Positions 1-64,000 of a stretch of DNA of 64,000 nucleotides are shown one piece after another. How positions within the stretch are numbered: the first letter of the stretch is position 1; each line of letters starts with the position of its first letter. A program made the translations under genes and the position numbers. The notes below the pieces were generated by a model. It ran no database searches and had not been told where the DNA came from. It saw only the letters and a program-made list of their open reading frames with translations. The stretch is taken from positions 682,001-746,000 of the forward strand of contig NZ_JACZEP010000002.1 of assembly GCF_014863355.1 (NCBI RefSeq), given 5' to 3'. The stretch is from Aminobacter carboxidus (lineage in GTDB: Bacteria; Pseudomonadota; Alphaproteobacteria; Rhizobiales; Rhizobiaceae).

Positions 1-2411
1 GGGCAAACACCTATACTGGTGCGACCACTATCGGCTCCGGCACCACGCTCCAATTGATCCGCCAGAGCAAAATCAGCGCCTCCAGTGGCGTAACTGTCGA
101 CGGAACTTTCGACATCTCGACCACGGACGCTGGCGCCAGCATCAAAGCGCTGAGCGGATCAGGTCAGGTTATTCTTGGCGAGCGGTCCTTGTTCCTCACT
201 GAGGCCAACGGGACCTTCTCGGGCGTTATCTCGGGCAATGGTGGTCTCAACATCAGCGGCACCAAGCAGATCTTCACCGGGGCTAACACCTATCTCGGCA
301 GCACTGGCGTCAGCGACGGCGCCACGCTTCAGATCGGCGATGGTGGCACGACAGGTTCGGTTGCCGGCGCGATCAACAATCTCGGTACGCTGGTCTTCAA
401 TCGCTCCGACGACCTCACCGTTGCTGGCCAGATCAACAGTGCTGGCTCGTTCCAGCATGTTGGCGGCGGCAAGTTGACCCTTACCGGCACCGGCAACAGC
501 GGCAGCGGCACGGCCACCGTGCTGATCTCCAACAACAGTACGCTCCAGTTCGGAGACGGCGGGGTGAGCGGTTGGCTGGGTGGGACCGATGGCAAGATCA
601 CCATCGACGCTGGCAGCAAGCTGATTTCCAACATGTCCAATGGCCTGGGCTACCTGCCGCAGAACGTTAAGCTCGCCGGCGCGGGGCAGTTCTTCAAGCA
701 GGGATCGGGCACAATCACGCTGCGAGGCGACAGTTCCGCATTTGCCGGCGAAACCTTCGTGAATGCCGGCATGCTGAATGTCGGTTACAAGGGCCTCGGC
801 ACGCTGGCGGGGCCTGTCACCGTTGATTCCGGCGCGCGGTTCGGCGGCAGCGGCACGGTTGTCGGCAACGTGACAATTGCGTCAGGTGCAGCGCATGCTG
901 TGGGCGACAAGGCCAACCCGGCTACAACGGGCCTCGTCCACACCCAGACCGTCAACGGCGACTACGTCAATCACGGCATCCTCGAGATCGAGGCAACGCC
1001 GACGACAGCCGACAAGCTGACGGTCAACGGTACGGTCAACATTTCGGGTGCGACGCTCAACCTGTCGCTGACCCCCAACGATCCGAGCCCGGCCGGAGGC
1101 TGGGACCCGCTCAACGGCCCGTTCACGATCATTGCCAATGACGGTGGCGACGCCGTCACCGGCACGTTCGCGTCGGTAGGCAATCTCAACAACCTGCTCT
1201 TCCTCAATCACCTCATCAGCTACACCGGCGGCGACGGCAATGACGTCACGCTGGCGCTGAGCCGCAACGACTTGTCGGTCGAGGAGGTTGCCCAGTCGCC
1301 GAACCAGTCGGCTGTCGCCGGCGCCGTCGACAGCCTGCCAAGCGGCAATCCGGTGCGCTCGGCGTTGCTGATGTCGACCGACGAGGACGAGGCGCGTGAT
1401 GCGCTCGAGCAGCTCGCCGGCGACGTGCACGCCTCGGTCAGCGGCGGTACGACCCAGACGAGCCAGTTCCTCGGCGAGTTCGCCAACGATCGCGTCCGCT
1501 CGGCCTTCGGCGATGTCGCAGCACCCGACTTGCCGGTCATGGGTTATGGCGAAGGCGGCCTCGAACTTGTCGCCGCCGACAGCGACCGCTTCGTCGTCTG
1601 GGGCCAGGCGCTCGGCAACTGGGGTTCGTTCGACGGCGACGGCAATTCGGGTGGCTTCGAGCATGCGAGCGGTGGCCTCGTTGCCGGTGGCGATACCATC
1701 GTCGGCGATGGCTGGCGCGTCGGCCTGCTCGGCGGCTACAGCCGCACCAGCTTCGATGCCGATGACGGTGCTGCCTCGGGTGACAGCGACAACTTCCATG
1801 TCGGCGTCTATGGCGGCCGTCACTTTGGCGCTGTCGCGCTGCGCGCCGGCGCGTCCTACACCAGGCATGCGATCGACACATCCCGCACGGTGTCGTTCCC
1901 CGGCCTCACCGAGACGCTCAAGGCCAGCTACGATGCCGGTACCGCGCAAGCCTTTATCGAGGCCGGTTACCGTGCCGAGATGGGCCGCGTCGCCTTCGAG
2001 CCGTTCGCCGGTCTTGCCTATGTTTCGACCTCGACCGACGGCTTCACCGAAACAGGTGGTGCTGCGGCCCTGTCCAGCGCTGACAAGAGCTTTGACAGCA
2101 CCACGACGACGCTTGGCCTGCGTGCTGCCAGCGACTTCAATGTTGGCGACGGCAAGGCAACGGTTCGCGGCGGCCTCGGCTGGCGCCATGCCTTTGGCGA
2201 TGTCACGCCCGCTTCGACGGTCGCCTTCGTCGGCGGTGGCGACAGCTTCACCGTTTACGGTGCGCCGATCGCCCGCGATGCGCTGTTGATCGAAGCCGGC
2301 CTCGACTTCGCCATCGCGCCCAAGGCCAATCTCGGCCTGAGCTATACTGGCCAGGTCGCCAATGGCGCCCGTGACCACGGCGTCAAGGCAAGCCTCGGCG
2401 TCAAGTTCTAG
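1..2411 (+). CDS. Autotransporter, C-terminal part (5' end outside window)
   Basis: Type V secretion protein: a beta-helical passenger exported through its own outer-membrane barrel. The frame is open from base 3, and the first residues (ANTYTGATTIGSGTTLQL) match the autotransporter-associated beta-strand repeat, so the true start lies upstream. The passenger is rich in G, T, N and S with repeats such as GANTYLGSTGVSDGATLQIG. From about base 1590 (motif VWGQALGNWG) alternating strands form the barrel, and the protein ends in phenylalanine (ASLGVKF), the usual BAM recognition signal. A hinge with the motif NQSAVAGAVDSLPSGNP recurs nearly identically in the autotransporter at 52258-55122, so the two are paralogues. 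The passenger ligand cannot be inferred. Confidence 0.93.
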   Translation, partial: ANTYTGATTIGSGTTLQLIRQSKISASSGVTVDGTFDISTTDAGASIKALSGSGQVILGERSLFLTEANGTFSGVISGNGGLNISGTKQIFTGANTYLGSTGVSDGATLQIGDGGTTGSVAGAINNLGTLVFNRSDDLTVAGQINSAGSFQHVGGGKLTLTGTGNSGSGTATVLISNNSTLQFGDGGVSGWLGGTDGKITIDAGSKLISNMSNGLGYLPQNVKLAGAGQFFKQGSGTITLRGDSSAFAGETFVNAGMLNVGYKGLGTLAGPVTVDSGARFGGSGTVVGNVTIASGAAHAVGDKANPATTGLVHTQTVNGDYVNHGILEIEATPTTADKLTVNGTVNISGATLNLSLTPNDPSPAGGWDPLNGPFTIIANDGGDAVTGTFASVGNLNNLLFLNHLISYTGGDGNDVTLALSRNDLSVEEVAQSPNQSAVAGAVDSLPSGNPVRSALLMSTDEDEARDALEQLAGDVHASVSGGTTQTSQFLGEFANDRVRSAFGDVAAPDLPVMGYGEGGLELVAADSDRFVVWGQALGNWGSFDGDGNSGGFEHASGGLVAGGDTIVGDGWRVGLLGGYSRTSFDADDGAASGDSDNFHVGVYGGRHFGAVALRAGASYTRHAIDTSRTVSFPGLTETLKASYDAGTAQAFIEAGYRAEMGRVAFEPFAGLAYVSTSTDGFTETGGAAALSSADKSFDSTTTTLGLRAASDFNVGDGKATVRGGLGWRHAFGDVTPASTVAFVGGGDSFTVYGAPIARDALLIEAGLDFAIAPKANLGLSYTGQVANGARDHGVKASLGVKF

Positions 2412-2419
2412 GAGTGGAC

Positions 2420-2520
2420 AGGCGGCGCCTGTTACGGCGTCGCCAATCCCCCCAGGCGACGCCTGCTACGGCGCCGCCAATCCCCCCAAGGCGCCGCCTG
2501 CTGCGGCGCCGCCAATCCCC
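2420..2520. repeat. Three tandem copies of a 34-bp GC-rich unit
   Basis: Copies lie at 2420-2453, 2454-2487 and 2489-2520. Each has the pattern AGGCGNCGCCTGCTACGGCG followed by CCGCCAATCCCCCC. Arms GGCGNCGCC pair within and between copies: GGCGTCGCC of copy 1 is the exact complement of GGCGACGCC of copy 2. A nested hairpin just after the autotransporter stop is therefore possible. It may act as a transcription barrier or mRNA stabiliser, although no T-run follows. Confidence 0.85.
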
Positions 2521-2582
2521 GTTGACGCGGGCGGCGGCATTGGAGATTGTCGCCGCAATCGAGATTTTCCGGGGAGGAACTG

Positions 2583-3272
2583 ATGACCGTCTCAACCGCG
2601 CATGCCTATCGCACGCTGCCGCTGCCCGACTACAAGGAAAAGCCGGTCGAGGAGATGCGCGCCGGCGCAAAGTCGTTCTATGACGAGATCCGCACGCGCC
2701 ACACGGTGCGCGACTTCTCGACCCGGCCGGTGCCGCGCGACATTATCGAAACCTGCATCATGGCAGCCGGCACGGCACCCAATGGCGCCAACCACCAGCC
2801 CTGGCATTTCGCCGTCATCGGCGACGCCGACATCAAGCGCCAGATCCGCGAGGCGGCCGAGATCGAGGAGCGCGCCTTCTATGAGGGCCGCGCCGGCGAG
2901 GAGTGGCTGAAGGCACTGGCGCCGCTCGGCACCGATGCTTCCAAACCGTTTCTCGAGGACGCGCCGTGGCTGATCTGCATCTTCGGCGAGCGCAAGAGCC
3001 GCTCTGCCGACGGTGTCTCGCGCAAGAATTACTACGTGCCCGAATCGGTCAGCATCGCCACCGGCTTCCTGATCGCCGCCCTGCACCGCGCCGGCCTCGC
3101 GACGCTGACGCACACGCCGAACCCGATGAGCTTCCTCAACGAGATCTGCGGCCGCGACCCGCACGACAAGCCCTACATCCTGATGGTCGTCGGCTACCCC
3201 AAGGAAGACGCCACGATCCCGGTTCACGCCACCGAAAAGCGTCCGCTGTCGGAGATCGCGACGTTTCTGTGA
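2583..3272 (+). CDS. Nitroreductase-family FMN oxidoreductase
   Basis: Flavin-dependent oxidoreductase of the nitroreductase fold, 229 aa. The N-terminal motif [18 protein letters not shown] and the following [14 protein letters not shown] are the FMN-phosphate and ring-contacting segments of the family. The ATG at 2583 is preferred over the upstream in-frame start because GGGGAGGAAC stands directly before it. The gene follows the tandem repeat and converges on the ABC exporter 17 bp downstream. The natural substrate (nitroaromatic, quinone or enone) cannot be told from sequence. Confidence 0.9.
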
Positions 3273-3289
3273 GCTGACGGCTGGCTGGC

Positions 3290-5095
3290 CTACTCGGCAG
3301 CGCCCTGGAAGGCGCTGGCGCCGGTATCGAACTGGAGCTTGGCGAGGCGGGCATAGATGCCGCCCTTGGCGACAAGGCTGGCATGCGTGCCTTCCTCGAC
3401 GATGCTCCCGCCATCCATGACCAGGATGCGGTCGGCCTTTAGCACGGTTGCCAGCCGATGCGCGATGACGATGGTGGTGCGGCCCTGCATCAGGTGCTCG
3501 AGCGCTGTCTGCACCTGCTTTTCGCTTTCGGCGTCGAGTGCCGAGGTTGCTTCGTCGAGCAGCAGGATCGGGGCGTCGCGCAGGATGGCCCGAGCGATGG
3601 CGATGCGCTGGCGCTGGCCGCCTGAAAGCGTGACGCCGCGTTCGCCGACTTCGGTGTCGTAGCCGTTCTGCAGCTTTTCGATGAATTCGTCGGCGAGGGC
3701 AGCTTCCGCGGCCTTGACGATATCGGCCTGCGAGGCGCCGGGCCGGCCAAAGCCGATGTTTTCGCCTGCCGTGCTGGCAAATACAGTCACGTCCTGCGGC
3801 ACGATGGCGATGCGTTCGCGCACGGCGCGTGGATCGGCCTTCTGCAGGTCGACGCCGTCGATCAGCACCGCACCTGCTTCGGGATCGTAGAAACGCAGCA
3901 GCAGCGAAAAGACCGTGCTCTTGCCAGCGCCCGAGGGGCCTACGATGGCCACTGTTTCGCCCGGCTTGACGGTGAAGCTCAGGCCATGCACGGCGGCACG
4001 GTCGGGGCGCACAGGGTAGGAAAAAGTCACGTCGCGGAATTCGATCGCGCCGCTGCTCCTGGCGGGCAGGGTGATCGGCGAAGCTGGGGCTGCAACCGTC
4101 GGCTCTTCGGCGAGGATCTCGGTGATGCGTTCGGCAGCACCGGCGGCGGAACTGAGTTCACCCCACACTTCCGACAGCGCGCCGAGCGCGCCGGCGGCAA
4201 ACACCGAATAGAGCAGGAACTGGCCGAGCGTGCCGGGCGAGACCACGCCTTCGAGCACGTCGCGCGAACCGAACCACAGCACGGCTACGACCGAAGCGAA
4301 GATGGTGAAGATGGCAAAGAAGGTCAGCACGGCGCGCGCCAGCACCGAGGCGCGGGCGGCGTTGAAGGCGGTCTCGACGGCAGCAGCAAAGCGGCCGGTG
4401 ACCAGCTTTTCATTGGTGAAGGCCTGGAGTGTGCGGATGGCGCCGATCTGCTCGCTGGCAAAGGCTGTGGCGTCAGCCAGCGTGTCCTGGGCGAGGCGCG
4501 ACTTGCGCCTGACCGAGCGGCCGAAGGCGACCAGCGGCAGCACGATCAGCGGGATCGCGGCGATGACGAGGCCCGACAGTTTGGGGCTGGTCACCACCAT
4601 CATGGCGAGCGCGCCGAGGCCGAGGATGACGTTGCGCAGGGCAACGGAAGCGGTCGCACCGACGGCCGACTTGATCTGGGTGGTGTCGGCGGCAAGCCGC
4701 GACACGATCTCGCCCGACATCGCCGTGTCGAAGAAGGCCGGAGAAAGCGAGGTGACATGCGAAAAGACGTCGCGGCGGATGTCGGAGACGACGCGCTCGC
4801 CGAGCGTAATGACGAAATAGTAGCGGCAGGCCGAAGCCAGCGCGAGCAGTGCTGCGATCGCCACCAGCATGGCGAAGTATTTGGCGATGAAGTTCGAATC
4901 GGCCGAGGAAAAGCCGTGGTCGATCATCCGGCGCACGGCGATCGGCAAGGTCAGCGTGGTCACGGCGGCGGCGACCAGAGAAATGATGGCGCCGACGACC
5001 AGCCTGGGATAGCGGTAGAGATAGGGCGAAAGTCGGCTCAGCGGACGCAGCGAACGCCGGCGCTGTTCATTCGCGGCCGTTGTCGTGCTCGCCAT
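3290..5095 (-). CDS. ABC exporter, fused permease and ATPase (MsbA/LmrA type)
   Basis: Inner-membrane half-transporter, 601 aa, expected to work as a homodimer exporting a lipid, drug or peptide. Residues 25-320 carry the six-helix exporter transmembrane domain. The nucleotide-binding domain follows with Walker A GPSGAGKST (about 386), Q-loop VPQD, signature LSGGQ (about 490), Walker B ILLLDEAT (about 510) and switch His in IAHR (about 546); all catalytic residues are present. The start is the ATG at 5095, preceded by GAGAGGGAAATAGC, rather than 25 codons upstream. It is transcribed divergently from rpmE. No accessory adaptor gene is nearby, so the cargo is unknown. Confidence 0.92.
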   Translation of the reverse strand: MASTTTAANEQRRRSLRPLSRLSPYLYRYPRLVVGAIISLVAAAVTTLTLPIAVRRMIDHGFSSADSNFIAKYFAMLVAIAALLALASACRYYFVITLGERVVSDIRRDVFSHVTSLSPAFFDTAMSGEIVSRLAADTTQIKSAVGATASVALRNVILGLGALAMMVVTSPKLSGLVIAAIPLIVLPLVAFGRSVRRKSRLAQDTLADATAFASEQIGAIRTLQAFTNEKLVTGRFAAAVETAFNAARASVLARAVLTFFAIFTIFASVVAVLWFGSRDVLEGVVSPGTLGQFLLYSVFAAGALGALSEVWGELSSAAGAAERITEILAEEPTVAAPASPITLPARSSGAIEFRDVTFSYPVRPDRAAVHGLSFTVKPGETVAIVGPSGAGKSTVFSLLLRFYDPEAGAVLIDGVDLQKADPRAVRERIAIVPQDVTVFASTAGENIGFGRPGASQADIVKAAEAALADEFIEKLQNGYDTEVGERGVTLSGGQRQRIAIARAILRDAPILLLDEATSALDAESEKQVQTALEHLMQGRTTIVIAHRLATVLKADRILVMDGGSIVEEGTHASLVAKGGIYARLAKLQFDTGASAFQGAAE

Positions 5096-5282
5096 GCTAT
5101 TTCCCTCTCGGCCTTGGCCCATTTGCAGGCTGCCGGCCTTGTGATTCGAAATCGGCTGATGTATAGGCACGCCGACCGTTTCTGAAGCTGTGGCCTATCT
5201 AGCCGTGGCTTCTAATTTTCGAAAGAGGCGCATCGCCGCAGGATACCTGCGCAAGCCGCGCCGCGACAGCAGGAACAGAGCG

Positions 5283-5504
5283 ATGAAAGCCGATATCCAT
5301 CCCGACTACCACGTCATCAAGATCGTGATGACCAATGGCACCGAATACATGACCCGCTCCACCTGGGGCAAGGAAGGCGATACGATGAACCTCGATATCG
5401 ACCCGACCACGCACCCGGCCTGGACCGGCGGCCAGCACAACCTGCTCGACCGCGGTGGCCGTCTGTCGAAGTTCAAGAAGCGCTACGAAGGCCTCGGCAT
5501 CTAA
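5283..5504 (+). CDS. rpmE: 50S ribosomal protein L31, zinc-free form
   Basis: Ribosomal large-subunit protein, 73 aa, starting [19 protein letters not shown] and ending KKRYEGLGI. It contains no cysteine, so it is the zinc-independent (C-) form. The start is set by AGGAACAGAGCG before the ATG; the frame is open for about 30 codons upstream, but that stretch does not look like L31. A strong terminator follows 26 bp after the stop. Confidence 0.96.
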
Positions 5505-5530
5505 GCCGACCCGCTTCAAGCATACCAAGA

Positions 5531-5556
5531 ACCCGCCCTCGTGGCGGGTTTTTTGT
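5531..5556 (+). terminator. Rho-independent terminator of rpmE
   Basis: ACCCGCC-CTCGT-GGCGGGT hairpin followed by a run of six or more T residues, just downstream of the rpmE stop. Confidence 0.92.
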
Positions 5557-5653
5557 TGCTGCAGTTGGCGGCTCCGGGGTGAGTGCCGAACGACGGCTTG
5601 CGTCTAACGCCCCGCAGGTGGGGAGAGGGGGCGTCGACGTTGCGGCCAGCCTC

Positions 5654-5679
5654 CTTCTCCCCGTTTTTACGGGGAGAAG
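5654..5679. repeat. Palindromic intergenic element
   Basis: Perfect 11-bp arms CTTCTCCCCGT and ACGGGGAGAAG around a TTTT loop, followed by CCGGCAGGGTATGAAGGG. The sequence resembles a repeat I recognise as dispersed between genes in Mesorhizobium-type genomes. It lies between rpmE and the convergent TetR gene, where it may also act as a terminator on the minus strand. Confidence 0.6.
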
Positions 5680-5726
5680 TCCGGCAGGGTATGAAGGGCG
5701 GGGCGGTGCCGGCCAGGTAGCCGCGC

Positions 5727-6356
5727 CTAGCCGCGCGCCCCGATCTCCCGCAGCGCCATCGCCTTGTAGTCGGCCACCAGCGCGTCGCCTTCGCCGCGGT
5801 CGACCGAAATCGCCAGCCGCATCGTGGCTTCGCCCAGCGACATGATCAGGAACGCCTTGCGCTTTATCTCGGCAGCATCCGAAGCGGGCGCGACCCGCTG
5901 CCACGCCTCGGCCAGCAGTGCGCCATTGGCCCTGGAATCGCGCAAGTCGATGTCGCGCAGCGCCTTGTCGGCCTGGGTGCCTGACCAGATATCGCGCATC
6001 ACCGGTTCGGCCAGGAAGATGCCGTAATAGACGTCGATCAGTCCGCCGAAGGCGTCGATCAGCCCCTTCATGTCGCCAACGCCAGCCAGCCCGTCTGAAA
6101 TGCAGGCGCGGCCTTCGGCGTTGTAGCGTTCGGCCAAGGTGCGGATGATCGCGCCCTTGTCGGGAAAGTACTGGTAGAGCGAGCCGATCGACACGCCGGC
6201 GCGTTCGGCCACCTCGCCCATGCGCATGGCGTCGCTGCCGCCTTCGGAGATCAGCGCGCTCGCCGCCTGTAGCATGCGCTCGACGCGCTCCTGGCTGCGT
6301 TTCTGGCTCGGGGCACGCCGCAGCGCCTGGCCCGAGATATCTTCGATCGCTTCCAT
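5727..6356 (-). CDS. TetR-family transcriptional regulator
   Basis: Probable repressor, 209 aa. The N-terminal helix-turn-helix spans about residues 20-65 (RMGEVAERAGVSIGSLYQYF, the hallmark TetR recognition helix). The C-terminal ligand-binding domain is variable. The start at 6356 is preferred because AAGGAA lies 4 bp upstream; an in-frame ATG 18 codons earlier would place coding sequence up to the palindromic operator. It is divergent from the NmrA-like/DUF1772 operon, which is probably its target. The ligand is unknown. Confidence 0.9.
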   Translation of the reverse strand: MEAIEDISGQALRRAPSQKRSQERVERMLQAASALISEGGSDAMRMGEVAERAGVSIGSLYQYFPDKGAIIRTLAERYNAEGRACISDGLAGVGDMKGLIDAFGGLIDVYYGIFLAEPVMRDIWSGTQADKALRDIDLRDSRANGALLAEAWQRVAPASDAAEIKRKAFLIMSLGEATMRLAISVDRGEGDALVADYKAMALREIGARG

Positions 6357-6406
6357 GGTTCCTTGTCCGCAACGAATCCGCTTGACCTCCATAATATGAG
6401 GGTTTA

Positions 6407-6435
6407 TCACATTTGCAAATGTGAGGATTACTCAC
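6407..6435. promoter_or_regulatory. Probable TetR operator in divergent promoter
   Basis: Perfect 18-bp palindrome TCACATTTGCAAATGTGA (6407-6424), overlapped by a second dyad GTGAG-GATTA-CTCAC (6421-6435). Both lie in the 98-bp gap between the TetR gene and its divergent partner, the usual place for a TetR operator. Assignment to this regulator is inferred from position. Confidence 0.7.
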
Positions 6436-6454
6436 GTTAACCAAGGAGGCCAAA

Positions 6455-7300
6455 ATGACCGCATCCCAGCATGACATGAAGCCTATTCTCATCCTCGGCG
6501 GCACCGGCAAGACCGGCCGCCGCATTGCCGAACAGCTTGCGCAGTGCAACTTGCCGGTCCGTATCGGTTCGCGCGGCGCCACCCCGTCCTTCGACTGGGA
6601 TGACCGCGCCAGCTGGGCGGGCGCAGTCGAGGGTGCCGGTGCCGTCTACATCTCCTACTATCCCGACCTCGCGGCCCCCGGTGCCGCCGAGGCAGTCGGC
6701 GCCTTCGCCGAATTCGCTGTCGGCATGGGCGTCAAGCGCCTGGTGCTTCTGTCTGGGCGCGGCGAGCCCGAGGCGCAGCGCGCGGAGGAACGGGTCGAGC
6801 AGTCCGGCGCTGACTGGACGATCCTGCGCTGCAGCTGGTTCATGCAGAATTTCAGCGAGAGTTTCCTGCTCGACGCCGTGCTTTCGGGCGAGGTGGCGCT
6901 GCCGGTCGGCGCTGTAGGTGAACCGTTCGTCGATACCGACGATATCGCCGATGCCGCTGTCGCCGCCTTGTCAGACGACCGCCATATCGGCCAGCTCTAC
7001 GAACTCACCGGACCGCGCCTGCTGACCTTTGCCGACGCCGTTGCCGAGATATCAGCCGCCGCCGGTCGCGAAATCCGCTTCGTCGAGCTCAGCGTTGCCG
7101 ACTTCAAGGCCGGCCTCGTCGAACAGCAACTGTCCCAGGAGCTCGTCGACCTGTTGATGATGCTGTTCACCGAGGTGCTCGATGGCCGCAACCAGCAAGT
7201 TGTGGACGGCGTCAGCCGGGCGCTCGGCCGACCCGCGCGCGATTTCACCCGGTATGCCAGGACTGTCGCCGCAACCGGTATCTGGGGAGACAAGGCATGA
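6455..7300 (+). CDS. NmrA-like NAD(P)H-binding protein
   Basis: Atypical short-chain dehydrogenase-fold protein, 281 aa. The Rossmann motif ILGGTGKTGRRIAEQL lies near the N terminus (about residues 14-29), and the NmrA-type segment DWTILRCSWFMQNFSES is about residues 120-136. Such proteins either reduce small substrates or sense NADP(H). AAGGAGG precedes the ATG. The stop overlaps the start of the DUF1772 gene by 4 bp (ATGA), so the two are cotranslated and probably controlled by the divergent TetR. Confidence 0.9.
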   Translation: MTASQHDMKPILILGGTGKTGRRIAEQLAQCNLPVRIGSRGATPSFDWDDRASWAGAVEGAGAVYISYYPDLAAPGAAEAVGAFAEFAVGMGVKRLVLLSGRGEPEAQRAEERVEQSGADWTILRCSWFMQNFSESFLLDAVLSGEVALPVGAVGEPFVDTDDIADAAVAALSDDRHIGQLYELTGPRLLTFADAVAEISAAAGREIRFVELSVADFKAGLVEQQLSQELVDLLMMLFTEVLDGRNQQVVDGVSRALGRPARDFTRYARTVAATGIWGDKA

Positions 7301-7785
7301 TCGCTGCCGCCTTCACCGCACTCATCTTTCTTGCAGCGCTCGGCAGCGGCCTCGCCGCCGGCCTGTTCTTCATCTTTTCCAACACCATCATGGCGTCGTT
7401 TGCCAAACTGCCGGTGCCCCAGGGCATCGCCGCCATGCAGCAGATCAACGTCACCATCATCAACCCGCTGTTCATGCTGGTGTTCATGGGAATGGTGGTG
7501 CTGTCGCTGGTGCTCGGCGCCAAGGCGATCTTCGGCTGGAGCGAGGCGGGCGCGGCCTGGCTGCTTGCCGGCAGCATCGCCTATCTTCTCGGTTGCTTCC
7601 TGGTGACGATGGTTTTCAACGTGCCGCTCAACGACGCGATCGCCGCCGTCGACCCGGCAAGTGCCGAAGGAGCCGCCATGTGGACGCGCTATCTCAAGGA
7701 GTGGCTGCCGTGGAACCATGTGCGCGCGGTCGCCTGCCTGGTGTCGCTGGCCTCGTTCGTCATGGCTTTTGCCCGCGCCGCTTGA
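7297..7785 (+). CDS. DUF1772 (anthrone oxygenase-like) membrane protein
   Basis: Small integral membrane protein, 162 aa, with four predicted hydrophobic segments (about 3-25, 50-75, 82-105 and 140-160). The loop NVPLND and the late WxRYLKEWLPWNHVR segment fit the DUF1772 family, some fungal members of which are anthrone oxygenases. It overlaps the NmrA-like gene by 4 bp. The enzymatic role in bacteria is not established. Confidence 0.85.
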   Translation: MIAAAFTALIFLAALGSGLAAGLFFIFSNTIMASFAKLPVPQGIAAMQQINVTIINPLFMLVFMGMVVLSLVLGAKAIFGWSEAGAAWLLAGSIAYLLGCFLVTMVFNVPLNDAIAAVDPASAEGAAMWTRYLKEWLPWNHVRAVACLVSLASFVMAFARAA

Positions 7786-7840
7786 CGCATCGGCCCAAGC
7801 TCGGGTTCGATCTCAGGCAATGCGCAAAGCAGGAAACGAA

Positions 7841-7866
7841 AAAGGCCTGGTATGACCCGGCCTTTC
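7841..7866. terminator. Bidirectional terminator between DUF1772 gene and ddl
   Basis: AAAGGCC and GGCCTTT arms around an 11-base loop, with A-rich sequence on one side and T-rich on the other, between two converging genes. Confidence 0.75.
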
Positions 7867-7870
7867 TGTT

Positions 7871-8947
7871 TCAGGCCTGGCGCTGCCAGCGCGCCACCGC
7901 GTGTTCGATCAGCCGGCCGACGAGATCGGGATAGGGCACGCCAGAGGCCGCCATGGTCTTCGGATACATGCTGATGTTGGTGAAGCCGGGGATGGTGTTG
8001 ACCTCGTTGACCAGTGCGGAGCCATCTGCCTTCACGAAGAAGTCGACACGCGCCATGCTCTCGCAGCCGAGCGCCAGGAAGGCCGCGCGGGCAACTTCTT
8101 GCAGTCTGGCCGTGGCGCCATCCGGAAGTTCCGCCGGGATGCGCAGGGCCGCGCCGTCGGCGTCGATGTACTTGGCTTCGTAGGTGTAGAAGCCGTGGCT
8201 CGCAGCCGGCTCGATTTCACCCGGCACCGAGACGGAGAGCTGTCCGTCGGTCGCCTCGAGCACGGCGAATTCGACCTCGCGGCCGGCGACGAATTCCTCG
8301 ATCAGCACCTTGCGGTCGTGCATGAAGGCTTCGGCCAAGGCCTTGTCAAGTTGCTCCGCCGTTTCGGCCTTGCTGACGCCGACGGACGAACCTTGCCGCG
8401 CCGGTTTGACGAAGACAGGCAGTCCGAGCTCGGCCTTGATCGCGTCGAAATTGGTCCGGTCGCCCAAATGCACGGTCACGCCACGCGCCACCGGCACTCC
8501 GGCCTGTGTCATCAGCCGCTTGGCCACGTCCTTGTCCATGGCGTTGGCCGAACCGAGCACGCCCGAGCCGACGTAAGGAATATCGGCCACCTCGGCCAGG
8601 CCCTGGACCGCGCCGTCCTCGCCGAACGGGCCATGCAGCACCGGAAACAGCACGTCGACCCTGGGCAGTTCGAACGGCGCTTCGTTGGCGGGCAGGGCGA
8701 CCAGCCGTCCCTTGCCGCCGGGCACCAATGCCACCTCGGTGCCACCGACGGGTACGGCCTTGGGCAGTGCGCCGTCGCGGTCGAGCTCGGCCAGGTACCA
8801 GCGGCCGTCACGGGCGATGCCGACCGGCACCACATCATATCTGGAGGCGTCGATCGCCTTGACGACGTTGCTTGCCGACATCAGCGAGACGTCGTGCTCG
8901 GAGGAGCGTCCACCGAAAAGAACTGCGATGCGTGGTTTCGTGGTCAT
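7871..8947 (-). CDS. ddl: D-alanine--D-alanine ligase
   Basis: Cytoplasmic ATP-grasp ligase that makes D-Ala-D-Ala for peptidoglycan precursors, 358 aa. Visible motifs are VLFGGRSSEHDVSL (N-terminal glycine-rich loop), VKPARQGSSVGV (ATP-binding) and FVKADGSALVNEVNTIPGFT (metal-binding Asp/Glu/Asn). The length suits the longer DdlA-like form. It does not lie in the mur/fts cluster, which supports a second or DdlA-type copy. GGAAAG precedes the ATG. Confidence 0.95.
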   Translation of the reverse strand: MTTKPRIAVLFGGRSSEHDVSLMSASNVVKAIDASRYDVVPVGIARDGRWYLAELDRDGALPKAVPVGGTEVALVPGGKGRLVALPANEAPFELPRVDVLFPVLHGPFGEDGAVQGLAEVADIPYVGSGVLGSANAMDKDVAKRLMTQAGVPVARGVTVHLGDRTNFDAIKAELGLPVFVKPARQGSSVGVSKAETAEQLDKALAEAFMHDRKVLIEEFVAGREVEFAVLEATDGQLSVSVPGEIEPAASHGFYTYEAKYIDADGAALRIPAELPDGATARLQEVARAAFLALGCESMARVDFFVKADGSALVNEVNTIPGFTNISMYPKTMAASGVPYPDLVGRLIEHAVARWQRQA

Positions 8948-9072
8948 GGTGCTTTCCGCTCTGCCGCTGGGTTCGCGCCATCCCGCGGCGCGATGCCTTG
9001 CATGCTCAGCAATTCGAACTTATCTGTGGCGCCGTTTCAGGCTTCGGTGGTCGCGCGCAGCTTTTGCGCCGC

Positions 9073-9375
9073 TCACGCCTGGTCCTTGGACTTATGGCCC
9101 TTGCGATCGGAATGGCCGAGGTCGCGGTCGGGGTCGATGATGTCGCGCACCAGCTGCTTCAGCTTGGCGGCATCGGGAAAGCCGCCGTCGCGCTTGCGGT
9201 CCCACACCAGCGTGTCGTTGCAGGTGATGGTGAACACACCGCCCGTGCCCGGCACAAGCGTCACCTCGCCAAGCTCGGTGCCGAAGGTCGACAACAGCTC
9301 CTGCGCCATCCAGCCGGCGCGCAGAAGCCACATGCACTGCGTGCAGTAGGTGATGCGGATCTGGGGCAGGCTCAT
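9073..9375 (-). CDS. SelT/SelW/SelH-type Rdx protein with CxxC
   Basis: Small thioredoxin-like protein, 100 aa. The motif ITYCTQCMW puts the redox pair at Cys11/Cys14, the position where selenoprotein homologues carry selenocysteine. GTGGVFTITCNDTLVWDRKRDGGFPD is typical of the bacterial branch. The start codon overlaps the stop of the RDD gene (ATGA), so it is the second gene of a two-gene operon. A redox role is inferred from the family; the partner is unknown. Confidence 0.9.
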   Translation of the reverse strand: MSLPQIRITYCTQCMWLLRAGWMAQELLSTFGTELGEVTLVPGTGGVFTITCNDTLVWDRKRDGGFPDAAKLKQLVRDIIDPDRDLGHSDRKGHKSKDQA

Positions 9376-10136
9376 CCGGTCCTCAATACACTCGTTCCAG
9401 CAATCCGGTCATAGATCGGATCGCGCTTGCTGGAAACCGAGATGATGATCCAGAGCAGCCAGGCGATCTGGATGGCAGCCGCGATGGCAAACATAGTCCA
9501 GTAACCTTGCGTTTCCATCGCCGCAAACGGGTCCTCGAGAACAAAGAATACGACGACAGCAAACAGCATAGCTGGGATCATGCCGATCCATTTGGCGGCT
9601 TGCCGGATCACGGCTTGCCTGAGAGGCAGTCCGATCTGACCTGGGGCATTTGTTGGTACTGCCCTGATGCCGAGGGTGCGCTTGCCAATCGTGGCACCCG
9701 ACCGCCGCTCCATGGCAATCAGATAGACGGCAACCGCAAGGATTGCGATCCAGTCGGTGGTGAACGCGTTCACAGGGTTGCCTTGGGCATCCAGCGCATA
9801 GGTGATGAAACGACCAGACGTGGTGTTCCCCTGCTGCTTGACCGTGCCGATGGCAAGAGTTCTTGCTGTGGGCAGTCCAAAGAAACCGATCTCGCATTCC
9901 GTGAATGTGTTGGCGTCCGCCGGCGGTGGCGGCTCAAGTCCTGACGGAGCCTGCGCGACGGTCTGGCATACTCTCGACACGAAACCGAAGCTGCCCTGGA
10001 TCGATCCGTTGCTCATCGCAAACAAAACGACCACGACGATCTGAAGCGGCACCAGGACAACAAGGCAATCGATCACCAACGCGCCGACACGCCGCCAGAA
10101 GCCAGCTCGCACTGGAGCGCTTTCAACGTCTGTCAT
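9372..10136 (-). CDS. RDD-family membrane protein
   Basis: Membrane protein of 254 aa. The RDD signature appears as RAGFWRRVGALVIDCLVV near the N terminus, and the later TIGKRTLGIRAV element is also characteristic. At least three hydrophobic segments are visible (about 20-42, 120-140 and 185-235). The start at 10136 follows GGGGGAG at good spacing; an upstream in-frame start would add 30 unlikely residues. Function is not established for most RDD proteins. Confidence 0.85.
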   Translation of the reverse strand: MTDVESAPVRAGFWRRVGALVIDCLVVLVPLQIVVVVLFAMSNGSIQGSFGFVSRVCQTVAQAPSGLEPPPPADANTFTECEIGFFGLPTARTLAIGTVKQQGNTTSGRFITYALDAQGNPVNAFTTDWIAILAVAVYLIAMERRSGATIGKRTLGIRAVPTNAPGQIGLPLRQAVIRQAAKWIGMIPAMLFAVVVFFVLEDPFAAMETQGYWTMFAIAAAIQIAWLLWIIISVSSKRDPIYDRIAGTSVLRTG

Positions 10137-10243
10137 CTGGATTGTCTCCCCCAAGCGAAGACGAAGCTCGCCTATCCCCAGCCAAAACGCAATTGACGCC
10201 GGTCGAGGATTTTCGACCGACGCCAATGGTTCAAATCCAGTTT

Positions 10244-10290
10244 TTCTGGCCAGGTTTTCTGGCCAGGTCTTCCGGCCAGGTCTTTCTGGA
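10244..10290. repeat. 13-bp tandem repeat before yebC stop side
   Basis: About three and a half copies of TTCTGGCCAGGTT (variants with C at the end and one TTCCGGCC), each containing the palindrome CTGGCCAG. They lie between the ends/starts of the RDD and yebC genes. Copy number may vary by slippage. Confidence 0.75.
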
Positions 10291-10295
10291 CTTGC

Positions 10296-11045
10296 TTACG
10301 CCGCGCTGAGCTTGGCCAGTGTCGCTTCGTCGACTTCGAAGTTGGCGTAGACGTTCTGCACGTCGTCGTCGTCTTCGAGCGTGCCGACCAGCTTCATCAG
10401 CGACTGGGCGCGTTCTTCGTCGACCGGCACGTTGTTTTGTGGCTTCCACACGATCTTCACCGACTCGGCGTCGCCGAGCGAGCCTTCCAGCGCCTTGGAC
10501 ACTTCGCCAAGGTTTTCGAAGGCGCAGGTGATGGTGTGGCCGTCTTCGTCCGACTGCACATCGTCGGCGCCGGCTTCGATCGCCGCGTCCATGACCTTGT
10601 CGGTGTCGCCGACCTTGGCGTCATAGACGATCTCGCCGACGCGGTCCCACATGAACGACACCGAGCCGGTTTCGCCGAGCGCGCCGCCAGACTTGGTGAA
10701 AGCAGCGCGCACATTGGAGGCGGTGCGGTTGCGGTTGTCGGTCAGAGCCTCGACGATCAGCGCGATGCCGCCCGGGCCGTAGCCTTCGTAGCGCACTTCT
10801 TCGTAGTTTTCGGCGTCGCCCATCGAGGCCTTGGAGATGGCGCGTGCGATGTTGTCCTTGGGCATCGACACGGCCTTGGCGTTCTGGACGGCAAGGCGCA
10901 GGCGCGGGTTCATCGTCGGGTCGGGCACGCCGGTCTTTGCTGCAACGGTGATTTCGCGTGCGAGCTTTGAGAACATCTTCGACCGCACCGCGTCCTGGCG
11001 GCCCTTGCGGTGCATGATGTTCTTGAACTGTGAATGGCCGGCCAT
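10296..11045 (-). CDS. yebC: YebC/PmpR-family protein
   Basis: Cytoplasmic protein of 249 aa, starting [18 protein letters not shown], the hallmark of the family. Other conserved parts are [23 protein letters not shown] and the acidic C-terminal [16 protein letters not shown]. Members were described as DNA-binding regulators; more recent work on some homologues points to relief of ribosome stalling. The start at 11045 replaces a longer open frame. In many Rhizobiales yebC lies near the YmdB/5-formyl-THF cyclo-ligase genes, here found 6 kb away. Confidence 0.95.
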
Positions 11046-11210
11046 GGGACCCCTGTTTGTCGCTTCGGCAGTGTTTGAATGGGCCGCCTTATAGATAAAT
11101 CGGCTCAATACGTCCAGACATCAGGGCTTTGCGGTACTCGCGAAAACGTGACTACGCGCCGCGGGTACCGGCTGAGATAGTGCCTTGCCGCCCGAACGCC
11201 CGAGAGCACC

Positions 11211-12017
11211 ATGCCCCTTCGCCTGTTCGCCGCCTGCATAACCACCTTGTTGTTTGCTTCGATGCCGACATCGGCGGCGGACGATCCGGTGCCGAGCAGG
11301 TGCATGGCCATCGCCCAGGCGTTGCCCGAGGTCACCTATGCCAACTTCACTCCGGCGCAGACATTCGTCGATGGCGATGTCACCATCACCTATGCCGGCC
11401 ACTCGACCTATGTCATCGAAACGCCTGGTGGCGTGCGCATCGCTACCGACTACAGCGGTCTCTATGGCTCGAACCCGCTGCCGCGCATCGTCACCATGAA
11501 CAAGGCGCATCGCACCCACTATTCGGATCTGCCCGACAAGGGCATCGAGCATGTGCTGCGCGGCTGGAACCCTGATGGCGGGCCAGCCAGACACGCGCTG
11601 GTCGTCGACGACGTCTATGTCCGTAACGTGCCGACCGACATCAGGCGCTTTGGCGAGATGGAGCGCGACGGCAACTCGATCTTCATCTTCGAGGTTGCCG
11701 GCCTGTGCATCGGCCATCTCGGCCATCTGCATCACCGGCTCGAGGACGCGCATTACGGCGCCATCGGCCGCCTCGATGTGGTGATGGTGCCGATCGACGG
11801 CGGCATGACATTGTCGATCGATGCGATGACCGAGATCACCACCCGGCTCTACTCGTCGATGATCCTGCCGATGCACCGGCACTCGACCCCGATCGGTGAA
11901 TTCACCGGCAGGATGGGCGATGGGTTTGCCGTCGAGTTCCGCAACAGCCGCTCGCTCAAGGTGTCGCTTAGATCGCTGCCGGCGCGGCCGACGATCGTCG
12001 TTCTCGACGGTGTCTGA
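11211..12017 (+). CDS. Secreted MBL-fold metallo-hydrolase-like protein
   Basis: Probably periplasmic protein, 268 aa, with a signal peptide (MPLRLFAACITTLLFASMPTSA, cut near residue 23). ITYAGHSTYVIETPGGVRI is the N-terminal strand pattern of UlaG-like metallo-beta-lactamase proteins, and GHLGHLHHRL and LPMHRHSTP supply late histidines. The canonical HxHxDH is replaced by KAHRTHYSD, so metal binding may be altered. It converges on the GGDEF gene with 6 bp between stops. The substrate is unknown. Confidence 0.82.
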   Translation: MPLRLFAACITTLLFASMPTSAADDPVPSRCMAIAQALPEVTYANFTPAQTFVDGDVTITYAGHSTYVIETPGGVRIATDYSGLYGSNPLPRIVTMNKAHRTHYSDLPDKGIEHVLRGWNPDGGPARHALVVDDVYVRNVPTDIRRFGEMERDGNSIFIFEVAGLCIGHLGHLHHRLEDAHYGAIGRLDVVMVPIDGGMTLSIDAMTEITTRLYSSMILPMHRHSTPIGEFTGRMGDGFAVEFRNSRSLKVSLRSLPARPTIVVLDGV

Positions 12018-12023
12018 ATCCAA

Positions 12024-13475
12024 TCAGTTCAAGGTCGGGGCTGCGGCCTCGGCCTGCTGCGCGCCGACCCGAACCATGTTGCGGCCCGCTCCCTTGGCTT
12101 CGTAGAGCGCGCGGTCGGCGGCCAGCAGCATGCCTTCGAAATCTGTGTGTTGCCCCGGCGCGCGCGTCGTCACGCCGATGCTGACGGTGGCCCAGACCTT
12201 GCCGCCCGATGGCATTTCGAGCGCCTGCGCTTCGAGCGCCTGACGGATGTGCTCGGCGACCGAGGTCGCGGCGATCATGTCGAGGCCCGGCAGCACCACC
12301 GCGAACTCTTCGCCGCCCATGCGGCCAAACAGGTCGGACGGGCGCAACAAATGAGAGACGAGGCGGACAAACTTCTTGAGCATCGCATCGCCACCGGCAT
12401 GGCCGAAGCGGTCGTTGATGTTCTTGAAGTGGTCGATGTCGAGCATCAGCAGTGCCGTGCCATGGTCGCGGTTCACGCGCAGGCACGCCTCGCTGCGTTC
12501 GATGAAGGCGCCGCGCGACAGCGCGCCGGTCAGCGAGTCGTGGTTTGCGGCGCGTGACAGGCGTTCGATCAGCTCGACGCGTGCGGCGTTGATGCTGGCA
12601 ACCGTCAGCGGACAAAGCGCCATCAAGGCGATGCCGAGGCGCAGCGAGTCGAGCGAGCGCAGCGGGTCGGGCAACTCCGGCAGCGGAATGAGATTGGCCG
12701 GAATCGAGATCAGCAGCCATGTGCAAAGCAGCATGGTCAGCACCGATGTCGTGAAGGTCCTGTAGGTCAGCGAACACCAGAGCAAGGCAGGGATGGGCAT
12801 GGCCAGCGTGCCTGGTCCGCCGAGTGTGATGGCAAGCGCGACCGAAGCCACCAGCACCAGCATCGGCAAGGCATGCTGGACGGTCGCGAGAGAGAGGCTT
12901 GCCGGCAAGGATGCGCGCAGCTTGCGAAACCCCGGAAATGTCAGCAGAACCGGCAGAATGATCAGGCTGTTGACCAGTTCGGTGATGAACCAGAAGGCGA
13001 TGCCGCCGAGGAGGTCCCGGCCAAACAGCAGGCGGGCGGCTCCGCTGCCGGCGATTGCCGCCGACAGCGCCACCGCGCAGCAGATGGCGAACAGGTGGAG
13101 CACCGACGCCGGCCGCTGCAGCCAGCGGTCGCTTTCCGGTGCAAGCCTGAACAGCAGATATCCCGTCAGCGCGCCGGTCATGTTGGCAATCGTCAGCCAT
13201 AGCGTGACGAAGAAACTGCCGCCGGTCAGAAGATCGGCGGTGATGTAGCCGGCGAACGCCGCGAGCCAGCCGGAAACCGTGGCGTAGCTCGGGTTGCGCA
13301 CCATCAAACCGAGCAGGACGGCATTTGCCGGCCAGACCGCAGCAAGAAAACCGACCGGCCGCGTCAGGATGCCGAAGAATGATGCGAGAAAGACAATGCC
13401 TGCGACGATCAGGGCGACCGCAAGCTGCGGTTCTGTGTTTGGTTTGGCGGGTAGGCCCAGAGTGGCAGTCAGCAT
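12024..13475 (-). CDS. MASE1-like membrane diguanylate cyclase (GGEEF)
   Basis: Inner-membrane c-di-GMP synthase, 483 aa. The first 300 or so residues hold about eight hydrophobic segments in the MASE1 style (PVGFLAAVWPANAVLLGLMV). The C-terminal GGDEF domain has NHDSLTGALSRGAF, LDIDHFKNINDRFGHAGGD and the active-site motif GGEEF. An RxxD inhibitory site (RPSD) lies exactly five residues before GGEEF, so product inhibition is expected. No EAL or HD-GYP domain is present. The input signal is unknown. Confidence 0.93.
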   Translation of the reverse strand: MLTATLGLPAKPNTEPQLAVALIVAGIVFLASFFGILTRPVGFLAAVWPANAVLLGLMVRNPSYATVSGWLAAFAGYITADLLTGGSFFVTLWLTIANMTGALTGYLLFRLAPESDRWLQRPASVLHLFAICCAVALSAAIAGSGAARLLFGRDLLGGIAFWFITELVNSLIILPVLLTFPGFRKLRASLPASLSLATVQHALPMLVLVASVALAITLGGPGTLAMPIPALLWCSLTYRTFTTSVLTMLLCTWLLISIPANLIPLPELPDPLRSLDSLRLGIALMALCPLTVASINAARVELIERLSRAANHDSLTGALSRGAFIERSEACLRVNRDHGTALLMLDIDHFKNINDRFGHAGGDAMLKKFVRLVSHLLRPSDLFGRMGGEEFAVVLPGLDMIAATSVAEHIRQALEAQALEMPSGGKVWATVSIGVTTRAPGQHTDFEGMLLAADRALYEAKGAGRNMVRVGAQQAEAAAPTLN

Positions 13476-13554
13476 TCCCAGTCCGTCAGGCGTGTTGCCG
13501 TAGACTGGACTATATGCCCGAAGCGTTCAATCCAGCTTAATGAGCTTATTCTGA

Positions 13555-13731
13555 TGTATCGGCAACATGCTGGCGAGTTGCGAAGATCTTCGGGGCTACG
13601 GGATGCCGCCACGGGTCGAGTGTTCGGCGTCGCCGCTTGGCCAGTCGCTCGACGAGGCGCTTGCGCCGCTGGCGGCGTGGGGCAAGGCGCATGGTGCTGC
13701 CATCGAGGCGCGCAAGGCGAAGGTCGCCTAG
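13555..13731 (+). pseudogene. Remnant of an HxlR-family regulator (C-terminal part)
   Basis: Read from 13567 the frame gives RGYGMPPRVECSASPLGQSL, then a short LAPLAAWGKAH end. This is the usual C-terminal wing and helix of HxlR regulators (consensus PPRVEYSLTPLGxSL...L...WG..H). The N-terminal helix-turn-helix is missing and a stop lies just upstream in frame (13552-13554). It lies upstream of nothing divergent that fits, so it looks like a decayed gene. Family assignment is from motif recognition only. Confidence 0.62.
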
Positions 13732-13758
13732 GCAACAACAGAGATCAAGGCTCGCACC

Positions 13759-14082
13759 TCAGCCTTCCAGGTCGAACTTCAGCCGGTCGAGAATGCTCAT
13801 CGCGTGATTGGCGTATTCGCTGATCCAGCGGTCGTGGATCTGCTTGATCGGTAGCGAATTGAGGTGGTTCCAGCGCTCGCGGCCGTCGCGTTTTGCGACC
13901 ACCAGCTCGGCCTCCTCCAGGACCTTCAGGTGTTGCATCACCGTGCAACGGTCCATGTCGTCGAAGCGCTCGCACAGCATGCCTGTGGTCAGCGGGCCAT
14001 CCTTCATCAGGTCCAGCATCAGCCGCCGGCGCGGATGCGCCAGGGCCTTGAAAACACTGTCGTCGTTCGGTTCGCTTGACAT
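13759..14082 (-). CDS. ArsR-family transcriptional regulator
   Basis: Winged-helix repressor, 107 aa. The N-terminal FKALAHPRRRLMLDLMKDG and the HTH segment MDRCTVMQHLKVLEEAELV followed by the wing KRDGRERWNHLN mark it as ArsR/SmtB type. No metal-binding cysteine pair is seen, so it probably responds to an organic signal or protein partner. It is divergent from the SRPBCC and VOC genes, an arrangement common for this subgroup. The palindromic operator overlaps its start codon, implying autorepression. Confidence 0.9.
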   Translation of the reverse strand: MSSEPNDDSVFKALAHPRRRLMLDLMKDGPLTTGMLCERFDDMDRCTVMQHLKVLEEAELVVAKRDGRERWNHLNSLPIKQIHDRWISEYANHAMSILDRLKFDLEG

Positions 14083-14100
14083 GTTATAAAACTATAACAT
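14081..14100. promoter_or_regulatory. ArsR operator overlapping start codon
   Basis: Perfect inverted repeat ATGTTATA-AAAC-TATAACAT. The left arm overlaps the arsR start codon on the minus strand, and the site lies 33 bp before the divergent SRPBCC gene. Its AT content stands out from the surroundings and it could also supply -10-like elements for both directions. Operator role is inferred. Confidence 0.75.
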
Positions 14101-14132
14101 ATTGTTCGGCCATGCAAGCAGGAGGAACAAAA

Positions 14133-14612
14133 ATGTCTGTTGGATTCAGGGTTTCCGGGCGCATCGGCAAGCCGGTCGCCGAGGTCTTCGACGCGGTGGT
14201 CAATCCCACCAAGCTCAGCGGCTATTTCACCACGCTCGGCGGCGCCAGCGCGCCGCTGGTCACCGGCACCACCGTCACCTGGTGGGGCTCGGTGCCGGTC
14301 GAGGTCGACGAGGTTGAGAAGGACAAGCGCATCGTCCTGCGCTGGGACACCGACCCCAAGGTCGAGCCGGGCTACAAGACGCGCATCGAGATGAATTTCG
14401 AAGCGCTCGACGATGGCGGCACTTTCGTCACCATCGCCGAGGCCGGCTGGCGCGAGGACGAGGCCAGCCGCAAGGCGTCCTACAACAACTGCGAAGGCTG
14501 GTCGCAGATGCTGTCGTGCATGAAGGCCTATGTCGAATACGGCATCAACCTGCGCGAGGGCTTCTACCGCAGCGAAATGGTCGGCGAGCTGCCGACGCCC
14601 GACACCAAGTGA
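14133..14612 (+). CDS. SRPBCC (AHSA1/START-like) protein
   Basis: Cytoplasmic protein of 159 aa with the helix-grip fold: SVGFRVSGRIGKPVAEVFDAV at the start and VTWWGSVPVEVDEVEKDKRIVLRW in the middle. These are typical of polyketide-cyclase/AHSA1-like proteins paired with ArsR regulators. GGAGGAAC precedes the ATG at 14133. It is followed 10 bp later by the VOC gene, forming a two-gene operon under the divergent ArsR. The ligand is unknown. Confidence 0.9.
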   Translation: MSVGFRVSGRIGKPVAEVFDAVVNPTKLSGYFTTLGGASAPLVTGTTVTWWGSVPVEVDEVEKDKRIVLRWDTDPKVEPGYKTRIEMNFEALDDGGTFVTIAEAGWREDEASRKASYNNCEGWSQMLSCMKAYVEYGINLREGFYRSEMVGELPTPDTK

Positions 14613-14622
14613 GGAGGAAGAA

Positions 14623-14985
14623 ATGACAGCCAGCATCACCGGGGGCATCAACATCGCGATGAAGATCCCATCGCATCAGTATCAGGCGACCATCGCCTTC
14701 TATCGCGACGTGGTCGGCCTCAAGCCGTTCACCGACAAGGCGCCAGCCATCGGCTTCGAGCTCGGGCCAAACAAGCTTTGGCTCGACGAGGACCCAACCA
14801 TGAGCCAAGCCGAAGTCTGGCTCGAGCTGTTCACGCCCGATGCATCAGGCGCGCTTAAGCAGATGGCCGATGCCGGCGTCGTGCGCTGCGATGCCATCGA
14901 GCCGCTCGGCGACGACTTCCGTGGCGGCTGGATCATGAACCCGGCCAACGTCGTCCACATGGTCCGCGAGCCCGACGCCTGGTGA
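14623..14985 (+). CDS. VOC-family (glyoxalase/bleomycin-resistance fold) protein
   Basis: Metal-dependent-fold protein, 120 aa: ATIAFYRDVVGLKPF near the start and WIMNPANVVHMVREPDAW at the end fit the VOC superfamily. The start after GAGGAGGAAGAA is clear. The missing first metal-ligand His (NIAMKIPSHQYQ has one His further on) means catalysis cannot be assumed. Operon with the SRPBCC gene suggests a shared small-molecule role. Confidence 0.88.
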   Translation: MTASITGGINIAMKIPSHQYQATIAFYRDVVGLKPFTDKAPAIGFELGPNKLWLDEDPTMSQAEVWLELFTPDASGALKQMADAGVVRCDAIEPLGDDFRGGWIMNPANVVHMVREPDAW

Positions 14986-15030
14986 ATGCGCCACAGACCA
15001 GGCGGCGGGCATTCCCGCCGCCCGGTCTCG

Positions 15031-15741
15031 TCAAACCGCTTGGAATCGCACCTCGCCCTGGTTCAGGAAGCAGGCCTTGTCGAACAGCTTGAGATCGAGC
15101 GGGTTGGGCAACCTGACGTCTTCAAGATCCGGCACCGCCTTCGCCGCGGGATCGTAGGACCGGTCGATCTGCGAGATCATGACCACGATCAGCCCCTTGT
15201 CGCGCGCCAGTGCCCTCAGCGTCCGCACCTGCTCCATCAGCTCCGGATTGTCGCGCTTCTGGTCGAGCAGTTGCAGATAGTCGATGACAACAAGGGTGCC
15301 GCGCGGCGCCATTGCCATGCGCCTGGCGATGTGCGCGGCGCTGATCGTGTCGGAGCTGTCGAGCTCAAACAGCGCGCCGAACTGCTGCCGGTCAGCACCT
15401 ATGGCACGAAAGCGGTCGAGCACTTCCTTTTCGGTGTATTCGAGCGTGAAGAAGCTGCCGCGATGACCTGATTTCATCGCCTCGACGGCAAGTTCGAGGC
15501 CCATCAGTGTCTTGCCCTGGCCCGGGCGTGCGCCAAGCAGGACCATGTCGCCGGGGGCAAACCATGCAAACAGCCTGGCTGCCGGCCGCACGGCCGCGAC
15601 CCTTGCGGCAAGCAGGCTCCAGCCGGCAATGCCTTCGTCGGCAGCTATGTGGTCGAGTGCCTGATGGAGAGGGATATTCTTCGTCCTGGCCAAAAGCCTG
15701 GCCTTGCGCTTCAGCATGGGAATGGGCGCGGAAAGTTTCAT
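15031..15741 (-). CDS. DnaB-like helicase C-terminal ATPase, stand-alone
   Basis: RecA-fold ATPase of 236 aa resembling only the C-terminal half of replicative helicase DnaB. Walker A is GARPGQGKTLMGLELA, followed by FFTLEYTEKEV; Walker B-like is TLVVIDYLQLLDQ; and VVMISQIDRS replaces the usual sensor loop. The N-terminal DnaB domain is absent, so it is probably not the replicative helicase. GGAGGT precedes the ATG. Function unknown; homologues seem widespread in Mesorhizobium-like genomes. Confidence 0.85.
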   Translation of the reverse strand: MKLSAPIPMLKRKARLLARTKNIPLHQALDHIAADEGIAGWSLLAARVAAVRPAARLFAWFAPGDMVLLGARPGQGKTLMGLELAVEAMKSGHRGSFFTLEYTEKEVLDRFRAIGADRQQFGALFELDSSDTISAAHIARRMAMAPRGTLVVIDYLQLLDQKRDNPELMEQVRTLRALARDKGLIVVMISQIDRSYDPAAKAVPDLEDVRLPNPLDLKLFDKACFLNQGEVRFQAV

Positions 15742-15925
15742 TCAGCGAACCTCCAGATACGAGCTGTCGTCGCAACCCCTCCTTATGCAAGTGCTCGAAC
15801 AGATGGTTCGATGATCTAGGCACCCTGCACGAACTGTACTTTCCCGGTGGAGGGGGGAGGCGTGGGCCGCGCCAGAATCAGATGATAGCCCAGTTCGCGG
15901 CGGCCTGAAATCGGTGGCTGAAACG

Positions 15926-15956
15926 AAAACGGCGGGCACTTGGCCCGCCGTTCGTC
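15926..15956 (-). terminator. Terminator of the TerC gene
   Basis: On the minus strand GGCGGGC-CAAGT-GCCCGCC is followed by GTTTTCGTTTC, just past the terC-family stop. Confidence 0.8.
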
Positions 15957-15963
15957 GTGTTCG

Positions 15964-16725
15964 TCAGTGGCCGCTGCCGCTGCTTTTCCTGCGGCGATTC
16001 CGCTGCAGCATGTTGAGGCCCTCGACCAGCGCCGAGAAGCCCATCGCGGCGTAGATGTAGCCCTTGGGCACGTGGAAGCCGAAGCCGTCGGCTATCAGCG
16101 TCATGCCGATCATCAACAGGAAGCCGAGCGCCAGCATGACGATCGTCGGGTTCTTCTCAATGAACTTGGCAAGTGGCGTTGCCGCCAGCAACATCACGGT
16201 CACGGCGACGATCACGGCGATGTACATGATGCCGATCTCGTCGGTCATGCCGACAGCGGTGATGATCGAGTCGATCGAAAACACCAGGTCGAGCAGCAGG
16301 ATCTGGAAGATCGCCGCGCCCATCGAAAGCTGCAGCGTCCGCGACACCATATCGTCCTTGTGGTCCTCGGGATCGACCGAGTGGTGGATTTCCTTGGTCG
16401 CCTTCCACACCAGGAACAGGCCGCCGGCGATCAGGATCAGGTCACGCCAGGAGAAGCCGTGGCCGAACGCTGTGAACACGGGTGCCGTCAGTGCGACGAT
16501 GAAGGAGATCGTGGCCAGCAGCACAAGCCGCATCACCAGGGCGGCGCCGATGCCGAGTCGCCGCGCCTTGGCGCGCTGGGCCTCAGGCAGCTTGTTGGTC
16601 AGGATCGAGATGAAGATCAGGTTGTCGATGCCGAGAACCACCTCGAGCGCGATCAGGGTCAGCAGCGCCACCCAGGCTGTCGGGTCGTTGACGAAGCTGA
16701 AATACGGCGCCAGGAATTCGATCAT
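15964..16725 (-). CDS. TerC-family integral membrane protein
   Basis: Inner-membrane protein of 253 aa with about seven hydrophobic segments. Conserved acidic transmembrane motifs are [20 protein letters not shown] (residues 28-47) and [19 protein letters not shown] (about 145-163), the TerC signature thought to bind divalent cations. The short basic tail [12 protein letters not shown] is cytoplasmic. Homologues affect tellurite resistance or manganese export; no ter cluster is adjacent, so a metal-homeostasis role is more likely. Confidence 0.93.
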
Positions 16726-16888
16726 CTATGTGTCCCCGTTGTTCTTCTGAATAAGTTTCGAGCCGCCGGTGGCCGCTCCAACCGCACATGCAAAGCCAAG
16801 GGCGTCGCGTGTCCACGCGACCGCGTCGTACTCTAACATTTGCTGACGTGCGGCGGGCAAGTAGGTGTCCACTGGCCCTCCGTCAATG

Positions 16889-17713
16889 TCAGGACCAGAA
16901 AGACGGTACGGTTTCTTCGAGCCTCGGGCCGCGGCGCAATGGCGCAACCCGCTCGGCGAGGCCGGTGCGGTCGGAGATGTCGACGCCAACGCCGCAGATC
17001 GTTGCCGGGCCGTTGGCGGCCTCGAAGCGCCCCTTCGGCACCTTGGACAGGAAGCGGTTGAGCGGCTCCTCCTTGTCCATGCCGAGCGAGGAATCGTAGT
17101 CGCCGCACATGCCGGCATCGGTCAGATAGGCGGTGCCGCCATTGAGGATCTGGTGATCGGCGGTCGGCTGGTGGGTGTGCGTGCCGACAACGAGGCTGGC
17201 GCGGCCGTCGACGAAATGGGCAAAGCACATCTTCTCGCTGGTCGCTTCGGCGTGGAAGTCGATCACCACCGCATCGGCCTGTTCGCCGAGCGGGCAGGCG
17301 GCAAGTTCACGCTCGCCGGCCTGGAACGGGTCGTCGAGTTCGGGGTGCATGAACACCCGGCCCATGATGTTCGACACCAGCACGCGCGCGCCGTTCTTGG
17401 CGATGAACAGACCCGAACCTCTGCCCGGCGTGCCCTTTGGAAAATTCGCCGGGCGCAGGAAGCGTTCTTCGCGCGGCGCAAAGGCCAATGCCTCGCGCTG
17501 GTCCCAGACGTGGTTGCCCGTCGTCACCACATCGGCGCCGGCAGCAAGCGTCTCGCGGAAGATCTCTTCGGTAATGCCGAAACCGCCGGCGGCGTTCTCG
17601 CCGTTGACGATGACGAAATCGAGCCGGAAATCCGAAATCAGGCCGGGCAGCTGGTTCCACACCGCAGTGCGTCCGGCCTTGCCCACCATGTCGCCAAGAA
17701 AAAGAAGTCTCAT
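16889..17713 (-). CDS. YmdB-type metallophosphoesterase (TIGR00282)
   Basis: Calcineurin-like phosphodiesterase, 274 aa. Metal-binding motifs are FLGDMVGKAGR (Asp8), NGENAAGGFGI (Asn/Glu), TTGNHVWDQRE (Asn-His) and VVGTHTHQPTADH (His-x-His). Family members hydrolyse 2',3'-cyclic nucleotides or affect RNA turnover. It lies 8 bp downstream of the 5-formyl-THF cyclo-ligase gene on the same strand, a neighbourhood I recognise from other Rhizobiales. Confidence 0.93.
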   Translation of the reverse strand: MRLLFLGDMVGKAGRTAVWNQLPGLISDFRLDFVIVNGENAAGGFGITEEIFRETLAAGADVVTTGNHVWDQREALAFAPREERFLRPANFPKGTPGRGSGLFIAKNGARVLVSNIMGRVFMHPELDDPFQAGERELAACPLGEQADAVVIDFHAEATSEKMCFAHFVDGRASLVVGTHTHQPTADHQILNGGTAYLTDAGMCGDYDSSLGMDKEEPLNRFLSKVPKGRFEAANGPATICGVGVDISDRTGLAERVAPLRRGPRLEETVPSFWS

Positions 17714-17721
17714 GACGTCAT

Positions 17722-18309
17722 CTACAATTCAGTGGTGAACCGGCGCAACCCGCTTTCCGTCAGTATTTCGGGGATGATGACGTCGTGGTTCTCGTCAGGA
17801 ACGCGCTCGACCTCCTGGCAGTCGAAGGCGATGCCGATCAGCCTGGGCTCGATGCCCTTGTCCTTAAGCTTGGAGATCGCCCGGTCGTAATAGCCCGCGC
17901 CATAGCCGATGCGGTGGCCGCGCGCGTCGAAAGCCGCCAGCGGCACCAGCATGATCTCAGGGTCCAGCACCGCGGCTTCCTCATGCGGCCCAACGGTGCC
18001 GAAACCCATGTCGACCATCGGCGCGCCACGCACCAGTTCGCGGAAGACGATGGTGTGCTTGTCGAGGATCGCCGGCAGGCAAAGCCGTGCGCCATGCTCG
18101 CGCAGCGCAAACATCATCGGCCTGACGTCGACCTCTGAACGCATCGGCCAGAAGCCGGAGACGATCGTGCCGGGCTCGATCGGGACGTGGTCGCGGGCGG
18201 TCTCTGCCATCTCCAGCGAAGCCTCGATGCGCCAGAACTGGTCAAGCGCATCGCGCCGGGCCAGCGCCTGCTTGCGCAACTGCTTCTTGATCTCGCGGTG
18301 AGAGGTCAT
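17722..18309 (-). CDS. 5-formyltetrahydrofolate cyclo-ligase
   Basis: Folate-salvage enzyme converting 5-formyl-THF to 5,10-methenyl-THF with ATP, 195 aa (ygfA homologue). Motifs: IKKQLRKQALARRDAL at the N terminus and the nucleotide-binding GYGAGYYDRAISKLK near residue 145, with PLAAFDARGHRIGYG before it. The start at 18309 is chosen over one 13 codons earlier. The probable 6S RNA lies directly upstream on the same strand, as in enterobacteria where ssrS and ygfA are cotranscribed. Confidence 0.93.
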   Translation of the reverse strand: MTSHREIKKQLRKQALARRDALDQFWRIEASLEMAETARDHVPIEPGTIVSGFWPMRSEVDVRPMMFALREHGARLCLPAILDKHTIVFRELVRGAPMVDMGFGTVGPHEEAAVLDPEIMLVPLAAFDARGHRIGYGAGYYDRAISKLKDKGIEPRLIGIAFDCQEVERVPDENHDVIIPEILTESGLRRFTTEL

Positions 18310-18427
18310 GCCGTGCCCCATTCTCCTGTCGTAACAGGTGTTTGGCACATCGGCTGTCGCAACGGCAACGCAGAAGTCGCAGCTGCCAAGGGGTGGGTAG
18401 GCAGGTTTTATCCGAGCGGGGAGGTTT

Positions 18428-18600
18428 TATCTGGGGAAGAGGTGACGATCCACACGACCGGTGGAGAAGTCGATCCCGGAGACCTACAAAGTAGGTGGGC
18501 GCCGTGTGAAAAGACCCACGGGTCTTCCCAGGGACAGCTCCCTAAGGATCGTTAAGGCCCCGGGGAAAATGCTCTCCTGCCGGGAAGCGCAGACCGTCAT
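18428..18600 (-). ncRNA. ssrS: Probable 6S RNA
   Basis: The gap upstream of the 5-formyl-THF cyclo-ligase gene folds on the minus strand into a long hairpin with an open middle. The apical part has CCTAC-TTT-GTAGG (18482-18496). Flanking arms CACACGG and CCGGTCGTGTG enclose it, and an outer stem pairs CCTGGGAAGA with TCTTCCCC. A TATATT-like -10 lies at 18605-18610 on the minus strand. Shape, size (about 170 nt) and position next to ygfA fit 6S RNA, which binds RNA polymerase holoenzyme. Ends are approximate. Confidence 0.6.
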
Positions 18601-18738
18601 CGCCAATATAGGCGCTATGGCGGCGATGTACCATGGCCATGCAGCCGTCCATGCAACGATATTTTGCGGGCGGGTGCGTGGAGGGTTTCCCATGGTTTGA
18701 GATTTTTCTTGGGGCTTCAGGCCCTGCCTTTGGTTCTA

Positions 18739-19048
18739 CACCGCAGCGGCGGCTTCAACTTCACGGCATGGATCCCCGGGTCTCCGCGCGTCGCTGCGCT
18801 CCTGCTCCGCCCGAGGATGACGAAGGCGTGTTGGCTTTAGGCTAACCTCCAAGGTTAGCACTTGGCGGGGATTTCTGGGCAACATGCAAGGGTCATGTCG
18901 TAGCAATGAACGGAAACGTCTGCCAATCGCTGACGTCAACGATTGCGGCGGGCATTAGTGCCCTCGTCATCCTCGGGCGGAGCAGGAGCGAAGCGACGTG
19001 CGGAGACCCGGGGATCCATGCCGTGAAGTTGAAACTGCCGCTGCGGTG
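18739..19048. repeat. Pair of inverted 87-bp repeats
   Basis: Left arm 18739-18826 and right arm 18962-19048 are reverse complements with only a few mismatches. Both contain CACGGCATGGATCCCCGGGT and the segment CTCCTGCTCCGCCCGAGGAT. The 135 bp between them hold a small hairpin GCTAACC-TCCAA-GGTTAGC. The sequence resembles a dispersed rhizobial intergenic repeat. No coding potential is seen in 18601-19290 apart from chance frames. Confidence 0.85.
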
Positions 19049-19290
19049 CAATGCCACCCAATCTTCCGCGCCGCCTGTCACCCTCTGTTGGCATGCACCA
19101 TGGTAGCCGCGCCTGTTTATCCACGCTCCGAAAACCTCGCGTACATTTCCCCCATCGTCTTACGGGATCTGGTGCGCACCGGGTATCAGGGCAGGCGGCG
19201 GGGACCTCCCGCAACGGGCGCGGCAGTGAGCAAGCTTGCCCCGCCGCCCGCACCTCCCTAGTGTCGGCCCCGACGAATTTGGAGTGTCGC

Positions 19291-20130
19291 ATGCGTTTTG
19301 AAGGTACCTCGGCCTATGTCGCCGACAAGGATCTGATGGTGGCGGTCAATGCGGCGATCGCGCTCGAGCGGCCGCTTCTGGTCAAGGGCGAGCCCGGCAC
19401 CGGCAAGACCGAGCTGGCCCGCCAGGTGGCATCGGGCCTTGGCCTCGAAATGATCGAGTGGAACGTCAAGTCGACCACCAAGGCGCAGCAGGGTCTCTAC
19501 GAATATGACGCGGTGTCGCGCCTGCGCGACAGCCAGCTCGGCGACGGCCGTTTCAACGACATCAAGAACTACATCAAGCGCGGCAAGCTGTGGGATGCGT
19601 TTGCCGCCGGCAGGAAGGTCGTGCTTTTGATCGACGAGATCGACAAGGCCGACATCGAGTTCCCCAACGACCTGTTGCAGGAACTCGATCGCATGGAGTT
19701 CTTCGTCTACGAGACCGGCGAGACGATCCGCGCCGAGGTGCGCCCGATCGTCATCATCACCTCCAACAACGAGAAGGAACTGCCCGACGCGTTCCTGCGC
19801 CGCTGTTTCTTCCACTATATCCGCTTCCCCGACGTCGACACGCTGCACAAGATCGTCGAGGTCCATTATCCCGGCATCAAGCAGAATTTGGTGCGCGCCG
19901 CGTTGACCCAGTTCTACGAGATCCGCGAAGTCGCCGGCCTCAAGAAGAAGCCGTCGACATCAGAGGCGCTCGACTGGATCCGACTGCTCGTTGCCGACGA
20001 CGTGGCGCCCGAAGACCTGCGCGCCGACCCCAAAAACGCACTGCCCAAGCTGCATGGCGCGCTGCTCAAGAACGAACAGGACGTGCACCTGTTCGAGAGG
20101 CTGGCGTTCATGGCCAGACGACAGGGCTGA
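19291..20130 (+). CDS. MoxR-family AAA+ ATPase
   Basis: Cytoplasmic AAA+ chaperone-like ATPase, 279 aa. Walker A is VKGEPGTGKTELARQVA (about residues 31-47), Walker B is VVLLIDEIDKADIEFPNDLL, sensor 1 is IVIITSNNEKELPDAFLRRC. MoxR proteins usually work with a VWA-domain protein; here the likely partner is at 22114-23304, with two unrelated-looking genes between. The ATG at 19291 follows TTGGAGTGTCGC. The frame is open upstream into the repeat region, but the family N terminus starts here. Confidence 0.93.
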   Translation: MRFEGTSAYVADKDLMVAVNAAIALERPLLVKGEPGTGKTELARQVASGLGLEMIEWNVKSTTKAQQGLYEYDAVSRLRDSQLGDGRFNDIKNYIKRGKLWDAFAAGRKVVLLIDEIDKADIEFPNDLLQELDRMEFFVYETGETIRAEVRPIVIITSNNEKELPDAFLRRCFFHYIRFPDVDTLHKIVEVHYPGIKQNLVRAALTQFYEIREVAGLKKKPSTSEALDWIRLLVADDVAPEDLRADPKNALPKLHGALLKNEQDVHLFERLAFMARRQG

Positions 20131-20337
20131 GGAGCGGTCCGCGTAGCGCACGAAAAGCCAGCGATTTGGCCTTTCGAGCGACCAACGTCCGCAGCCATGG
20201 CGAAGGGCAGGGTGCACGTCATTGCCCGGCCTCAGCCTGCGCACCGTCCGGCCAGCACATTCCCCGCTGTGGACCGTTGGCCGCGCCAAGTTGCTCAGGC
20301 AGGTTCCAGCCGACCGACGCAATCACAAGGCATAGCC

Positions 20338-20784
20338 ATGACCGACATCACCATCCGCCCGCTTGAGCTCGCCGACCATGCCGAATGGCGGCGGTTGTGG
20401 ACTGCCTATCTCGATTTCTACAACACGGTGCTGCCCGAAAACATCTACCAGCTCGCCTGGAAGCGGCTGTTCACCGAAGGCGAGTTCGAGCCCAAGGGCC
20501 TGATCGCCCTCGTTGACGGCAAGGCGGTCGGGCTGACCCATTACCTCTACCATCGCTCGGGCTGGTCGGAAGCCAACAATTGCTACCTGCAGGATCTGTT
20601 CGCCGACCCGGCAGCGCGTGGCAAGGGCGTCGGTGCCGCGCTCATCGAAGCGGTCAAGCAGGAAGCGGCCAAGCTCGGCGTCACCAATGTCTACTGGATG
20701 ACGCATGAGACCAACGCCACGGCGCGCAAGCTCTACGACCGCGTCGCCCGCCGCACCGGCTTCATCGAATACGATTTGCTGTAG
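20338..20784 (+). CDS. GNAT-family N-acetyltransferase
   Basis: Acetyl-CoA-dependent acyltransferase, 148 aa. Motif A (LQDLFADPAARGKGVGAALIEAV, about residues 83-105) has the pyrophosphate-binding loop, and NVYWMTHETNATARKLYDRVA is motif B. The start at 20338 matches the family N terminus ITIRPLELADHAEW. It is inserted between the MoxR and VWA genes and may be independent. The substrate is unknown. Confidence 0.92.
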   Translation: MTDITIRPLELADHAEWRRLWTAYLDFYNTVLPENIYQLAWKRLFTEGEFEPKGLIALVDGKAVGLTHYLYHRSGWSEANNCYLQDLFADPAARGKGVGAALIEAVKQEAAKLGVTNVYWMTHETNATARKLYDRVARRTGFIEYDLL

Positions 20785-20812
20785 AAATCTCTTGGCCGAG
20801 GCCGCAGCCTGA

Positions 20813-21886
20813 TCAGCCCGAGGTCTTCGCCACCCACTGATGCCACTGGGCGGCGTTGCCGCGGAAGACGTTGAGGTCGATCTTGCCGTCGACGCCGTGC
20901 GACAGGCCCGAACCCGAATACTGCCAGAACACCCAGTTGCGGCCGGGATAGACTTTGGATGGCGGCTCGGCCACGGCGCGCAGCCAGAACGGATAGTTCT
21001 GGAAGTGGCCGCGCAGATTGTCGCGATAGAAGTCGGGCGCGGTGTAGATGACCGGACGCTGGCCGTAGTGGCGCTCCAGCTTGTCCATGAAGACCTGCAT
21101 CTTCTCGCGGATCTTTTCGGGGTTGTGACGCCGCTTGCAGCTCGACTCGCCATTATATTCGACGTCGATGACCGGCGGCAGCGCGCCGGCAACCTTTGGC
21201 ACGTTGCGGATGAACCAGTCGGCCTGCTCGCCGGCGGTGCGGCACCAGTAGAAGAAATGATAGGCGCCGCGCTTCAGGCCGGCAGCCTCGGCGGCGCGCC
21301 AGTTCTTGCGGAACATCGGGTCGAGATGGTCGCCGCCGTCAGTGGCCTTGATGTAGGCGAAGTTGGCACCCTGGGTGCGCAGCTTTGGCCAGTCGATCTC
21401 ACCTTGCCAGCGCGAGACGTCGACGCCATGGACGGCGAAGTTCTTCGGCGACATGGCCTTGCCGAAATTGATCGGCTTGGCGTCGCGGAAGCGGCGGCCG
21501 TAGATCTGGCCGGGCGCAAAGGGCGTTGCCTTCATCGGCCGCGACGGCGCAATCAGCGCGATCGGCTTGGCGTCGGGCGTGGGCATGTCTTCAAGCTCGA
21601 TGGCCGGTTCCATCGACGTTCGGGGCATCGGCGTCGGCATGGCCATCGCGACCTGCACCGGCGGCGCGGTCATCGTGGTCACTTCGGTGGGCGCTGCCAT
21701 GACCGGCTGGGGCTGGGGCGCCTGCGCGAGCATTGGCGCGATGTCGGCCGAGGGCCTGATCACCGAACTCGTCGTTTCCGGCGAAGGCGAGGCCTGCTCC
21801 ATCAGGCTGCCAAGGCCCGAACTGGAGGTGCAGCCGGCCAGAGCCAGGCTGGCGAGAACGATCGCTGACGCCGCTGAGAAACGCAT
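20813..21886 (-). CDS. GH25-family lysozyme-like lipoprotein
   Basis: Predicted outer-envelope lipoprotein, 357 aa. The lipobox LASLALAGC at residues 11-19 follows a short signal peptide. Residues 20-120 are a proline/threonine-rich linker. The GH25 muramidase domain starts at FAVHGVDVSRWQGEIDW, with AYIKATDGGDHLDP and the catalytic pattern PPVIDVEYNGES. It probably cleaves the glycan of peptidoglycan in the periplasm. The start at 21886 is chosen because it begins the lipoprotein signal. It runs opposite to its neighbours. Confidence 0.92.
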   Translation of the reverse strand: MRFSAASAIVLASLALAGCTSSSGLGSLMEQASPSPETTSSVIRPSADIAPMLAQAPQPQPVMAAPTEVTTMTAPPVQVAMAMPTPMPRTSMEPAIELEDMPTPDAKPIALIAPSRPMKATPFAPGQIYGRRFRDAKPINFGKAMSPKNFAVHGVDVSRWQGEIDWPKLRTQGANFAYIKATDGGDHLDPMFRKNWRAAEAAGLKRGAYHFFYWCRTAGEQADWFIRNVPKVAGALPPVIDVEYNGESSCKRRHNPEKIREKMQVFMDKLERHYGQRPVIYTAPDFYRDNLRGHFQNYPFWLRAVAEPPSKVYPGRNWVFWQYSGSGLSHGVDGKIDLNVFRGNAAQWHQWVAKTSG

Positions 21887-22113
21887 AGGTACCCGTACGC
21901 AAAACAAGACCGGAGCGAAGGCAGACTCGCCCCGCTTCCCCACTGACGGCAATTGCTAACGGGAAATTACCAAGAAAGACTGAATCCGATTTTTACTTTA
22001 ATTAGATTTTGGGTGTTGCAACCGTGCCGAAACGCTGCCGTAGCGCGCGCCACTTGGACGCGGCGGTGGCGATGGGCTTGCCTGCGCGGCCGCGCGCAAG
22101 CAAAGTGCCCGGC

Positions 22114-23304
22114 ATGTTCATACCGTTTTTTCTCGAACTCAAGGCGGCCAAGGTCCCGGTTTCGCTGCGCGAGTACCTGGCGCTGCTCGAGGCACTCGAC
22201 GCCGACCTCGTCAGCTATGACGTCGAGGGTTTTTATTATCTCGCCCGCGCCGCGCTGGTGAAGGACGAGCGCCACATCGACCGCTTCGACCAGGTCTTCT
22301 CGCATTATTTCAAGGGCGTCGAGGCCGTCACGGGTGAGGGCGGCGTCGACGTCGCCAACATTCCCGAGGAATGGCTGCGCCGGCTTGCTGAGAAGACGCT
22401 GACCGATGAGGAGAAAAAGCTTGTCGAAGCACTTGGCGGCTTCGAAAAGCTGATGGAGACGCTGAGGCAACGGCTGGAAGAACAGAAGGGCCGCCACCAG
22501 GGCGGCTCGAAATGGATCGGCACGGCAGGCACCTCGCCCTTCGGCGCCTATGGCTACAATCCCGAGGGCGTGCGCATCGGCCAGGAGACCAGCCGCCACC
22601 GCCGCGCGGTCAAGGTCTGGGACAAGCGCGAATTCCGCAATTTCGACGACTCGGTCGAGCTCGGCACGCGCAACATCAAGGTGGCGCTCAAGCGCCTGCG
22701 CCGCTGGGTGCGCGAGGGTGCCGAAGAAGAGCTCGACCTGCCCGGCACCATCCACGCCACCGCCGACCACGGCTATCTCGACGTCAAGACGCGGCCCGAG
22801 CGGCGCAACGCGGTCAAGCTTTTGATGTTCTTCGACGTCGGCGGCTCGATGGACGACCACATCAAGGTCGTCGAGGAGCTGTTTTCTGCAGCACGCGTCG
22901 AGTTCCGCCAGCTCGAATATTTCTACTTCCACAATTGCCTTTACGAAGGCGTGTGGAAGGACAACCGCCGCCGCCATGCCGAGGTCTTGCCGACCCTCGA
23001 CGTGCTGCACAAATACGGCCACGACTACAAGGTCATCTTCGTCGGTGACGCCTCGATGAGTCCCTACGAGATCGCTTATGCCGGCGGCTCGGTCGAACAC
23101 TGGAACCCCGAGCCGGGGGCGATATGGCTGCGCCGCGTTCTCGACCAGTGGCCCAACGCCGTCTGGCTCAACCCGACGCAGGAAAAGCACTGGGGCTACA
23201 CCAGCTCGATCAAGATGATCGCCGAGATCTTCGCCAGCCGCATGTACCCGCTGACGCTGGCCGGACTTGAGGCGGCAACCAAACAGCTGTCGCGGAAACA
23301 CTAA
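22114..23304 (+). CDS. VWA-domain (CoxE-like) protein, MoxR partner
   Basis: Cytoplasmic protein of 396 aa. The N terminus MFIPFFLELKAAKVPVSLREYLALL is typical of CoxE-like VWA proteins. The metal-ion-dependent adhesion site appears as MFFDVGGSMDDH (DxGxS variant with GGS) at about residue 245. The C-terminal half includes KVIFVGDASMSPYE. It probably acts with the MoxR ATPase at 19291 to remodel or activate a target protein. The two are 2 kb apart, with an opposite-strand lipoprotein gene between, so they are not one operon here. Confidence 0.9.
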   Translation: MFIPFFLELKAAKVPVSLREYLALLEALDADLVSYDVEGFYYLARAALVKDERHIDRFDQVFSHYFKGVEAVTGEGGVDVANIPEEWLRRLAEKTLTDEEKKLVEALGGFEKLMETLRQRLEEQKGRHQGGSKWIGTAGTSPFGAYGYNPEGVRIGQETSRHRRAVKVWDKREFRNFDDSVELGTRNIKVALKRLRRWVREGAEEELDLPGTIHATADHGYLDVKTRPERRNAVKLLMFFDVGGSMDDHIKVVEELFSAARVEFRQLEYFYFHNCLYEGVWKDNRRRHAEVLPTLDVLHKYGHDYKVIFVGDASMSPYEIAYAGGSVEHWNPEPGAIWLRRVLDQWPNAVWLNPTQEKHWGYTSSIKMIAEIFASRMYPLTLAGLEAATKQLSRKH

Positions 23305-23415
23305 CTTAAGGCGCGGTGCCGGCTCACTACGATGTGATGCCCTGTCAGGCGACGGCTTGCGTAACTATCTGTGCCAAGACCACGAACAAGAAGAACAATC
23401 AGGGAGATCCCCGGA

Positions 23416-23820
23416 ATGGATGCCAAGACCTACCCCGTCACCCGCACCGATGCCGAATGGCGCGCGCTGCTGACGCCCGAACAGTACCAGGTGATGCGCA
23501 ACCACGGCACCGAGCGGCCGGGCAGCTGCGCGCTGCTCTATGAAAAGCGCGCCGGCACCTTCACCTGCGCCGGCTGCGACCAGCCATTGTTTGAATCCAA
23601 GCTCAAGTTCGAGAGCGGCACCGGCTGGCCGAGCTTCAACGACCCGGTCGAAGGCTCGGTCGAAAACACCGTCGACCGCAGCTACGGCATGGTGCGGACC
23701 GAATGCCATTGCGCCCGCTGCGGCAGCCATCTCGGCCACGTTTTCCCTGACGGTCCGCCGCCCACCGGCCTGCGCTACTGCATCAATGGCGTGGCGCTCA
23801 ATTTCGAACCAGCGGCCTGA
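23416..23820 (+). CDS. msrB: Peptide-methionine (R)-S-oxide reductase MsrB
   Basis: Repairs methionine-R-sulfoxide in proteins, 134 aa. Zinc-binding pairs are TCAGC and HCARC. The core [16 protein letters not shown] is conserved and the catalytic Cys lies in [13 protein letters not shown] near the C terminus. The start at 23416 is internal to a longer open frame and fits the family N terminus. Stand-alone cytoplasmic form, no signal peptide. Confidence 0.96.
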
Positions 23821-23895
23821 TTTGCTCTTCTCAGGAATACGCCCGCGGGTGCAGCTGTTCGCGCCCGCGGCACCGTCGCGTGAGCCCGTCGTGGC

Positions 23896-24249
23896 TCAAA
23901 GCAGGCTGGCGAGGATGATCCAGAGCGTGGCGCTGATCTTGATGGCACCGGCATTCGGTATCCCGGCCATGTCGGCCGTGCGCAAGACGCTGCCATAGAG
24001 GAACAGATTGTAAGGCAGCGGGATCAGGTAGACGGCGACCGCCAGCAGTGCCGACATTTTCGCCGCCAGGATCAGCAATGCCACGATCGTCGTGGCGACG
24101 TTGATGATGCTGCCGACCACCACCATGTCCCACCAGAACAGCTTGCCGAGCGCCACCTCGCCGTTCCAGCGGCGCGAGAAGAAGGCCGAAAGCCCGCCTT
24201 GTCCGCTCATGGGATTGTCGGAGGGGTGGAATTGTCCCGCGCTGCTCAT
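23896..24249 (-). CDS. Small three-helix membrane protein, unknown function
   Basis: 117 aa. The N-terminal 40 residues are hydrophilic (SAGQFHPSDNPMSGQGGLSA), then WWDMVVVGSIINVATTIVALLI, MSALLAVAVYLIPLPYNLFLYG and AGAIKISATLWIILASLL form three membrane segments. GAAGAGGT precedes the chosen ATG; an upstream in-frame ATG 21 codons earlier is possible. I do not recognise the family. Confidence 0.75.
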   Translation of the reverse strand: MSSAGQFHPSDNPMSGQGGLSAFFSRRWNGEVALGKLFWWDMVVVGSIINVATTIVALLILAAKMSALLAVAVYLIPLPYNLFLYGSVLRTADMAGIPNAGAIKISATLWIILASLL

Positions 24250-24410
24250 GCCCGACCTCTTCAGCTTCGCGGCGAGGCTGCGTGCGGCCCGTCGCACCAT
24301 GCATTGTAGCATGTAAATAGGGCATCATCTCAGTCGTCTTTACAAGTCCAACCAATGCTTGACTTGCCAATACAGTGAACGATTGCAAGCATTTGTCTGC
24401 CGGGTACTCG

Positions 24411-25238
24411 TCAGGCGAGCAGGCCATCGATGTTTTCGACCAGTCGATGCGAGGCGCTCAGACAGCGGCGTGCCCGTTCCCCAGGTGAAACGCTATCGCC
24501 GAGACGCATCATCGGAATCTCGATGCTGAGTGGCCGGTCGGCGGGCAAGGCGCGGAGATAGCCCTTCAGTGGCAATGCCCCTTCGCCGGGCAGGTCGCGG
24601 TCGAAGGCGGAATGGCGCACCATCGTTTCAAGGTCGACGGGCGCAGGCGGAGCGTCGCAGAGATGGATGTTGTGGAGCAGGCTGCGGTCGATCGCGGCCA
24701 ACGCATTCGGCGAAATGCCCATGCGGTCGATGTGCAGCATGTCGAGGATCAGCCCGGCACCGTGGCCGGTACCCGCAGCCACCACCGACAGCGCCTCGTC
24801 ATGCGTTCCCGCCGCCCTGTGCGCTATCGGCTCGAAGTCGACGCCGAGCCCGAATCCCGAGGCCATTTCGGCGAGGCCGGCGAACCGGTCTTCGATCTCG
24901 GCCTGTTCGACCGTGCCGCGCATGTCGGCCACGGCGATCAGGCGCGGTGAGCCGAGCGCTGCCGCAGTCTCCATGGCGGCGGCGCTGTGCGACAGGTCGA
25001 ACTCTTTCCGGATCATCCAGCTTTCGACCTCCGTCAGCGTCAGTCCGCAATCGTCGAGAAGCCGCCGGCATTCGGCGACGAGCGTCCTGTTGCCGAGCAA
25101 GGGCGATGGCGCGTCGGCCGCCGCGGTCGGATGGAGGCGCAGCCCGAGGTGATCGTAGCCGACCTCCGACGCGATCCGGATCGACTCGAGCGGCGAGGCG
25201 ACAGGCGCGGTCAGATACGACATCGAAAAGCGTCTCAT
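24411..25238 (-). CDS. Sugar phosphate isomerase/epimerase-like TIM-barrel protein
   Basis: Xylose-isomerase-like TIM barrel (AP endonuclease 2 family), 275 aa. Barrel elements include VGYDHLGLRLHP, LGVDFEPIAH, GLILDMLHIDRMG, NIHLCDAPP and LSIEIPMM, supplying the Glu/Asp/His ligands expected for a divalent metal. It overlaps the flavin-dependent monooxygenase gene by 4 bp (ATGA). Coupling to that oxygenase suggests a role in degrading the same compound, perhaps a sugar or polyol derivative. The exact reaction is unknown. Confidence 0.87.
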   Translation of the reverse strand: MRRFSMSYLTAPVASPLESIRIASEVGYDHLGLRLHPTAAADAPSPLLGNRTLVAECRRLLDDCGLTLTEVESWMIRKEFDLSHSAAAMETAAALGSPRLIAVADMRGTVEQAEIEDRFAGLAEMASGFGLGVDFEPIAHRAAGTHDEALSVVAAGTGHGAGLILDMLHIDRMGISPNALAAIDRSLLHNIHLCDAPPAPVDLETMVRHSAFDRDLPGEGALPLKGYLRALPADRPLSIEIPMMRLGDSVSPGERARRCLSASHRLVENIDGLLA

Positions 25239-26596
25239 GGCCCGGTCCTGCGGTGGCGTGAAGCGGGATGATCCGGTGGCGTGCGCGGACCCGCGCCCGT
25301 TACCTTTTCGCGCAGGGTGCCGGCGCCGTATTCGGTCTTGAACATGCCGCGTCGCTGCAGCTCCGGCACCACCATGTCGATGAAGTTCTCCATCGTCTCA
25401 TGCGCCAGGATGCGGGCGATGTTGAAGCCGTCGACATCGGCATGCTCGACCCAGCGGGCAAGTTCGTCGACCACCTGCCCGGGCGTGCCGACGACCAGCA
25501 GGTTGCGGCCGCTGAGCACCATGCTTTCGGCCGCCTGGCGCACGGTCCAACTGCCCTTGCGCGTCAGGATTTCGAGCTGCGAATGGGCCGCTTCGGTCTT
25601 CTCGTAGCGGATCGGCTCATCCAGCGGATATTTCGACAGGTCGATGCCAAGTGCTGCAGACAGCTGGCACAGCATGCCCTCGACGCTGGTGTGGCGCTTG
25701 TAGTCTTCATAGCGGGCGCGGGCGAGTGCTTCGGTCTCGTCGACGATGATGGTTGCCCCGGCGAAGAACATCAGGCTTTTCGGATCGCGGCCAAGCGCGG
25801 CGGCGCGCTTGCGCATGTCGGCTACTCCAGGCGCCACCAGTTCGAGCTTCGGGCCGTTGATGAAGATGCCCTCGGCATGGGTGGCAGCGAAATGGCGGCC
25901 GCGCGGCGACCCACCCGCCTGAAACAGCAGCGGGGTGCGCTGCGGCGAGGGTTCGGCCGCACTCACCGCACGAATCCGGTGGTGCGGGCCGTTGTGGTCC
26001 AGTTCGGTGATCAGTGCAGGGTCGGCATAGATGCCGCTTGCCTTGTCACGTTTCAGCGCGTCGTCGGCCCAGGAGCCTTCCCACAGCCCGTACATCACCT
26101 GCATGAACTCGTCGGCTGCGTCGTAGCGTGCGTCATGCTCGGCCAGTTCGTCGCGGCCCATGGCCAGTGCGCCGCTGCGCAGGAAGGACGTCACGATGTT
26201 CCAGCCGATACGCCCGCCGGTCATGTGGTCGAGCGTCGTCATGCGCCGGGCAAACAGATAGGGCGTCTCGTAGGAGGCGCTGCCGGTGATGGCGAAGCCG
26301 AGGTTCCTGGTCACCAGTGCCATGGCCGAAACGATGACTGCCGGATCGAGGCTCGGCGCCAGCGCGCCGCTGCGGAACGCTGGTGCATAGCTCTGCTGGT
26401 AAGTGTCGGGCACGCCGAGCGAGTCGGCCAAAAACAGCGCATCGAACAGGCCGCGCTCCAGCAGGCGGGCATAGTCGGCCCAATAGTCGATGCTGGTGAA
26501 GTCGAGCGCCCTGTCGCTGGGATGGCGCCACAGGCCGAAGGCGAGGAAGCTCGGATTGCACTGGTCGAGCGCGTTGAGCCTGATTTCCCTGGTCAT
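25235..26596 (-). CDS. LLM-class flavin-dependent monooxygenase (NtaA/SnaA/DszA type)
   Basis: FMNH2-dependent oxygenase of the bacterial-luciferase superfamily, 453 aa. Family segments include the N-terminal NALDQCNPSFLAFGLWRHP, DALFLADSLGV, MTGGRIGWNIVTS and PLLFQAGGSPRGR. Such enzymes take reduced flavin from a separate reductase; a NADPH-dependent FMN reductase gene lies 1.2 kb away in divergent orientation. AGGAGGTGCC precedes the ATG at 26596. Substrates in the family include aminopolycarboxylates, dibenzothiophene sulfone and alkyl compounds; none can be assigned. Confidence 0.93.
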   Translation of the reverse strand: MTREIRLNALDQCNPSFLAFGLWRHPSDRALDFTSIDYWADYARLLERGLFDALFLADSLGVPDTYQQSYAPAFRSGALAPSLDPAVIVSAMALVTRNLGFAITGSASYETPYLFARRMTTLDHMTGGRIGWNIVTSFLRSGALAMGRDELAEHDARYDAADEFMQVMYGLWEGSWADDALKRDKASGIYADPALITELDHNGPHHRIRAVSAAEPSPQRTPLLFQAGGSPRGRHFAATHAEGIFINGPKLELVAPGVADMRKRAAALGRDPKSLMFFAGATIIVDETEALARARYEDYKRHTSVEGMLCQLSAALGIDLSKYPLDEPIRYEKTEAAHSQLEILTRKGSWTVRQAAESMVLSGRNLLVVGTPGQVVDELARWVEHADVDGFNIARILAHETMENFIDMVVPELQRRGMFKTEYGAGTLREKVTGAGPRTPPDHPASRHRRTGP

Positions 26597-26686
26597 GCGA
26601 TGGCACCTCCTGGCGTGTTTGCAGCGCAACTTCCCGGAGGCGAAGGCAAGTATCAAATGACCGTTTTCGACGGGGCGATCTCGAAA

Positions 26687-27661
26687 TCAGACCACTCGTC
26701 CCGCGGCCTCGAATTGCCCGGCCAATGTCTCGACAAAGCGCAGCAGCACAGTGGTTTCGATTTCGGCGCGCCAAAACAGCTTGAGCGGCAGCGGCACCGA
26801 GAAGCCGTCGACGTGGCGGATGACGACATTCGGCGGATGCCGGCCCGACTGGGAGCGGTTGACGAAGGCGATGCCGAGGCCTGCCGCGACCAGGCTCAGT
26901 GTCGCCTCGGTGCTGCCGGTCTCCATCAGCACGCGGATGGCGACGCCACTCGATTGCAGGGCCTGGGCGACCTTCTCCGCCATCAGGCCCGACTGGGCGA
27001 GGTCCATGCCGATGAAGTCGGCGCCGTCGAGGTGCTCGACCACAAGCTCTGCCTTTGCGGCGAGCGGATGGTGCTCGGGCAGGGCCAGCGCCAGGTCGTC
27101 GAGCACCAGCTGCTGCGATTTCAGGGCGTGCGGATAGCCGAGTTCATAGGCTAGGCCGATGTCGATCGCGCCCGTCGCCAGCGCCTGGAAGGCCTGCTCG
27201 GACAGCATCGGCGTCAGCCGGAGCTCGACCGTCGGGTTGGTGCTGCGAAACCGCTGGAGCCCATCGGGGATCGGTGCAAACATCATCGCCGCGCCATTGA
27301 AGCCGACGCGCAGCAGCGATACCTGCCCGCTGTCGATCAGGTCGAAACGCCTGATGGCGAGGTCGACCTCGCGCAGGATGCGCGATGCGTCCTCGAGCAG
27401 CGCTTCACCGGCCAGGGTCAGCCTTACCCCTGTCGGCTCGCGCTCGAACAGCCTGCCGCCAAGCTGTATCTCCAGCTCGCCGATGCGCCGTGACAGCGCC
27501 GACTGCACGATCGCCAGCCGGTCGGCGGCCTTGTGGAAACTGCCGAGTTCAGCCGCGACGACGAAATGCTGCAGGTTCTTCAACAGCTGGGCCCGGCGTA
27601 TGCCGAGCCGGCCGAGGCTGTCCTTGCCATACGCTTTGACGTCTGAGGCATCGGCGGTCAT
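26687..27661 (-). CDS. LysR-family transcriptional regulator
   Basis: 324 aa. The helix-turn-helix is at about residues 30-65 (LQHFVVAAELGSFHKAADRLAIVQSALSRRIGELE), and the C-terminal effector domain follows. A start at 27661 places the GTTTCG-N13-CGAAAC dyad outside the gene; an in-frame ATG 26 codons upstream would put it inside. It precedes the monooxygenase gene on the same strand and is divergent from the FMN reductase, so it probably controls both. The inducer is unknown. Confidence 0.9.
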   Translation of the reverse strand: MTADASDVKAYGKDSLGRLGIRRAQLLKNLQHFVVAAELGSFHKAADRLAIVQSALSRRIGELEIQLGGRLFEREPTGVRLTLAGEALLEDASRILREVDLAIRRFDLIDSGQVSLLRVGFNGAAMMFAPIPDGLQRFRSTNPTVELRLTPMLSEQAFQALATGAIDIGLAYELGYPHALKSQQLVLDDLALALPEHHPLAAKAELVVEHLDGADFIGMDLAQSGLMAEKVAQALQSSGVAIRVLMETGSTEATLSLVAAGLGIAFVNRSQSGRHPPNVVIRHVDGFSVPLPLKLFWRAEIETTVLLRFVETLAGQFEAAGRVV

Positions 27662-27688
27662 CGGGCACCACGCGCAACGGGTCTGGTT

Positions 27689-27713
27689 GTTTCGACTGTA
27701 CCGATGCCGAAAC
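27689..27713. promoter_or_regulatory. Candidate LysR operator
   Basis: Inverted repeat GTTTCG-N13-CGAAAC, 25 bp overall, in the divergent gap between the LysR gene and the FMN reductase gene. Its size and position suit a LysR recognition site about 86 bp before the reductase start. Inferred from symmetry and position only. Confidence 0.5.
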
Positions 27714-27798
27714 GAGATCGCCTCGTCCGAAAAGGTCATTTGCCGCCGAATACGGTTGCCTGTCTCCTGCTGGCTGAAACAGAGATGGATGGGGAGAC

Positions 27799-28380
27799 AT
27801 GATGGTGGCAAGACCCTTGATCGTTGGGATCGGCGGTACGACACGCAGCGGCTCGTCCTCGGAACGGCTGTTGCATCAGGCACTCGCAGAAGCGCAGGCG
27901 GCGGGTGCCGACACGCTGGCCTTCAGCGGCGAAGGGCTGCTGTTTCCGATCTATGGAACGGCAAAGCCGGGCACAGCTGAGCAGGGCTTCATCGAAGCGC
28001 TGCGCCGCAGCGATGGCGTGGTCATCGCATCACCGGGCTATCACGGCTCGGTGTCGGGCATGCTGAAGAATGCGCTGGATTACATCGAGGAACTGCGGAG
28101 CGACGTCAGGCCCTATCTCCAGGGGCGGCCCGTCGGCCTGATCGCCGCGGCTGCGGGGTGGCAGGCGGGCGGGTCGACGCTGCAGCATTTGCGTTCGATC
28201 GTCCATGCCCTGCGCGGCTGGCCGACGCCGCTAGGCGTCATTACCAATTCGTCGCTGCCCAACTGCTGTTGTGGCGACCAGATCTCGCTGATGGTTGGCC
28301 AGGTCATGGATTTTGCGGGCGCGTTTGGCGCCGGCAAAGCCGGCATGGCTGCGCCGCTGCAGCCCTTCTGCGTGGCGTGA
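27799..28380 (+). CDS. NADPH-dependent FMN reductase
   Basis: Flavodoxin-fold reductase, 193 aa. The FMN-phosphate loop GGTTRSGSSSERLL lies at about residues 12-25, and ASPGYHGSVSGMLKNALDYIEEL is the conserved isoalloxazine-contacting segment. It should supply FMNH2 to the monooxygenase at 25235-26596. The start follows TGGGGAGAC. A second in-frame ATG is adjacent. Confidence 0.93.
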   Translation: MMVARPLIVGIGGTTRSGSSSERLLHQALAEAQAAGADTLAFSGEGLLFPIYGTAKPGTAEQGFIEALRRSDGVVIASPGYHGSVSGMLKNALDYIEELRSDVRPYLQGRPVGLIAAAAGWQAGGSTLQHLRSIVHALRGWPTPLGVITNSSLPNCCCGDQISLMVGQVMDFAGAFGAGKAGMAAPLQPFCVA

Positions 28381-28440
28381 AATTGCTCGCCACGATGGCT
28401 GCGGCGTATCCCCCTGGGATGCGCCGCAGCCGAACTGGCC

Positions 28441-28701
28441 TCAGCTCATGCCGAGAGCGGCCTTGTAGAGGTCGAGGATCGCTTCGGCTTCGTCGCGCTC
28501 GGCCTGGTCCTGCTTGCGCAGGCGGATCAGGGTGCGCAGCGCCTTGGTGTCGAAGCCGGTGCCCTTGGCTTCGGCATAGACGTCCTTGATGTCGTCGGAG
28601 ATGGTCTTTTTTTCTTCTTCAAGCCGCTCGATGCGCTCGATGAAGGCGCGCAACTGGCCGGCGGCAACAGTCTGGCTGGTATCGGTGATTTCGTCGGCCA
28701 T
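28441..28701 (-). CDS. gapR: GapR-family (DUF2312/UPF0335) DNA-binding protein
   Basis: Nucleoid-associated protein, 86 aa, almost entirely coiled coil: [49 protein letters not shown]. In Caulobacter the homologue GapR clamps overtwisted DNA ahead of replication forks. The start at 28701 begins [16 protein letters not shown]. It belongs to a block with DUF1244, N-formylglutamate amidohydrolase, DUF1036 and pyk that I recognise as conserved in Rhizobiales. Confidence 0.93.
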
Positions 28702-28852
28702 GGGGCACTCCGCAATTGTGACTGGAACAGCGCGACTCGGCGCGCCATGGGGCATTTCGGCCCGGTTCGATGCCCGATGATGACAAGAGGGTCAAGGGGA
28801 CGTGGCGGCGCAGCTGACACGACGCGGCGTAATTTTCGCCCATTGGTCCCTG

Positions 28853-29173
28853 TTAGTGATCCTTGGGCCGATTGGTCTCGAAGGCCGCCTTTTGCGCCTC
28901 GGTGGCGTCGCGCTGGTGCCTGGCCTGCCACTCGGCATAGGGCATGCCGTAGACGATCTCGCGCGATGTCTCCTTGGACAGCTCGATGCCGGCACTGGTG
29001 GCCGCGTCGCGGTACCAGTTGGACAGGCAGTTGCGGCAGAAACCGGCGAGGTTCATCATATCGATATTCTGCACGTCGGAGCGCTCGCGCAAATGCTCAA
29101 GCAGGCGGCGAAAGGCGGCCGCCTCGAATTCGCGCTGCTGCGCTTCGGTGAGTTCGGCCATTTCGATCTCCAT
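28853..29173 (-). CDS. DUF1244-domain protein
   Basis: Small cytoplasmic protein, 106 aa. The motif NLAGFCRNCLSNWYRDAATSAGI holds the conserved CxxC (FCRNC) of DUF1244, and IVYGMPYAEWQARHQ follows. The ATG overlaps the upstream gene's stop by one base (TGATG); a GTG just before it or an ATG four codons later are alternatives. Function is unknown; the paired cysteines suggest metal or redox binding. Confidence 0.9.
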   Translation of the reverse strand: MEIEMAELTEAQQREFEAAAFRRLLEHLRERSDVQNIDMMNLAGFCRNCLSNWYRDAATSAGIELSKETSREIVYGMPYAEWQARHQRDATEAQKAAFETNRPKDH

Positions 29174-29970
29174 CACAGCGGCCCGGTGCGCGAGCCGAAT
29201 TGTCTGACTTCATGTATATCGGCACGGCGGTTGATCGCGTCAACGATCGGCGCCAGCCGATATGCCCAGGCGCTGGTGCCGGCATCGTCGCCGATAAGGT
29301 CCTGCCGTATTTCGATCAGGGCATGGGCAAAGCCGCTGACGATGGCGTGGCGAAACATGGTGTCGCCGCGCAGCGCCCCGTCATAAGGTTCGTTGTCGCC
29401 GACGATGATGCCGCCATCTTCGGCCAGCATCTCGATCAGCGGCCAGGCGGCGCGATTGTCCATGTCCCACAGGATACCGGCATGCCATGGCCTGATGCGG
29501 CCCTGCATGACCGGCGTGAACGAATGCACCGACAAGATAAAGGGTGCCGTGCCGGTCTGCTGGTGCACCGAGGCGACCATCGCGCCGACGGCGTCGTGGT
29601 AGGGCCGGTAGAAACTGTCGAGACGGCGTTCGCGCTCTTGGTTCGACATCGGATAATTGCCCGGGATGACCGAGCCGTCATAGAGCTGGCGGATCAGGGT
29701 CGGGTCGTCTTCGCCACGATTGGGATCGATCAGCAGGCGCGAGAAGTTGGCCATGACCGCCGGCGCAGCCAAGATCGTCGCCAGCTTGCGGGTCACCTGT
29801 TCGGCGCCGATGTCATAGGCGATGTGGCGCTCGAACTCCTCGGGCGGCAGGCCGAGATCGCCATATTCCTGCGGCAGGTCGCGCCGGGCATGGTCGCACA
29901 CAAGCACCAGGCCGCGACCGCGATCGCCTTCGATGATTTCGAACGGGGCAAAGAGAGTGTTTCGCGTCAT
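29173..29970 (-). CDS. N-formylglutamate amidohydrolase
   Basis: Zinc-dependent hydrolase of the HutG-like family, 265 aa. Motifs: LVLVCDHARRDLP near residue 23, NFSRLLIDPNRGEDDPTLI, and SVHSFTPVMQGRIRPWHAGILW with the expected His and Glu/Asp ligands. No histidine-utilisation genes are near, so the physiological substrate may be a related N-formyl or N-acyl amino acid. The chosen ATG (TRNTLFAPFEIIEG) lacks a clear ribosome-binding site; the frame is open far upstream. Confidence 0.88.
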   Translation of the reverse strand: MTRNTLFAPFEIIEGDRGRGLVLVCDHARRDLPQEYGDLGLPPEEFERHIAYDIGAEQVTRKLATILAAPAVMANFSRLLIDPNRGEDDPTLIRQLYDGSVIPGNYPMSNQERERRLDSFYRPYHDAVGAMVASVHQQTGTAPFILSVHSFTPVMQGRIRPWHAGILWDMDNRAAWPLIEMLAEDGGIIVGDNEPYDGALRGDTMFRHAIVSGFAHALIEIRQDLIGDDAGTSAWAYRLAPIVDAINRRADIHEVRQFGSRTGPL

Positions 29971-30185
29971 CGGAGGCAAATTGTCCTTCGGCACGGCTTC
30001 GGTGTAGATTTCGTCGCCGTTGCAGCTGTGGGGATATGTGCTAACGCCGTTGTTTTGCCAACCTTTTTTCGAATATGCCAGATGGGGCAGCAAATCACCG
30101 CGGCTGAGCGCATCTAAATCGATTGGATAAGCGCTGTGCGATGCGTTGACATGCGCCTGCACATTGCCGAAAAGGGCACCAGAAC

Positions 30186-30704
30186 ATGAAGAATACGTCG
30201 AAGAGGGGCTTGGGGATGGAACTTGCCGGAAGGCCGCGCGCACGCTCAGCCTTCGCAACGCTTTTCCTTTTCCTGGCAATTCCCCTGGTTGCCTCGGTCG
30301 CCGCGACGCCTGCGCGCGCCGATTTCAGGGTCTGCAATGCGACCCAGAGCCTCGTCGGCGTCGGCATCGGCTACCGCGCCAAGGCCGGCTGGATCACCGA
30401 AGGCTGGTGGCACATCGAAGGTCAGTCCTGCAAGACGCTGATCGAAGGCCCGCTGTCATCGAGGTTTTATTATCTCTATGCAGAAGATGCCGAGCGCGGC
30501 GGACGCTGGGATGGCCCCGTCAACATGTGCGTGGCTGAAAAAGAGTTCAAGGTTGCCGGGGTCACCGACTGCGTAGCGCGCGGTTTCCAGCGTGCCGGCT
30601 TCCAGGAATACGACACGGGCGAGCAGGCGAACTGGATGGTCCAGCTCACCGACGAGCCCGCAACGGGCGGCAATACGGCCGCCTCGGGAACCAACGGTCA
30701 ATGA
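30186..30704 (+). CDS. DUF1036-domain exported protein
   Basis: Predicted periplasmic protein, 172 aa (162 if the ATG at 30216 is used, which has GAGGGGCTTGGGG before it). A signal peptide ends at ATPARA. The DUF1036 core reads DFRVCNATQSLVGVGIGYR, GWWHIEGQSCKTL and FYYLYAEDAERGG, with conserved cysteines that may form disulfides. Its stop overlaps the pyk start (ATGA). The coupling to pyk is typical of Rhizobiales; the function is unknown. Confidence 0.9.
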   Translation: MKNTSKRGLGMELAGRPRARSAFATLFLFLAIPLVASVAATPARADFRVCNATQSLVGVGIGYRAKAGWITEGWWHIEGQSCKTLIEGPLSSRFYYLYAEDAERGGRWDGPVNMCVAEKEFKVAGVTDCVARGFQRAGFQEYDTGEQANWMVQLTDEPATGGNTAASGTNGQ

Positions 30705-32137
30705 GACGCAGCCGCAAGGTCAAGATACTCGCCACACTCGGTCCGGCCTCCTCCGACGAGGTCATGATCCGCAAGCTCTTCGATGCGGGCGCCGACGTCT
30801 TCCGCATCAATATGAGCCATACCGACCACGATTCGATGCGCACGCTTGTCGGCCGCATCCGCAAGGTCGAGGAAGAGGCGGGCCGGCCGATCGGCATCCT
30901 CGCCGACCTGCAGGGGCCCAAGCTCCGCGTCGGCAAGTTCGCCAATGGCAAGGAAGAGCTGAGCGTCGGCCAGACCTTCACCTTGGACGACAGCGCCGAG
31001 CTCGGCGACAACAAGCGCGTGCACCTGCCGCATCCTGAAATTCTCAAGTCGGTCCAAGCTGGCCATCGCCTTTTGATCGACGACGGCAAGCTCGAGCTCC
31101 GGGCGACCAAGACCGACGGCAAGTCGATCGTCTGCACCGTGGTTGCCGGCAACAAGATTTCCGACAAGAAGGGCGTCAGCCTGCCCGACACCGACCTGCC
31201 GGTCGGCGCGCTGACCGAAAAGGACCGCAAGGACCTCGATGCGGTGCTCGAAACCGGCGTCGACTGGGTCGCGCTGTCGTTCATCCAGCGTCCCGAGGAT
31301 CTGGCTGAAGCGCGCAAGATCGCCCAGGGGCGTGCGCTGCTGATGTCCAAGATCGAAAAGCCGCAAGCCGTTGCACGCCTTGCCGAAATCATCGAGCTGT
31401 CCGATGCCTTGATGGTCGCCCGTGGCGATCTCGGCGTCGAGATGCCGATCGAATCGGTTCCCGGCATCCAGAAGCAGATCACCCGTGCGGCACGCCGTGC
31501 CGGCAAGCCGGTGATCGTTGCCACCCAGATGCTGGAATCGATGATCACGGCGCCGGTGCCGACCCGCGCCGAAGTCTCCGACGTGGCGACTGCGGTGTTC
31601 GAAGGTGCCGATGCGATCATGCTGTCGGCCGAATCCGCCGCCGGACAATATCCGGTCGAGTCGGTGGCAACGATGGACCGCATTGCCCAGCAGGTCGAAA
31701 AGGATCCGACCTATCCCGGCATCATCAACGCCCAGCGTTCGCAGCCCGAAGCCACCGGTGCCGATGCCATTTCGCTTGCGGCGCGTGAAATCGCCGAGAC
31801 GCTGAAGCTGTCGGCGATCGTCACCTACACCGCCTCCGGCACCACCGGCCTGCGCGCCGCGCGCGAACGGCCACAGGTGCCGATCATCGCGCTGTCGCCG
31901 ATCCTGGCCACCGCGCGCCGGCTGTCGCTTTTGTGGGGCACGCATTGCGTTGTCTCGCCCGACGCCGCCAATCTCGACGACATGGTTGAACGCGCCTGTG
32001 GCGTCGCCTTCAACGAGGGTTTCGCAACTGGCGGCGACCGCGTCATCATCACCGCCGGCGTGCCGCTGCGCACGCCCGGGTCGACCAACATGCTGCGCAT
32101 CGCCTATGTCGGGCCGGAAGGCAAAGGCAGCAGGTGA
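30701..32137 (+). CDS. pyk: Pyruvate kinase
   Basis: Glycolytic enzyme making pyruvate and ATP from phosphoenolpyruvate, 478 aa. Conserved: KILATLGPASSDE, FRINMSHT, LADLQGPKLRVGKF, LMSKIEKPQAVARL (catalytic Lys/Glu), LMVARGDLGVEMP and ATQMLESMITAPVPTRAEVSDVA. The C-terminal domain ends with TPGSTNMLRIAYVG. Full-length for the bacterial type II enzyme. It is translationally coupled to DUF1036. Confidence 0.97.
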   Translation: MRRSRKVKILATLGPASSDEVMIRKLFDAGADVFRINMSHTDHDSMRTLVGRIRKVEEEAGRPIGILADLQGPKLRVGKFANGKEELSVGQTFTLDDSAELGDNKRVHLPHPEILKSVQAGHRLLIDDGKLELRATKTDGKSIVCTVVAGNKISDKKGVSLPDTDLPVGALTEKDRKDLDAVLETGVDWVALSFIQRPEDLAEARKIAQGRALLMSKIEKPQAVARLAEIIELSDALMVARGDLGVEMPIESVPGIQKQITRAARRAGKPVIVATQMLESMITAPVPTRAEVSDVATAVFEGADAIMLSAESAAGQYPVESVATMDRIAQQVEKDPTYPGIINAQRSQPEATGADAISLAAREIAETLKLSAIVTYTASGTTGLRAARERPQVPIIALSPILATARRLSLLWGTHCVVSPDAANLDDMVERACGVAFNEGFATGGDRVIITAGVPLRTPGSTNMLRIAYVGPEGKGSR

Positions 32138-32142
32138 GTTTA

Positions 32143-32212
32143 TGGCAGTAGGGGAATAGGGCAGTAGGCGGTGTCAGCCGTCCACGCCCTGTTCCTATTG
32201 CCCTACTGCCTC
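32143..32212. terminator. Inverted repeat between convergent pyk and hydrolase genes
   Basis: GGCAGTAGGGGAATAGG and CCTATTGCCCTACTGCC pair with one mismatch across a 30-bp loop. The GGAATAGGGCAGTAGG text is of a kind I recognise as a dispersed Mesorhizobium repeat. Likely used as a bidirectional transcription stop. Confidence 0.6.
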
Positions 32213-33263
32213 ACTCCGCCGACGCCTTCTCGTTCACGCACATGTCCGTGCCGAAATCGTCGCCGGCGATCCTCGCTTCGACCTGCCGTGCCATGGCCTG
32301 CAGGTCGCGCGGCTGGCCGGCGAGCTTCTCGACAGCCGCTGCGACAAGATCGGGCGCGACCCAGTCCGGCTTGTGGCCGAGGTTGCCGACCCAGACCAGC
32401 TCGGCACCGGGAATGTCGCGGGCGAGGCCGATCGAGTGGATCTCCTCATAGACGACAGTATCGGCATCGCCTGAGATCACCACCGTCGGCGCCTTGATCT
32501 CGGGATAGCGCGGCGCTGCCTTCAGCGCGTGCCGGTACAATCCCTCGACATCGATGGCATTGGCGCGAAAAGCCCCCGGCCGCAGCACGAGCCTGATCGA
32601 GGCCTCCTCGACATAGAAGTCGGGCACCTTGTTGGGCGAGAAGACGCAGGTGGTCGCTGCCCCGATGCGCATAAGCCCGGCCGGATTGGCAACCATCGCG
32701 GCGAACAGCCGCCCGACCACCGGCCTGGCGCTCAGGCTGTAGTACCAGGAGGTGTCGCCGCCCGGCCACGGGTGCGTTGCCGCCGACAGGAACAAAAGCC
32801 CGCGTGTCTTGTCGGGATGTTCAAGCGCAAAGGTCGCCGCGATCGCGCCGCCGAACGAATGGCCGACGATGATCGCATCCTTGATGCCGAGCCTGTCCAT
32901 CAGGGCCGCGATCGTCGCGGCCTGTCCTTGCTGGGTCTCGTTGTTGTTGGGCCCGCGTCCGGACCAGCCATGGCCGGGCCGGTCGAAGAACAGCATCTCG
33001 GCGCGGCCTTCAAACAGCTGCTTGAGCGGCAGCATCTGGTCCTTGAGGTTGGCGGATGCGCCATGGATGAAGACCAGCGGCGGCAGCTCCGGCTTGGCAG
33101 GTGCAGGCACATGGACATAGTGGATGCTGGCGCCTGATATGTCGATGAAGCTGCCCACGGGCGGGTTGCGGCGCTCGATCAGCCATGACGCCACGCCGGT
33201 AAAGCCGGCAAGCCCAAGCACGATCGTAACGAGCAGTACCAGGACGAAGGTGAGGATGTTCAT
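32211..33263 (-). CDS. Alpha/beta hydrolase, membrane-anchored
   Basis: 350 aa. An N-terminal hydrophobic anchor (ILTFVLVLLVTIVLGLAGFTGV) is followed by the alpha/beta-hydrolase fold. The oxyanion HGASANLKD, the nucleophile elbow VGHSFGGAIA (Ser), ISGDADTVV (Asp) and GNLGHKPDW (His) complete the triad. The active site is probably periplasmic. The start at 33263 begins the anchor. Substrate unknown; esterase, lipase or haloalkane-type activity are all possible. Confidence 0.9.
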   Translation of the reverse strand: MNILTFVLVLLVTIVLGLAGFTGVASWLIERRNPPVGSFIDISGASIHYVHVPAPAKPELPPLVFIHGASANLKDQMLPLKQLFEGRAEMLFFDRPGHGWSGRGPNNNETQQGQAATIAALMDRLGIKDAIIVGHSFGGAIAATFALEHPDKTRGLLFLSAATHPWPGGDTSWYYSLSARPVVGRLFAAMVANPAGLMRIGAATTCVFSPNKVPDFYVEEASIRLVLRPGAFRANAIDVEGLYRHALKAAPRYPEIKAPTVVISGDADTVVYEEIHSIGLARDIPGAELVWVGNLGHKPDWVAPDLVAAAVEKLAGQPRDLQAMARQVEARIAGDDFGTDMCVNEKASAE

Positions 33264-33379
33264 GCGGCCAGGGCGAATGAGGGGAAGGCAGTGGCGAGTG
33301 GTTAGAAAACAAGGGTAGCGCATTCGGCGCCAACGGCGCACGCCCTAACTACTCACGATTCGCTATTGCCTGCTCGCTC

Positions 33380-33961
33380 TCAAATGCCTTCGCCGGCAAG
33401 CTCTTCCGACAGCCGCGACACCTCGTTCTGGGCGTTGCGCAGCATCGGATAGATGACGAGCACGCGCTGCCAGGCTTGCAGCGCCAGTTCATTGTGGTTG
33501 GTGTTGGCCATGATCTGGGCCATGCCGGAGAGGGCGCCGAAATGGCGTGGCTCGAGCTCCAGCGTGCGTTCGATGTCGGTCATCGACTTGCGGAAGTTGC
33601 CCATCATGAAATGCACCGTGGCGCGGCGGTTCCAGCCTTCGGCGTATTGGGGCTGCAGTGTCACGACCTGGTCGAGGAAATCGAGGGCGACGTCGAACTT
33701 CTTGGCTTGCAGCGCCTGTTGCGCCCACAGCATCATCAGGTCGACGGATGCGCTGCCGGAGCTGTACCAGACCTCCCAGATCCGGTTGGCGAGGCGTTCG
33801 GCGGCCTTTTCGTTGCGCTCGCGCTTGAGATCGGAAAACAGCGAATCGAGCTGCGTGTCAGCCTTGGCGATAATGGCATCGCCGCTCGTCTGGGCAAACG
33901 CCTGCAGCGGCAGCGGCGTTGCCGCGATGGTCAGGACAAAAAAGGCAAAAACGCTCCGCAT
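33380..33961 (-). CDS. Secreted TPR-repeat protein
   Basis: 193 aa with a signal peptide (MRSVFAFFVLTIAATPLPLQAFA). At least two tetratricopeptide repeats are visible: ALDFLDQVVTLQPQYAEGWNRRATVHFMMGNFRKSMTDIERTLELEPRHFGALSGMAQI. A periplasmic scaffold role is expected. It is downstream of rpmJ on the same strand, 79 bp away. The specific partner is unknown. Confidence 0.88.
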   Translation of the reverse strand: MRSVFAFFVLTIAATPLPLQAFAQTSGDAIIAKADTQLDSLFSDLKRERNEKAAERLANRIWEVWYSSGSASVDLMMLWAQQALQAKKFDVALDFLDQVVTLQPQYAEGWNRRATVHFMMGNFRKSMTDIERTLELEPRHFGALSGMAQIMANTNHNELALQAWQRVLVIYPMLRNAQNEVSRLSEELAGEGI

Positions 33962-34040
33962 GCGGAAATTCTAGACCCCCGCATGGGAACGTCAAACTGA
34001 AATTGCCGTGATGCGCCGGCCGAAAGCGGCCGGGCGAGCA

Positions 34041-34166
34041 TCAGCCCTGGCGCGCCTTGTAGCGCGGGGCGGTCTTGTTGATGATGTAGATGCGGCCCTT
34101 GCGACGAACCAGCTGGCAGTCACGGTGGCGGCCCTTGAGCGCCTTGAGCGAATTCTTGATCTTCAT
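34041..34166 (-). CDS. rpmJ: 50S ribosomal protein L36, zinc-free long form
   Basis: Only 41 aa, recognised by direct translation: [20 protein letters not shown], then [20 protein letters not shown] and a final Gly. This is the zinc-independent (C-) L36 type: one Cys only, and the CxxC...C...H set is absent. Together with the cysteine-free L31 in this window, both of the classical zinc-swappable proteins are in the zinc-free form. Stop TGA at 34041-34043. Confidence 0.96.
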
Positions 34167-34409
34167 GTCACTAACCCGTCAGATGGGGCCCATCTTCCGG
34201 GCCGAAACCAAAAGCGCGCCAAAGGAGCGCGCCCAATTTGTGTGAGTGGCTCTTAGACGAGGAGTCTTGGCCAGTCAACCGCGCGTCGGTGCTGCGTCGC
34301 GGATTGATCGGCTTTTTTGCCGGCAACGGGTGCGGTCATGCCTGCGCCGGGACTTGCCACCATTAGGCATCGCTGGAATCCTCCGCCCGACCAGGCAATG
34401 GAGGGATAG

Positions 34410-34817
34410 ATGCGACTTCCGATTCTCTTGGTTTCATTCGCATGCTCGTTGGTGGCATCAGTTGCAATCGCCGAGGAATGCGACCGCAACGACCAAAGCC
34501 AGGCCGGCATGAACATCTGTGCCGGTGCCGACTATGCGGCGTCCGACGCCAAGCTCAATGCTGCCTATGGCGAGATCATCAAGCGGCTCTCCGACAATGC
34601 CGACGCGCGCAAGCTTTTGCAGGATGCGCAGCGCGCCTGGATCGCCTTCCGTGATGGCGAATGCGCGTTTTCCTCGTCGGGCGTCGGCGGCGGTTCGGCC
34701 TATCCGATGATCTACGCGATGTGCCTGAAGGACGTGACCGACACGCGCCTCGCGCAACTTGGCGTCTATCTCAAATGCGCGGAAGGCGACATGAGCTGCC
34801 CGGTGCCGGCAAACTAG
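34410..34817 (+). CDS. DUF1311 / LprI-like exported protein
   Basis: Periplasmic protein, 135 aa, with signal peptide MRLPILLVSFACSLVASVAIA. The mature part ECDRNDQSQAGMNICAGADY, AYGEIIKRLSDNADARKLL, QRAWIAFRDGECAF and MCLKDVTDTRLAQL matches the DUF1311 family, which includes the mycobacterial lysozyme inhibitor LprI. Six cysteines suggest disulfides. The biochemical role here is unproven. Confidence 0.92.
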   Translation: MRLPILLVSFACSLVASVAIAEECDRNDQSQAGMNICAGADYAASDAKLNAAYGEIIKRLSDNADARKLLQDAQRAWIAFRDGECAFSSSGVGGGSAYPMIYAMCLKDVTDTRLAQLGVYLKCAEGDMSCPVPAN

Positions 34818-34832
34818 GGCCAGCCTGCAGCG

Positions 34833-35174
34833 CTAGGCGTATTCCGCCTTGTTGTTGATCTCGCAGGGAAGGCCGAACTGCTCGCCCCAACGGCAGAGCG
34901 AGCCAGCTGCCACATTGAGCGCTGTGCCGCGTTCGGTGAGCGAATAGACCACCTTGGCCGGCATCTCCGCATAGACTTTCCGGTCGACAAGCCCGTCTGC
35001 CTCGAGCTCGCGCAACTGTTGCGCCAGCATCTTTTCGCTGATCCCGGGAATCGACTGCCTCAATCGGCCGAACCTGCGCGAGGCCGTGCCAAGCTGGCAC
35101 AGGATGTCCACCTTCCATTTGCCTTCGGTCATCCTGACAGCTGCCGCAAAGCCGTTGTCCGTCGTCTTGTTCAT
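34833..35174 (-). CDS. HxlR-family transcriptional regulator
   Basis: Winged-helix regulator, 113 aa. TEGKWKVDILCQLGTASRRFGRLRQSIPGISEKMLAQQLRELEADGLVDRKVYAEMPAKVVYSLTERG is the full HxlR domain. Two cysteines (about residues 25 and 93-103) could sense quinones or oxidants as in YodB/QorR. GGAAGG precedes the ATG. It is divergent from the NAD(P)-dependent oxidoreductase gene, its likely target. Confidence 0.92.
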   Translation of the reverse strand: MNKTTDNGFAAAVRMTEGKWKVDILCQLGTASRRFGRLRQSIPGISEKMLAQQLRELEADGLVDRKVYAEMPAKVVYSLTERGTALNVAAGSLCRWGEQFGLPCEINNKAEYA

Positions 35175-35183
35175 CGAGCCTTC

Positions 35184-35207
35184 CTTACCTTCAGGTGACC
35201 ACTTACG
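35184..35207. promoter_or_regulatory. Candidate HxlR operator
   Basis: TTACCTTCAGGTGACCACTT contains the short dyad ACCT-TC-AGGT and a repeated CTTAC, just upstream of the HxlR start and 100 bp from the divergent dehydrogenase. The text resembles HxlR/YodB-type sites. Weak, position-based inference. Confidence 0.35.
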
Positions 35208-35304
35208 CCGAGGTTCGTATTGTGTGCCGCCCGTTCCACCATACCTCCACCACGTCGCGACAGAGGTCGCGTCGTGGCGCCGCCATTTGATATGGAGAGT
35301 TGGA

Positions 35305-36189
35305 ATGAAGCGTTCAATCGCCGTTGTTGGAACCGGCCGCATGGGCTCTGCTCTTGCCCGTGCCCTGCTGGCAAAGGGCCATCGCGTCACGGTCTGGAAC
35401 CGGACAAAGGAAAAGGCCGAGCCGCTGGCCCTTTTAGGCGCAAACATTGCGCCTTCGGTGCTGGAAGCGGTGTCTGCCGCCGAAATCATCATCGTCAATG
35501 TCAGCGATTATGCGGCGACGGCAGCCATCCTGCGCGACGCCGACATCACTTCCGTCCTTCGCGGCAAGCTGATCGTCGAGCTGACGTCGGGAACGCCGCA
35601 TGGCGCACGCGCAGCCGCCGAATGGTGGGCCGGGCATGGGGCCAGCTATCTCGATGGCGCCATCATGGCGACGCCTGACTTCATCGGCACCGATGCCGGA
35701 ACGATCCTGGTCTCCGGGCAAGGCCAGGCCTTCCGGGACAATGAGGAGGTCTTTCGCGCCCTGGGCGGCAATGTCCAGCACGTCGGACAAGACCCCGGGC
35801 GTGCGAATGCGCTCGATAGCGCGCTGCTGTCGCTGATGTGGGGCGAACTGTTTGGCGCGCTCAACGCAATTGCCGTGTGTCAGGCCGAAGAGATCGACCT
35901 GGGTGAACTGGGCCGGCAATGGACCGCGACGGCACCTGTCGTCGAGGGGCTTGTATCCGACCTCATCAAGCGCACTCATGCCGGCCGTTTTGCCAGCGAC
36001 GACGAGACGCTGTCGTCGATCTCCGCACATTACGGCGCCTTTCAGCACCTGGTGGAACTGATGGATGCACGCGGGATCGATCGCTCCATCGTTGGCGGCT
36101 ACGACGCCATCTTCCAGCGGGCGATCGCGGCTGGCCAACTGCAAGGCGATTTCGCGGCGCTGTCGCAATTCCTCGGCAAGGCCGCGTAA
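35305..36189 (+). CDS. NAD(P)-dependent beta-hydroxyacid dehydrogenase/imine reductase-like protein
   Basis: 294 aa. The N-terminal Rossmann motif VVGTGRMGSALARALLAKGHRVTVWNRT binds NADP(H) (Asn-Arg-Thr after beta-2). The C-terminal all-helical domain (ALDSALLSLMWGELFGALNA) resembles NADPH-dependent imine/reductive-amination enzymes more than 3-hydroxyisobutyrate dehydrogenase, as the usual catalytic Lys region GxxGxGxxxK is not evident. TATGGAGAGTTGGA precedes the ATG. Probably controlled by the divergent HxlR. Confidence 0.88.
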   Translation: MKRSIAVVGTGRMGSALARALLAKGHRVTVWNRTKEKAEPLALLGANIAPSVLEAVSAAEIIIVNVSDYAATAAILRDADITSVLRGKLIVELTSGTPHGARAAAEWWAGHGASYLDGAIMATPDFIGTDAGTILVSGQGQAFRDNEEVFRALGGNVQHVGQDPGRANALDSALLSLMWGELFGALNAIAVCQAEEIDLGELGRQWTATAPVVEGLVSDLIKRTHAGRFASDDETLSSISAHYGAFQHLVELMDARGIDRSIVGGYDAIFQRAIAAGQLQGDFAALSQFLGKAA

Positions 36190-36204
36190 GAGCAGCGCCA
36201 GGAA

Positions 36205-36261
36205 GGAGGCTGGCCGCGGTGTTGGCCAGCCTCCGGTAAACAGCCAGCCTCCGGCAAACAA
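36205..36261. repeat. Hairpin with a partial direct repeat
   Basis: GGAGGCTGGCC (36205-36215) and GGCCAGCCTCC (36224-36234) form a perfect 11-bp stem with an 8-base loop. GCCAGCCTCCGGTAAACA then recurs as GCCAGCCTCCGGCAAACA. It lies between two co-oriented genes and may attenuate transcription into the second. Confidence 0.75.
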
Positions 36262-36279
36262 TTGATGCAAGGAAATCGA

Positions 36280-36657
36280 ATGTCTCTGACGCTTCTCCTG
36301 GACACCTATTGTGCCGCTTGGTCGACCGAGAGCGCCGAGCAGCGGCGGGTGCTTTTGCTGTCGGTCTGGGCCGAGGGCGCAACATATACGGACCCGTCAG
36401 TCCATGCCGAAGGCGCGGACGAACTGCTTGCGCATATCGCGACAATTCAGGCCAGACATCCCGGCGCCCGCATCCTGCGCAGCAGTGACGTTGATGTTCA
36501 TCATGGCGTCGCGCGCTTCGCCTGGAGGTTCGTGATGCCCGACGGATCGTCGCCATCAGAGGGCCTGGACATAGCTTTCGTCGACCCCGACCAGCAGCTG
36601 ATAACGCGCATCATCGGCTTTTTTGGCGCGCTGAAACCATCCTCGCCCACAAGCTGA
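36280..36657 (+). CDS. SnoaL-like (NTF2-fold) protein
   Basis: 125 aa. LLDTYCAAWSTESAEQRRVLLLSVWAEGATYTDPSVHAEGADELLAHIA is the typical start of the nuclear-transport-factor-2-like fold. The ATG at 36280 is preceded by AAGGAAATCGA. It follows the dehydrogenase gene on the same strand after a hairpin and may share its HxlR control. A role in binding or isomerising a small molecule is possible but not shown. Confidence 0.88.
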   Translation: MSLTLLLDTYCAAWSTESAEQRRVLLLSVWAEGATYTDPSVHAEGADELLAHIATIQARHPGARILRSSDVDVHHGVARFAWRFVMPDGSSPSEGLDIAFVDPDQQLITRIIGFFGALKPSSPTS

Positions 36658-36754
36658 GCCGGCGTCGGAGCTTTGAGGCGCCAAGGCTTGCCGGCCCTTG
36701 ACCAGCTACAGCGGGATTTCGTCGCTTGCGATCGAGCTCGCGAAACGGGCTCCG

Positions 36755-36854
36755 GAGCATTTCCGCTTTTCTTCGAATCGCGGAATCGCTCTATCTTCTT
36801 GTTTTTGCGCAATTCCTAGGGAAAACCGCTACGCACTTTTCCTGGAATTGCTCT
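36755..36854. repeat. 100-bp dispersed rhizobial intergenic repeat
   Basis: The text running from GAGCATTTCCGCTTTTCTTC to CCTGGAATTGCTCT is a repeat I recognise from many Rhizobiales genomes. It has two internal hairpins: one from the GAGCATTTCCGC and GCGGAATCGCTC arms, another from GCAATTCCTAGGGAAAA and TTTTCCTGGAATTGC. It lies between the SnoaL-like gene and the convergent purK. Confidence 0.75.
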
Positions 36855-36869
36855 GGCCTATACCGCCCG

Positions 36870-37952
36870 TCAGCGGCGCGGCAACAGCCGGGTGAAGTGG
36901 CCCATCTTGCGGCCCGGCCGCGCTTCGGCCTTGCCGTAGAGATGGACGGCGACGTCAGGCTCGGCGAGCAGGGCCGGGACCTTGGCGATATCGTCGCCGA
37001 TCAGGTTTTCCATGACGCAGTCGGCGTGGCGGTTGGCGTCGCCGAGCGGCAGGCCGGCAACGGCGCGGATGTGCTGCTCGAACTGCGAGACGACGCAGGC
37101 CGCTTCGGTCCAGTGGCCGGAATTGTGCACGCGCGGCGCCATCTCGTTGACCAGCAGCGAGCCGTCGGCAAGCACGAAGAACTCGACACCGATGACGCCG
37201 ACATAGTCAAGGGCGGCGAGAATCTTGCGTGCCGCGTCGCGCGCGGCTTCAGCGGTTTCGCTGCCGATCGCCGCCGGCAGCGTCGAGGTCGCCAGGATGC
37301 CGTTGCGATGCACGTTCTCGGCCGGGTCGAAGGCGGCGATGCTGCCATCGGTGCCGCGCGCGGCGATGATCGAGATTTCGCGCTCGAAGGCAACGAAGGA
37401 TTCAAGCACCAGCGGCACATTGCCGAGCGAGGCGCAGGCGCCGTCGAAGCCGCCCGTCGTCATGTTGCGGAAGACCATCTGGCCCTTGCCGTCATAACCC
37501 ATGCGGCAGGTCTTGAGCACGCCGCTGCCACCGAAGGCCTTCAGCGCCTCGGCCAGCTCGGCATCGTTTTCCACAGGCCGGAAGTCGGCTGTGGATATCC
37601 CGATGCCGTTCAGGAAGGTCTTTTCGACGAGCCGGTCCTGGGCCACTTCAAGGGCGCGGGCCGGGGGATAGACGGCGACCGTGCGGCCCAGCTGCTCGGC
37701 GGCGACAACCGGCACGTTTTCGAATTCATAGGTGACGACGGCACTGGCGCGCGCCAGCTCGTCGAGAGCTGCCGGGTCGTCATAGGCGGCGACGATCTGG
37801 CGGTTGGCGACCTGGGCTGCCGGGCAGTCGGGCTGCGGCTCCAGAACGACCGTCTGGTAGCCGAGGCGGGCGGCTGCCATGGCCAGCATGCGGCCGAGCT
37901 GGCCGCCGCCGATGATGCCGATGGTGGCGCCGAGAGGCAGCGGGGCGCTCAC
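36870..37952 (-). CDS. purK: 5-(carboxyamino)imidazole ribonucleotide synthase
   Basis: ATP-grasp enzyme of purine synthesis, 360 aa, converting AIR, ATP and bicarbonate to N5-CAIR. Motifs: [51 protein letters not shown] and [14 protein letters not shown]. The GTG start at 37952 overlaps the purE stop (GTGA), so purE and purK are translationally coupled in that order. Confidence 0.95.
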
Positions 37953-38446
37953 GCGTCGTCCGTCGGCTGTTCGGCGACCCTGGCGGTCTGGGTGGCGCGC
38001 CATTCGTCGAGCCTTGCGGCAAGCGCGTCGTCGGAAAGGGCAAGCACGGCTGCGGCAAGCAGCGCCGCGTTGGCCGCACCGGCCTTGCCGATGGCCAGTG
38101 TGCCGACAGGAATGCCGGCCGGCATCTGGACGATGGAGAGCAGCGAATCCTGGCCCGACAGCGCCTTCGATTCGACCGGCACGCCGAACACCGGCAACGG
38201 GGTCATCGCCGCCGTCATGCCGGGAAGATGGGCAGCACCGCCGGCGCCGGCGATGATGACACGGAAGCCGGCTGATTTGGCGCCCTTGGCGAATTCGTAA
38301 AGACGGTCAGGCGTGCGGTGGGCCGAGACGATGCGCGCCTCATGAGCGATGCCGAGCACTTCGAGCAATTCGGCGGCATGACGCATGGTCGCCCAGTCGG
38401 ACTGGCTCCCCATGATGATGGCGACGTCGACCCTGTCTTTGCTCAC
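37949..38446 (-). CDS. purE: 5-(carboxyamino)imidazole ribonucleotide mutase
   Basis: Converts N5-CAIR to CAIR, 165 aa. [37 protein letters not shown] and [18 protein letters not shown] are class I PurE motifs. GTG at 38446 ([13 protein letters not shown]) follows AGGGG at 9-bp spacing; a GTG three codons earlier is also possible. First gene of the purEK operon. Confidence 0.95.
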
Positions 38447-38530
38447 GCGCGGCACCCCTGCTTGATAAGCCTGCGCTTAACCGAAATGCGCTGCCATCGC
38501 AACCAAAGGCCATCCGAAAATGGCGGTTTG

Positions 38531-38734
38531 TCAGGCGATGATGTCGGGGATGATGCGGTCTTCGATCTGGGTGATCTTGTCCTTGAGCACCAGCTTCTTT
38601 TTCTTCATCCGCTGGATCTGCAACGTATCGCAGCCCATGGCGATCATCGCGTTGATCGCCGAATCGAAATCGGCATGGTCCTGCTTCAAGCGTGCAAACT
38701 CGAGACGAATCTCGGCCTGTTCCTGTTCCGACAT
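38531..38734 (-). CDS. DUF465 (YdcH-like) small coiled-coil protein
   Basis: 67 aa: EIRLEFARLKQDHADFDSAI, then the family signature QIQRMKKKKLVLKDKITQIE. The ATG at 38734 lacks a good ribosome-binding site; a GTG seven codons upstream (SLQTVDMSEQ) is an alternative. It is divergent from a second DUF465 gene 238 bp away. Function unknown. Confidence 0.88.
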   Translation of the reverse strand: MSEQEQAEIRLEFARLKQDHADFDSAINAMIAMGCDTLQIQRMKKKKLVLKDKITQIEDRIIPDIIA

Positions 38735-38972
38735 GTCTACCGTCTGCAAACTCACTGGCGCACCCGGGGCGCTCCTAAGGCGGGGTCGGCGACTCCTTGT
38801 CACCGGCGCGAAGCCCTTATCACATTTCGCGCTGTCAGGAAATGCTACCACACTTTATTCGACATCGCCGATCGAGGGTGGCAGACTGTCATGGTTCCGT
38901 CACAGAGCACTGTCTGCGGTGGGCAGGGCTGTGCCCGGGGCATCGAGGAAACCATGAAAGGGAGAACCAATC

Positions 38973-39155
38973 ATGTCTCTTGCTTCCCATCTTGAAGAAC
39001 TCCAGCGCAAACATGGTGACGTCGAGCGACAGCTCGGCGAAGCAATGAATCATCCATCCATGGACGACCTGCAAATCGTAGCGCTGAAGCGTCGCAAGCT
39101 GGCTCTCAAGGACGAGATTGAAAAGCTGAGAGGCGACGATCCGACCCAGCACTAG
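38973..39155 (+). CDS. DUF465 (YdcH-like) small coiled-coil protein, paralogue
   Basis: 60 aa: SLASHLEELQRKHGDVERQL and VALKRRKLALKDEIEKLRGD, clearly related to the protein at 38531-38734. GAAAGGGAGAACC precedes the ATG. The divergent pair shares a 238-bp upstream region with no other gene, possibly with common regulation. Function unknown. Confidence 0.9.
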   Translation: MSLASHLEELQRKHGDVERQLGEAMNHPSMDDLQIVALKRRKLALKDEIEKLRGDDPTQH

Positions 39156-39209
39156 GCGACGATCGCGATCTCTTCATAAGGCCCCATGACTGAGGCAAGG
39201 GCCCGACAG

Positions 39210-39236
39210 CCGGCGGCGAAACAACATCGCCGCCGG
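39210..39236. terminator. Hairpin after the DUF465 gene
   Basis: CCGGCGGCGA-AACAACA-TCGCCGCCGG, perfect 10-bp stem, 55 bp past the stop. No strong T-run follows, so termination efficiency is uncertain. The rest of 39237-39424 holds nothing recognisable. Confidence 0.45.
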
Positions 39237-39424
39237 GACAGGGTGTTGTTTATCAGCCAAACCAGCGCATCATAAAGCCAGGCGCCGTGCAGCGCGGCTG
39301 GTGGATTTGCCATGCTGGCATGGGCGCTGACGCTGCGATCCGCAGTGTCTTTGGCCTGCAATAATCGTGGGTCTGCTGCAACAGTGGAAATCTCTGCCGT
39401 TGCAGCTGGACTTTTTCCGCCGCC

Positions 39425-39688
39425 TCAGGCGTCCCAGAACTGGTCGAGCCAGATGTTGAGCTTGCGAAAGCCGCCGACGCTGACCGCATAGACGCGGCGC
39501 GTGCCTTCGGCGCGGGCGCTGACGAGCCCGGCATCGAGCAGCACCTTGAGATGCTGCGATACCGCCGGGCGCGAAACCGGCAGGCCCGCGGCGAGCTCGC
39601 TGACGGTCTTGGGGCCACGCCGCAATTCTTCCAGCAGATGGCGCCGGTTGGCATCCGATATGGCGAGGAAGGGCGCGTCTGTTGTCAT
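39425..39688 (-). CDS. ArsR-family transcriptional regulator
   Basis: Winged-helix regulator of 87 aa: AISDANRRHLLEELRRGPKTVSELAAGLPVSRPAVSQHLKVLLDAGLVSARAEGTRRVYAVS. No metal-binding cysteines. The start at 39688 (TTDAPFLAI) is preferred over a longer open frame. It follows the MFS transporter gene on the same strand by 83 bp. A structural target is not obvious. Confidence 0.9.
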   Translation of the reverse strand: MTTDAPFLAISDANRRHLLEELRRGPKTVSELAAGLPVSRPAVSQHLKVLLDAGLVSARAEGTRRVYAVSVGGFRKLNIWLDQFWDA

Positions 39689-39771
39689 GGCCCATTTGTG
39701 CCGCAACATCAGCCAAATCTCAACTACCGGTCGTAAAGCAGGTGCCGGGCTGCCCAGCACTGCGTTGCCCG

Positions 39772-41013
39772 TCAGGCGGCATCCTCGTGGCGGGGGTCGA
39801 GCCTGAGCGACTCAGGCGTCGCTGAGCGGTCGGCCGGCTGGGTCTTGAAGGCCTCGCGATCCTCGATCGGCACCGGCGCGCGGCGCTTGATGCGCAGCGC
39901 GGTGTAGCCGGCGAGCATGAAATGCGCTGCGGCGGTGGCGAGGAACAGCGCCTCGGGCCGCATCACATCCATCAGGCCGGCGCCCAACATCGGCCCGACC
40001 ATGGTGCCGAAACCGTAAAGCAGCAAAAGCCCGCCTGAAACCTTGACGAAGTCCTCCGGCTTGGCGTGGTCGTTGGCATGCGCCACCGCCAGCGAATAAA
40101 GCGTGTAGGCAAAGGCGCCGTAGCAGGCGGTCATGGCGATGACGAAGACGCCGGAGCGCGGCGCGACAAGGAAGATCAGCACGGCGGCGATCGCCGAGGC
40201 CAGCGAGGCGCCGATCAGCACGTAGCGGCGGTCGGTGCGGTCGGAGATCTTGCCGACCGGGATCTGCAGCGCGGCACCGGCGACCACCACCAGGCTCATC
40301 ATCAGCGCGATCTCGGGCGTCGAGATGCCGACGCGCGCGCCATAGACCGCGCCCAGCGTGCCCCAGTCGCCATTGGCGACGCCGATGAGGAAACAGGCGA
40401 CCGAGGCGACAGGGGAGTTGGCGTAAAGGCCCTTGATGTCGAGCGAGACGTCCTGCAGCGGCTTGGGGTGGGCAGCGCTGGAGACGGCGGTCGGAATCAG
40501 CGACAGGCAAAACAAGATGCCTGTGACCATGAACAGCGACGAGCTGGTGACGTCGCCGCCGGCGACCATCATCTGGCCGGCCATGATCGAGGCATAGGTG
40601 ACCATCATGTAGAGGCCAAAGACGGTGCCGCGGTTTTCGTTGGTGGCGCGCTCGTTGAGCCAGCTCTCGATGACCATGAAGGCGCCGGCCATGGCAAAGC
40701 CGGTGAAGGCGCGCAGCGCGATCCAGACATATTCGTTGACGATCAGGCCGGTCAGCAGCGCGATGATCGCCGCCGACGCGGCAAAGGTACCGAAGGCGCG
40801 GACATGGCCGGCGCGGCGCACGACACGCGGGGCGAAATAACAGCCGGCAACAAATCCGCCGGCCCAGGCGGTGCCCATCAGGCCGAGTGCGGTGGTCGAA
40901 AAACCTTCTTCCTGGCCGCGCAGCGGCAGCAGCAGGCCATGCAGGCCAGAGGCGGCGAGCAGGAAGGCGGTGCCGCGCAGCAAAGACAGGATCGGCCGGT
41001 AGGTTGCGAGCAT
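39772..41013 (-). CDS. MFS transporter
   Basis: Inner-membrane secondary transporter, 413 aa with about 12 transmembrane segments. The loop 2-3 motif is GYCFAPRVVRRAGHVRAFGT-like (CYFAPRVVRRAGHVR), and PVGKISDRTDRRYVLIGASL marks the loop between helices 8 and 9. It resembles the YcaD-like group. An in-frame GTG five codons upstream is possible. Substrate unknown. Confidence 0.9.
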   Translation of the reverse strand: MLATYRPILSLLRGTAFLLAASGLHGLLLPLRGQEEGFSTTALGLMGTAWAGGFVAGCYFAPRVVRRAGHVRAFGTFAASAAIIALLTGLIVNEYVWIALRAFTGFAMAGAFMVIESWLNERATNENRGTVFGLYMMVTYASIMAGQMMVAGGDVTSSSLFMVTGILFCLSLIPTAVSSAAHPKPLQDVSLDIKGLYANSPVASVACFLIGVANGDWGTLGAVYGARVGISTPEIALMMSLVVVAGAALQIPVGKISDRTDRRYVLIGASLASAIAAVLIFLVAPRSGVFVIAMTACYGAFAYTLYSLAVAHANDHAKPEDFVKVSGGLLLLYGFGTMVGPMLGAGLMDVMRPEALFLATAAAHFMLAGYTALRIKRRAPVPIEDREAFKTQPADRSATPESLRLDPRHEDAA

Positions 41014-41090
41014 CAGGTGTCCCACCACGAATCAATTAGCGCCTGTAGGTGATGATAGCCTCTTTGGGGCTTATCGGTGGCGCGTGAGCG

Positions 41091-41285
41091 TCAGCCGCGC
41101 TTGAACAGCGCTTCGGCGGCCGATTTGGTCGAGCCCTTGGCGGCAAGTTCGGCCTCGAGCCGCACGATTTCGGCGCGCAGGGCAAGGATGCGCTCGTTCA
41201 GTTCGCCGACCGACAGCAAAGACAGGTCCTGGCCGATCTCGTGGACGGTCTTTTTCTTTTTCGGCTCGTCGTCGAACAGCGCCAT
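41091..41285 (-). CDS. DUF1192-domain protein
   Basis: 64-aa protein typical of Rhizobiales: ALFDDEPKKKKTVHEIGQDL, then SVGELNERILALRAEIVRLE and a short tail. GGAGGAAAGCGAG precedes the ATG at 41285. Mainly coiled coil. Function unknown. It is divergent from the quinone oxidoreductase gene. Confidence 0.92.
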   Translation of the reverse strand: MALFDDEPKKKKTVHEIGQDLSLLSVGELNERILALRAEIVRLEAELAAKGSTKSAAEALFKRG

Positions 41286-41300
41286 CTCGCTTTCCTCCAT

Positions 41301-41436
41301 GTCAGACAGGGGTTTGGTCAGACAGGCGTTTGCCTGATTTGCCAATCAGAATACATAGTGCGGCCAACGGCATGTAAAGTCCGGCACATGCAAAGTCCGG
41401 GACATGTAAAGTCGGACATGGAACGTCCGGGAGATG
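41301..41436. repeat. Two unrelated 16-bp tandem repeats in one promoter gap
   Basis: GTCAGACAGGGGTTTG occurs twice head to tail at 41301-41332 (one mismatch). CATGTAAAGTCCGGCA occurs about four times at 41371-41436 in degenerate form (16, 16, 14 and 16 bp). Both fill the space between DUF1192 and the divergent quinone oxidoreductase, so they could influence promoter spacing. Confidence 0.85.
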
Positions 41437-41461
41437 CCGGACCAGCGGAGACCGAAAAGAC

Positions 41462-42466
41462 ATGGCCACCAGACTTCCCGACAAGATGCTTGCGGTGGCG
41501 ATCTCGCAGCCGGGCGGGCCGCGCGTGCTCAAGGCGGAAAAGCGCGACCTGCCGGAATTGGGCACAGGCGAGATCCTGATCAGGGTGCATGCAGCAGGCG
41601 TCAACCGGCCCGACGTGCAGCAGCGCAAGGGCGCCTACCCCGCGCCGCCTGGCGCCTCCGACCTGCCCGGGCTTGAAGTGTCGGGCGAGGTGGCAGCCCT
41701 TGGCGCAGGTGTTGCGCGTTGGCGGCTTGGCGACGCGGTCTGCGCGCTGACGCCGGGCGGCGGTTATGCCGAATACGCCAGGGTGCACGAAACCAACGCG
41801 CTGCCGCTGCCCACAGGCTTCACCTTCACCGAAGCAGCGGCGGTGCCGGAAACCTTCTTCACCGTCTGGCACAATGTGTTTGAGCGCGGCGCGCTCAAGC
41901 CGGGCGAAACGCTTCTGGTGCATGGCGGCTCGTCGGGCATCGGCACCACAGCGATCCAGCTCGCCTCGGCCTTCGGCGCCTATGTCATTGCCACCGCCGG
42001 CTCCGCCGACAAATGTGCTGCCTGCCTCAAGCTCGGGGCCGACCGCGCCATCAACTACAAGTCGGAGGATTTCGTTCAGGCGGTGAAAGACGCCACCGAC
42101 GGCAAGGGCGCCAATGTCATCTTGGACATGGTCGGCGGCGACTATGTCGGCCGCAACTACCATGCCGCAGCGGTCGACGGCCGCATCGTCCAGATCGCGA
42201 CGCAAGGCGGGGCGGTGGCGAGTGCCGACTTCTCCAAGCTGATGGTCAAGCGGCTGACCCATACCGGCTCGACGCTCAGGCCACGCACCACCGAGTTCAA
42301 GGGCGCGATCGCCGCCGCCCTCGAAGCCCAGGTCTGGCCGCTGCTCGCTGTCCGCCGCGTCGCGCCCGTGATGGACATGATCTTCCCGCTCAAGGAAGCC
42401 TGGCGCGCGCATGAGCGCATGGAAGAGGGCGAACACATCGGCAAGATCGTGCTGGATGTGGGGTGA
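41462..42466 (+). CDS. NAD(P)H-quinone oxidoreductase (PIG3/zeta-crystallin type)
   Basis: Zinc-free medium-chain reductase, 334 aa. RVHAAGVNRPDVQQRKGAYPAPPGASDLPGLEVSGEV is the catalytic-domain signature, and LVHGGSSGIGTTAIQLASAFGA is the NADPH-binding loop. It reduces quinones in the cytoplasm. In other Rhizobiales it is often close to the DUF1013 (TrcR) gene; here these are 13 kb apart, which frames the accessory region. Confidence 0.94.
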   Translation: MATRLPDKMLAVAISQPGGPRVLKAEKRDLPELGTGEILIRVHAAGVNRPDVQQRKGAYPAPPGASDLPGLEVSGEVAALGAGVARWRLGDAVCALTPGGGYAEYARVHETNALPLPTGFTFTEAAAVPETFFTVWHNVFERGALKPGETLLVHGGSSGIGTTAIQLASAFGAYVIATAGSADKCAACLKLGADRAINYKSEDFVQAVKDATDGKGANVILDMVGGDYVGRNYHAAAVDGRIVQIATQGGAVASADFSKLMVKRLTHTGSTLRPRTTEFKGAIAAALEAQVWPLLAVRRVAPVMDMIFPLKEAWRAHERMEEGEHIGKIVLDVG

Positions 42467-42472
42467 GGGGTT

Positions 42473-42600
42473 TCGTCCGGCCGGTGCCGCGAGTTTCTGG
42501 CTCCAGCGGCCCATCAACTGCTCGTAGCCGGCGCGTCCATCGCGTCTCAGACGCGGCCGTTCCTCAATGGGTTGAAAACCGAACGGCTTGGACCGCTCCG
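42473..42600 (-). pseudogene. Possible remnant of a class I methyltransferase N terminus
   Basis: On the minus strand the frame reads GFQPIEERPRLRRDGRAGYE then QLMGRWSQKLAAPAG. The YxxxMGRWSxxLA pattern is how SAM-dependent methyltransferases such as the one at 59724-60527 begin. No methyltransferase body follows. It may mark a breakpoint where the accessory region joined. Short, so low confidence. Confidence 0.35.
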
Positions 42601-42634
42601 CTGCACCATAGGCGGGCGTCGAGCTAGTGATTTG

Positions 42635-42647
42635 ATCGATAGTCGAT
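42635..42647. promoter_or_regulatory. Candidate LysR-type operator before the demethylase gene
   Basis: ATCGA-TAG-TCGAT dyad 88 bp before the demethylase start in an AT-rich stretch, a fitting place for the NodD-like regulator encoded downstream. Symmetry and position only. Confidence 0.35.
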
Positions 42648-42734
42648 ATTTGGATTCACGATTTCAATAAAAGCGTCTCAAGTGACACTCTTTGGCTCAG
42701 GACCTATCCACAAATCAGAGCCAGAGAAGAGTCC

Positions 42735-43751
42735 ATGCCCTTTATCAGAAACACTTGGTACGCAGCAGCTTGGTCGAAAGAAATAAACCGGCAGATGCTG
42801 GCACGTACGATCGCCAATGAAAAGATCGTCTTTTATCGTACCGAAGCCGGTGGTGTCGCCGCAATCGAAGATCGTTGTCCGCACCGTTTTGTTCCACTTC
42901 ATCTTGGCAAGCTTGAAGGTGATATTGTCGAGTGCGCTTATCACGGACTCTGCTTCGATCCGTCCGGCGCTTGCACGCTCAACCCGCACGGAGATGGTAA
43001 GATCCCGCGCGCGGCTCGAGTGAAAAGTTACAAGGTTGTCGAGAAGTACAACGTGGCTTGGCTTTGGCTCGGCGAGGCCGAGTTGGCCGATGAAGGCCTA
43101 ATCGCTGACTTCAGCGTCATGACAGACCCGAGGTTTTGCACGGTCAGCAGCTATCTTCACGTCAAGGCGGGTTACCAGCTCATTTCCGATAACCTTCTCG
43201 ATCTTAGCCATGGTCAGTATATCCATCCCATGTTCAAGAATGCGGAGGGACCGCCACACTTCGAACCGGAAAAGAACCCATCGGACAACGAAGTCTGGGC
43301 ACGCTTCTCGCGGCCGAACCAATACCCAAACAAGTACTTCCAGATGCTCGGCTATCCGGCGGATCGGCGCGGCGACCATCGCAACTTCATGCGTTGGTCG
43401 ACGCCATCACTGCTGCTCCTCGACGTTGGCATGACTGGCGTTGGCCGGCCTGTCGAAGAGGGGCTATCAATCCCCACGTCACACCTGCTCACCCCTGAAA
43501 CGGACCTTACCACTCACTATTTCTGGGCCATGTCGCGTGACTTCCGCCAGGACGAAGCAGCGTTGAGTGAGGAGCTCTTGCGGGTTGGGGTGGCGGTCTT
43601 TGACGACGAAGACAAGCCGGTCATCGAGGCTCAACAGATTGCGATCGACACCAGCGAACTGATGGCGCTCAATCCCGTCTTGCTGCAAACCGATGGGCCG
43701 GCTGTCAGAGCTCGGCGTATCGTCGACGCCAAGCTGCAAGCGGAGCGCTAG
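42735..43751 (+). CDS. Rieske O-demethylase oxygenase, DdmC/VanA type
   Basis: Aromatic-ring-type Rieske non-haem iron oxygenase, 338 aa. The Rieske cluster is CPH at 48-50 and CAYH at 67-70. The iron site is N153, D156, H159 and H164, one residue off the numbering of dicamba demethylase DdmC (as I recall it). The context CPHRFVPL...NPHGDGKIPRA is closer to DdmC than to vanillate demethylase VanA. It removes a methyl group from a methoxy substrate as formaldehyde and takes electrons from the VanB-like reductase at 44952. Base composition is clearly AT-richer than the neighbours. The substrate is unknown. Confidence 0.92.
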   Translation: MPFIRNTWYAAAWSKEINRQMLARTIANEKIVFYRTEAGGVAAIEDRCPHRFVPLHLGKLEGDIVECAYHGLCFDPSGACTLNPHGDGKIPRAARVKSYKVVEKYNVAWLWLGEAELADEGLIADFSVMTDPRFCTVSSYLHVKAGYQLISDNLLDLSHGQYIHPMFKNAEGPPHFEPEKNPSDNEVWARFSRPNQYPNKYFQMLGYPADRRGDHRNFMRWSTPSLLLLDVGMTGVGRPVEEGLSIPTSHLLTPETDLTTHYFWAMSRDFRQDEAALSEELLRVGVAVFDDEDKPVIEAQQIAIDTSELMALNPVLLQTDGPAVRARRIVDAKLQAER

Positions 43752-43767
43752 CATTTTGACCCTTAGA

Positions 43768-43802
43768 GCGCCCCGGAAAGAGCAACGTCTCGTCCGGGGC
43801 GC
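43768..43802 (+). terminator. Hairpin after the demethylase gene
   Basis: GCGCCCCGG and CCGGGGCGC pair perfectly around a 17-base loop, 16 bp after the stop. No T-run follows, so it may attenuate or stabilise rather than fully terminate. Confidence 0.6.
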
Positions 43803-43911
43803 AATTGGCTGTCCTCATCAGGATTGGCAACGAGAGTGATCAAGCGATTTGTGGCCCGCGCTGCGGAGATGAGCTAACGTGCAGGGAGTACCAACCGTTC
43901 AAAAGCGCGTC

Positions 43912-44814
43912 ATGCGATTCCGCCATCTGGACATGAATTTGCTGGTCGCGCTGGACGCAATTCTCACGCACCAGAACATTACGCGTGCGTCCGAGCGGCT
44001 GTGCTTGAGTCAATCCGCCACGAGCGGCATCCTCGCCCGTCTGCGTGAGCATTTTGAGGACGACCTCGTCGTTAGAAGCGGGCGCCGCATGGCGCTCACG
44101 CCCTTGGCAGAGGAGCTGATTAACCCGCTCTCCGCAATTCTCTCCGAAACAGAAAAGCTCCTGGCGATGAGGAGCGCATTTGATCCTGCGAGTTCGGACA
44201 GGCAGTTTACAATCGCTTGTTCCGACTATGTCTGGGCGACGTTAATAGTTGAAATTATTTCGCATTTGCGTCTGATTGCACCTTCGGTGAACATTTATTA
44301 CCAGGGTCCGAGTTCCCGCTTCTACAAAACCGACATCGACCTGCTGATTGTCCCTGACCGATTTATGCTTGAGGACTGCCATTTCATTCCGCTCCCGCCC
44401 AAAGCGTATGTATGCATCGTTTGGGCGAACAACGATTTGATCGGCAAATCGATTTCATTGGAAGACTTCCTCGAAGTCAGGCATGCGCAAGCCTATAGTG
44501 AACGAACGACCTTTATCGAAGCCTGGTTTCTCAAGCAGTTCGGAAAAGCGCCAAGAGCAGGAATAACGGCACCCAGCTTTACGCTGTTGCCGGATGCGTT
44601 GATCGGGACGCATTTCCTCGCATTGGTGCCTCAGGATCTCGCTGAGCGAGCGGCCGCACACCTTCCAATTCGAACAGTCGAGGTCCCGTTTGAGCTGCCT
44701 CTGATGACTGACGTCTTGCAGTGGCGCCGTTCCCATGACCGAGACCCCGGCCTGCAATGGATGCGCGATGAAGTGGTCCGTGTTGCGGCTCAGAAATCAA
44801 AGTCGAAACGCTGA
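43912..44814 (+). CDS. LysR-family regulator of the NodD-like branch
   Basis: 300 aa. The N terminus MRFRHLDMNLLVALDAILTHQNITRASERLCLSQSATSGILARLREHFEDDLVV strongly resembles NodD and related aromatic-responsive regulators. The ATG at 43912 fits this family start; a GTG 11 codons earlier is the alternative. The effector domain (DRQFTIACSDYVW) follows. It lies between the oxygenase and reductase genes on the same strand and probably activates them in response to the aromatic substrate. AT-richer than core genes. Confidence 0.9.
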   Translation: MRFRHLDMNLLVALDAILTHQNITRASERLCLSQSATSGILARLREHFEDDLVVRSGRRMALTPLAEELINPLSAILSETEKLLAMRSAFDPASSDRQFTIACSDYVWATLIVEIISHLRLIAPSVNIYYQGPSSRFYKTDIDLLIVPDRFMLEDCHFIPLPPKAYVCIVWANNDLIGKSISLEDFLEVRHAQAYSERTTFIEAWFLKQFGKAPRAGITAPSFTLLPDALIGTHFLALVPQDLAERAAAHLPIRTVEVPFELPLMTDVLQWRRSHDRDPGLQWMRDEVVRVAAQKSKSKR

Positions 44815-44951
44815 TCTATCGTGCTGACGGATAGCAGCCGTCCATAATGCCAATTTCCCCGCATCGTTGCGCCCGCTTACAATTCTAGAGGTCAGGTTTC
44901 TCCCCGACAGCGTGGGAGCCGGAAATCCTGATCAATGGATTTGTATGACCA

Positions 44952-45920
44952 ATGACCAATGAAGCTAGTCAACTTATGAACGTGCGCATCCGTCGTTTCG
45001 AGGTGATCGCAAAGGATATTGCATGCTTGGAAATTGTTCCTGCCGGTGATTTTGAGCTTCCTCCCTTTTCGGCCGGATCCCACGTCGACGTTTTCATCAA
45101 CGACGGCGTCATTCGACAATACTCGATATGCAACGATCCGGCCGACCCCTCCCACTATCGCCTTGCTGTCCAGGAAGAGGCGACCTCGAGAGGTGGTTCC
45201 AAGGCGATCCATGAGACGTTCCGCACGGATGATGTGATCCGTATCAGCCGGCCGCGAAACAATTTCGGCCTTGCAGAAGATGCGGAGGATATTGTCTTGG
45301 TTGCCGGAGGAATTGGCGTAACGCCGATCCTGTCGATGGCGTACCAATTGTCGCGCCGCCAGGCTGATTTCACCTTTCATTTATGTGCCCGCTCGCGGGA
45401 CCGAGCAGCCTTTGTCGAAGAGATAGCCGCAAGTCCTTTTGCGTCGAGATTTCACCTGCACCTGGATGAAGGCCCGTCCCAGCAGCGCTTCGACCCTTTC
45501 CGTGCTTTTGGAGAAATCGGTCCGCGGGCGACGGTCTACATCTGTGGACCGAAAGGTTTCATGGATTTTGTCGCCGGCGCTGCGAAAAACTCTGGCTGCC
45601 AGGCAGGACGCATTCACGTCGAGAGCTTTACGCCCCTCAAGATCGAAGGCGAAGCTGAGTTCGAAGTAGTAGCGGCGCGCAGTGGAATGACGATAACCGT
45701 GCCCTCCGATAAATCCATTGCCGATGCGCTGATCGATGCCGGCATCATGCCAAAGCTGTCTTGTGAACAGGGCATCTGTGGCTCGTGCCTGACACGCGTG
45801 ATCAGTGGCGATGTCGACCATCGCGATACTTATCAGACTGACAATGAAAAACGGGAAAACAAACAGATGTCCATCTGTTGTTCGAGAGCAAGGTCAAAGC
45901 AGATTGTGCTCGACATCTAA
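44952..45920 (+). CDS. VanB-type phthalate-family reductase
   Basis: Electron-transfer partner of the Rieske oxygenase, 322 aa. Order: FMN-binding beta barrel (RQYSICNDPAD), NAD-binding domain (LVAGGIGVTPILSMA, YICGPKGFMDFV) and a C-terminal plant-type [2Fe-2S] ferredoxin domain with CEQGICGSCLTRV and a fourth Cys in MSICCS. The order is that of class IA reductases. It ends 39 bp before frmA, so the formaldehyde genes may be cotranscribed. AT-richer than frmA. Confidence 0.93.
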   Translation: MTNEASQLMNVRIRRFEVIAKDIACLEIVPAGDFELPPFSAGSHVDVFINDGVIRQYSICNDPADPSHYRLAVQEEATSRGGSKAIHETFRTDDVIRISRPRNNFGLAEDAEDIVLVAGGIGVTPILSMAYQLSRRQADFTFHLCARSRDRAAFVEEIAASPFASRFHLHLDEGPSQQRFDPFRAFGEIGPRATVYICGPKGFMDFVAGAAKNSGCQAGRIHVESFTPLKIEGEAEFEVVAARSGMTITVPSDKSIADALIDAGIMPKLSCEQGICGSCLTRVISGDVDHRDTYQTDNEKRENKQMSICCSRARSKQIVLDI

Positions 45921-45959
45921 TGTTACCCGGCGACGAACAGAAACGACACAAGGATCATC

Positions 45960-47087
45960 ATGAAAACCCGCGCTGCAGTCGCCGTCGGAGCTGGAAAGCC
46001 GCTCGAGATCATGGAGGTCGACCTCGAAGGGCCGCGCGAGGGCGAGGTGCTTGTCGAAATCAAGGCGACCGGCATCTGCCACACCGACGAGTTCACCCTG
46101 TCGGGTGCCGATCCCGAAGGCATCTTCCCTGCCATTTTGGGCCATGAAGGTGCCGGCGTCGTCGTCGATGTCGGCAAGGGTGTGACCTCGCTCAAGAAGG
46201 GCGACCACGTCATCCCGCTCTATACGCCGGAATGCCGCTCCTGCCCGTCCTGCCTCAGCCGCAAGACCAACCTGTGCACCGCGATCCGCTCGACCCAAGG
46301 CCAAGGTCTGATGCCGGATGGCTCGAGCCGGTTTTCGATCGGCAAGGACAAGATCTTCCACTATATGGGCTGCTCGACGTTTTCGAACTTCACCGTGCTG
46401 CCCGAGATCGCGCTGGCCAAGGTCAATCCGGACGCCCCGTTCGACAAGATCTGCTACATCGGTTGCGGGGTAACGACAGGCATAGGCGCGGTCATCAACA
46501 CCGCCAAGGTCGAGATCGGTTCGACGGCGATCGTCTTTGGCCTCGGCGGCATCGGCCTCAATGTGCTGCAGGGTCTGCGCCTTGCCGGTGCCGACATGAT
46601 CATCGGCGTCGACATCAACAATGACCGCAAGGCCTGGGGCGAAAAGTTCGGCATGACGCATTTCGTCAATCCGAAGGAGGTCGAAGGCGACATCGTGCCT
46701 TACCTCGTCAACATGACCAAGCGTGGTGCCGACCAGATCGGCGGTGCCGACTACACCTTCGACTGCACCGGCAACGTCAAGGTGATGCGCCAGGCGCTCG
46801 AAGCGTCGCATCGCGGCTGGGGCGAGTCGATCGTCATCGGTGTCGCCGGTGCCGGCCAGGAGATTGCGACGCGTCCGTTCCAACTGGTCACCGGGCGGAC
46901 CTGGAAGGGCACCGCCTTTGGTGGCGCGCGTGGCCGTACTGACGTTCCGAAGATCGTCGACTGGTACATGGAGGGCAAGATCCTGATCGACCCGATGATC
47001 ACGCATACGCTCAAGCTCGAAGACATCAACAAGGGTTTCGACCTGATGCATGCGGGCGAAAGCATCCGCAGCGTGGTCGTCTACTGA
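45960..47087 (+). CDS. frmA: S-(hydroxymethyl)glutathione dehydrogenase (class III alcohol dehydrogenase)
   Basis: Oxidises the glutathione adduct of formaldehyde to S-formylglutathione with NAD+, 375 aa. Catalytic zinc ligands lie in TGICHTDEF and GHEGAG; structural zinc is CRSCPSCLSRKTNLC; the coenzyme loop is VFGLGGIGLNVLQGL. GC-rich with core-like codon use, unlike the genes before it. Its position right after demethylase genes fits removal of released formaldehyde. Confidence 0.96.
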   Translation: MKTRAAVAVGAGKPLEIMEVDLEGPREGEVLVEIKATGICHTDEFTLSGADPEGIFPAILGHEGAGVVVDVGKGVTSLKKGDHVIPLYTPECRSCPSCLSRKTNLCTAIRSTQGQGLMPDGSSRFSIGKDKIFHYMGCSTFSNFTVLPEIALAKVNPDAPFDKICYIGCGVTTGIGAVINTAKVEIGSTAIVFGLGGIGLNVLQGLRLAGADMIIGVDINNDRKAWGEKFGMTHFVNPKEVEGDIVPYLVNMTKRGADQIGGADYTFDCTGNVKVMRQALEASHRGWGESIVIGVAGAGQEIATRPFQLVTGRTWKGTAFGGARGRTDVPKIVDWYMEGKILIDPMITHTLKLEDINKGFDLMHAGESIRSVVVY

Positions 47088-47144
47088 CGCTCCTTTTTTG
47101 AGGGGGGCGCATCTCGAATAGTCATCAACAGGGAGGAACAGGAC

Positions 47145-47717
47145 ATGGCTTCAGTTTCGATACATCCGGCACTCGACGGCGGGATCAAACCCGGCAGTGC
47201 TGCCTTCACCGGCGGCACGCTCGTCTGCGCCTGCGCTGACAAACCGGTCAAGGTGGCGATCAAGGGCCAGGTCGCCCACAACCATGCCTGCGGCTGCACC
47301 AAGTGCTGGAAGCCGGAGGGGGCCAAGTTCTCGGTCGTTGCCGTCACCGCGCATGAGAATGTGACGGTGTTGGAAAATGGCGACAAGCTTGCGGTCGTCG
47401 ATCCGTCCGCACTGATCCAGCGCCACGCCTGCAAGGGCTGCGGCGTGCACATGTATGGCCCGGTCGAACGCGACCATGCCTTCAAGGGCCTCGACTTCAT
47501 CCATCCCGAGCGCTTCCAGGAAGCGGGTTGGGCCGAGCCGGGCTTTGCCGCCTTCGTGTCGTCGATCATCGAGGCGGGCGTCGACCCCGCCGAAATGGAC
47601 GGCGTGCGCGGCCAGCTGAAGGAGCTTGGGCTCGAGCCCTATGACTGCCTGTCGCCCGGATTGATGGACTACATCGCGACATGGACGGCGAAGAAATCGG
47701 GCGTGCTGAAGGCATAG
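47145..47717 (+). CDS. gfa: S-(hydroxymethyl)glutathione synthase
   Basis: Glutathione-dependent formaldehyde-activating enzyme, 190 aa. Zinc motifs are [18 protein letters not shown] and [12 protein letters not shown]. It condenses formaldehyde with glutathione to give the FrmA substrate. GGGAGGAACAGGAC precedes the ATG. It lies 57 bp downstream of frmA and completes the detoxification pair; no S-formylglutathione hydrolase (frmB) is nearby. Confidence 0.95.
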
Positions 47718-47781
47718 CCAATTAAAATCCGTCGCTGCAGCAACCCAATAGAATGGCGTAAGCCGACGAGGGTGGCGTGCA

Positions 47782-48792
47782 ATGCACAATCAACAATGGG
47801 AGAAGAAATTGTCTAAGATACTGAGAATAATGAGCTTGGTGATGTTTGCTTACAGCGCTGCAATGCTGTCTACGCCCGCGTGGGCAGCAGATCCTGTAAA
47901 ACTTAGGTTTAGTTGGAAGTTGAAGGGGGAATATGGGTTTTTCTATCTTGGAAAAGAGAAGGGCTTGTATCAACGCAATAATGTTGACCTAGATTTGGGA
48001 GAAGGTGCCGGAGCGCAAGCGGCCCTAGGTGCGCTTGTTCAAGGCAACGAGGACGTTGTCATTGTACCTGCGATATTTGCTATCTCGGCAATCCAGAAGG
48101 GCATGCCCGTCAAGATCGCGGCAATCTACCAGAAACGCACCCCGTTCGCATTCATCTCGAAGCTGGACCATGCTGTTACAAAGCCAAGCGAGATCGAAGG
48201 CCGGTCGCTTGCAGTTTCGGTCGGTGACACCGCAACGACCTATCTGGGTGCCTTCTGCAAGGCCAACAAAGTCGATTGCAGCAAAATCCAGCAAATTCAG
48301 TTGGATCCTCAACTGAAGATTCCACAATTCATGCAAGGGCGCGTCGATCTGATTACCATCTACACCAATGTTGATCTGCCACTCATCGAACAGAGGACCG
48401 GGATGAAGTTTGCTGTCCTCGACCTTCCGAACTTTGGTTTGTCGGTGCCAGGACTGGCGGCGGTGGTAAGCGACCGTGGCATTGCCGAAAAGCCCGACGT
48501 CCTCAAACGCTTCCTACAGGCTACCAAAGAAGCCATCGAACTTACTCGCGAGGATCCCGCATCGGCCACCGCTGCGTTGCTTCAAGCCTGGAGCGCGGCT
48601 CCCTCCCAGGAATTGGTCCAACAACAAATAGTCGCAACTTCTGCGACTTTGGACACAGGGAGTGAGAAACCAATCGGCTGGATCAGCGACGACCTTATCA
48701 ATGAGGCCTTGGACCTAATTTCCACTAATGGGGAGATAGGCGAGCGCCGCCCTCCTTCGGATTTTTACACCAACGAGCTTTTGGAGAAATAG
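47782..48792 (+). CDS. Orphan ABC substrate-binding protein (NMT1/SsuA-like)
   Basis: Periplasmic solute-binding protein, 336 aa. A signal peptide ends at STPAWAAD. RFSWKLKGEYGFFYLGKEKGLYQRNNVDLDLGEGAG and DVVIVPAIFAISAIQKG are typical of the NMT1/THI5 and nitrate/sulfonate-binding family. A TTG at 47809 with GGGAGAAGA before it would give a neater signal peptide (SKILRIMSLVMFAYS). No permease or ATPase gene adjoins. AT-rich like the demethylase block. It may bind the demethylase substrate, but this is inference. Confidence 0.88.
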   Translation: MHNQQWEKKLSKILRIMSLVMFAYSAAMLSTPAWAADPVKLRFSWKLKGEYGFFYLGKEKGLYQRNNVDLDLGEGAGAQAALGALVQGNEDVVIVPAIFAISAIQKGMPVKIAAIYQKRTPFAFISKLDHAVTKPSEIEGRSLAVSVGDTATTYLGAFCKANKVDCSKIQQIQLDPQLKIPQFMQGRVDLITIYTNVDLPLIEQRTGMKFAVLDLPNFGLSVPGLAAVVSDRGIAEKPDVLKRFLQATKEAIELTREDPASATAALLQAWSAAPSQELVQQQIVATSATLDTGSEKPIGWISDDLINEALDLISTNGEIGERRPPSDFYTNELLEK

Positions 48793-48807
48793 AGTCGGTG
48801 TCTGGTT

Positions 48808-48835
48808 GAACCGCCTGGCGATGCCTAGGCGGTTC
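48808..48835 (+). terminator. Hairpin after the substrate-binding protein gene
   Basis: GAACCGCC and GGCGGTTC enclose a 12-base loop, 16 bp after the stop. No T-run. The remaining 48836-49097 holds no recognisable gene; its text TTGACCCCCGAACAGAACA did not match anything I know. Confidence 0.5.
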
Positions 48836-49097
48836 GACTGATTGTTTGCCCATCCTGTCTATCGGCGCCCAATTTTGTTCCCTTGGTACAGGGGGCCGGC
48901 GAGCGCCCTATAAAGTAAGCTCCCAGAGCGGCCGCTTTTGCCGTGTAGCTGCCGAAACCAGACCATCAGCTTTTGACCCCCGAACAGAACATGTCCTTCG
49001 CTCGATAAGGTAGCCTTTTCGCCAAACAGACACGCCGTTCCCTTCTGATTGGTCCGCGATTATGGTGGTGCCGACTTCTGGCCAACATTAACCGCAC

Positions 49098-50735
49098 GTG
49101 ACCTCACCCCTCTCCAATCCTCGCCTCCTCGGCCTCGCGCTCTGGCTCGCAGCAATGGCGGCGTTCGCGCTCTATTCGGTCGAGACGTCCAAGGCGCGGC
49201 TGGCGGGTGAGCTGGAGGTGACCGGGCGGACGTTGCACCGGCTGATCTCGCAGCGGGCGGCGCAGCATGATGCGCATATGACCAGCCTGATCGCGCTGAC
49301 CAGCGCCGACCCGCCCTTGGGCGCGGTGCGGCAGGTGATGGAGAGCATATCAAGGTTTTATCCGCGCATCGCCTGGATCGCGCTGGTTTCGCTTGGTGGG
49401 GAAGATGGTGGGGCGGCTGGTGCCAAGGGCGAAGGGGCGGCGGCCGGCGCCGGCGTCGCGCCCGGCGCAGTCAGGACGCTGGTCGAGGTGCCCGAGGGCG
49501 GCGGCGAGAACCTCGCACCGTTGCGCGGGGCGATCGGCGAACAGCTGCGCGGCAAGATCTCGGTCTATACGAGCCAGAATGGGCGCTATCTGCTGGCCAA
49601 GCGGGCGCAGGCGCCTTCTGATGCGGCACTGGTGTTCGGCATCGACGCCAGGCTGCTGCTGGAGCCGGAGGAGCGCCCCGGCTGGGCGCATCTCAGGCTC
49701 GTGCTTGACGGCCAGGAGCTGCTGGACCTGCCGGCGGACGAGGGCGCGGGCAGCGCGCTTGTGACAGCACCGCATTTCGAAAAGGTGATCGACGGCGAGG
49801 GGCAGCGCATCCTGCTTACGCTCGACCGGGCTTTGCCGCTGGCAGCACTGTTGCCGCCGGGCCAGTTGCTGGGCTTTGCCGGCTTGGCGGGCCTTGCGTC
49901 GTTTGCGCTGATGTTTGCCTTGCGCCAGCGGGCGGCGGCGCAGGCATCGCTGCAAACGGCACGGCAAGCGGAGGCGCGCGCATTGTTGCAGGAGCGGGAA
50001 ACACTTCTGGCGCATGCCTCGCGCGTCAACGCCATGGGCGAGCTTGCGTCCGGCATGGCGCATGAGCTGACGCAGCCGCTGACGGCGGTGCTGAGCCGCA
50101 GCCAGGCGGCACTGAGGCTCGCGGGCGCCGACAAGCCCGATCTCGGGCTGATCACCCAGGCGCTTAACGTCAATGTGCGCGAGGCCAAGCGCGCCGGCGA
50201 AATGCTGAAACGCATGCGCGACTATGCCTCCAACAAGGCGCCGGCGCCTGTCGCGTCTGATCTGAACGGGATCGTTACCGAGATCGTGGCGCTGACTTCT
50301 GCCGATCTGGTGCGGCGCGGCATCGCGCTGGAGCTTGCGCTCGGCGAGGACAGGCCGGAGGCGGTGGTCGACCCTATCGAGATGGAGCAGGTGCTGCACA
50401 ATCTGATCCGCAATGCGGCCGATGCGCTGGAAGGCGCCGTGGGCGCGCGGATCAGCATCGAAACGCGCGTCCTGGGCGGCGAGGTGCAGATCGTGGTGTC
50501 GGACAACGGGCCGGGCATCGCAGCTGCGGTGCTGCCAAAGCTGTTTGTGCCGTTCTTCACCACCAAGGCCGACGGCATGGGGCTGGGCCTGTCCTTGTGC
50601 CAGACGCTGGTGGAGCGGGTCGACGGGCGGATCGAGGCGGACAACGCCGCCGGTGGCGGGGCGCGGTTCGTCATCACGCTACCCGCTGCATTAACCCTGA
50701 AATCGGCACCGATTTCCGGAAAGCACGATGCGTAG
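49098..50735 (+). CDS. Membrane sensor histidine kinase
   Basis: Two-component sensor, 545 aa, GTG start. An N-terminal transmembrane segment (LLGLALWLAAMAAFALYSV) and a second at about residues 252-275 bracket a periplasmic sensing region of some 230 residues with a glycine/alanine-rich insert. The kinase core has the H-box ASGMAHELTQPLTAVLSRS, N-box LIRNAADALEGAV, G1 VVSDNGPGIAAAV and F/G2 KADGMGLGLSLCQTL. It resembles the FixL/DctB-type cores. It pairs with the response regulator 163 bp downstream. Confidence 0.93.
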   Translation: MTSPLSNPRLLGLALWLAAMAAFALYSVETSKARLAGELEVTGRTLHRLISQRAAQHDAHMTSLIALTSADPPLGAVRQVMESISRFYPRIAWIALVSLGGEDGGAAGAKGEGAAAGAGVAPGAVRTLVEVPEGGGENLAPLRGAIGEQLRGKISVYTSQNGRYLLAKRAQAPSDAALVFGIDARLLLEPEERPGWAHLRLVLDGQELLDLPADEGAGSALVTAPHFEKVIDGEGQRILLTLDRALPLAALLPPGQLLGFAGLAGLASFALMFALRQRAAAQASLQTARQAEARALLQERETLLAHASRVNAMGELASGMAHELTQPLTAVLSRSQAALRLAGADKPDLGLITQALNVNVREAKRAGEMLKRMRDYASNKAPAPVASDLNGIVTEIVALTSADLVRRGIALELALGEDRPEAVVDPIEMEQVLHNLIRNAADALEGAVGARISIETRVLGGEVQIVVSDNGPGIAAAVLPKLFVPFFTTKADGMGLGLSLCQTLVERVDGRIEADNAAGGGARFVITLPAALTLKSAPISGKHDA

Positions 50736-50880
50736 ATTCAACATGTGCCGGAGCGGCTTTTGTGCGTCCACACGCGCGGCGCGTAGATTTGGGCGGAGCG
50801 GCCTTAACGCGTCTACACGCGCGGCGCTTAGATTCGATAGGTGGCGGAGCGGCCTTTACGCGTCCACAGGACGCGCGGCG
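50731..50880. repeat. Three tandem ~50-bp repeats between kinase and regulator
   Basis: Units start at 50731, 50782 and 50827, each running TAGATTNNNNN, GGCGGAGCGGCCTTTACGCG then TCCACACGCGCGGCG with small variations. GGAGCGGC and ACGCGTCTACACGCG suggest each unit can fold. Lying between two genes that should be coordinately made, it could tune the regulator-to-kinase ratio. Confidence 0.85.
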
Positions 50881-50897
50881 CTGCGGGGAGCGAAAGC

Positions 50898-51494
50898 ATG
50901 AGCCGGTACAAGGTCTATCTGATCGACGATGACGAGGCGGTGCGCGAGGCGATCGCGTTCCTGCTCGGCACCTATGGCATCGAGGTCGAGACCTTCGGCG
51001 AACCGGCAATTTTTCTGGCGCATGTCCAGGAGGACCGGCCGGGCTGCCTGGTGGTCGACCTGCGCATGCCCGAGGTGTCGGGGCTGCAGCTGCACCAGAA
51101 GCTTGGCGAGCGCGGCATCGACTGGCCGACGATCATGATAACAGGTCATGGCGACGTCGCCGCCTGCCGCCGCGCCTTCAAGGCCGGCATCCAGGATTTT
51201 CTGACCAAGCCCGTCGATGGCGAGGTGCTGGTCGAAGCACTGCAGCAGGGTTTTTCGAGCCTCGACGCCAGGTTGGAAAAGCGCGAGGCGCGCACGCTTT
51301 TGGCCAGGCTGACCGAGCGCGAGCGCGAGGTGCTCGACATGGTGGCGCGCGGCTGGGCCAGCAAGGAGGTGGCGCAGGCACTCGACGTATCGGTGCGCAC
51401 CATCGACGCGCACCGGGCGAAGATCGCCGAAAAACTCGGCACAAGCTCAGTGGCCGAGTTCGTGCGGCTGACGCTGCTGGAAAAGGGTGCGTGA
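50898..51494 (+). CDS. FixJ/NarL-type response regulator
   Basis: 198 aa. The receiver domain has acidic pocket DDDEA, phospho-acceptor Asp in LVVDLRMPEVSG (about residue 54), Thr in MITGHGD and Lys in FLTKPVDGE. The LuxR-type DNA-binding domain reads TEREREVLDMVARGWASKEVAQALDVSVRTIDAHRAKIAEKLG. GGGGAGCGAAAGC precedes the ATG. It is controlled by the kinase upstream and probably acts on the palindrome at 51561-51578. Confidence 0.95.
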   Translation: MSRYKVYLIDDDEAVREAIAFLLGTYGIEVETFGEPAIFLAHVQEDRPGCLVVDLRMPEVSGLQLHQKLGERGIDWPTIMITGHGDVAACRRAFKAGIQDFLTKPVDGEVLVEALQQGFSSLDARLEKREARTLLARLTEREREVLDMVARGWASKEVAQALDVSVRTIDAHRAKIAEKLGTSSVAEFVRLTLLEKGA

Positions 51495-51560
51495 CTTCAG
51501 CTTTGGCCACGCCGGCCTAGCTTCGGGATCATCTCTGACGGGCTGGTCCCCGATAGACGG

Positions 51561-51578
51561 CTAGGTAGTCCTACCTAG
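51561..51578. promoter_or_regulatory. Candidate operator before the HbpS/GlcG-like gene
   Basis: CTAGGTA-GTCC-TACCTAG, a 7-bp perfect inverted repeat with a 4-bp spacer, about 108 bp before the gene. NarL/FixJ-type regulators often bind dyads of this size. Assignment to the adjacent regulator is inferred. Confidence 0.55.
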
Positions 51579-51685
51579 GCCAGGTGGTGGCATCGCGGAT
51601 TCTTCGGTGCCTGCGACCAGCGTAGATGTTGCCTCGGACAAGCAAGACGCTTTTTCCCAAGCAACATCAGGACAGGAACCCAGTC

Positions 51686-52174
51686 ATGATCAAGAGCATT
51701 TTCCTCGCCGCCGCTGCCACCGTCGCCCTCAATGGCGCTGCTTCCGCACAGGTGCTGACCGAGAAGAACATCTCGTCGAGCCTCGCTGTCGAGATCGCCC
51801 AGAACGCGGTCGCAGCATGTGCTGCCGACAAGTACAACGTCACCGCCGCCGTGGTCGACCGCGCCGGTGTGCTGCGCGCCCTGGTTCGCGCCGACAATGC
51901 CGGCACGCACACGGTTTCGGCCGCCCAGGACAAGGCCTTCACCTCGGCCTCGTCGCGCACGCCGACCTCCAAGATGGCCGAGAACGTGCAGAAGAACCCG
52001 GGTGCCGCCGGTCTCGTCGACATTGACGGCTTCCTGGTGCTGGCAGGTGGTTTGCCGATCAAGGCAGGTGACGCGGTCATCGGCGCCATCGGCGTCGGCG
52101 GCGCACCGGGCGGCAACTTCGACGAAGCTTGCGCTGTCGCTGCGCTCGAAAAGGTCACTGATCAGCTGAAGTAA
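51686..52174 (+). CDS. Secreted HbpS/GlcG-like (DUF336) protein
   Basis: 162 aa with signal peptide MIKSIFLAAAATVALNGAASA. The mature part (LTEKNISSSLAVEIAQNAVAAC, VDRAGVLRALVRADNAGTHTV, AIGVGGAPGGNFDEACAVAAL) is the DUF336 fold. In Streptomyces the extracellular member HbpS binds haem and tells the SenS/SenR two-component pair about it. Here the gene directly follows a kinase/regulator pair, suggesting a similar signal accessory. Haem ligands cannot be assigned from sequence. Confidence 0.9.
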   Translation: MIKSIFLAAAATVALNGAASAQVLTEKNISSSLAVEIAQNAVAACAADKYNVTAAVVDRAGVLRALVRADNAGTHTVSAAQDKAFTSASSRTPTSKMAENVQKNPGAAGLVDIDGFLVLAGGLPIKAGDAVIGAIGVGGAPGGNFDEACAVAALEKVTDQLK

Positions 52175-52204
52175 GCTAATCCGGCAACAGTGCCGGCAAG
52201 AAAA

Positions 52205-52240
52205 AACCCCGCTTCCTGGGACCAGGAGGCGGGGCTTTTT
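52205..52240. terminator. Bidirectional terminator
   Basis: CCCCGCTTCCTGG-GA-CCAGGAGGCGGGG, flanked by AAAAAA on the left and TTTTT on the right, between the convergent HbpS-like gene and the autotransporter gene. Confidence 0.93.
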
Positions 52241-52257
52241 CGTTTCGGGTGTGCGGG

Positions 52258-55122
52258 TCAGAAGCCCATGGCGAAGCTGCCGCGCAGCTGGTGCGCTGCG
52301 GTGCCGTCGCCGACGGCGCCGGCATAGCTGACATCGATGCGGGCATTGTCCCTGACGGCAAAGCTCAGGCCGGCATCGTAAACGAAGGCGTCCGACGCCA
52401 GGCTGTCGCCGACGACGGAAAACGGTGCCGTGCCGGCAAGCGCAAGGCGCGACAGCGGTGCGTCGCTTTCGGTGTGGCGCCAGCCGAGCATGCCCTGCAG
52501 CGTGACGGATCGCGCGCCGGCCGGCAGTTCGGTGCTTGCCCTGATGCCGAGGGTGGAGATGGTCGCGTCCTGGTCGCCGGCTGCGCCGGTCAGTGCCGCG
52601 GCGCCGCCGGTCTCGGCAAATCCGTCGCTGCCGGTCCTGACATAAGCGATGCCGGCAAACGGCTCGACATAGGACGCGCCGAGGCCAAGGCGGTAGCCGA
52701 CGTCGCCATGGACGAGGGTGGTTGTTGCGTCGTAGCCGGCGGCGAGGCTGTCGGAGAAGCCGCCGAAGGCGACGCGACGCTCGCTCGACAGGTCGTGCCA
52801 CGCCTGGATGGCGGCAAGCTGCAGGCGAAGCGCACCAAGTTCGGCCCCGGCATAGAGGCCGGCATGCAAGGTGTCGGCGGCGCCGGTGGCGGCCCGCCCA
52901 TCCCGGGAGATGCTGCTGCTGGAATAGCCGGCCATGGCGCCGAGACGGATGCCTTCGGCGACTTCGCCGTCGAGGCCGCCGAACAGTGCCGCGGTCTTGA
53001 CCTTGAAGCCATCCGTGTCGTCCACGCCTGACAATTCCGAGATATTGCCCACACCCTCGACCCAGAAGGCACGCAATGGCTTGCCGGCCGCTGTGTCGAA
53101 GGTCTGGCGGATGCGGTTGTGCACGGCATCCTGTGCCAGTGTCGCTGATATGATGCCGGCGTTCATCAGCGAGGGGTGGATGTCGCCCGACAACTGGTCG
53201 AGCGCGTCGCGCGCGCCGCCGGCGGAAAGGCCAAGCAGGCCGCCGACCATCGGGTTGCCGGCCGGCAGATTGTCGAGCGCGCCGGCCACGGCCTGCTGGT
53301 TGTCGGTGATGGCGACGGTGCCGAATGCGGCACCATTGAAATGCAAGGTGAGCCAGACCTCGGTGGCGTTCCTGTAGTCGAGCGCACTGTCGAGGAAGGC
53401 AAAGTCGTCGGTGACGCCGCTGAAGGCGCCCGTCAGCGCTCCGGTTGTCGACAGGATCAGATATTCGTCCGACAGCGCACCCGTGCCGTTGGCGATGACA
53501 TGGACCGAAGATGTCGCGTCGATGGAGGCGGTGCCGGCGGCGATGCGGCTGGCTGTGCCGCCAATGCCGACCTCGTAAAGCGAGGCTGCCTGGAAGGCGA
53601 AATCGCCGGCCACGTTGAAGGTTCCATCGGGCGCGACGGTGGCGCCGGAGCGGATCGTGACGTTGCCGAGATCGCCGCTGCCTTCAAGCCTGGCGGTCGA
53701 AAAGACCTCGAGCGCGCCGCCGAGGCCATCGCCGATCCACAAGGTCCCGCCCACAACGTCGGTCGTTCCGGTGAAGGCCGAGCTGTTGCCCAGCAGGCGG
53801 CTTGTTCCGCTCAGATGCCTGATCGCGCCGCTGCCTGAAATGGCCGCGGCAAAATCATGGGCATCGTCGGTGTGATTAAAGACGAGCGTGCCGCTGCCCG
53901 GTCCGAAAACGACTTTCGGTGCGTCGATGATGCCCGCAGCGACGGCCGCGTCGCCCTCGGCCGCGCCGATGTTGAGCGTGCCCGTGGAGCCGCCGGCGAA
54001 GCCGATCTGGATGCCGGCAGCTGCCGTCGAGATCGTGCCACCGTGGCTGACAGTTGCGGTACCAGCGCCATTCCAGCCGAGCATGACATATGTGCTCGAC
54101 ACGACGCGGGAGCCCGAGCCGGAGACGATGAGGTCGCCGACGCCGGAGGCGTTGGCTCCGACGATCACTGCTGCGCTTTGCAATGTGCCGCCTGCCGTGA
54201 CGCTGGCCGAACCGGCCGAATTGACGCCTATCCTGATGTCGACGGTCGAGGTGAGGGCAGAGTCCGTACCATCGATGGTCAGCGTGCCCGAGGAGCCGGT
54301 CCCACTGCCCAGAAACGTACGATTGTTGGCCGTAACCTTCGCGCCGCCGGAGATATGCAATTCACCGTCGCCGGCCTGGCCGAGGATCAGGTTGGCGTTG
54401 GTGATCTGCCACAGCGTATCGGCACCCGAAATGTTGGCGATGCCGTGGCCGCTCGCCTGCTGGCCCAGGCTTGCTGAGTAGCTGCTCGCGGTTGCGCCCA
54501 GGCTGAGATTGAAGGTGCCTTCGCCGCCGTCGCCGACAACAAATCCGCTGTTGCCGGTGCTCAGCGACGAGTTCGTGCCGGTCACGTTGACCAGGCCGAC
54601 GCTGCCCGCCTGGGTGGCCACCGACGCGTGCGCAGCTTCAACACTACCGCCAGCCGCGATGTTCAATGTCCCCGATCCGTAGAAGCCGACATTGAGGTCG
54701 CCGGTCGTCCAGGTCGAGCTGCCGCCCGTAACCGTCGCTTGGCCTGTCTGGCTGCTGGCTGGTGGTGCGCCGTTGGCCGACGAGTTGCCAATGATCGCCG
54801 ATGTCGAAGCCAGGCTGCCGCCATTGACGATGTTGAGCGAGGCGCCGGCGACGCCGCCGATGAAGATGGTGCTTGTGCTTGCCCCCGGGGTGCCAACGCT
54901 TGGGGCATTGGGCGCGCCCGGCTGGTTGACGATCACGGCTGTTCCTGCGGGAGCGCTGCCGCCCGACCAGTTGCCGCCGTTGAACCAGTCGCTGCTTTGG
55001 TCCCCTTCCCAGGTCTGGGCATGAGCAGCAGCGGCAAGGGTGCACAAGACGGTGCTGGCCATGCCGGCTAGCGAAACAGCGCGCAACAATCCGCGCATGG
55101 CCGCATTGTGGCCAGTTGTCAT
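52258..55122 (-). CDS. Autotransporter, full length
   Basis: 954 aa. Signal peptide MTTGHNAAMRGLLRAVSLAGMASTVLCTLAAAAHA. The passenger starts QTWEGDQSSDWFNGGNWSGG and holds many PEP-like/beta-helix repeats with the pattern GSGTLNIAAGGS...G. The linker NQQAVAGALDNLPAGNP precedes the beta-barrel (from about FWVEGVGNISELSG at base 53085), which ends with terminal Phe (GSFAMGF). No protease or catalytic motif is seen, so adhesion or aggregation is most likely. Start at 55122 follows GGGGGGCG. Paralogue of the 1-2411 protein. Confidence 0.95.
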   Translation of the reverse strand: MTTGHNAAMRGLLRAVSLAGMASTVLCTLAAAAHAQTWEGDQSSDWFNGGNWSGGSAPAGTAVIVNQPGAPNAPSVGTPGASTSTIFIGGVAGASLNIVNGGSLASTSAIIGNSSANGAPPASSQTGQATVTGGSSTWTTGDLNVGFYGSGTLNIAAGGSVEAAHASVATQAGSVGLVNVTGTNSSLSTGNSGFVVGDGGEGTFNLSLGATASSYSASLGQQASGHGIANISGADTLWQITNANLILGQAGDGELHISGGAKVTANNRTFLGSGTGSSGTLTIDGTDSALTSTVDIRIGVNSAGSASVTAGGTLQSAAVIVGANASGVGDLIVSGSGSRVVSSTYVMLGWNGAGTATVSHGGTISTAAAGIQIGFAGGSTGTLNIGAAEGDAAVAAGIIDAPKVVFGPGSGTLVFNHTDDAHDFAAAISGSGAIRHLSGTSRLLGNSSAFTGTTDVVGGTLWIGDGLGGALEVFSTARLEGSGDLGNVTIRSGATVAPDGTFNVAGDFAFQAASLYEVGIGGTASRIAAGTASIDATSSVHVIANGTGALSDEYLILSTTGALTGAFSGVTDDFAFLDSALDYRNATEVWLTLHFNGAAFGTVAITDNQQAVAGALDNLPAGNPMVGGLLGLSAGGARDALDQLSGDIHPSLMNAGIISATLAQDAVHNRIRQTFDTAAGKPLRAFWVEGVGNISELSGVDDTDGFKVKTAALFGGLDGEVAEGIRLGAMAGYSSSSISRDGRAATGAADTLHAGLYAGAELGALRLQLAAIQAWHDLSSERRVAFGGFSDSLAAGYDATTTLVHGDVGYRLGLGASYVEPFAGIAYVRTGSDGFAETGGAAALTGAAGDQDATISTLGIRASTELPAGARSVTLQGMLGWRHTESDAPLSRLALAGTAPFSVVGDSLASDAFVYDAGLSFAVRDNARIDVSYAGAVGDGTAAHQLRGSFAMGF

Positions 55123-55566
55123 GATACGCCCCCCAAAAAATCGTCGTCTCAAAATGGTTTTCCACGCGCAGCAGGCTGCCGCTCGAATGGAGTGTTCAAA
55201 TATGCCGCCAGTAATCCCGCCCAAAGAAAAACGTCGTCAGCGTATTACGCGAGCCGACTCTCGGCGGGATAGCTTGCAGAAAACTTGGATGTCCCCTTTC
55301 CATTGAATAGTAAGCTTTTGCTGATAGATCAACCGGGTCAAGGCCGGTTTCTACACTTGACCGCCACCCGGAATGGCTGCGAGCAGCTGCGGCATCGCCG
55401 GGGTTGGTCGCCTTCCGGAAGGTGGCTCCGAAGGCCGCTTTGGCGCGGTTCCAAAATCGTTGCGGTGGCCGGCGAATGCGTCTATATACGGGCCGAATTT
55501 CCCATTTTCTGGTGGTCTGACCACCGCCCGCGTGAGGGACGCGGGCGAGCGAAGAGGATATATCGC
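55123..55566. promoter_or_regulatory. Divergent promoter region of autotransporter and trcR
   Basis: The 444-bp gap holds no supportable gene. It must contain both promoters; a TATATA element at 55481-55488 lies about 80 bp before trcR. An AT-richer section (55290-55340) lies toward the autotransporter side. No repeat is obvious. Confidence 0.4.
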
Positions 55567-56268
55567 ATGGCCAATACGCTGCTTATGCCCAAGGCGACCG
55601 CCGTCTGGCTGGTCGACAACACAGCGCTTTCGTTCGACCAAATCGCGCAGTTCTGCTCGCTGCACCCGCTCGAGGTGAAGGCAATCGCCGACGGCGAATC
55701 GGCCCAGGGCATCAAGGGCATGGACCCGATCATGACCGGCCAGCTGACGCGCGCCGAAATCGCCAAGGGCGAAGGCGACCTCAACCACCGCCTCAAGCTG
55801 TCGGACCCCAAGGTCCGCGTGCCCGAGGCCAAGCGCAAGGGTCCGCGCTACACGCCGCTGTCCAAGCGCCAGGATCGCCCGAACGCCATCTACTGGCTGG
55901 TCAAGAACCATCCGGAACTGAAGGACGCGCAGATCTCGCGCCTCGTCGGTACCACCAAGGCAACGATCGAGCAGATCCGCGAGCGCAAGCACTGGAACAT
56001 GGCGACCCTGTCGCCGCTCGATCCGGTCGCACTTGGCCTGTGCTCGCAGATCGACCTCGACATCGAAGTGCAGCGCGCCTCGCGTGGCCGCGAAGCCCCG
56101 GCACCGACCGGCGACACGCTGCTGCCGGCCTCGCTGACCGAGCGCCTGACGCCCGAGCAGGCCGCACCCAAGGACGAAGACAGGGAACTCGACGCCAACG
56201 CCGTGTTCGCCAAGCTCTCGGCGCTGCGCTCGAAAACGCCCGATGAGGACGAAGACGACAAGTTCTGA
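55567..56268 (+). CDS. trcR: Cell-cycle transcriptional regulator TrcR (DUF1013)
   Basis: 233 aa, conserved in alphaproteobacteria: NTLLMPKATAVWLVDNTALSFDQIAQFCSLHPLEVKAIADGE, then a helix-turn-helix-like part (DAQISRLVGTTKATIEQIRERKHWN) and an acidic tail EDEDDKF. GCGAAGAGGATATATCGC precedes the ATG. The name comes from database usage I recall; the mechanism is poorly known. Confidence 0.9.
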   Translation: MANTLLMPKATAVWLVDNTALSFDQIAQFCSLHPLEVKAIADGESAQGIKGMDPIMTGQLTRAEIAKGEGDLNHRLKLSDPKVRVPEAKRKGPRYTPLSKRQDRPNAIYWLVKNHPELKDAQISRLVGTTKATIEQIRERKHWNMATLSPLDPVALGLCSQIDLDIEVQRASRGREAPAPTGDTLLPASLTERLTPEQAAPKDEDRELDANAVFAKLSALRSKTPDEDEDDKF

Positions 56269-56286
56269 GGTTCTCCTCACAACATC

Positions 56287-56313
56287 AAAGGCCCCGCTTT
56301 GCGGGGCCTTTTT
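56287..56313 (+). terminator. Terminator of trcR
   Basis: AAAGGCCCCGC-TTT-GCGGGGCCTTTTT, a perfect hairpin with a T-run, between the convergent trcR and serine hydrolase genes. Confidence 0.95.
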
Positions 56314-56349
56314 CGTTTCTGCGCTGCCGAGAGGTTTTGGCTGGAAGGA

Positions 56350-57819
56350 TCAGTCCGACAGGCGCGGTGCTGCCATGTCGCGGCCGAAGCGGTGCAGGAC
56401 GAGGCTGGGCGAGCGGTCGGCCTGCGGTGTCGCGAAGGTGATGGCGGCCTCGACCTCCTTGTAGAAGAAGCGGTGTCCGCCTTCGGCAAACAGGCGCAGC
56501 CTGGGCTGGCCGGTGAACTGGGCGAACAGGGCGTCGTCGTCGCGCATGACGGAAAGCACCACGTCGGGCGCGAGCTGGTAGTGGCCGACATAGCTGTCGA
56601 ACAGCCTGGGATCGACTGAAACTTCGCTGTGGCGCGGCTTGACCCTGGTCAGCGGGATTTCTGGATTGAGCAGGTGCAGGCCGATGTCGCTGACGCCGGT
56701 ATTGGCATTCGACAGCACAACGACGCCGGTGCGTGAAGCCAGGTGGAAGCCGACGAAGGCGCTGTAGCCGCCGGTGCCGCCGTCATGCCAGGCGATCTCG
56801 CCATTGCTGCTTTTGGTGACGACCCAGCCGAGTGCCGCCGAGGTTTCCTGTTCGCCGATCGCCCGCCGCGTCGCCAGCGTGCCGGCAAGGGCGGTGGTCA
56901 GCGGCGTCTTGTCCGTCTTGACCGCCAGCTGCAGCAGCTCGAGCAGGTCGTTGGCGCTCGAGCGCAAGGCGCCGGCGCCGGCAAAGGCAGGCAGGTCCCA
57001 GTTGGGAACGATCTCGAGCAGCTCGTTGTGGCCGGTGGCCATGCGCTTGGCGAGGCGTGGCGTCAGTTCGATGGCGGTGCTGCGCATCGCCAAAGGCACG
57101 CCGATGCGCTCCTGAACCAGGGCTTGGTAGCTCTTGCCGGCACGGCTGGCGAGGGCCTGTCCCAGCAGTGCCGAGCCGAGATTCGAGTGCTCGTATTCGG
57201 CACCGATGTCGCGCGGCAGCTTGTAGCCCGACATGAACGCATACATCTCGTCGATGGTGTAGTCGGCGTAAGGGTTGGTCTCGTCGGTCGTTTCGAGATT
57301 GTCTGGCAGGCGCGGCAGGCCGGATGTCTGCGTCGCGAGGTCGACGAGCGTGATCGCCTTGCCGCCGCGTTCGGGCACGACGACGTTCAGGGGCAGGTAT
57401 CTGGACACCGGGTCGGTCAAGGCGACCTCGCCGCGCCCGGCCATGTCGGCGAGCAGCAGCCCGGTGAACACCTTGGTCACCGAGCCGATTTCAAAGACCG
57501 TGTCGCCGTCGACCGGACGCGGGTCGAGGCCACCGAAGCTGCCATGAGCGACGATGCTGCGTCCGTTGGGCCCGATGGTGCCGACGACGATGCCGACGCT
57601 TTGCCTTTGAACATCGATCCGGTCGGCGAGGATGCGGCGGATTTCCGTTTCAGTGGGGAGCTGGCCTGACGAAGCGCTGGCAGCGGCGGTGACGACTATG
57701 GGCCTGTCTTGTTTGCGGTCGAGATAAAGCAGGCCGCCAATGACGGCTGCCACCGTGAAAATGACGGCGGCTGCGGTCAGCGCAGCTGAGAATGCGGAAG
57801 GCGTCCTGAAGGGTTTCAT
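56350..57819 (-). CDS. Serine hydrolase, class C beta-lactamase/PBP fold, copy A
   Basis: 489 aa. An N-terminal membrane anchor (ALTAAAVIFTVAAVIGGLLYL) is followed by the penicillin-recognising domain. The SxxK motif is SVTK in FEIGSVTKVFTGLLL; the tyrosine motif is YEHSN; the third motif is HDGGTGGY. A C-terminal extension of some 110 residues follows (DPRLFDSYVGHYQLAP, a DUF3471-like lobe). Periplasmic D-aminopeptidase, esterase or peptidase activity is likely. The leader GAGACAGCACCGCC is shared with copy B. Tandem paralogue of 58038-59507. Confidence 0.93.
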   Translation of the reverse strand: MKPFRTPSAFSAALTAAAVIFTVAAVIGGLLYLDRKQDRPIVVTAAASASSGQLPTETEIRRILADRIDVQRQSVGIVVGTIGPNGRSIVAHGSFGGLDPRPVDGDTVFEIGSVTKVFTGLLLADMAGRGEVALTDPVSRYLPLNVVVPERGGKAITLVDLATQTSGLPRLPDNLETTDETNPYADYTIDEMYAFMSGYKLPRDIGAEYEHSNLGSALLGQALASRAGKSYQALVQERIGVPLAMRSTAIELTPRLAKRMATGHNELLEIVPNWDLPAFAGAGALRSSANDLLELLQLAVKTDKTPLTTALAGTLATRRAIGEQETSAALGWVVTKSSNGEIAWHDGGTGGYSAFVGFHLASRTGVVVLSNANTGVSDIGLHLLNPEIPLTRVKPRHSEVSVDPRLFDSYVGHYQLAPDVVLSVMRDDDALFAQFTGQPRLRLFAEGGHRFFYKEVEAAITFATPQADRSPSLVLHRFGRDMAAPRLSD

Positions 57820-57986
57820 TGGCGGTGCTGTCTCTGGGCGCGTGTTGCGGCGCGATGCCTGACTTGCGATTCAAACTGCATTGTCTGGCCGCATTGTCTG
57901 GCTCCGACAGATTGCAAGAGCATTGCGGCTGCCGGGATTGGGCGGCGCCTGCCTGCGGCTCGGTACCTCCAGGCTTTGCTCATTGA

Positions 57987-58014
57987 AAAAGGCCCCGCAT
58001 CGGCGGGGCCTTTC
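57987..58014 (-). terminator. Terminator of serine hydrolase copy B
   Basis: On the minus strand GGCCCCGC-CGAT-GCGGGGCC followed by TTTTTCAATG, downstream of the copy B stop. Confidence 0.85.
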
Positions 58015-58037
58015 GTTTGCATGTGGGCCGGGCGGGA

Positions 58038-59507
58038 TCAGTCGGTCACGCGCTGCGCCGAGACGTCGTTGCCGAACTGATGCAGGGTCAGGCTCGGCGA
58101 CGGGCCGGCGCCATTTGGTACGAAGGTAATGGCGGCCTCGACATCCTTGTAGAAGAAACGATGGCCGCCCTCGGGGAACAGGCGCAGCCTGGGTTGGCCG
58201 GTCAGCTGGGCAAACAGCTTGTCGCCGTCGCGGCTGATTTCGAAGACCAGGTTGGGCGCAAGCTGGTAGCTGCCGGCATAGCCGTCGAAGAGTTTCGGAT
58301 CGACGACCGCCTCGACCGGTTTTGGTTTGGGCTCGGTGAGCGGGATATCCCGGTTGAGCAGGTGCATGCCGATGTCGTTGACGCCGGCATCGGAGTTGGA
58401 AAGCACGACCACACCCGTCCTCGACGCCGGGTGGAAGCCGATGAAGGTGGTGAAGCCGCCGGTGCCGCCGCTGTGCCAGACGATATCGCCCGATGAGCTT
58501 TCGGTGACCATCCAGGCGAGGCCGACCTGGGTGTCGTAGTTGACCGGCTTGCGCTTGACGCTGGCTGCGGTGACGGCCGCGTTGAGCGGGGACTTTTCGG
58601 TACCGAGCGCCATTGCCAGGAAATCCAGCAGGTCGTTCGTTGACGAGCGCAGCGCACCGGCGCCGGCGAAGGCCGGAAGGTCCCAGTTGGGGACTGGCTG
58701 CAAATCGCTGTTGTGGCCGGTGGCCATGCGCCCGGCGAGTTCAGGCGAGAGCGTGATGGCGGTGCTCGACATGCCGAGTGGCGTGGTGATCCGCTGGCTG
58801 ACCAGCGCCTCGTAGTCGACGCCGGCGCGGCGGGCGAGTGCGTGGCCGAGCAAGCCAAAGCCGGTGTTGGAGTATTCGAAATCGGCACCAATGTCGCGCG
58901 GTAGCTGGTAGCGCGACAGGAAGCGGTAGAGCTGTTCGGTGGTGTAGGTGGCGTAAGGATTGAGTGTGTCAGGCGGAACCAGATCGTCGGGCAGGCTCGG
59001 CAGGCTGGAGCGATGGGTCGCCAGATCGACAAGGGTGATCGACTTGCCGGCACGTTCGGGCACGATGGCGCCCTCGGGCATGTAGTTGGCGAGCGGGGCG
59101 TCGAGCTTTACTTCCCCAGTCGCCGCCATGTCGGCGAGCAGCAGGCTGGTGAAGACCTTGGTGATCGAACCGATCTCGAAGAGCGTGTCGGCATCGACCG
59201 GGCGCGGGTCCTTGGCGCCGAACTTGCCGTGCGCAACGACGCTGCGGCCATGCGGGCCGATGGTGCCGACGACGATGCCGACGCTTTCGGCCCTGAGGTC
59301 GACGCGTTCGGCAAGGATCTTTCGGATTTCCGAATCGGCCGGGAATGTATTGGCGGCGCTGTTGGCGGATGCTGTCGTCACCGTGAAAGGTCTCTCGATC
59401 AGTTGGTCAAGATAGAGCAGGCCGCCGGAGAAAGCAGCCACGGTGCAGATTGCGGCGGCGGCAGTCAGGGCGCCTGAAAGCGCTGTTGGTTTTCTCGTTG
59501 TCGTCAT
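58038..59507 (-). CDS. Serine hydrolase, class C beta-lactamase/PBP fold, copy B
   Basis: 489 aa, exactly the length of copy A and alignable throughout. Anchor ALTAAAAICTVAAFSGGLLYL; SxxK motif SITK in FEIGSITKVFTSLLL; tyrosine motif YSNTG in FEYSNTGFG; third motif HSGGTGGF; C-terminal lobe DPKLFDGYAGSYQLAP. YSN here is canonical, whereas copy A has HSN. The start at 59507 is chosen by alignment with copy A. Recent tandem duplication followed by divergence is inferred. Confidence 0.93.
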   Translation of the reverse strand: MTTTRKPTALSGALTAAAAICTVAAFSGGLLYLDQLIERPFTVTTASANSAANTFPADSEIRKILAERVDLRAESVGIVVGTIGPHGRSVVAHGKFGAKDPRPVDADTLFEIGSITKVFTSLLLADMAATGEVKLDAPLANYMPEGAIVPERAGKSITLVDLATHRSSLPSLPDDLVPPDTLNPYATYTTEQLYRFLSRYQLPRDIGADFEYSNTGFGLLGHALARRAGVDYEALVSQRITTPLGMSSTAITLSPELAGRMATGHNSDLQPVPNWDLPAFAGAGALRSSTNDLLDFLAMALGTEKSPLNAAVTAASVKRKPVNYDTQVGLAWMVTESSSGDIVWHSGGTGGFTTFIGFHPASRTGVVVLSNSDAGVNDIGMHLLNRDIPLTEPKPKPVEAVVDPKLFDGYAGSYQLAPNLVFEISRDGDKLFAQLTGQPRLRLFPEGGHRFFYKDVEAAITFVPNGAGPSPSLTLHQFGNDVSAQRVTD

Positions 59508-59723
59508 GGTGTTGCTGTCTCTCGAACAGGCGTTTGGCTTGGGAGCATCGCTCATCTGACAGCTTGAGATTGCAACAGCATTGCGCTGAAACGCCCGGTC
59601 AAATGGGTTGCAAGCGGCGTTCGCCCGACTGGCCGGTTCGCCTTGCCGGTTCACCTTGCCGGTTCACTGGGGCAGGCGCATGATCGGGGCTTCAGCGAAC
59701 TCGAGATGCCCCCGAGGTACGAG

Positions 59724-60527
59724 ATGAGCGGGTCCGCCGCATTCGACGCCTGGAGTGCCGGCAACAGCTATGAACATTACATGGGCCGGTGGAGCCGGCT
59801 GGTGGCGACCAAGTTCGTCGCCTGGCTTGCGCCGCCCGGGCAGGCGGCGTGGCTGGAGATCGGCTGTGGCACCGGCGCGTTGACGGCAGCAGTGCTTTCA
59901 GGTGCGGCACCGCGCTCGATCGTGTCGATCGATCCCTCAGTCGATTTCATCGCGCATGTCCGCAAAGCGATCGGCGACGGCCGCGCCCGGTTCGAGGTCG
60001 CCGATGCGCTGAAGCTGCCGGCGGAGCCGGTCAGCATCGACGTCGTCACCTCCGGGCTGGTGCTCAACTTTGTTCCCGACAGGCCGGCAGCCCTTGCCGA
60101 AATGCAGCGCGTGCTCAAGCCGGGCGGGCTGCTGTCGTTTTATGTCTGGGACTATCCCGGTGGCGGCATCGGCTTTATCCGCCAGTTCTGGCAGGCAGCG
60201 ATCACCATCGATCCGGCTGCTGCGGAGCTGGGTGAAGGCAGGCGGTTTCCGTTCTGCACCAGGGAAGGGCTTCTGGCGCTGTGCCAGGACGCCGGCTTGC
60301 GCGACATCGCCATCGCGCCGATGGAGATCGAAACCCGCTTCGCGGATTTCGAGGCGTTCTGGCAGCCCTTCACGCTGGGCGCGGGGCCGGCCCCTGGCTA
60401 CTGCATGAGCCTGAACGAGTATCAGCGCGCCAAACTCAAGGCGCGCCTGGCCGAGCGGCTGGGATCGACGGGGCCGATCGACCTCGTGGCGCGTGCCTGG
60501 ATGGTCAAGGCGAAAACGCCAGGCTGA
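59724..60527 (+). CDS. Class I SAM-dependent methyltransferase
   Basis: 267 aa. SYEHYMGRWSRLVATKFVAWL leads into motif I WLEIGCGTGALTAAV; SIDPSVDFIAHVR is motif post I; VVTSGLVLNFVPDRPAALAEMQRVLKPGGLLSFYVWDY covers motifs II-III. Several ATGs are in frame; the one at 59724 has GAGGTACGAG before it. The substrate is unknown; a UbiE/ArsM-like fold does not decide it. Confidence 0.9.
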   Translation: MSGSAAFDAWSAGNSYEHYMGRWSRLVATKFVAWLAPPGQAAWLEIGCGTGALTAAVLSGAAPRSIVSIDPSVDFIAHVRKAIGDGRARFEVADALKLPAEPVSIDVVTSGLVLNFVPDRPAALAEMQRVLKPGGLLSFYVWDYPGGGIGFIRQFWQAAITIDPAAAELGEGRRFPFCTREGLLALCQDAGLRDIAIAPMEIETRFADFEAFWQPFTLGAGPAPGYCMSLNEYQRAKLKARLAERLGSTGPIDLVARAWMVKAKTPG

Positions 60528-60557
60528 GCGGCGGGAAAAAGCGCTGCCGATGCCAAC

Positions 60558-60992
60558 CTATTCGCTGGCGATGAACTTCAAGGTGCCGGCAATGCCCGAG
60601 CCCGATACGCCGCCCTTGCGGTCCGAGGGATGGTTGACGCCGTCCATGACAGGGATCTCGGTGAAGTCGAACGGGCTGATGCCTTCGAGGATGGCGGCGT
60701 TGACGCCAAACTGATTGGGGTTCGAGCGGCGCTGGTGGTGAGTGTAGATGCCGCATTTCGAGCAGAAGTAGTGCTTCGCGGCCATGGTGTTGAACTGGTA
60801 GAGGGTGAGAGCGTCTTCGCCTGAAACGACATCGACACCGCCGAGGTCGGCCGACAGGGCGACCGCACCCTTCATCCGGCAGTAGGAGCAGGTGCAGCGG
60901 CGCGCGCTGCGCAGGCCGTCCGCCAGCCTGACGCGCAGGCGAACGGTGCCGCAATGGCAGGCGCCGTCAATCTCGTGGATGTCCATGTCCAT
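60558..60992 (-). CDS. GFA (CENP-V)-family protein
   Basis: 144 aa with the zinc motifs GACHCGTVRL, CTCSYCR and FCSKCGIYTHHQ of the glutathione-dependent formaldehyde-activating enzyme family. It differs from true Gfa at 47145, being shorter with a different C terminus. Members bind zinc, but many lack the named activity. Monocistronic, downstream of and opposite to the methyltransferase gene. Confidence 0.92.
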   Translation of the reverse strand: MDMDIHEIDGACHCGTVRLRVRLADGLRSARRCTCSYCRMKGAVALSADLGGVDVVSGEDALTLYQFNTMAAKHYFCSKCGIYTHHQRRSNPNQFGVNAAILEGISPFDFTEIPVMDGVNHPSDRKGGVSGSGIAGTLKFIASE

Positions 60993-61069
60993 TGGGCAGT
61001 CTCTCCTTCCGCTTCCAAGCCTGGCGGCATGCAGGACGGTTGGGTATTGCCTGCAACTGCCAAAAGAAA

Positions 61070-61090
61070 GTCCCGGCTTGTCACCGGGAC
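61070..61090 (-). terminator. Terminator of the WYL regulator gene
   Basis: GTCCCGG-CTTGTCA-CCGGGAC (shown on plus); on the minus strand it is followed by ACTTTCTTTTGG. It lies 35 bp past the stop. Confidence 0.75.
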
Positions 61091-61124
61091 AATTTCGCAG
61101 CAGTCGGGGAGCAAAACTGTTGCG

Positions 61125-61841
61125 TCAGCCGTGCGAGTTGCGGTCGGGAGCACCGTAGGATTCGCTGCGTTCGACGCTGCGGTAATAGTCGACGAGCAGC
61201 TTGCCGCGCTCGGGCTTGAAGCTGCGGCTGGCCGCGGCGACCGACGAGATGCGGTCGATGCGGAAGGCGCGGAAGTCGTTGCGCATCTCGCACCAGGCGA
61301 TCAGCGTCCAGACCTTGCCCCAGAACCACAGGCCGAGCGGCCGCACCTCGCGGGCCGAGCCGCGCCCGGCCTCGTCATTGTAGTCGAGCTTGAGCACCTG
61401 GCGCTTTTCGACGGCGCGCTCGATCAGGTCGATGGCCTCGCGGTCGGCGTCGGAGACCACCCACATCGGCGTGTGGATCTCGGTGCGGGCGATGCGGTCT
61501 TTTTCGGAGTCGGGAAGTACGGCGCCGATCTTGACTAGCGCCTCGTCGGCGGCGCGCGCCATGGCGGCGCCGCCAAAGGCGCGGACCATGCGGGCGCCGG
61601 CAACCAATGCGACGATTTCGTCTCGTGTGAACATCAGCGGCGGAAGGTCGAAACCCTCCCTCATCATATAGCCCACCCCGGCCTCGCCATCGATCGGCAC
61701 ACCCGTCGATTGCAGGTCGGCGATGTCGCGATAGATCGTGCGCTCGGAAACCTCGAGCCACGCGCCCAGCTTGTGCGCGGTGACCAGGCGGCCACCTCGG
61801 AGATGCTGTACGATCTGGAACAGCCTGTCGGCGCGTCTCAT
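61125..61841 (-). CDS. YafY-type HTH/WYL-domain regulator
   Basis: 238 aa. The N-terminal HTH_11 domain (RRADRLFQIVQHLRGGRLVTAHKLGAWLEVSERTIYRDIADLQSTG) is followed by the WYL ligand-binding domain (YNDEAGRGSAREVRPLGLWFWGKVWTLIAWCEMRNDFRAFRIDRI). Many such proteins control neighbouring genes such as glyoxalase or DJ-1-like ones; the DJ-1 gene lies 185 bp upstream on the same strand. Ligand unknown. Confidence 0.93.
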   Translation of the reverse strand: MRRADRLFQIVQHLRGGRLVTAHKLGAWLEVSERTIYRDIADLQSTGVPIDGEAGVGYMMREGFDLPPLMFTRDEIVALVAGARMVRAFGGAAMARAADEALVKIGAVLPDSEKDRIARTEIHTPMWVVSDADREAIDLIERAVEKRQVLKLDYNDEAGRGSAREVRPLGLWFWGKVWTLIAWCEMRNDFRAFRIDRISSVAAASRSFKPERGKLLVDYYRSVERSESYGAPDRNSHG

Positions 61842-62006
61842 CGATTACCCCTCAAAGTCTCGCGCTGTTCTTGGCCAAGTGGGGGCGCCTGGCGTCGATG
61901 ACAATGCGCGTCGTCAAAAAGTCGGTCCGGCATGCTCCATCGTATCTGGCGCCGGATGGTGCCGAAGACCTCGGAATGCGAACCTCTTCACCCTATCATC
62001 GCACAG

Positions 62007-62034
62007 GGCTCCTGACAGCGTATTGTCAGGAGCC
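62007..62034. repeat. Inverted repeat containing a stop codon
   Basis: GGCTCCTGACA-GCGTAT-TGTCAGGAGCC, perfect 11-bp arms. The stop codon of the DJ-1-like gene lies inside it. The arm CTCCTGACA/TGTCAGGAG recurs at 62881-62904, so the two flank the DJ-1/DUF1127 pair. Confidence 0.8.
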
Positions 62035-62637
62035 GTCACCATGACCATGTTTGGCCATGGCATGCTCGCGCGCAAACATGGCGCGCATCTCGCCGATCTG
62101 TCCGGCCATCTCGGGATAGAGCGTCTCGAGGAAGGCTGCGGCGAACGTACCAGGTGCCGAGCCCGCGGCGGAGACGATGTTGCCGTCGGCGACGGCATGC
62201 GGCACGTCCTTGTAGCTTGCCGCGCCGGCATAGGCCGGCTCATGTCCGAGGATCCAGTCGCGGCCGTTCGAGGTGTGGGAGACACCTGCAAACAGGCCGG
62301 CCCGGGCCAGCGCCAGCGTGCCGGCGCAGATGCCGCCGACGACGCCGCCACGCGCGGCAACGGCCTTGAGCAGCGGCGCAACGTCAGGCGCGTCCTTTGC
62401 CGTCCAGCCATCCGAGCCGATGACGGCGACCGCGTCGAGATCCATGTTTTCCGCGGGATTTGCGCCACGCGTCGGCGACAGGCTGAAGCCGGCGATCGAG
62501 GTCAGCGGTGCGGCATGCGGCGAAATCGCGATCGCGCGCGCGCCGAACCACTCGACCGCCGACGCGGCCAGAAGGCCGTATTCCCAGTCGGCATAGCCTT
62601 CGATGAACAGGACGCCGATTGTCTTGGATGCGGTCAT
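62026..62637 (-). CDS. DJ-1/PfpI-family protein
   Basis: 203 aa, flavodoxin-like class I amidotransferase fold. The nucleophile elbow GGVVGGICAGTLALARAGL places the reactive Cys (about residue 104), and ADWEYGLLAASA near the N terminus supplies the conserved Glu region. Family roles include chaperone, glyoxalase and protease activities. It ends with a hydrophilic tail HAMAKHGHGDGS. Confidence 0.92.
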   Translation of the reverse strand: MTASKTIGVLFIEGYADWEYGLLAASAVEWFGARAIAISPHAAPLTSIAGFSLSPTRGANPAENMDLDAVAVIGSDGWTAKDAPDVAPLLKAVAARGGVVGGICAGTLALARAGLFAGVSHTSNGRDWILGHEPAYAGAASYKDVPHAVADGNIVSAAGSAPGTFAAAFLETLYPEMAGQIGEMRAMFAREHAMAKHGHGDGS

Positions 62638-62663
62638 GAGCGTGTCCCCTCTGTCAGGCGATG

Positions 62664-62837
62664 TCAGTTACGGTCGGTTCGGCGAGCGTCGAAACGATCG
62701 GGCCAGCCGATATCCTTGCGGATGCTTGTCGGCAAAGAATTCATGAGGCGCTCGGTGCGGATCTCATTGTGCATGGTCCTGACCTTGCCGGCATAGTGTC
62801 TGATGGTGCGAAATATGTCAGGTGCGAACGTGTTCAT
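62664..62837 (-). CDS. DUF1127-like small protein
   Basis: 57 aa: NTFAPDIFRTIRHYAGKVRT, then MHNEIRTERLMNSLPTSIRK followed by DIGWPDRFDARRTDRN. The arginine-rich N terminus and the L..LP..I.KDIG ending resemble the DUF1127 (YjiS-like) family. AGGAGG precedes the ATG, which is a strong site. In alphaproteobacteria such proteins bind RNA or tune metabolism. It is 26 bp upstream of the DJ-1 gene and probably in one operon. Confidence 0.82.
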   Translation of the reverse strand: MNTFAPDIFRTIRHYAGKVRTMHNEIRTERLMNSLPTSIRKDIGWPDRFDARRTDRN

Positions 62838-62880
62838 GACGGGTCCTCCTAATCTTGTACGAGAGGAGTATCGCACACCC

Positions 62881-62904
62881 CTCCTGACAGCAGTCTGTCA
62901 GGAG
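62881..62904. repeat. Inverted repeat, second copy of the CTCCTGACA element
   Basis: CTCCTGACAG-CAGT-CTGTCAGGAG, perfect 10-bp arms, between the SDR stop and the DUF1127 start. Same arm as at 62007-62034. It may act as a terminator for the SDR gene on the minus strand. Confidence 0.8.
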
Positions 62905-62932
62905 CGAGCAGCCGTCTTCGATGATCTTTCCG

Positions 62933-63718
62933 TCAGGCCTTGGCAGGAACCGTGGTGTTGAGCGCAAGCCGGCCGCCATCGGCGAAAATCGTCTGCCCGG
63001 TGATGTAGGAAGCGTCGTCGGAAGCCAGGAACGCGGCGATCGCGGCGATCTCCTGCGGCTCGCCGATGCGGCCAAGCGGGGTGCGCGACAGCATGCGGGC
63101 CTTGGCCGCCGGATCGGCCTTGGCGCGGGCCAGCATGTCGGTGGAGATCGAGCCGGGGCCGATGGCGTTGACGCGGATGCCATAGGGCGCGAGACCAAGC
63201 GCCATGACCGTCGTCAGCTGGCCGACGCCGCCCTTCGACACGGCATAAGGCACCTGGTCGGGGTTGGCGACGACCGAATTGATCGACGACATGTTGATGA
63301 TGGTGCCCGAGTTGCCGCCCGCCTTGACCCGTTCGACCATGATGCGGGCGACCGCCTGGCCGACAAGGAAGGAGCCCTTGAGGTTGATGCGGAGCACGCG
63401 GTCGAAATCGTCCTCGGCGAGGTCGAGGAAATCGGCCTGGTGGTCGATGCCGGCATTGTTGACCAGCACGTCGACGTCGCCGAAGGCGTCGATCGTCGAG
63501 GCGACGAGATTGTGGACGTCGAGGCGCTTGCCGACATCGGCGCGGACGAAGCGGGCCTGGCCGAGCTTTTCGAGGTCGCGCTCGGCAGCATTGCCCTGCT
63601 CCTGGTCGATGTCGGCGATGACGACGCGCGCGCCTTCCCTGAGGAAACGCTCGGCGATGGCATAGCCGATGCCCTTGGCGCCGCCGGTGATGATTGCCGT
63701 CTTGCCGTCGAGCTTCAT
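62933..63718 (-). CDS. Short-chain dehydrogenase/reductase
   Basis: Classical SDR, 261 aa. TGGAKGIGYAIAERF is the NAD(P)-binding TGxxxGxG loop (about residues 11-25), NNAGIDHQ the structural NNAG, and YAVSK (YxxxK) with an upstream catalytic Ser in NMSSINS the active site. Asp in VIADIDQEQ suggests NAD(H). AGGAGCGG precedes the ATG at 63718. Substrate unknown; glucose or 3-oxoacyl-type alcohols are both possible. Confidence 0.93.
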   Translation of the reverse strand: MKLDGKTAIITGGAKGIGYAIAERFLREGARVVIADIDQEQGNAAERDLEKLGQARFVRADVGKRLDVHNLVASTIDAFGDVDVLVNNAGIDHQADFLDLAEDDFDRVLRINLKGSFLVGQAVARIMVERVKAGGNSGTIINMSSINSVVANPDQVPYAVSKGGVGQLTTVMALGLAPYGIRVNAIGPGSISTDMLARAKADPAAKARMLSRTPLGRIGEPQEIAAIAAFLASDDASYITGQTIFADGGRLALNTTVPAKA

Positions 63719-63821
63719 TGTCCGCTCCTGCCCTTGTCGCCGGAAAGGCGAATCCAGTCGCGGACAGTGGCGGCAAGGGCGAGAGCGGTCAACGGGGAGG
63801 GTGGCGCGACCGCCGTCTTGC

Positions 63822-64000
63822 TCAGCCGCCCGATGCGGCGGTGAAAACCGCCAGTTGGGCTTCGTACGCACGCTTGTAGGCGGGACGCGCCTGGCCGCGG
63901 GCGACATAGGCGGCGAGGTTTGGATAATCCTCCACTATGCCATCGCCCTCCAGCCGGCGCAGCACCATCACCATCGTGAGGTCACCGGCGCTGAAGGCGC
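63822..64000 (-). CDS. Glutathione S-transferase, C-terminal fragment at window edge
   Basis: Partial: the 5' end lies beyond 64000. The frame reads AFSAGDLTMVMVLRRLEGDG, then YPNLAAYVARGQARPAYKRA and ends FTAASGG. The FSxxDLTM N-capping helix and YPNLxxYxxRxxxRPAYxRA are typical of GST C-terminal domains. Stop TGA at 63822-63824. It runs in the same direction as the SDR gene downstream. Confidence 0.85.
   Translation of the reverse strand, partial: AFSAGDLTMVMVLRRLEGDGIVEDYPNLAAYVARGQARPAYKRAYEAQLAVFTAASGG

What the first reader, a model, noticed from the sequence alone, without database searches (positions are those of the whole stretch)
42600..48800. AT-richer demethylase island wired directly into formaldehyde detoxification
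A DdmC-like Rieske oxygenase (all Rieske and iron ligands present), a NodD-like LysR regulator and a VanB-type reductase lie on one strand and run into frmA and gfa. O-demethylation yields formaldehyde, which FrmA and Gfa remove. The oxygenase, regulator and reductase look AT-richer than frmA/gfa, as does the orphan substrate-binding protein behind gfa. It appears that a foreign demethylation module has landed on, or captured, native formaldehyde genes. The DdmC-like rather than VanA-like active site suggests a substrate other than vanillate.
Basis: partly seen in the sequence, partly recalled or inferred. Interest (0 to 1): 0.85.

Follow-up and report, generated by a model that had tools for sequence, protein, structure and literature searches.

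The report
Mobile demethylase operon with formaldehyde cassette
A transferable gene cluster that probably strips methyl groups from a small molecule carries its own formaldehyde-clearing genes, and one of those genes appears to be repeatedly overwritten by the host's own copies, so the clean-up enzyme matches the host although the rest of the cluster looks foreign.

Summary
Six same-strand genes (oxy, lysR, red, frmA, gfa, sbp; 42735-48792) form a discrete island (about 42539-49011) in an Aminobacter genome. Four are compositional outliers; frmA and gfa are host-like. One relative shows the unoccupied site, and A. anthyllidis carries the same unit elsewhere. The island occurs in 6 of 151 genomes searched, the window's own included: gene order intact in four, split inside frmA in two. 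The oxygenase's nearest solved structures are the O-demethylases DdmC and GdmA. A conserved LysR-type palindrome precedes both oxy and red, so frmA-gfa probably obey the demethylase regulator. Bradyrhizobium relatives lack frmA-gfa there.

The new point: the island's frmA follows the host, not the operon. Copies at three loci group by genome, clearly in four genomes and only partly in G002; locus-based groupings are rejected. The window copy is a mosaic of its co-resident copies. Versus G002, frmA's silent-site divergence is host-like although its neighbours are more diverged here and mostly less diverged in a second, NdmCDE-like operon. Gene conversion explains this best. The substrate is unknown.

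The parts
42539..49011 (.). island: stretch present here in place of most of a methyltransferase gene
   Evidence: BLAST against G009 locus L137: native homology resumes at 49012; a 52-nt stretch of the methyltransferase gene at 42487-42538. Homology with A. anthyllidis L029 spans 42545-48981 in two pieces.
42487..42538 (-). remnant of the 5' end of a resident methyltransferase gene at the left edge
   Evidence: 88.7% match to L137:709-761, inside an ORF with Methyltransf_11 and related domains; the same stretch matches the ORF in L138, L140, L142
42623..42643 (.). candidate LysR palindrome upstream of oxy (GCTAGTGATTTGATCGATAGT)
   Evidence: at 108-112 nt before the oxy start in 9 of 11 loci; exact in two Bradyrhizobium loci
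42735..43751 (+). oxy: Rieske oxygenase, Rieske + VanA_C, DdmC/GdmA-like
43879..44814 (+). lysR: LysR-type regulator (start 43879 or 43912)
44815..44835 (.). candidate LysR palindrome upstream of red (TCTATCGTGCTGACGGATAGC)
   Evidence: at most 4 of 14 mismatches in 9 of 10 loci compared upstream of red; Pandoraea lacks it
44952..45920 (+). red: phthalate-dioxygenase-reductase/VanB-type FMN-NAD-2Fe-2S reductase
45960..47087 (+). frmA: S-(hydroxymethyl)glutathione dehydrogenase; mosaic of the other two resident copies
47145..47717 (+). gfa: S-(hydroxymethyl)glutathione synthase
47782..48792 (+). sbp: NMT1/THI5-like binding protein; N-terminal stretch read by eye as a signal sequence
48803..48840 (+). 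terminator-like hairpin, 16 pairs, directly behind sbp
   Evidence: 7 such sites found, 6.9 expected by shuffling; this one has the longest stem

Best explanation
The island is a mobile, substrate-induced demethylation unit. The binding protein captures a methylated small molecule in the periplasm. The two-component Rieske monooxygenase (Oxy fed by Red) hydroxylates its methyl group, releasing formaldehyde. Gfa and FrmA turn formaldehyde into S-formylglutathione. The LysR protein probably binds a palindrome in front of oxy and a second one in front of red, so red-frmA-gfa-sbp rise together with oxy. An ancestor of the Aminobacter/Mesorhizobium form gained a frmA-gfa pair behind red; such pairs also occur behind other genes on rhizobial plasmids. 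Since then frmA has been repeatedly overwritten by other frmA copies in each genome through gene conversion limited to the coding sequence. Shown by computation: gene content, island limits, conserved order, conserved palindromes, and frmA following the genome. Inferred: demethylation, transport, regulation, induction, gene conversion and its direction. Unknown: the substrate.
For: Oxygenase: Foldseek E 8.4e-35 for DdmC and 5.2e-33 for GdmA (guaiacol O-demethylase), next group 7.8e-21 (model pLDDT 93.7); 36.8% and 36.0% identity. Order oxy-lysR-red-frmA-gfa-sbp intact in 4 genomes and split inside frmA in 2. Palindromes: two exact sites in L032, counted on both strands, against 0 in 100 shuffles. 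Island site. Host-following frmA: identity table and tree; AU tests reject the locus groups (p 0.0004 for all four island copies, 1.2e-46 or less for the other three groupings tried); homology between co-resident copies ends within 13 nt of the coding sequence; mosaic in the window copy, 0 of 20000 permutations as clustered. Fourfold-site divergence window vs G002: oxy 0.63, lysR 0.68, red 0.53, sbp 0.68, but frmA 0.19 and gfa 0.25; at native locus A 8 of 10 neighbours lie at 0.23-0.34 and frmA at 0.24; at the second operon 14 of 15 neighbours lie below its frmA (0.21), 12 of 15 below 0.13. Contigs of G003 and G007 break inside frmA, and each of the 11 fragments has its best match in its own genome, some by small margins.
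Against: No biochemical or expression data. No sigma-70-like promoter was found by consensus in 42400-49200 (0; shuffles 2.5). In the window both palindromes are degenerate (3 mismatches to the strict consensus); 5 sites of that quality lie in the window, and for the site before oxy 21 of 100 shuffles gave a match as good. The gfa tree is unresolved, so the host-following claim is firm for frmA only. In G002 the grouping is weak: island and locus-A copies join at 84/68 and are unresolved, and the locus-B copy falls outside. Against A. anthyllidis frmA (0.215) does not stand out from its island neighbours (0.16-0.39). Against Mesorhizobium L-8-3, part of frmA's low silent divergence (0.32) is a property of frmA itself, since the native-locus frmA is also lower (0.35) than its neighbours (0.46-0.61). 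Linking contigs in G003 and G007 is an inference. No transport permease or ATPase lies in the island.
Confidence: 0.72

Rival explanations
1. Each lineage independently inserted its own native frmA(-gfa) behind red, so copies group by genome without gene conversion.
For: Copies group by genome; composition is host-like.
Against: The same slot and order in six genomes would need repeated identical insertions; the oxygenases of five of the six (G002 was not in the tree) form one supported clade (98/95). The intragenic mosaic and the same pattern at the second, NdmCDE-like operon are not expected.
Confidence: 0.1
2. The oxygenase is a Rieske monooxygenase that is not a demethylase (ring or side-chain hydroxylase), and frmA-gfa came along by chance.
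For: VanA_C-type oxygenases are diverse (recalled); two of three recalled dicamba contacts are replaced; hydroxylases such as SxtT and KshA share the fold.
Against: The nearest solved enzymes are two O-demethylases; frmA-gfa are kept in all six island carriers, behind a conserved candidate regulator site.
Confidence: 0.15
3. The enzyme is an N-demethylase of an N-heterocycle rather than an O-demethylase.
For: The binding protein's nearest folds are thiamin- and pyrimidine-binding proteins and Thi5 (14-17% identity); Bradyrhizobium neighbours include allantoinase/hydantoinase-like and deaminase-like amidohydrolases, all below curated cut-offs; an unrelated NdmCDE-like operon with frmA sits in the same genome.
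Against: NdmA and NdmB are clearly further away than DdmC and GdmA.
Confidence: 0.3

Closest known systems
Dicamba O-demethylase DdmC (PDB 3gb4)
   Same: Closest solved structure by sequence and fold; all Rieske and iron ligands
   Different: 36.8% identity; aligned N230 and W285 replaced by L229 and V284; partner is one PDR/VanB-type reductase here, whereas DdmC works with separate ferredoxin and reductase (recalled)
Guaiacol O-demethylase GdmA of Rhizorhabdus wittichii RW1 (PDB 7qwt)
   Same: Second closest fold and sequence
   Different: 36.0% identity; separate long branch, not joined to the window's clade
Caffeine N-demethylation cluster ndmABCDE with frmA and frmB, Pseudomonas putida CBB5 (PMC4408171, passages)
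   Same: Rieske-type demethylase genes flanked by glutathione-dependent formaldehyde oxidation genes
   Different: Other oxygenases and reductase; frmB and no gfa named in the passages seen, which say nothing of a host-following frmA
Syringate operon with formaldehyde dehydrogenase fdhA2 under LysR-type GalR, Pseudomonas sp. NGC7 (PMC12314914, passages)
   Same: Inducible formaldehyde dehydrogenase tied to demethylation, beside a constitutive frmAC; LysR control
   Different: Glutathione-independent FdhA2; sits with galBCD, not with the oxygenase genes

Membership tests
VanA_C-type Rieske oxygenases (DdmC/VanA group) | N-terminal Rieske domain with Cys-His/Cys-His ligands and C-terminal VanA_C domain | tested here: met
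VanA_C-type Rieske oxygenases (DdmC/VanA group) | 2-His-1-Asp iron site and bridging Asp | tested here: met
   H159, H164, D293, D156 invariant in 30 rows
Dicamba O-demethylase (DdmC) | dicamba contacts N230, H251, W285 (recalled; paper not held) | tested here: not met
   aligned residues L229, H250, V284
Dicamba O-demethylase (DdmC) | three-component system with separate ferredoxin (recalled) | tested here: not met
   single FMN-NAD-2Fe-2S reductase, nearest PDR 2pia; none of the six island genes is a separate ferredoxin
Vanillate demethylase VanAB | two-component: oxygenase plus VanB/PDR-type reductase | tested here: met
Vanillate demethylase VanAB | activity on vanillate / close sequence kinship with VanA | not tested
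   no VanA reference sequence obtained; no assay
FrmA (class III ADH) | TIGR02818 above curated cut-off | tested here: met
   589 bits against 543.95
Gfa | TIGR02820 above curated cut-off | tested here: met
   318 bits against 234.55
NodD subgroup of LysR | match to a curated model of the subgroup | tested here: inconclusive
   BsrA and LeuO best, below cut-off; 25 of 35 families shown. The site before red fits ATC-N9-GAT, a nod-box half motif (recalled); the window's site before oxy keeps only the right half
Concerted evolution by gene conversion | paralogues more alike within a genome than orthologues between genomes | tested here: met
   clear in G000, G001, G006, G072; partial in G002
Concerted evolution by gene conversion | intragenic tracts matching different donors | tested here: met
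   G000: 25 of 30 sites shared with the locus-B copy lie in nt 270-648, 19 of 26 shared with the locus-A copy in nt 726-1119; 0 of 20000 permutations as clustered; weaker in G001 (p 0.008) and G002 (p 0.004)

The most novel reading that the evidence does not exclude
frmA is a host-templated part: wherever a frmA copy sits in a transferred demethylase operon, recombination with a resident copy keeps rewriting it, so an incoming catabolic operon is automatically fitted with the host's own version of its detoxification enzyme. The same has happened at two unrelated demethylase operons in one genus and at one of them in a Mesorhizobium.
Probability: 0.4. Interest if true: 0.75.

Novelty: new variant of a known kind. 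Interest (0 to 1): 0.6.

Why it matters
Demethylase operons carrying formaldehyde genes are known. What is unusual here is a natural test, inside one operon, of which genes keep a foreign history and which are rewritten by the host. It shows that GC content and gene trees can mislead about what was transferred: frmA looks native although it sits inside the transferred unit. It also offers a system for measuring gene conversion between short dispersed repeats in bacteria, and a six-gene unit for finding a new demethylase substrate, possibly a methylated plant compound or pollutant.

Tried and rejected
Rejected: that the island landed on resident frmA-gfa (the unoccupied site in G009 holds a methyltransferase gene). 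No terminal inverted or direct repeats seen at the island ends (matches of 7-8 nt only). Not settled: gfa history (unresolved; G072 has a single gfa at E 1e-40, the island one). No help: the PDB by sequence for the binding protein (0 matches at 1e-5); Mesorhizobium L-8-3 in papers (1 paper listed, not opened); a 20-nt palindrome pattern with the wrong spacing (0 in L033 with up to 3 mismatches). tRNA target: no tRNA in the window. A Rieske operon on Shinella plasmid pShin-07 also lies upstream of a frmA-gfa pair, but its oxygenase is only 34% identical, so it is a separate combination.

The draft also overstated the grouping of the G002 copies.

Rows dropped: one search built the tree from 17 of 19 frmA copies (two 846-nt partial copies of G005 left out). 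One search compared 3 of 5 other carriers (G003 and G007 lack a contiguous frmA). One search used 29 of 32 loci plus the window (L057, L059, L060 left out as shorter matches). The oxygenase tree has no G002 row. One search left out two divergent 1110-nt copies and the two partial ones, used 4 of 6 fetched plasmid loci and an arbitrary 6 family loci. One search kept only pairs covering at least 80%. The locus groups were defined by genome position, but after the tree had been seen.
Full report
What is there. The six genes are present on the + strand: oxy 42735-43751, lysR 43879 (or 43912)-44814, red 44952-45920, frmA 45960-47087, gfa 47145-47717, sbp 47782-48792, with the expected families. Gaps are 39 nt (red-frmA), 57 nt (frmA-gfa) and 64 nt (gfa-sbp). 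A 16-pair terminator-like hairpin follows sbp at 48803-48840; the scan found no more such sites than shuffled sequence gives (7 against 6.9), so its stem length and position are the argument, not the count.

Composition. Against 45 other genes predicted in the same window, GC3 of oxy, lysR, red and sbp is lower than in every one, while frmA and gfa (0.822) sit at the mean (0.825); a codon-adaptation measure agrees. The same contrast exists in A. anthyllidis (frmA 0.854, gfa 0.813, the others 0.53-0.61) and, less sharply, in G002 and Mesorhizobium L-8-3.

Names. G000 shares their genus, so the host is taken to be an Aminobacter.

An island with known edges. The oxygenase closest to the window's is that of A. 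anthyllidis (98%). Homology between the window and A. anthyllidis spans 42545-48981, with other genes around it there and an integrase-domain fragment starting 59 nt beyond its end. In G009, an Aminobacter without this oxygenase (its best match is 37% identical), the site reads qor, methyltransferase, histidine kinase; the window keeps a 52-nt stub of the methyltransferase and rejoins G009 at 49012. Only G009's fetched stretch reached the kinase. The oxygenase at 85% or more occurs in 6 of 151 genomes searched, the window's own included: 5 of 10 in the genus and one Mesorhizobium; the next best match is 39%. The genes around the unit differ between the genomes read, except that G002 and G003 share theirs.

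Conserved order. The full order is intact in the window, A. anthyllidis, Mesorhizobium sp. L-8-3 and G002. In G003 and G007 one contig ends 95 nt into frmA after oxy-lysR-red, and another begins near the end of frmA and goes on with gfa and sbp; that these contigs belong together is inferred. Three Bradyrhizobium loci and Pandoraea terrae have oxy, red, sbp and lysR but no frmA or gfa within the fetched stretch. In Pandoraea an ABC permease and ATPase lie upstream of oxy, and in a Xanthobacteraceae bin beside a distant sbp, which suggests that sbp serves uptake. In the oxygenase tree five of the six frmA-carrying loci (G002 not included) form one clade (98/95) beside Bradyrhizobium (100/99 together), and the Mesorhizobium oxygenase falls inside the Aminobacter ones (94/89, not a starred branch). 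A single gain of frmA-gfa followed by transfer fits this.

The enzyme. By sequence the nearest solved proteins are DdmC and GdmA; by predicted fold the same two, with a wide gap to saxitoxin-pathway oxygenases and methylxanthine N-demethylases. GdmA as the identity of 7qwt comes from passages of PMC12445004 and the entry title. All metal ligands are kept. Of three dicamba contacts that I recall, two are changed. The reductase is of the phthalate dioxygenase reductase type, as in vanillate demethylases and unlike the three-component dicamba system (recalled). The binding protein's predicted fold is nearest to thiamin-, pyrimidine- and Thi5-type proteins at 14-17% identity. That, with cyclic-amide-hydrolase-like genes near Bradyrhizobium homologues, hints at an N-heterocyclic substrate, but only weakly.

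Regulation. Aligned upstream regions show a palindrome close to ACTATCG-N7-CGATAGT, 108-112 nt before the start of oxy in 9 of 11 loci, and a second one upstream of red in 9 of 10 loci compared (Pandoraea lacks it), followed there by a conserved stretch. In one Bradyrhizobium locus both are exact, against none in 100 shuffles. In the window both are degenerate: 5 sites of that quality lie in the window, and 21 of 100 shuffles matched as well as the site before oxy, so the case rests on conservation. If real, red-frmA-gfa-sbp is its own unit under the demethylase regulator.

frmA follows the genome. The host has three frmA copies: locus A beside the DNA polymerase III alpha gene, locus B in an operon of two Rieske-less VanA_C subunits, a Rieske-reductase fusion, a GST-domain protein and an S-formylglutathione hydrolase gene (NdmCDE-like), and locus C, this island. 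Loci A and B are syntenic across species, yet the copies group by genome. Identity of the island copy to co-resident copies against the best foreign copy: G000 96.3-96.6% against 94.2%; G001 96.2% against 93.4%; G002 94.8-96.5% against 93.2%; L-8-3 99.6% against 89.1%. G006 has copies A and B only, which join with full support. In G002 the tree is weak: island and locus-A copies join at 84/68, unresolved, and the locus-B copy falls outside. Holding the island copies, the locus-A copies or the locus-B copies together is rejected. Homology between co-resident copies ends within 13 nt of the coding sequence. In the window frmA, 25 of 30 sites shared only with the locus-B copy lie in nt 270-648, and 19 of 26 shared only with the locus-A copy lie in nt 726-1119 (0 of 20000 permutations as clustered; weaker in G001 and G002, p 0.008 and 0.004).

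A two-sided control. Between the window and G002, fourfold-site divergence is 0.53-0.68 for oxy, lysR, red and sbp but 0.19 for frmA and 0.25 for gfa. At locus B, 12 of 15 neighbours are below 0.13 and one of 15 is above frmA's 0.21. At native locus A, frmA is 0.24 and 8 of 10 neighbours lie at 0.23-0.34. So frmA has about the same divergence everywhere, above most neighbours in one operon and below them in the other. Two comparisons are less telling. Against A. anthyllidis the island itself is recent, and frmA (0.215) lies within its neighbours' range (0.16-0.39); at locus B 11 of 14 neighbours are below frmA (0.23). Against L-8-3 the island genes stand at 0.63-0.67 and frmA at 0.32, but native-locus frmA is also low (0.35 against 0.46-0.61), so part of that contrast belongs to frmA itself. 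Gene conversion between co-resident copies explains the whole; repeated independent insertion does not explain the mosaic or the locus-B result. For gfa the tree is unresolved, and L-8-3 has no second gfa at E 1e-40.

A recurring pair. frmA-gfa pairs 55-117 nt apart lie behind other genes on rhizobial plasmids: downstream of a different Rieske operon in Shinella, behind an annotated methanol/ethanol PQQ dehydrogenase row in R. leguminosarum, an isocitrate lyase gene in Aminobacter SR38, and an aspartate ammonia-lyase gene in Mesorhizobium, there with a Tn3 transposase behind (four annotated records read of 1604 with a match). In 61 family genomes 49 have one frmA at E 1e-150, 4 have two or three, 8 have none, so three near-identical copies are unusual.

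Known background. Demethylase clusters with formaldehyde genes are in print: caffeine in P. putida CBB5 (PMC4408171, passages) and syringate in Pseudomonas NGC7 (PMC12314914, passages). In the main text of a genus-wide Aminobacter study (PMC8235418, passages) the words vanillate and caffeine do not occur, and the demethylation genes named in the passages are those for methylamines. Of PMC8963497 (methoxydotrophy in Methylobacterium) I saw passages. Searches for gene conversion with formaldehyde dehydrogenase showed no bacterial formaldehyde dehydrogenase paper among the titles listed (10 of 425, 2 of 2), and searches for Rieske demethylase with Aminobacter listed reviews only or nothing (with Bradyrhizobium); that is the extent of my check on novelty.

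Noticed in passing
L063:4038-10569 (same genome, contig C2): NdmCDE-like operon with two different VanA_C subunits that lack a Rieske domain, a Rieske-reductase fusion, a GST-domain protein, frmA and an S-formylglutathione hydrolase gene, near a thiC gene; conserved in G001, G002, G006. Most neighbours are nearly identical between G000 and G002, which suggests recent transfer.
   Followed up: partly
L144:8002-9757, L145:7992-9755, L146:7992-9809, L147:8001-9795: frmA-gfa pairs attached to unrelated genes on rhizobial plasmids, three of them with a transposase gene within about 4 kb
   Followed up: partly
L036:5954-6949: isochorismatase-type hydrolase fused to a glyoxalase-type domain, in the neighbourhood of the oxygenase homologue
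   Followed up: no
L033:365-9314: Bradyrhizobium gene row beside the oxygenase: allantoinase-like, DpaA-like, octopine-dehydrogenase-like, D-amino-acid dehydrogenase, deaminase-like, M24 creatinase-like and muconate-cycloisomerase-like genes; similar rows in L032 and L035, pathway unknown
   Followed up: partly
L102:1707-2687: second homologue of the binding protein (45%) beside a molybdopterin-dehydrogenase FAD-binding subunit gene in A. aganoensis
   Followed up: no
window 52258-55224: autotransporter (beta-domain) gene with T5SS/PEP-CTERM-associated repeats, on the minus strand
   Followed up: no
window 49098-51494: histidine kinase and response regulator nearest to FixL/FixJ models but below their cut-offs
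   Followed up: no
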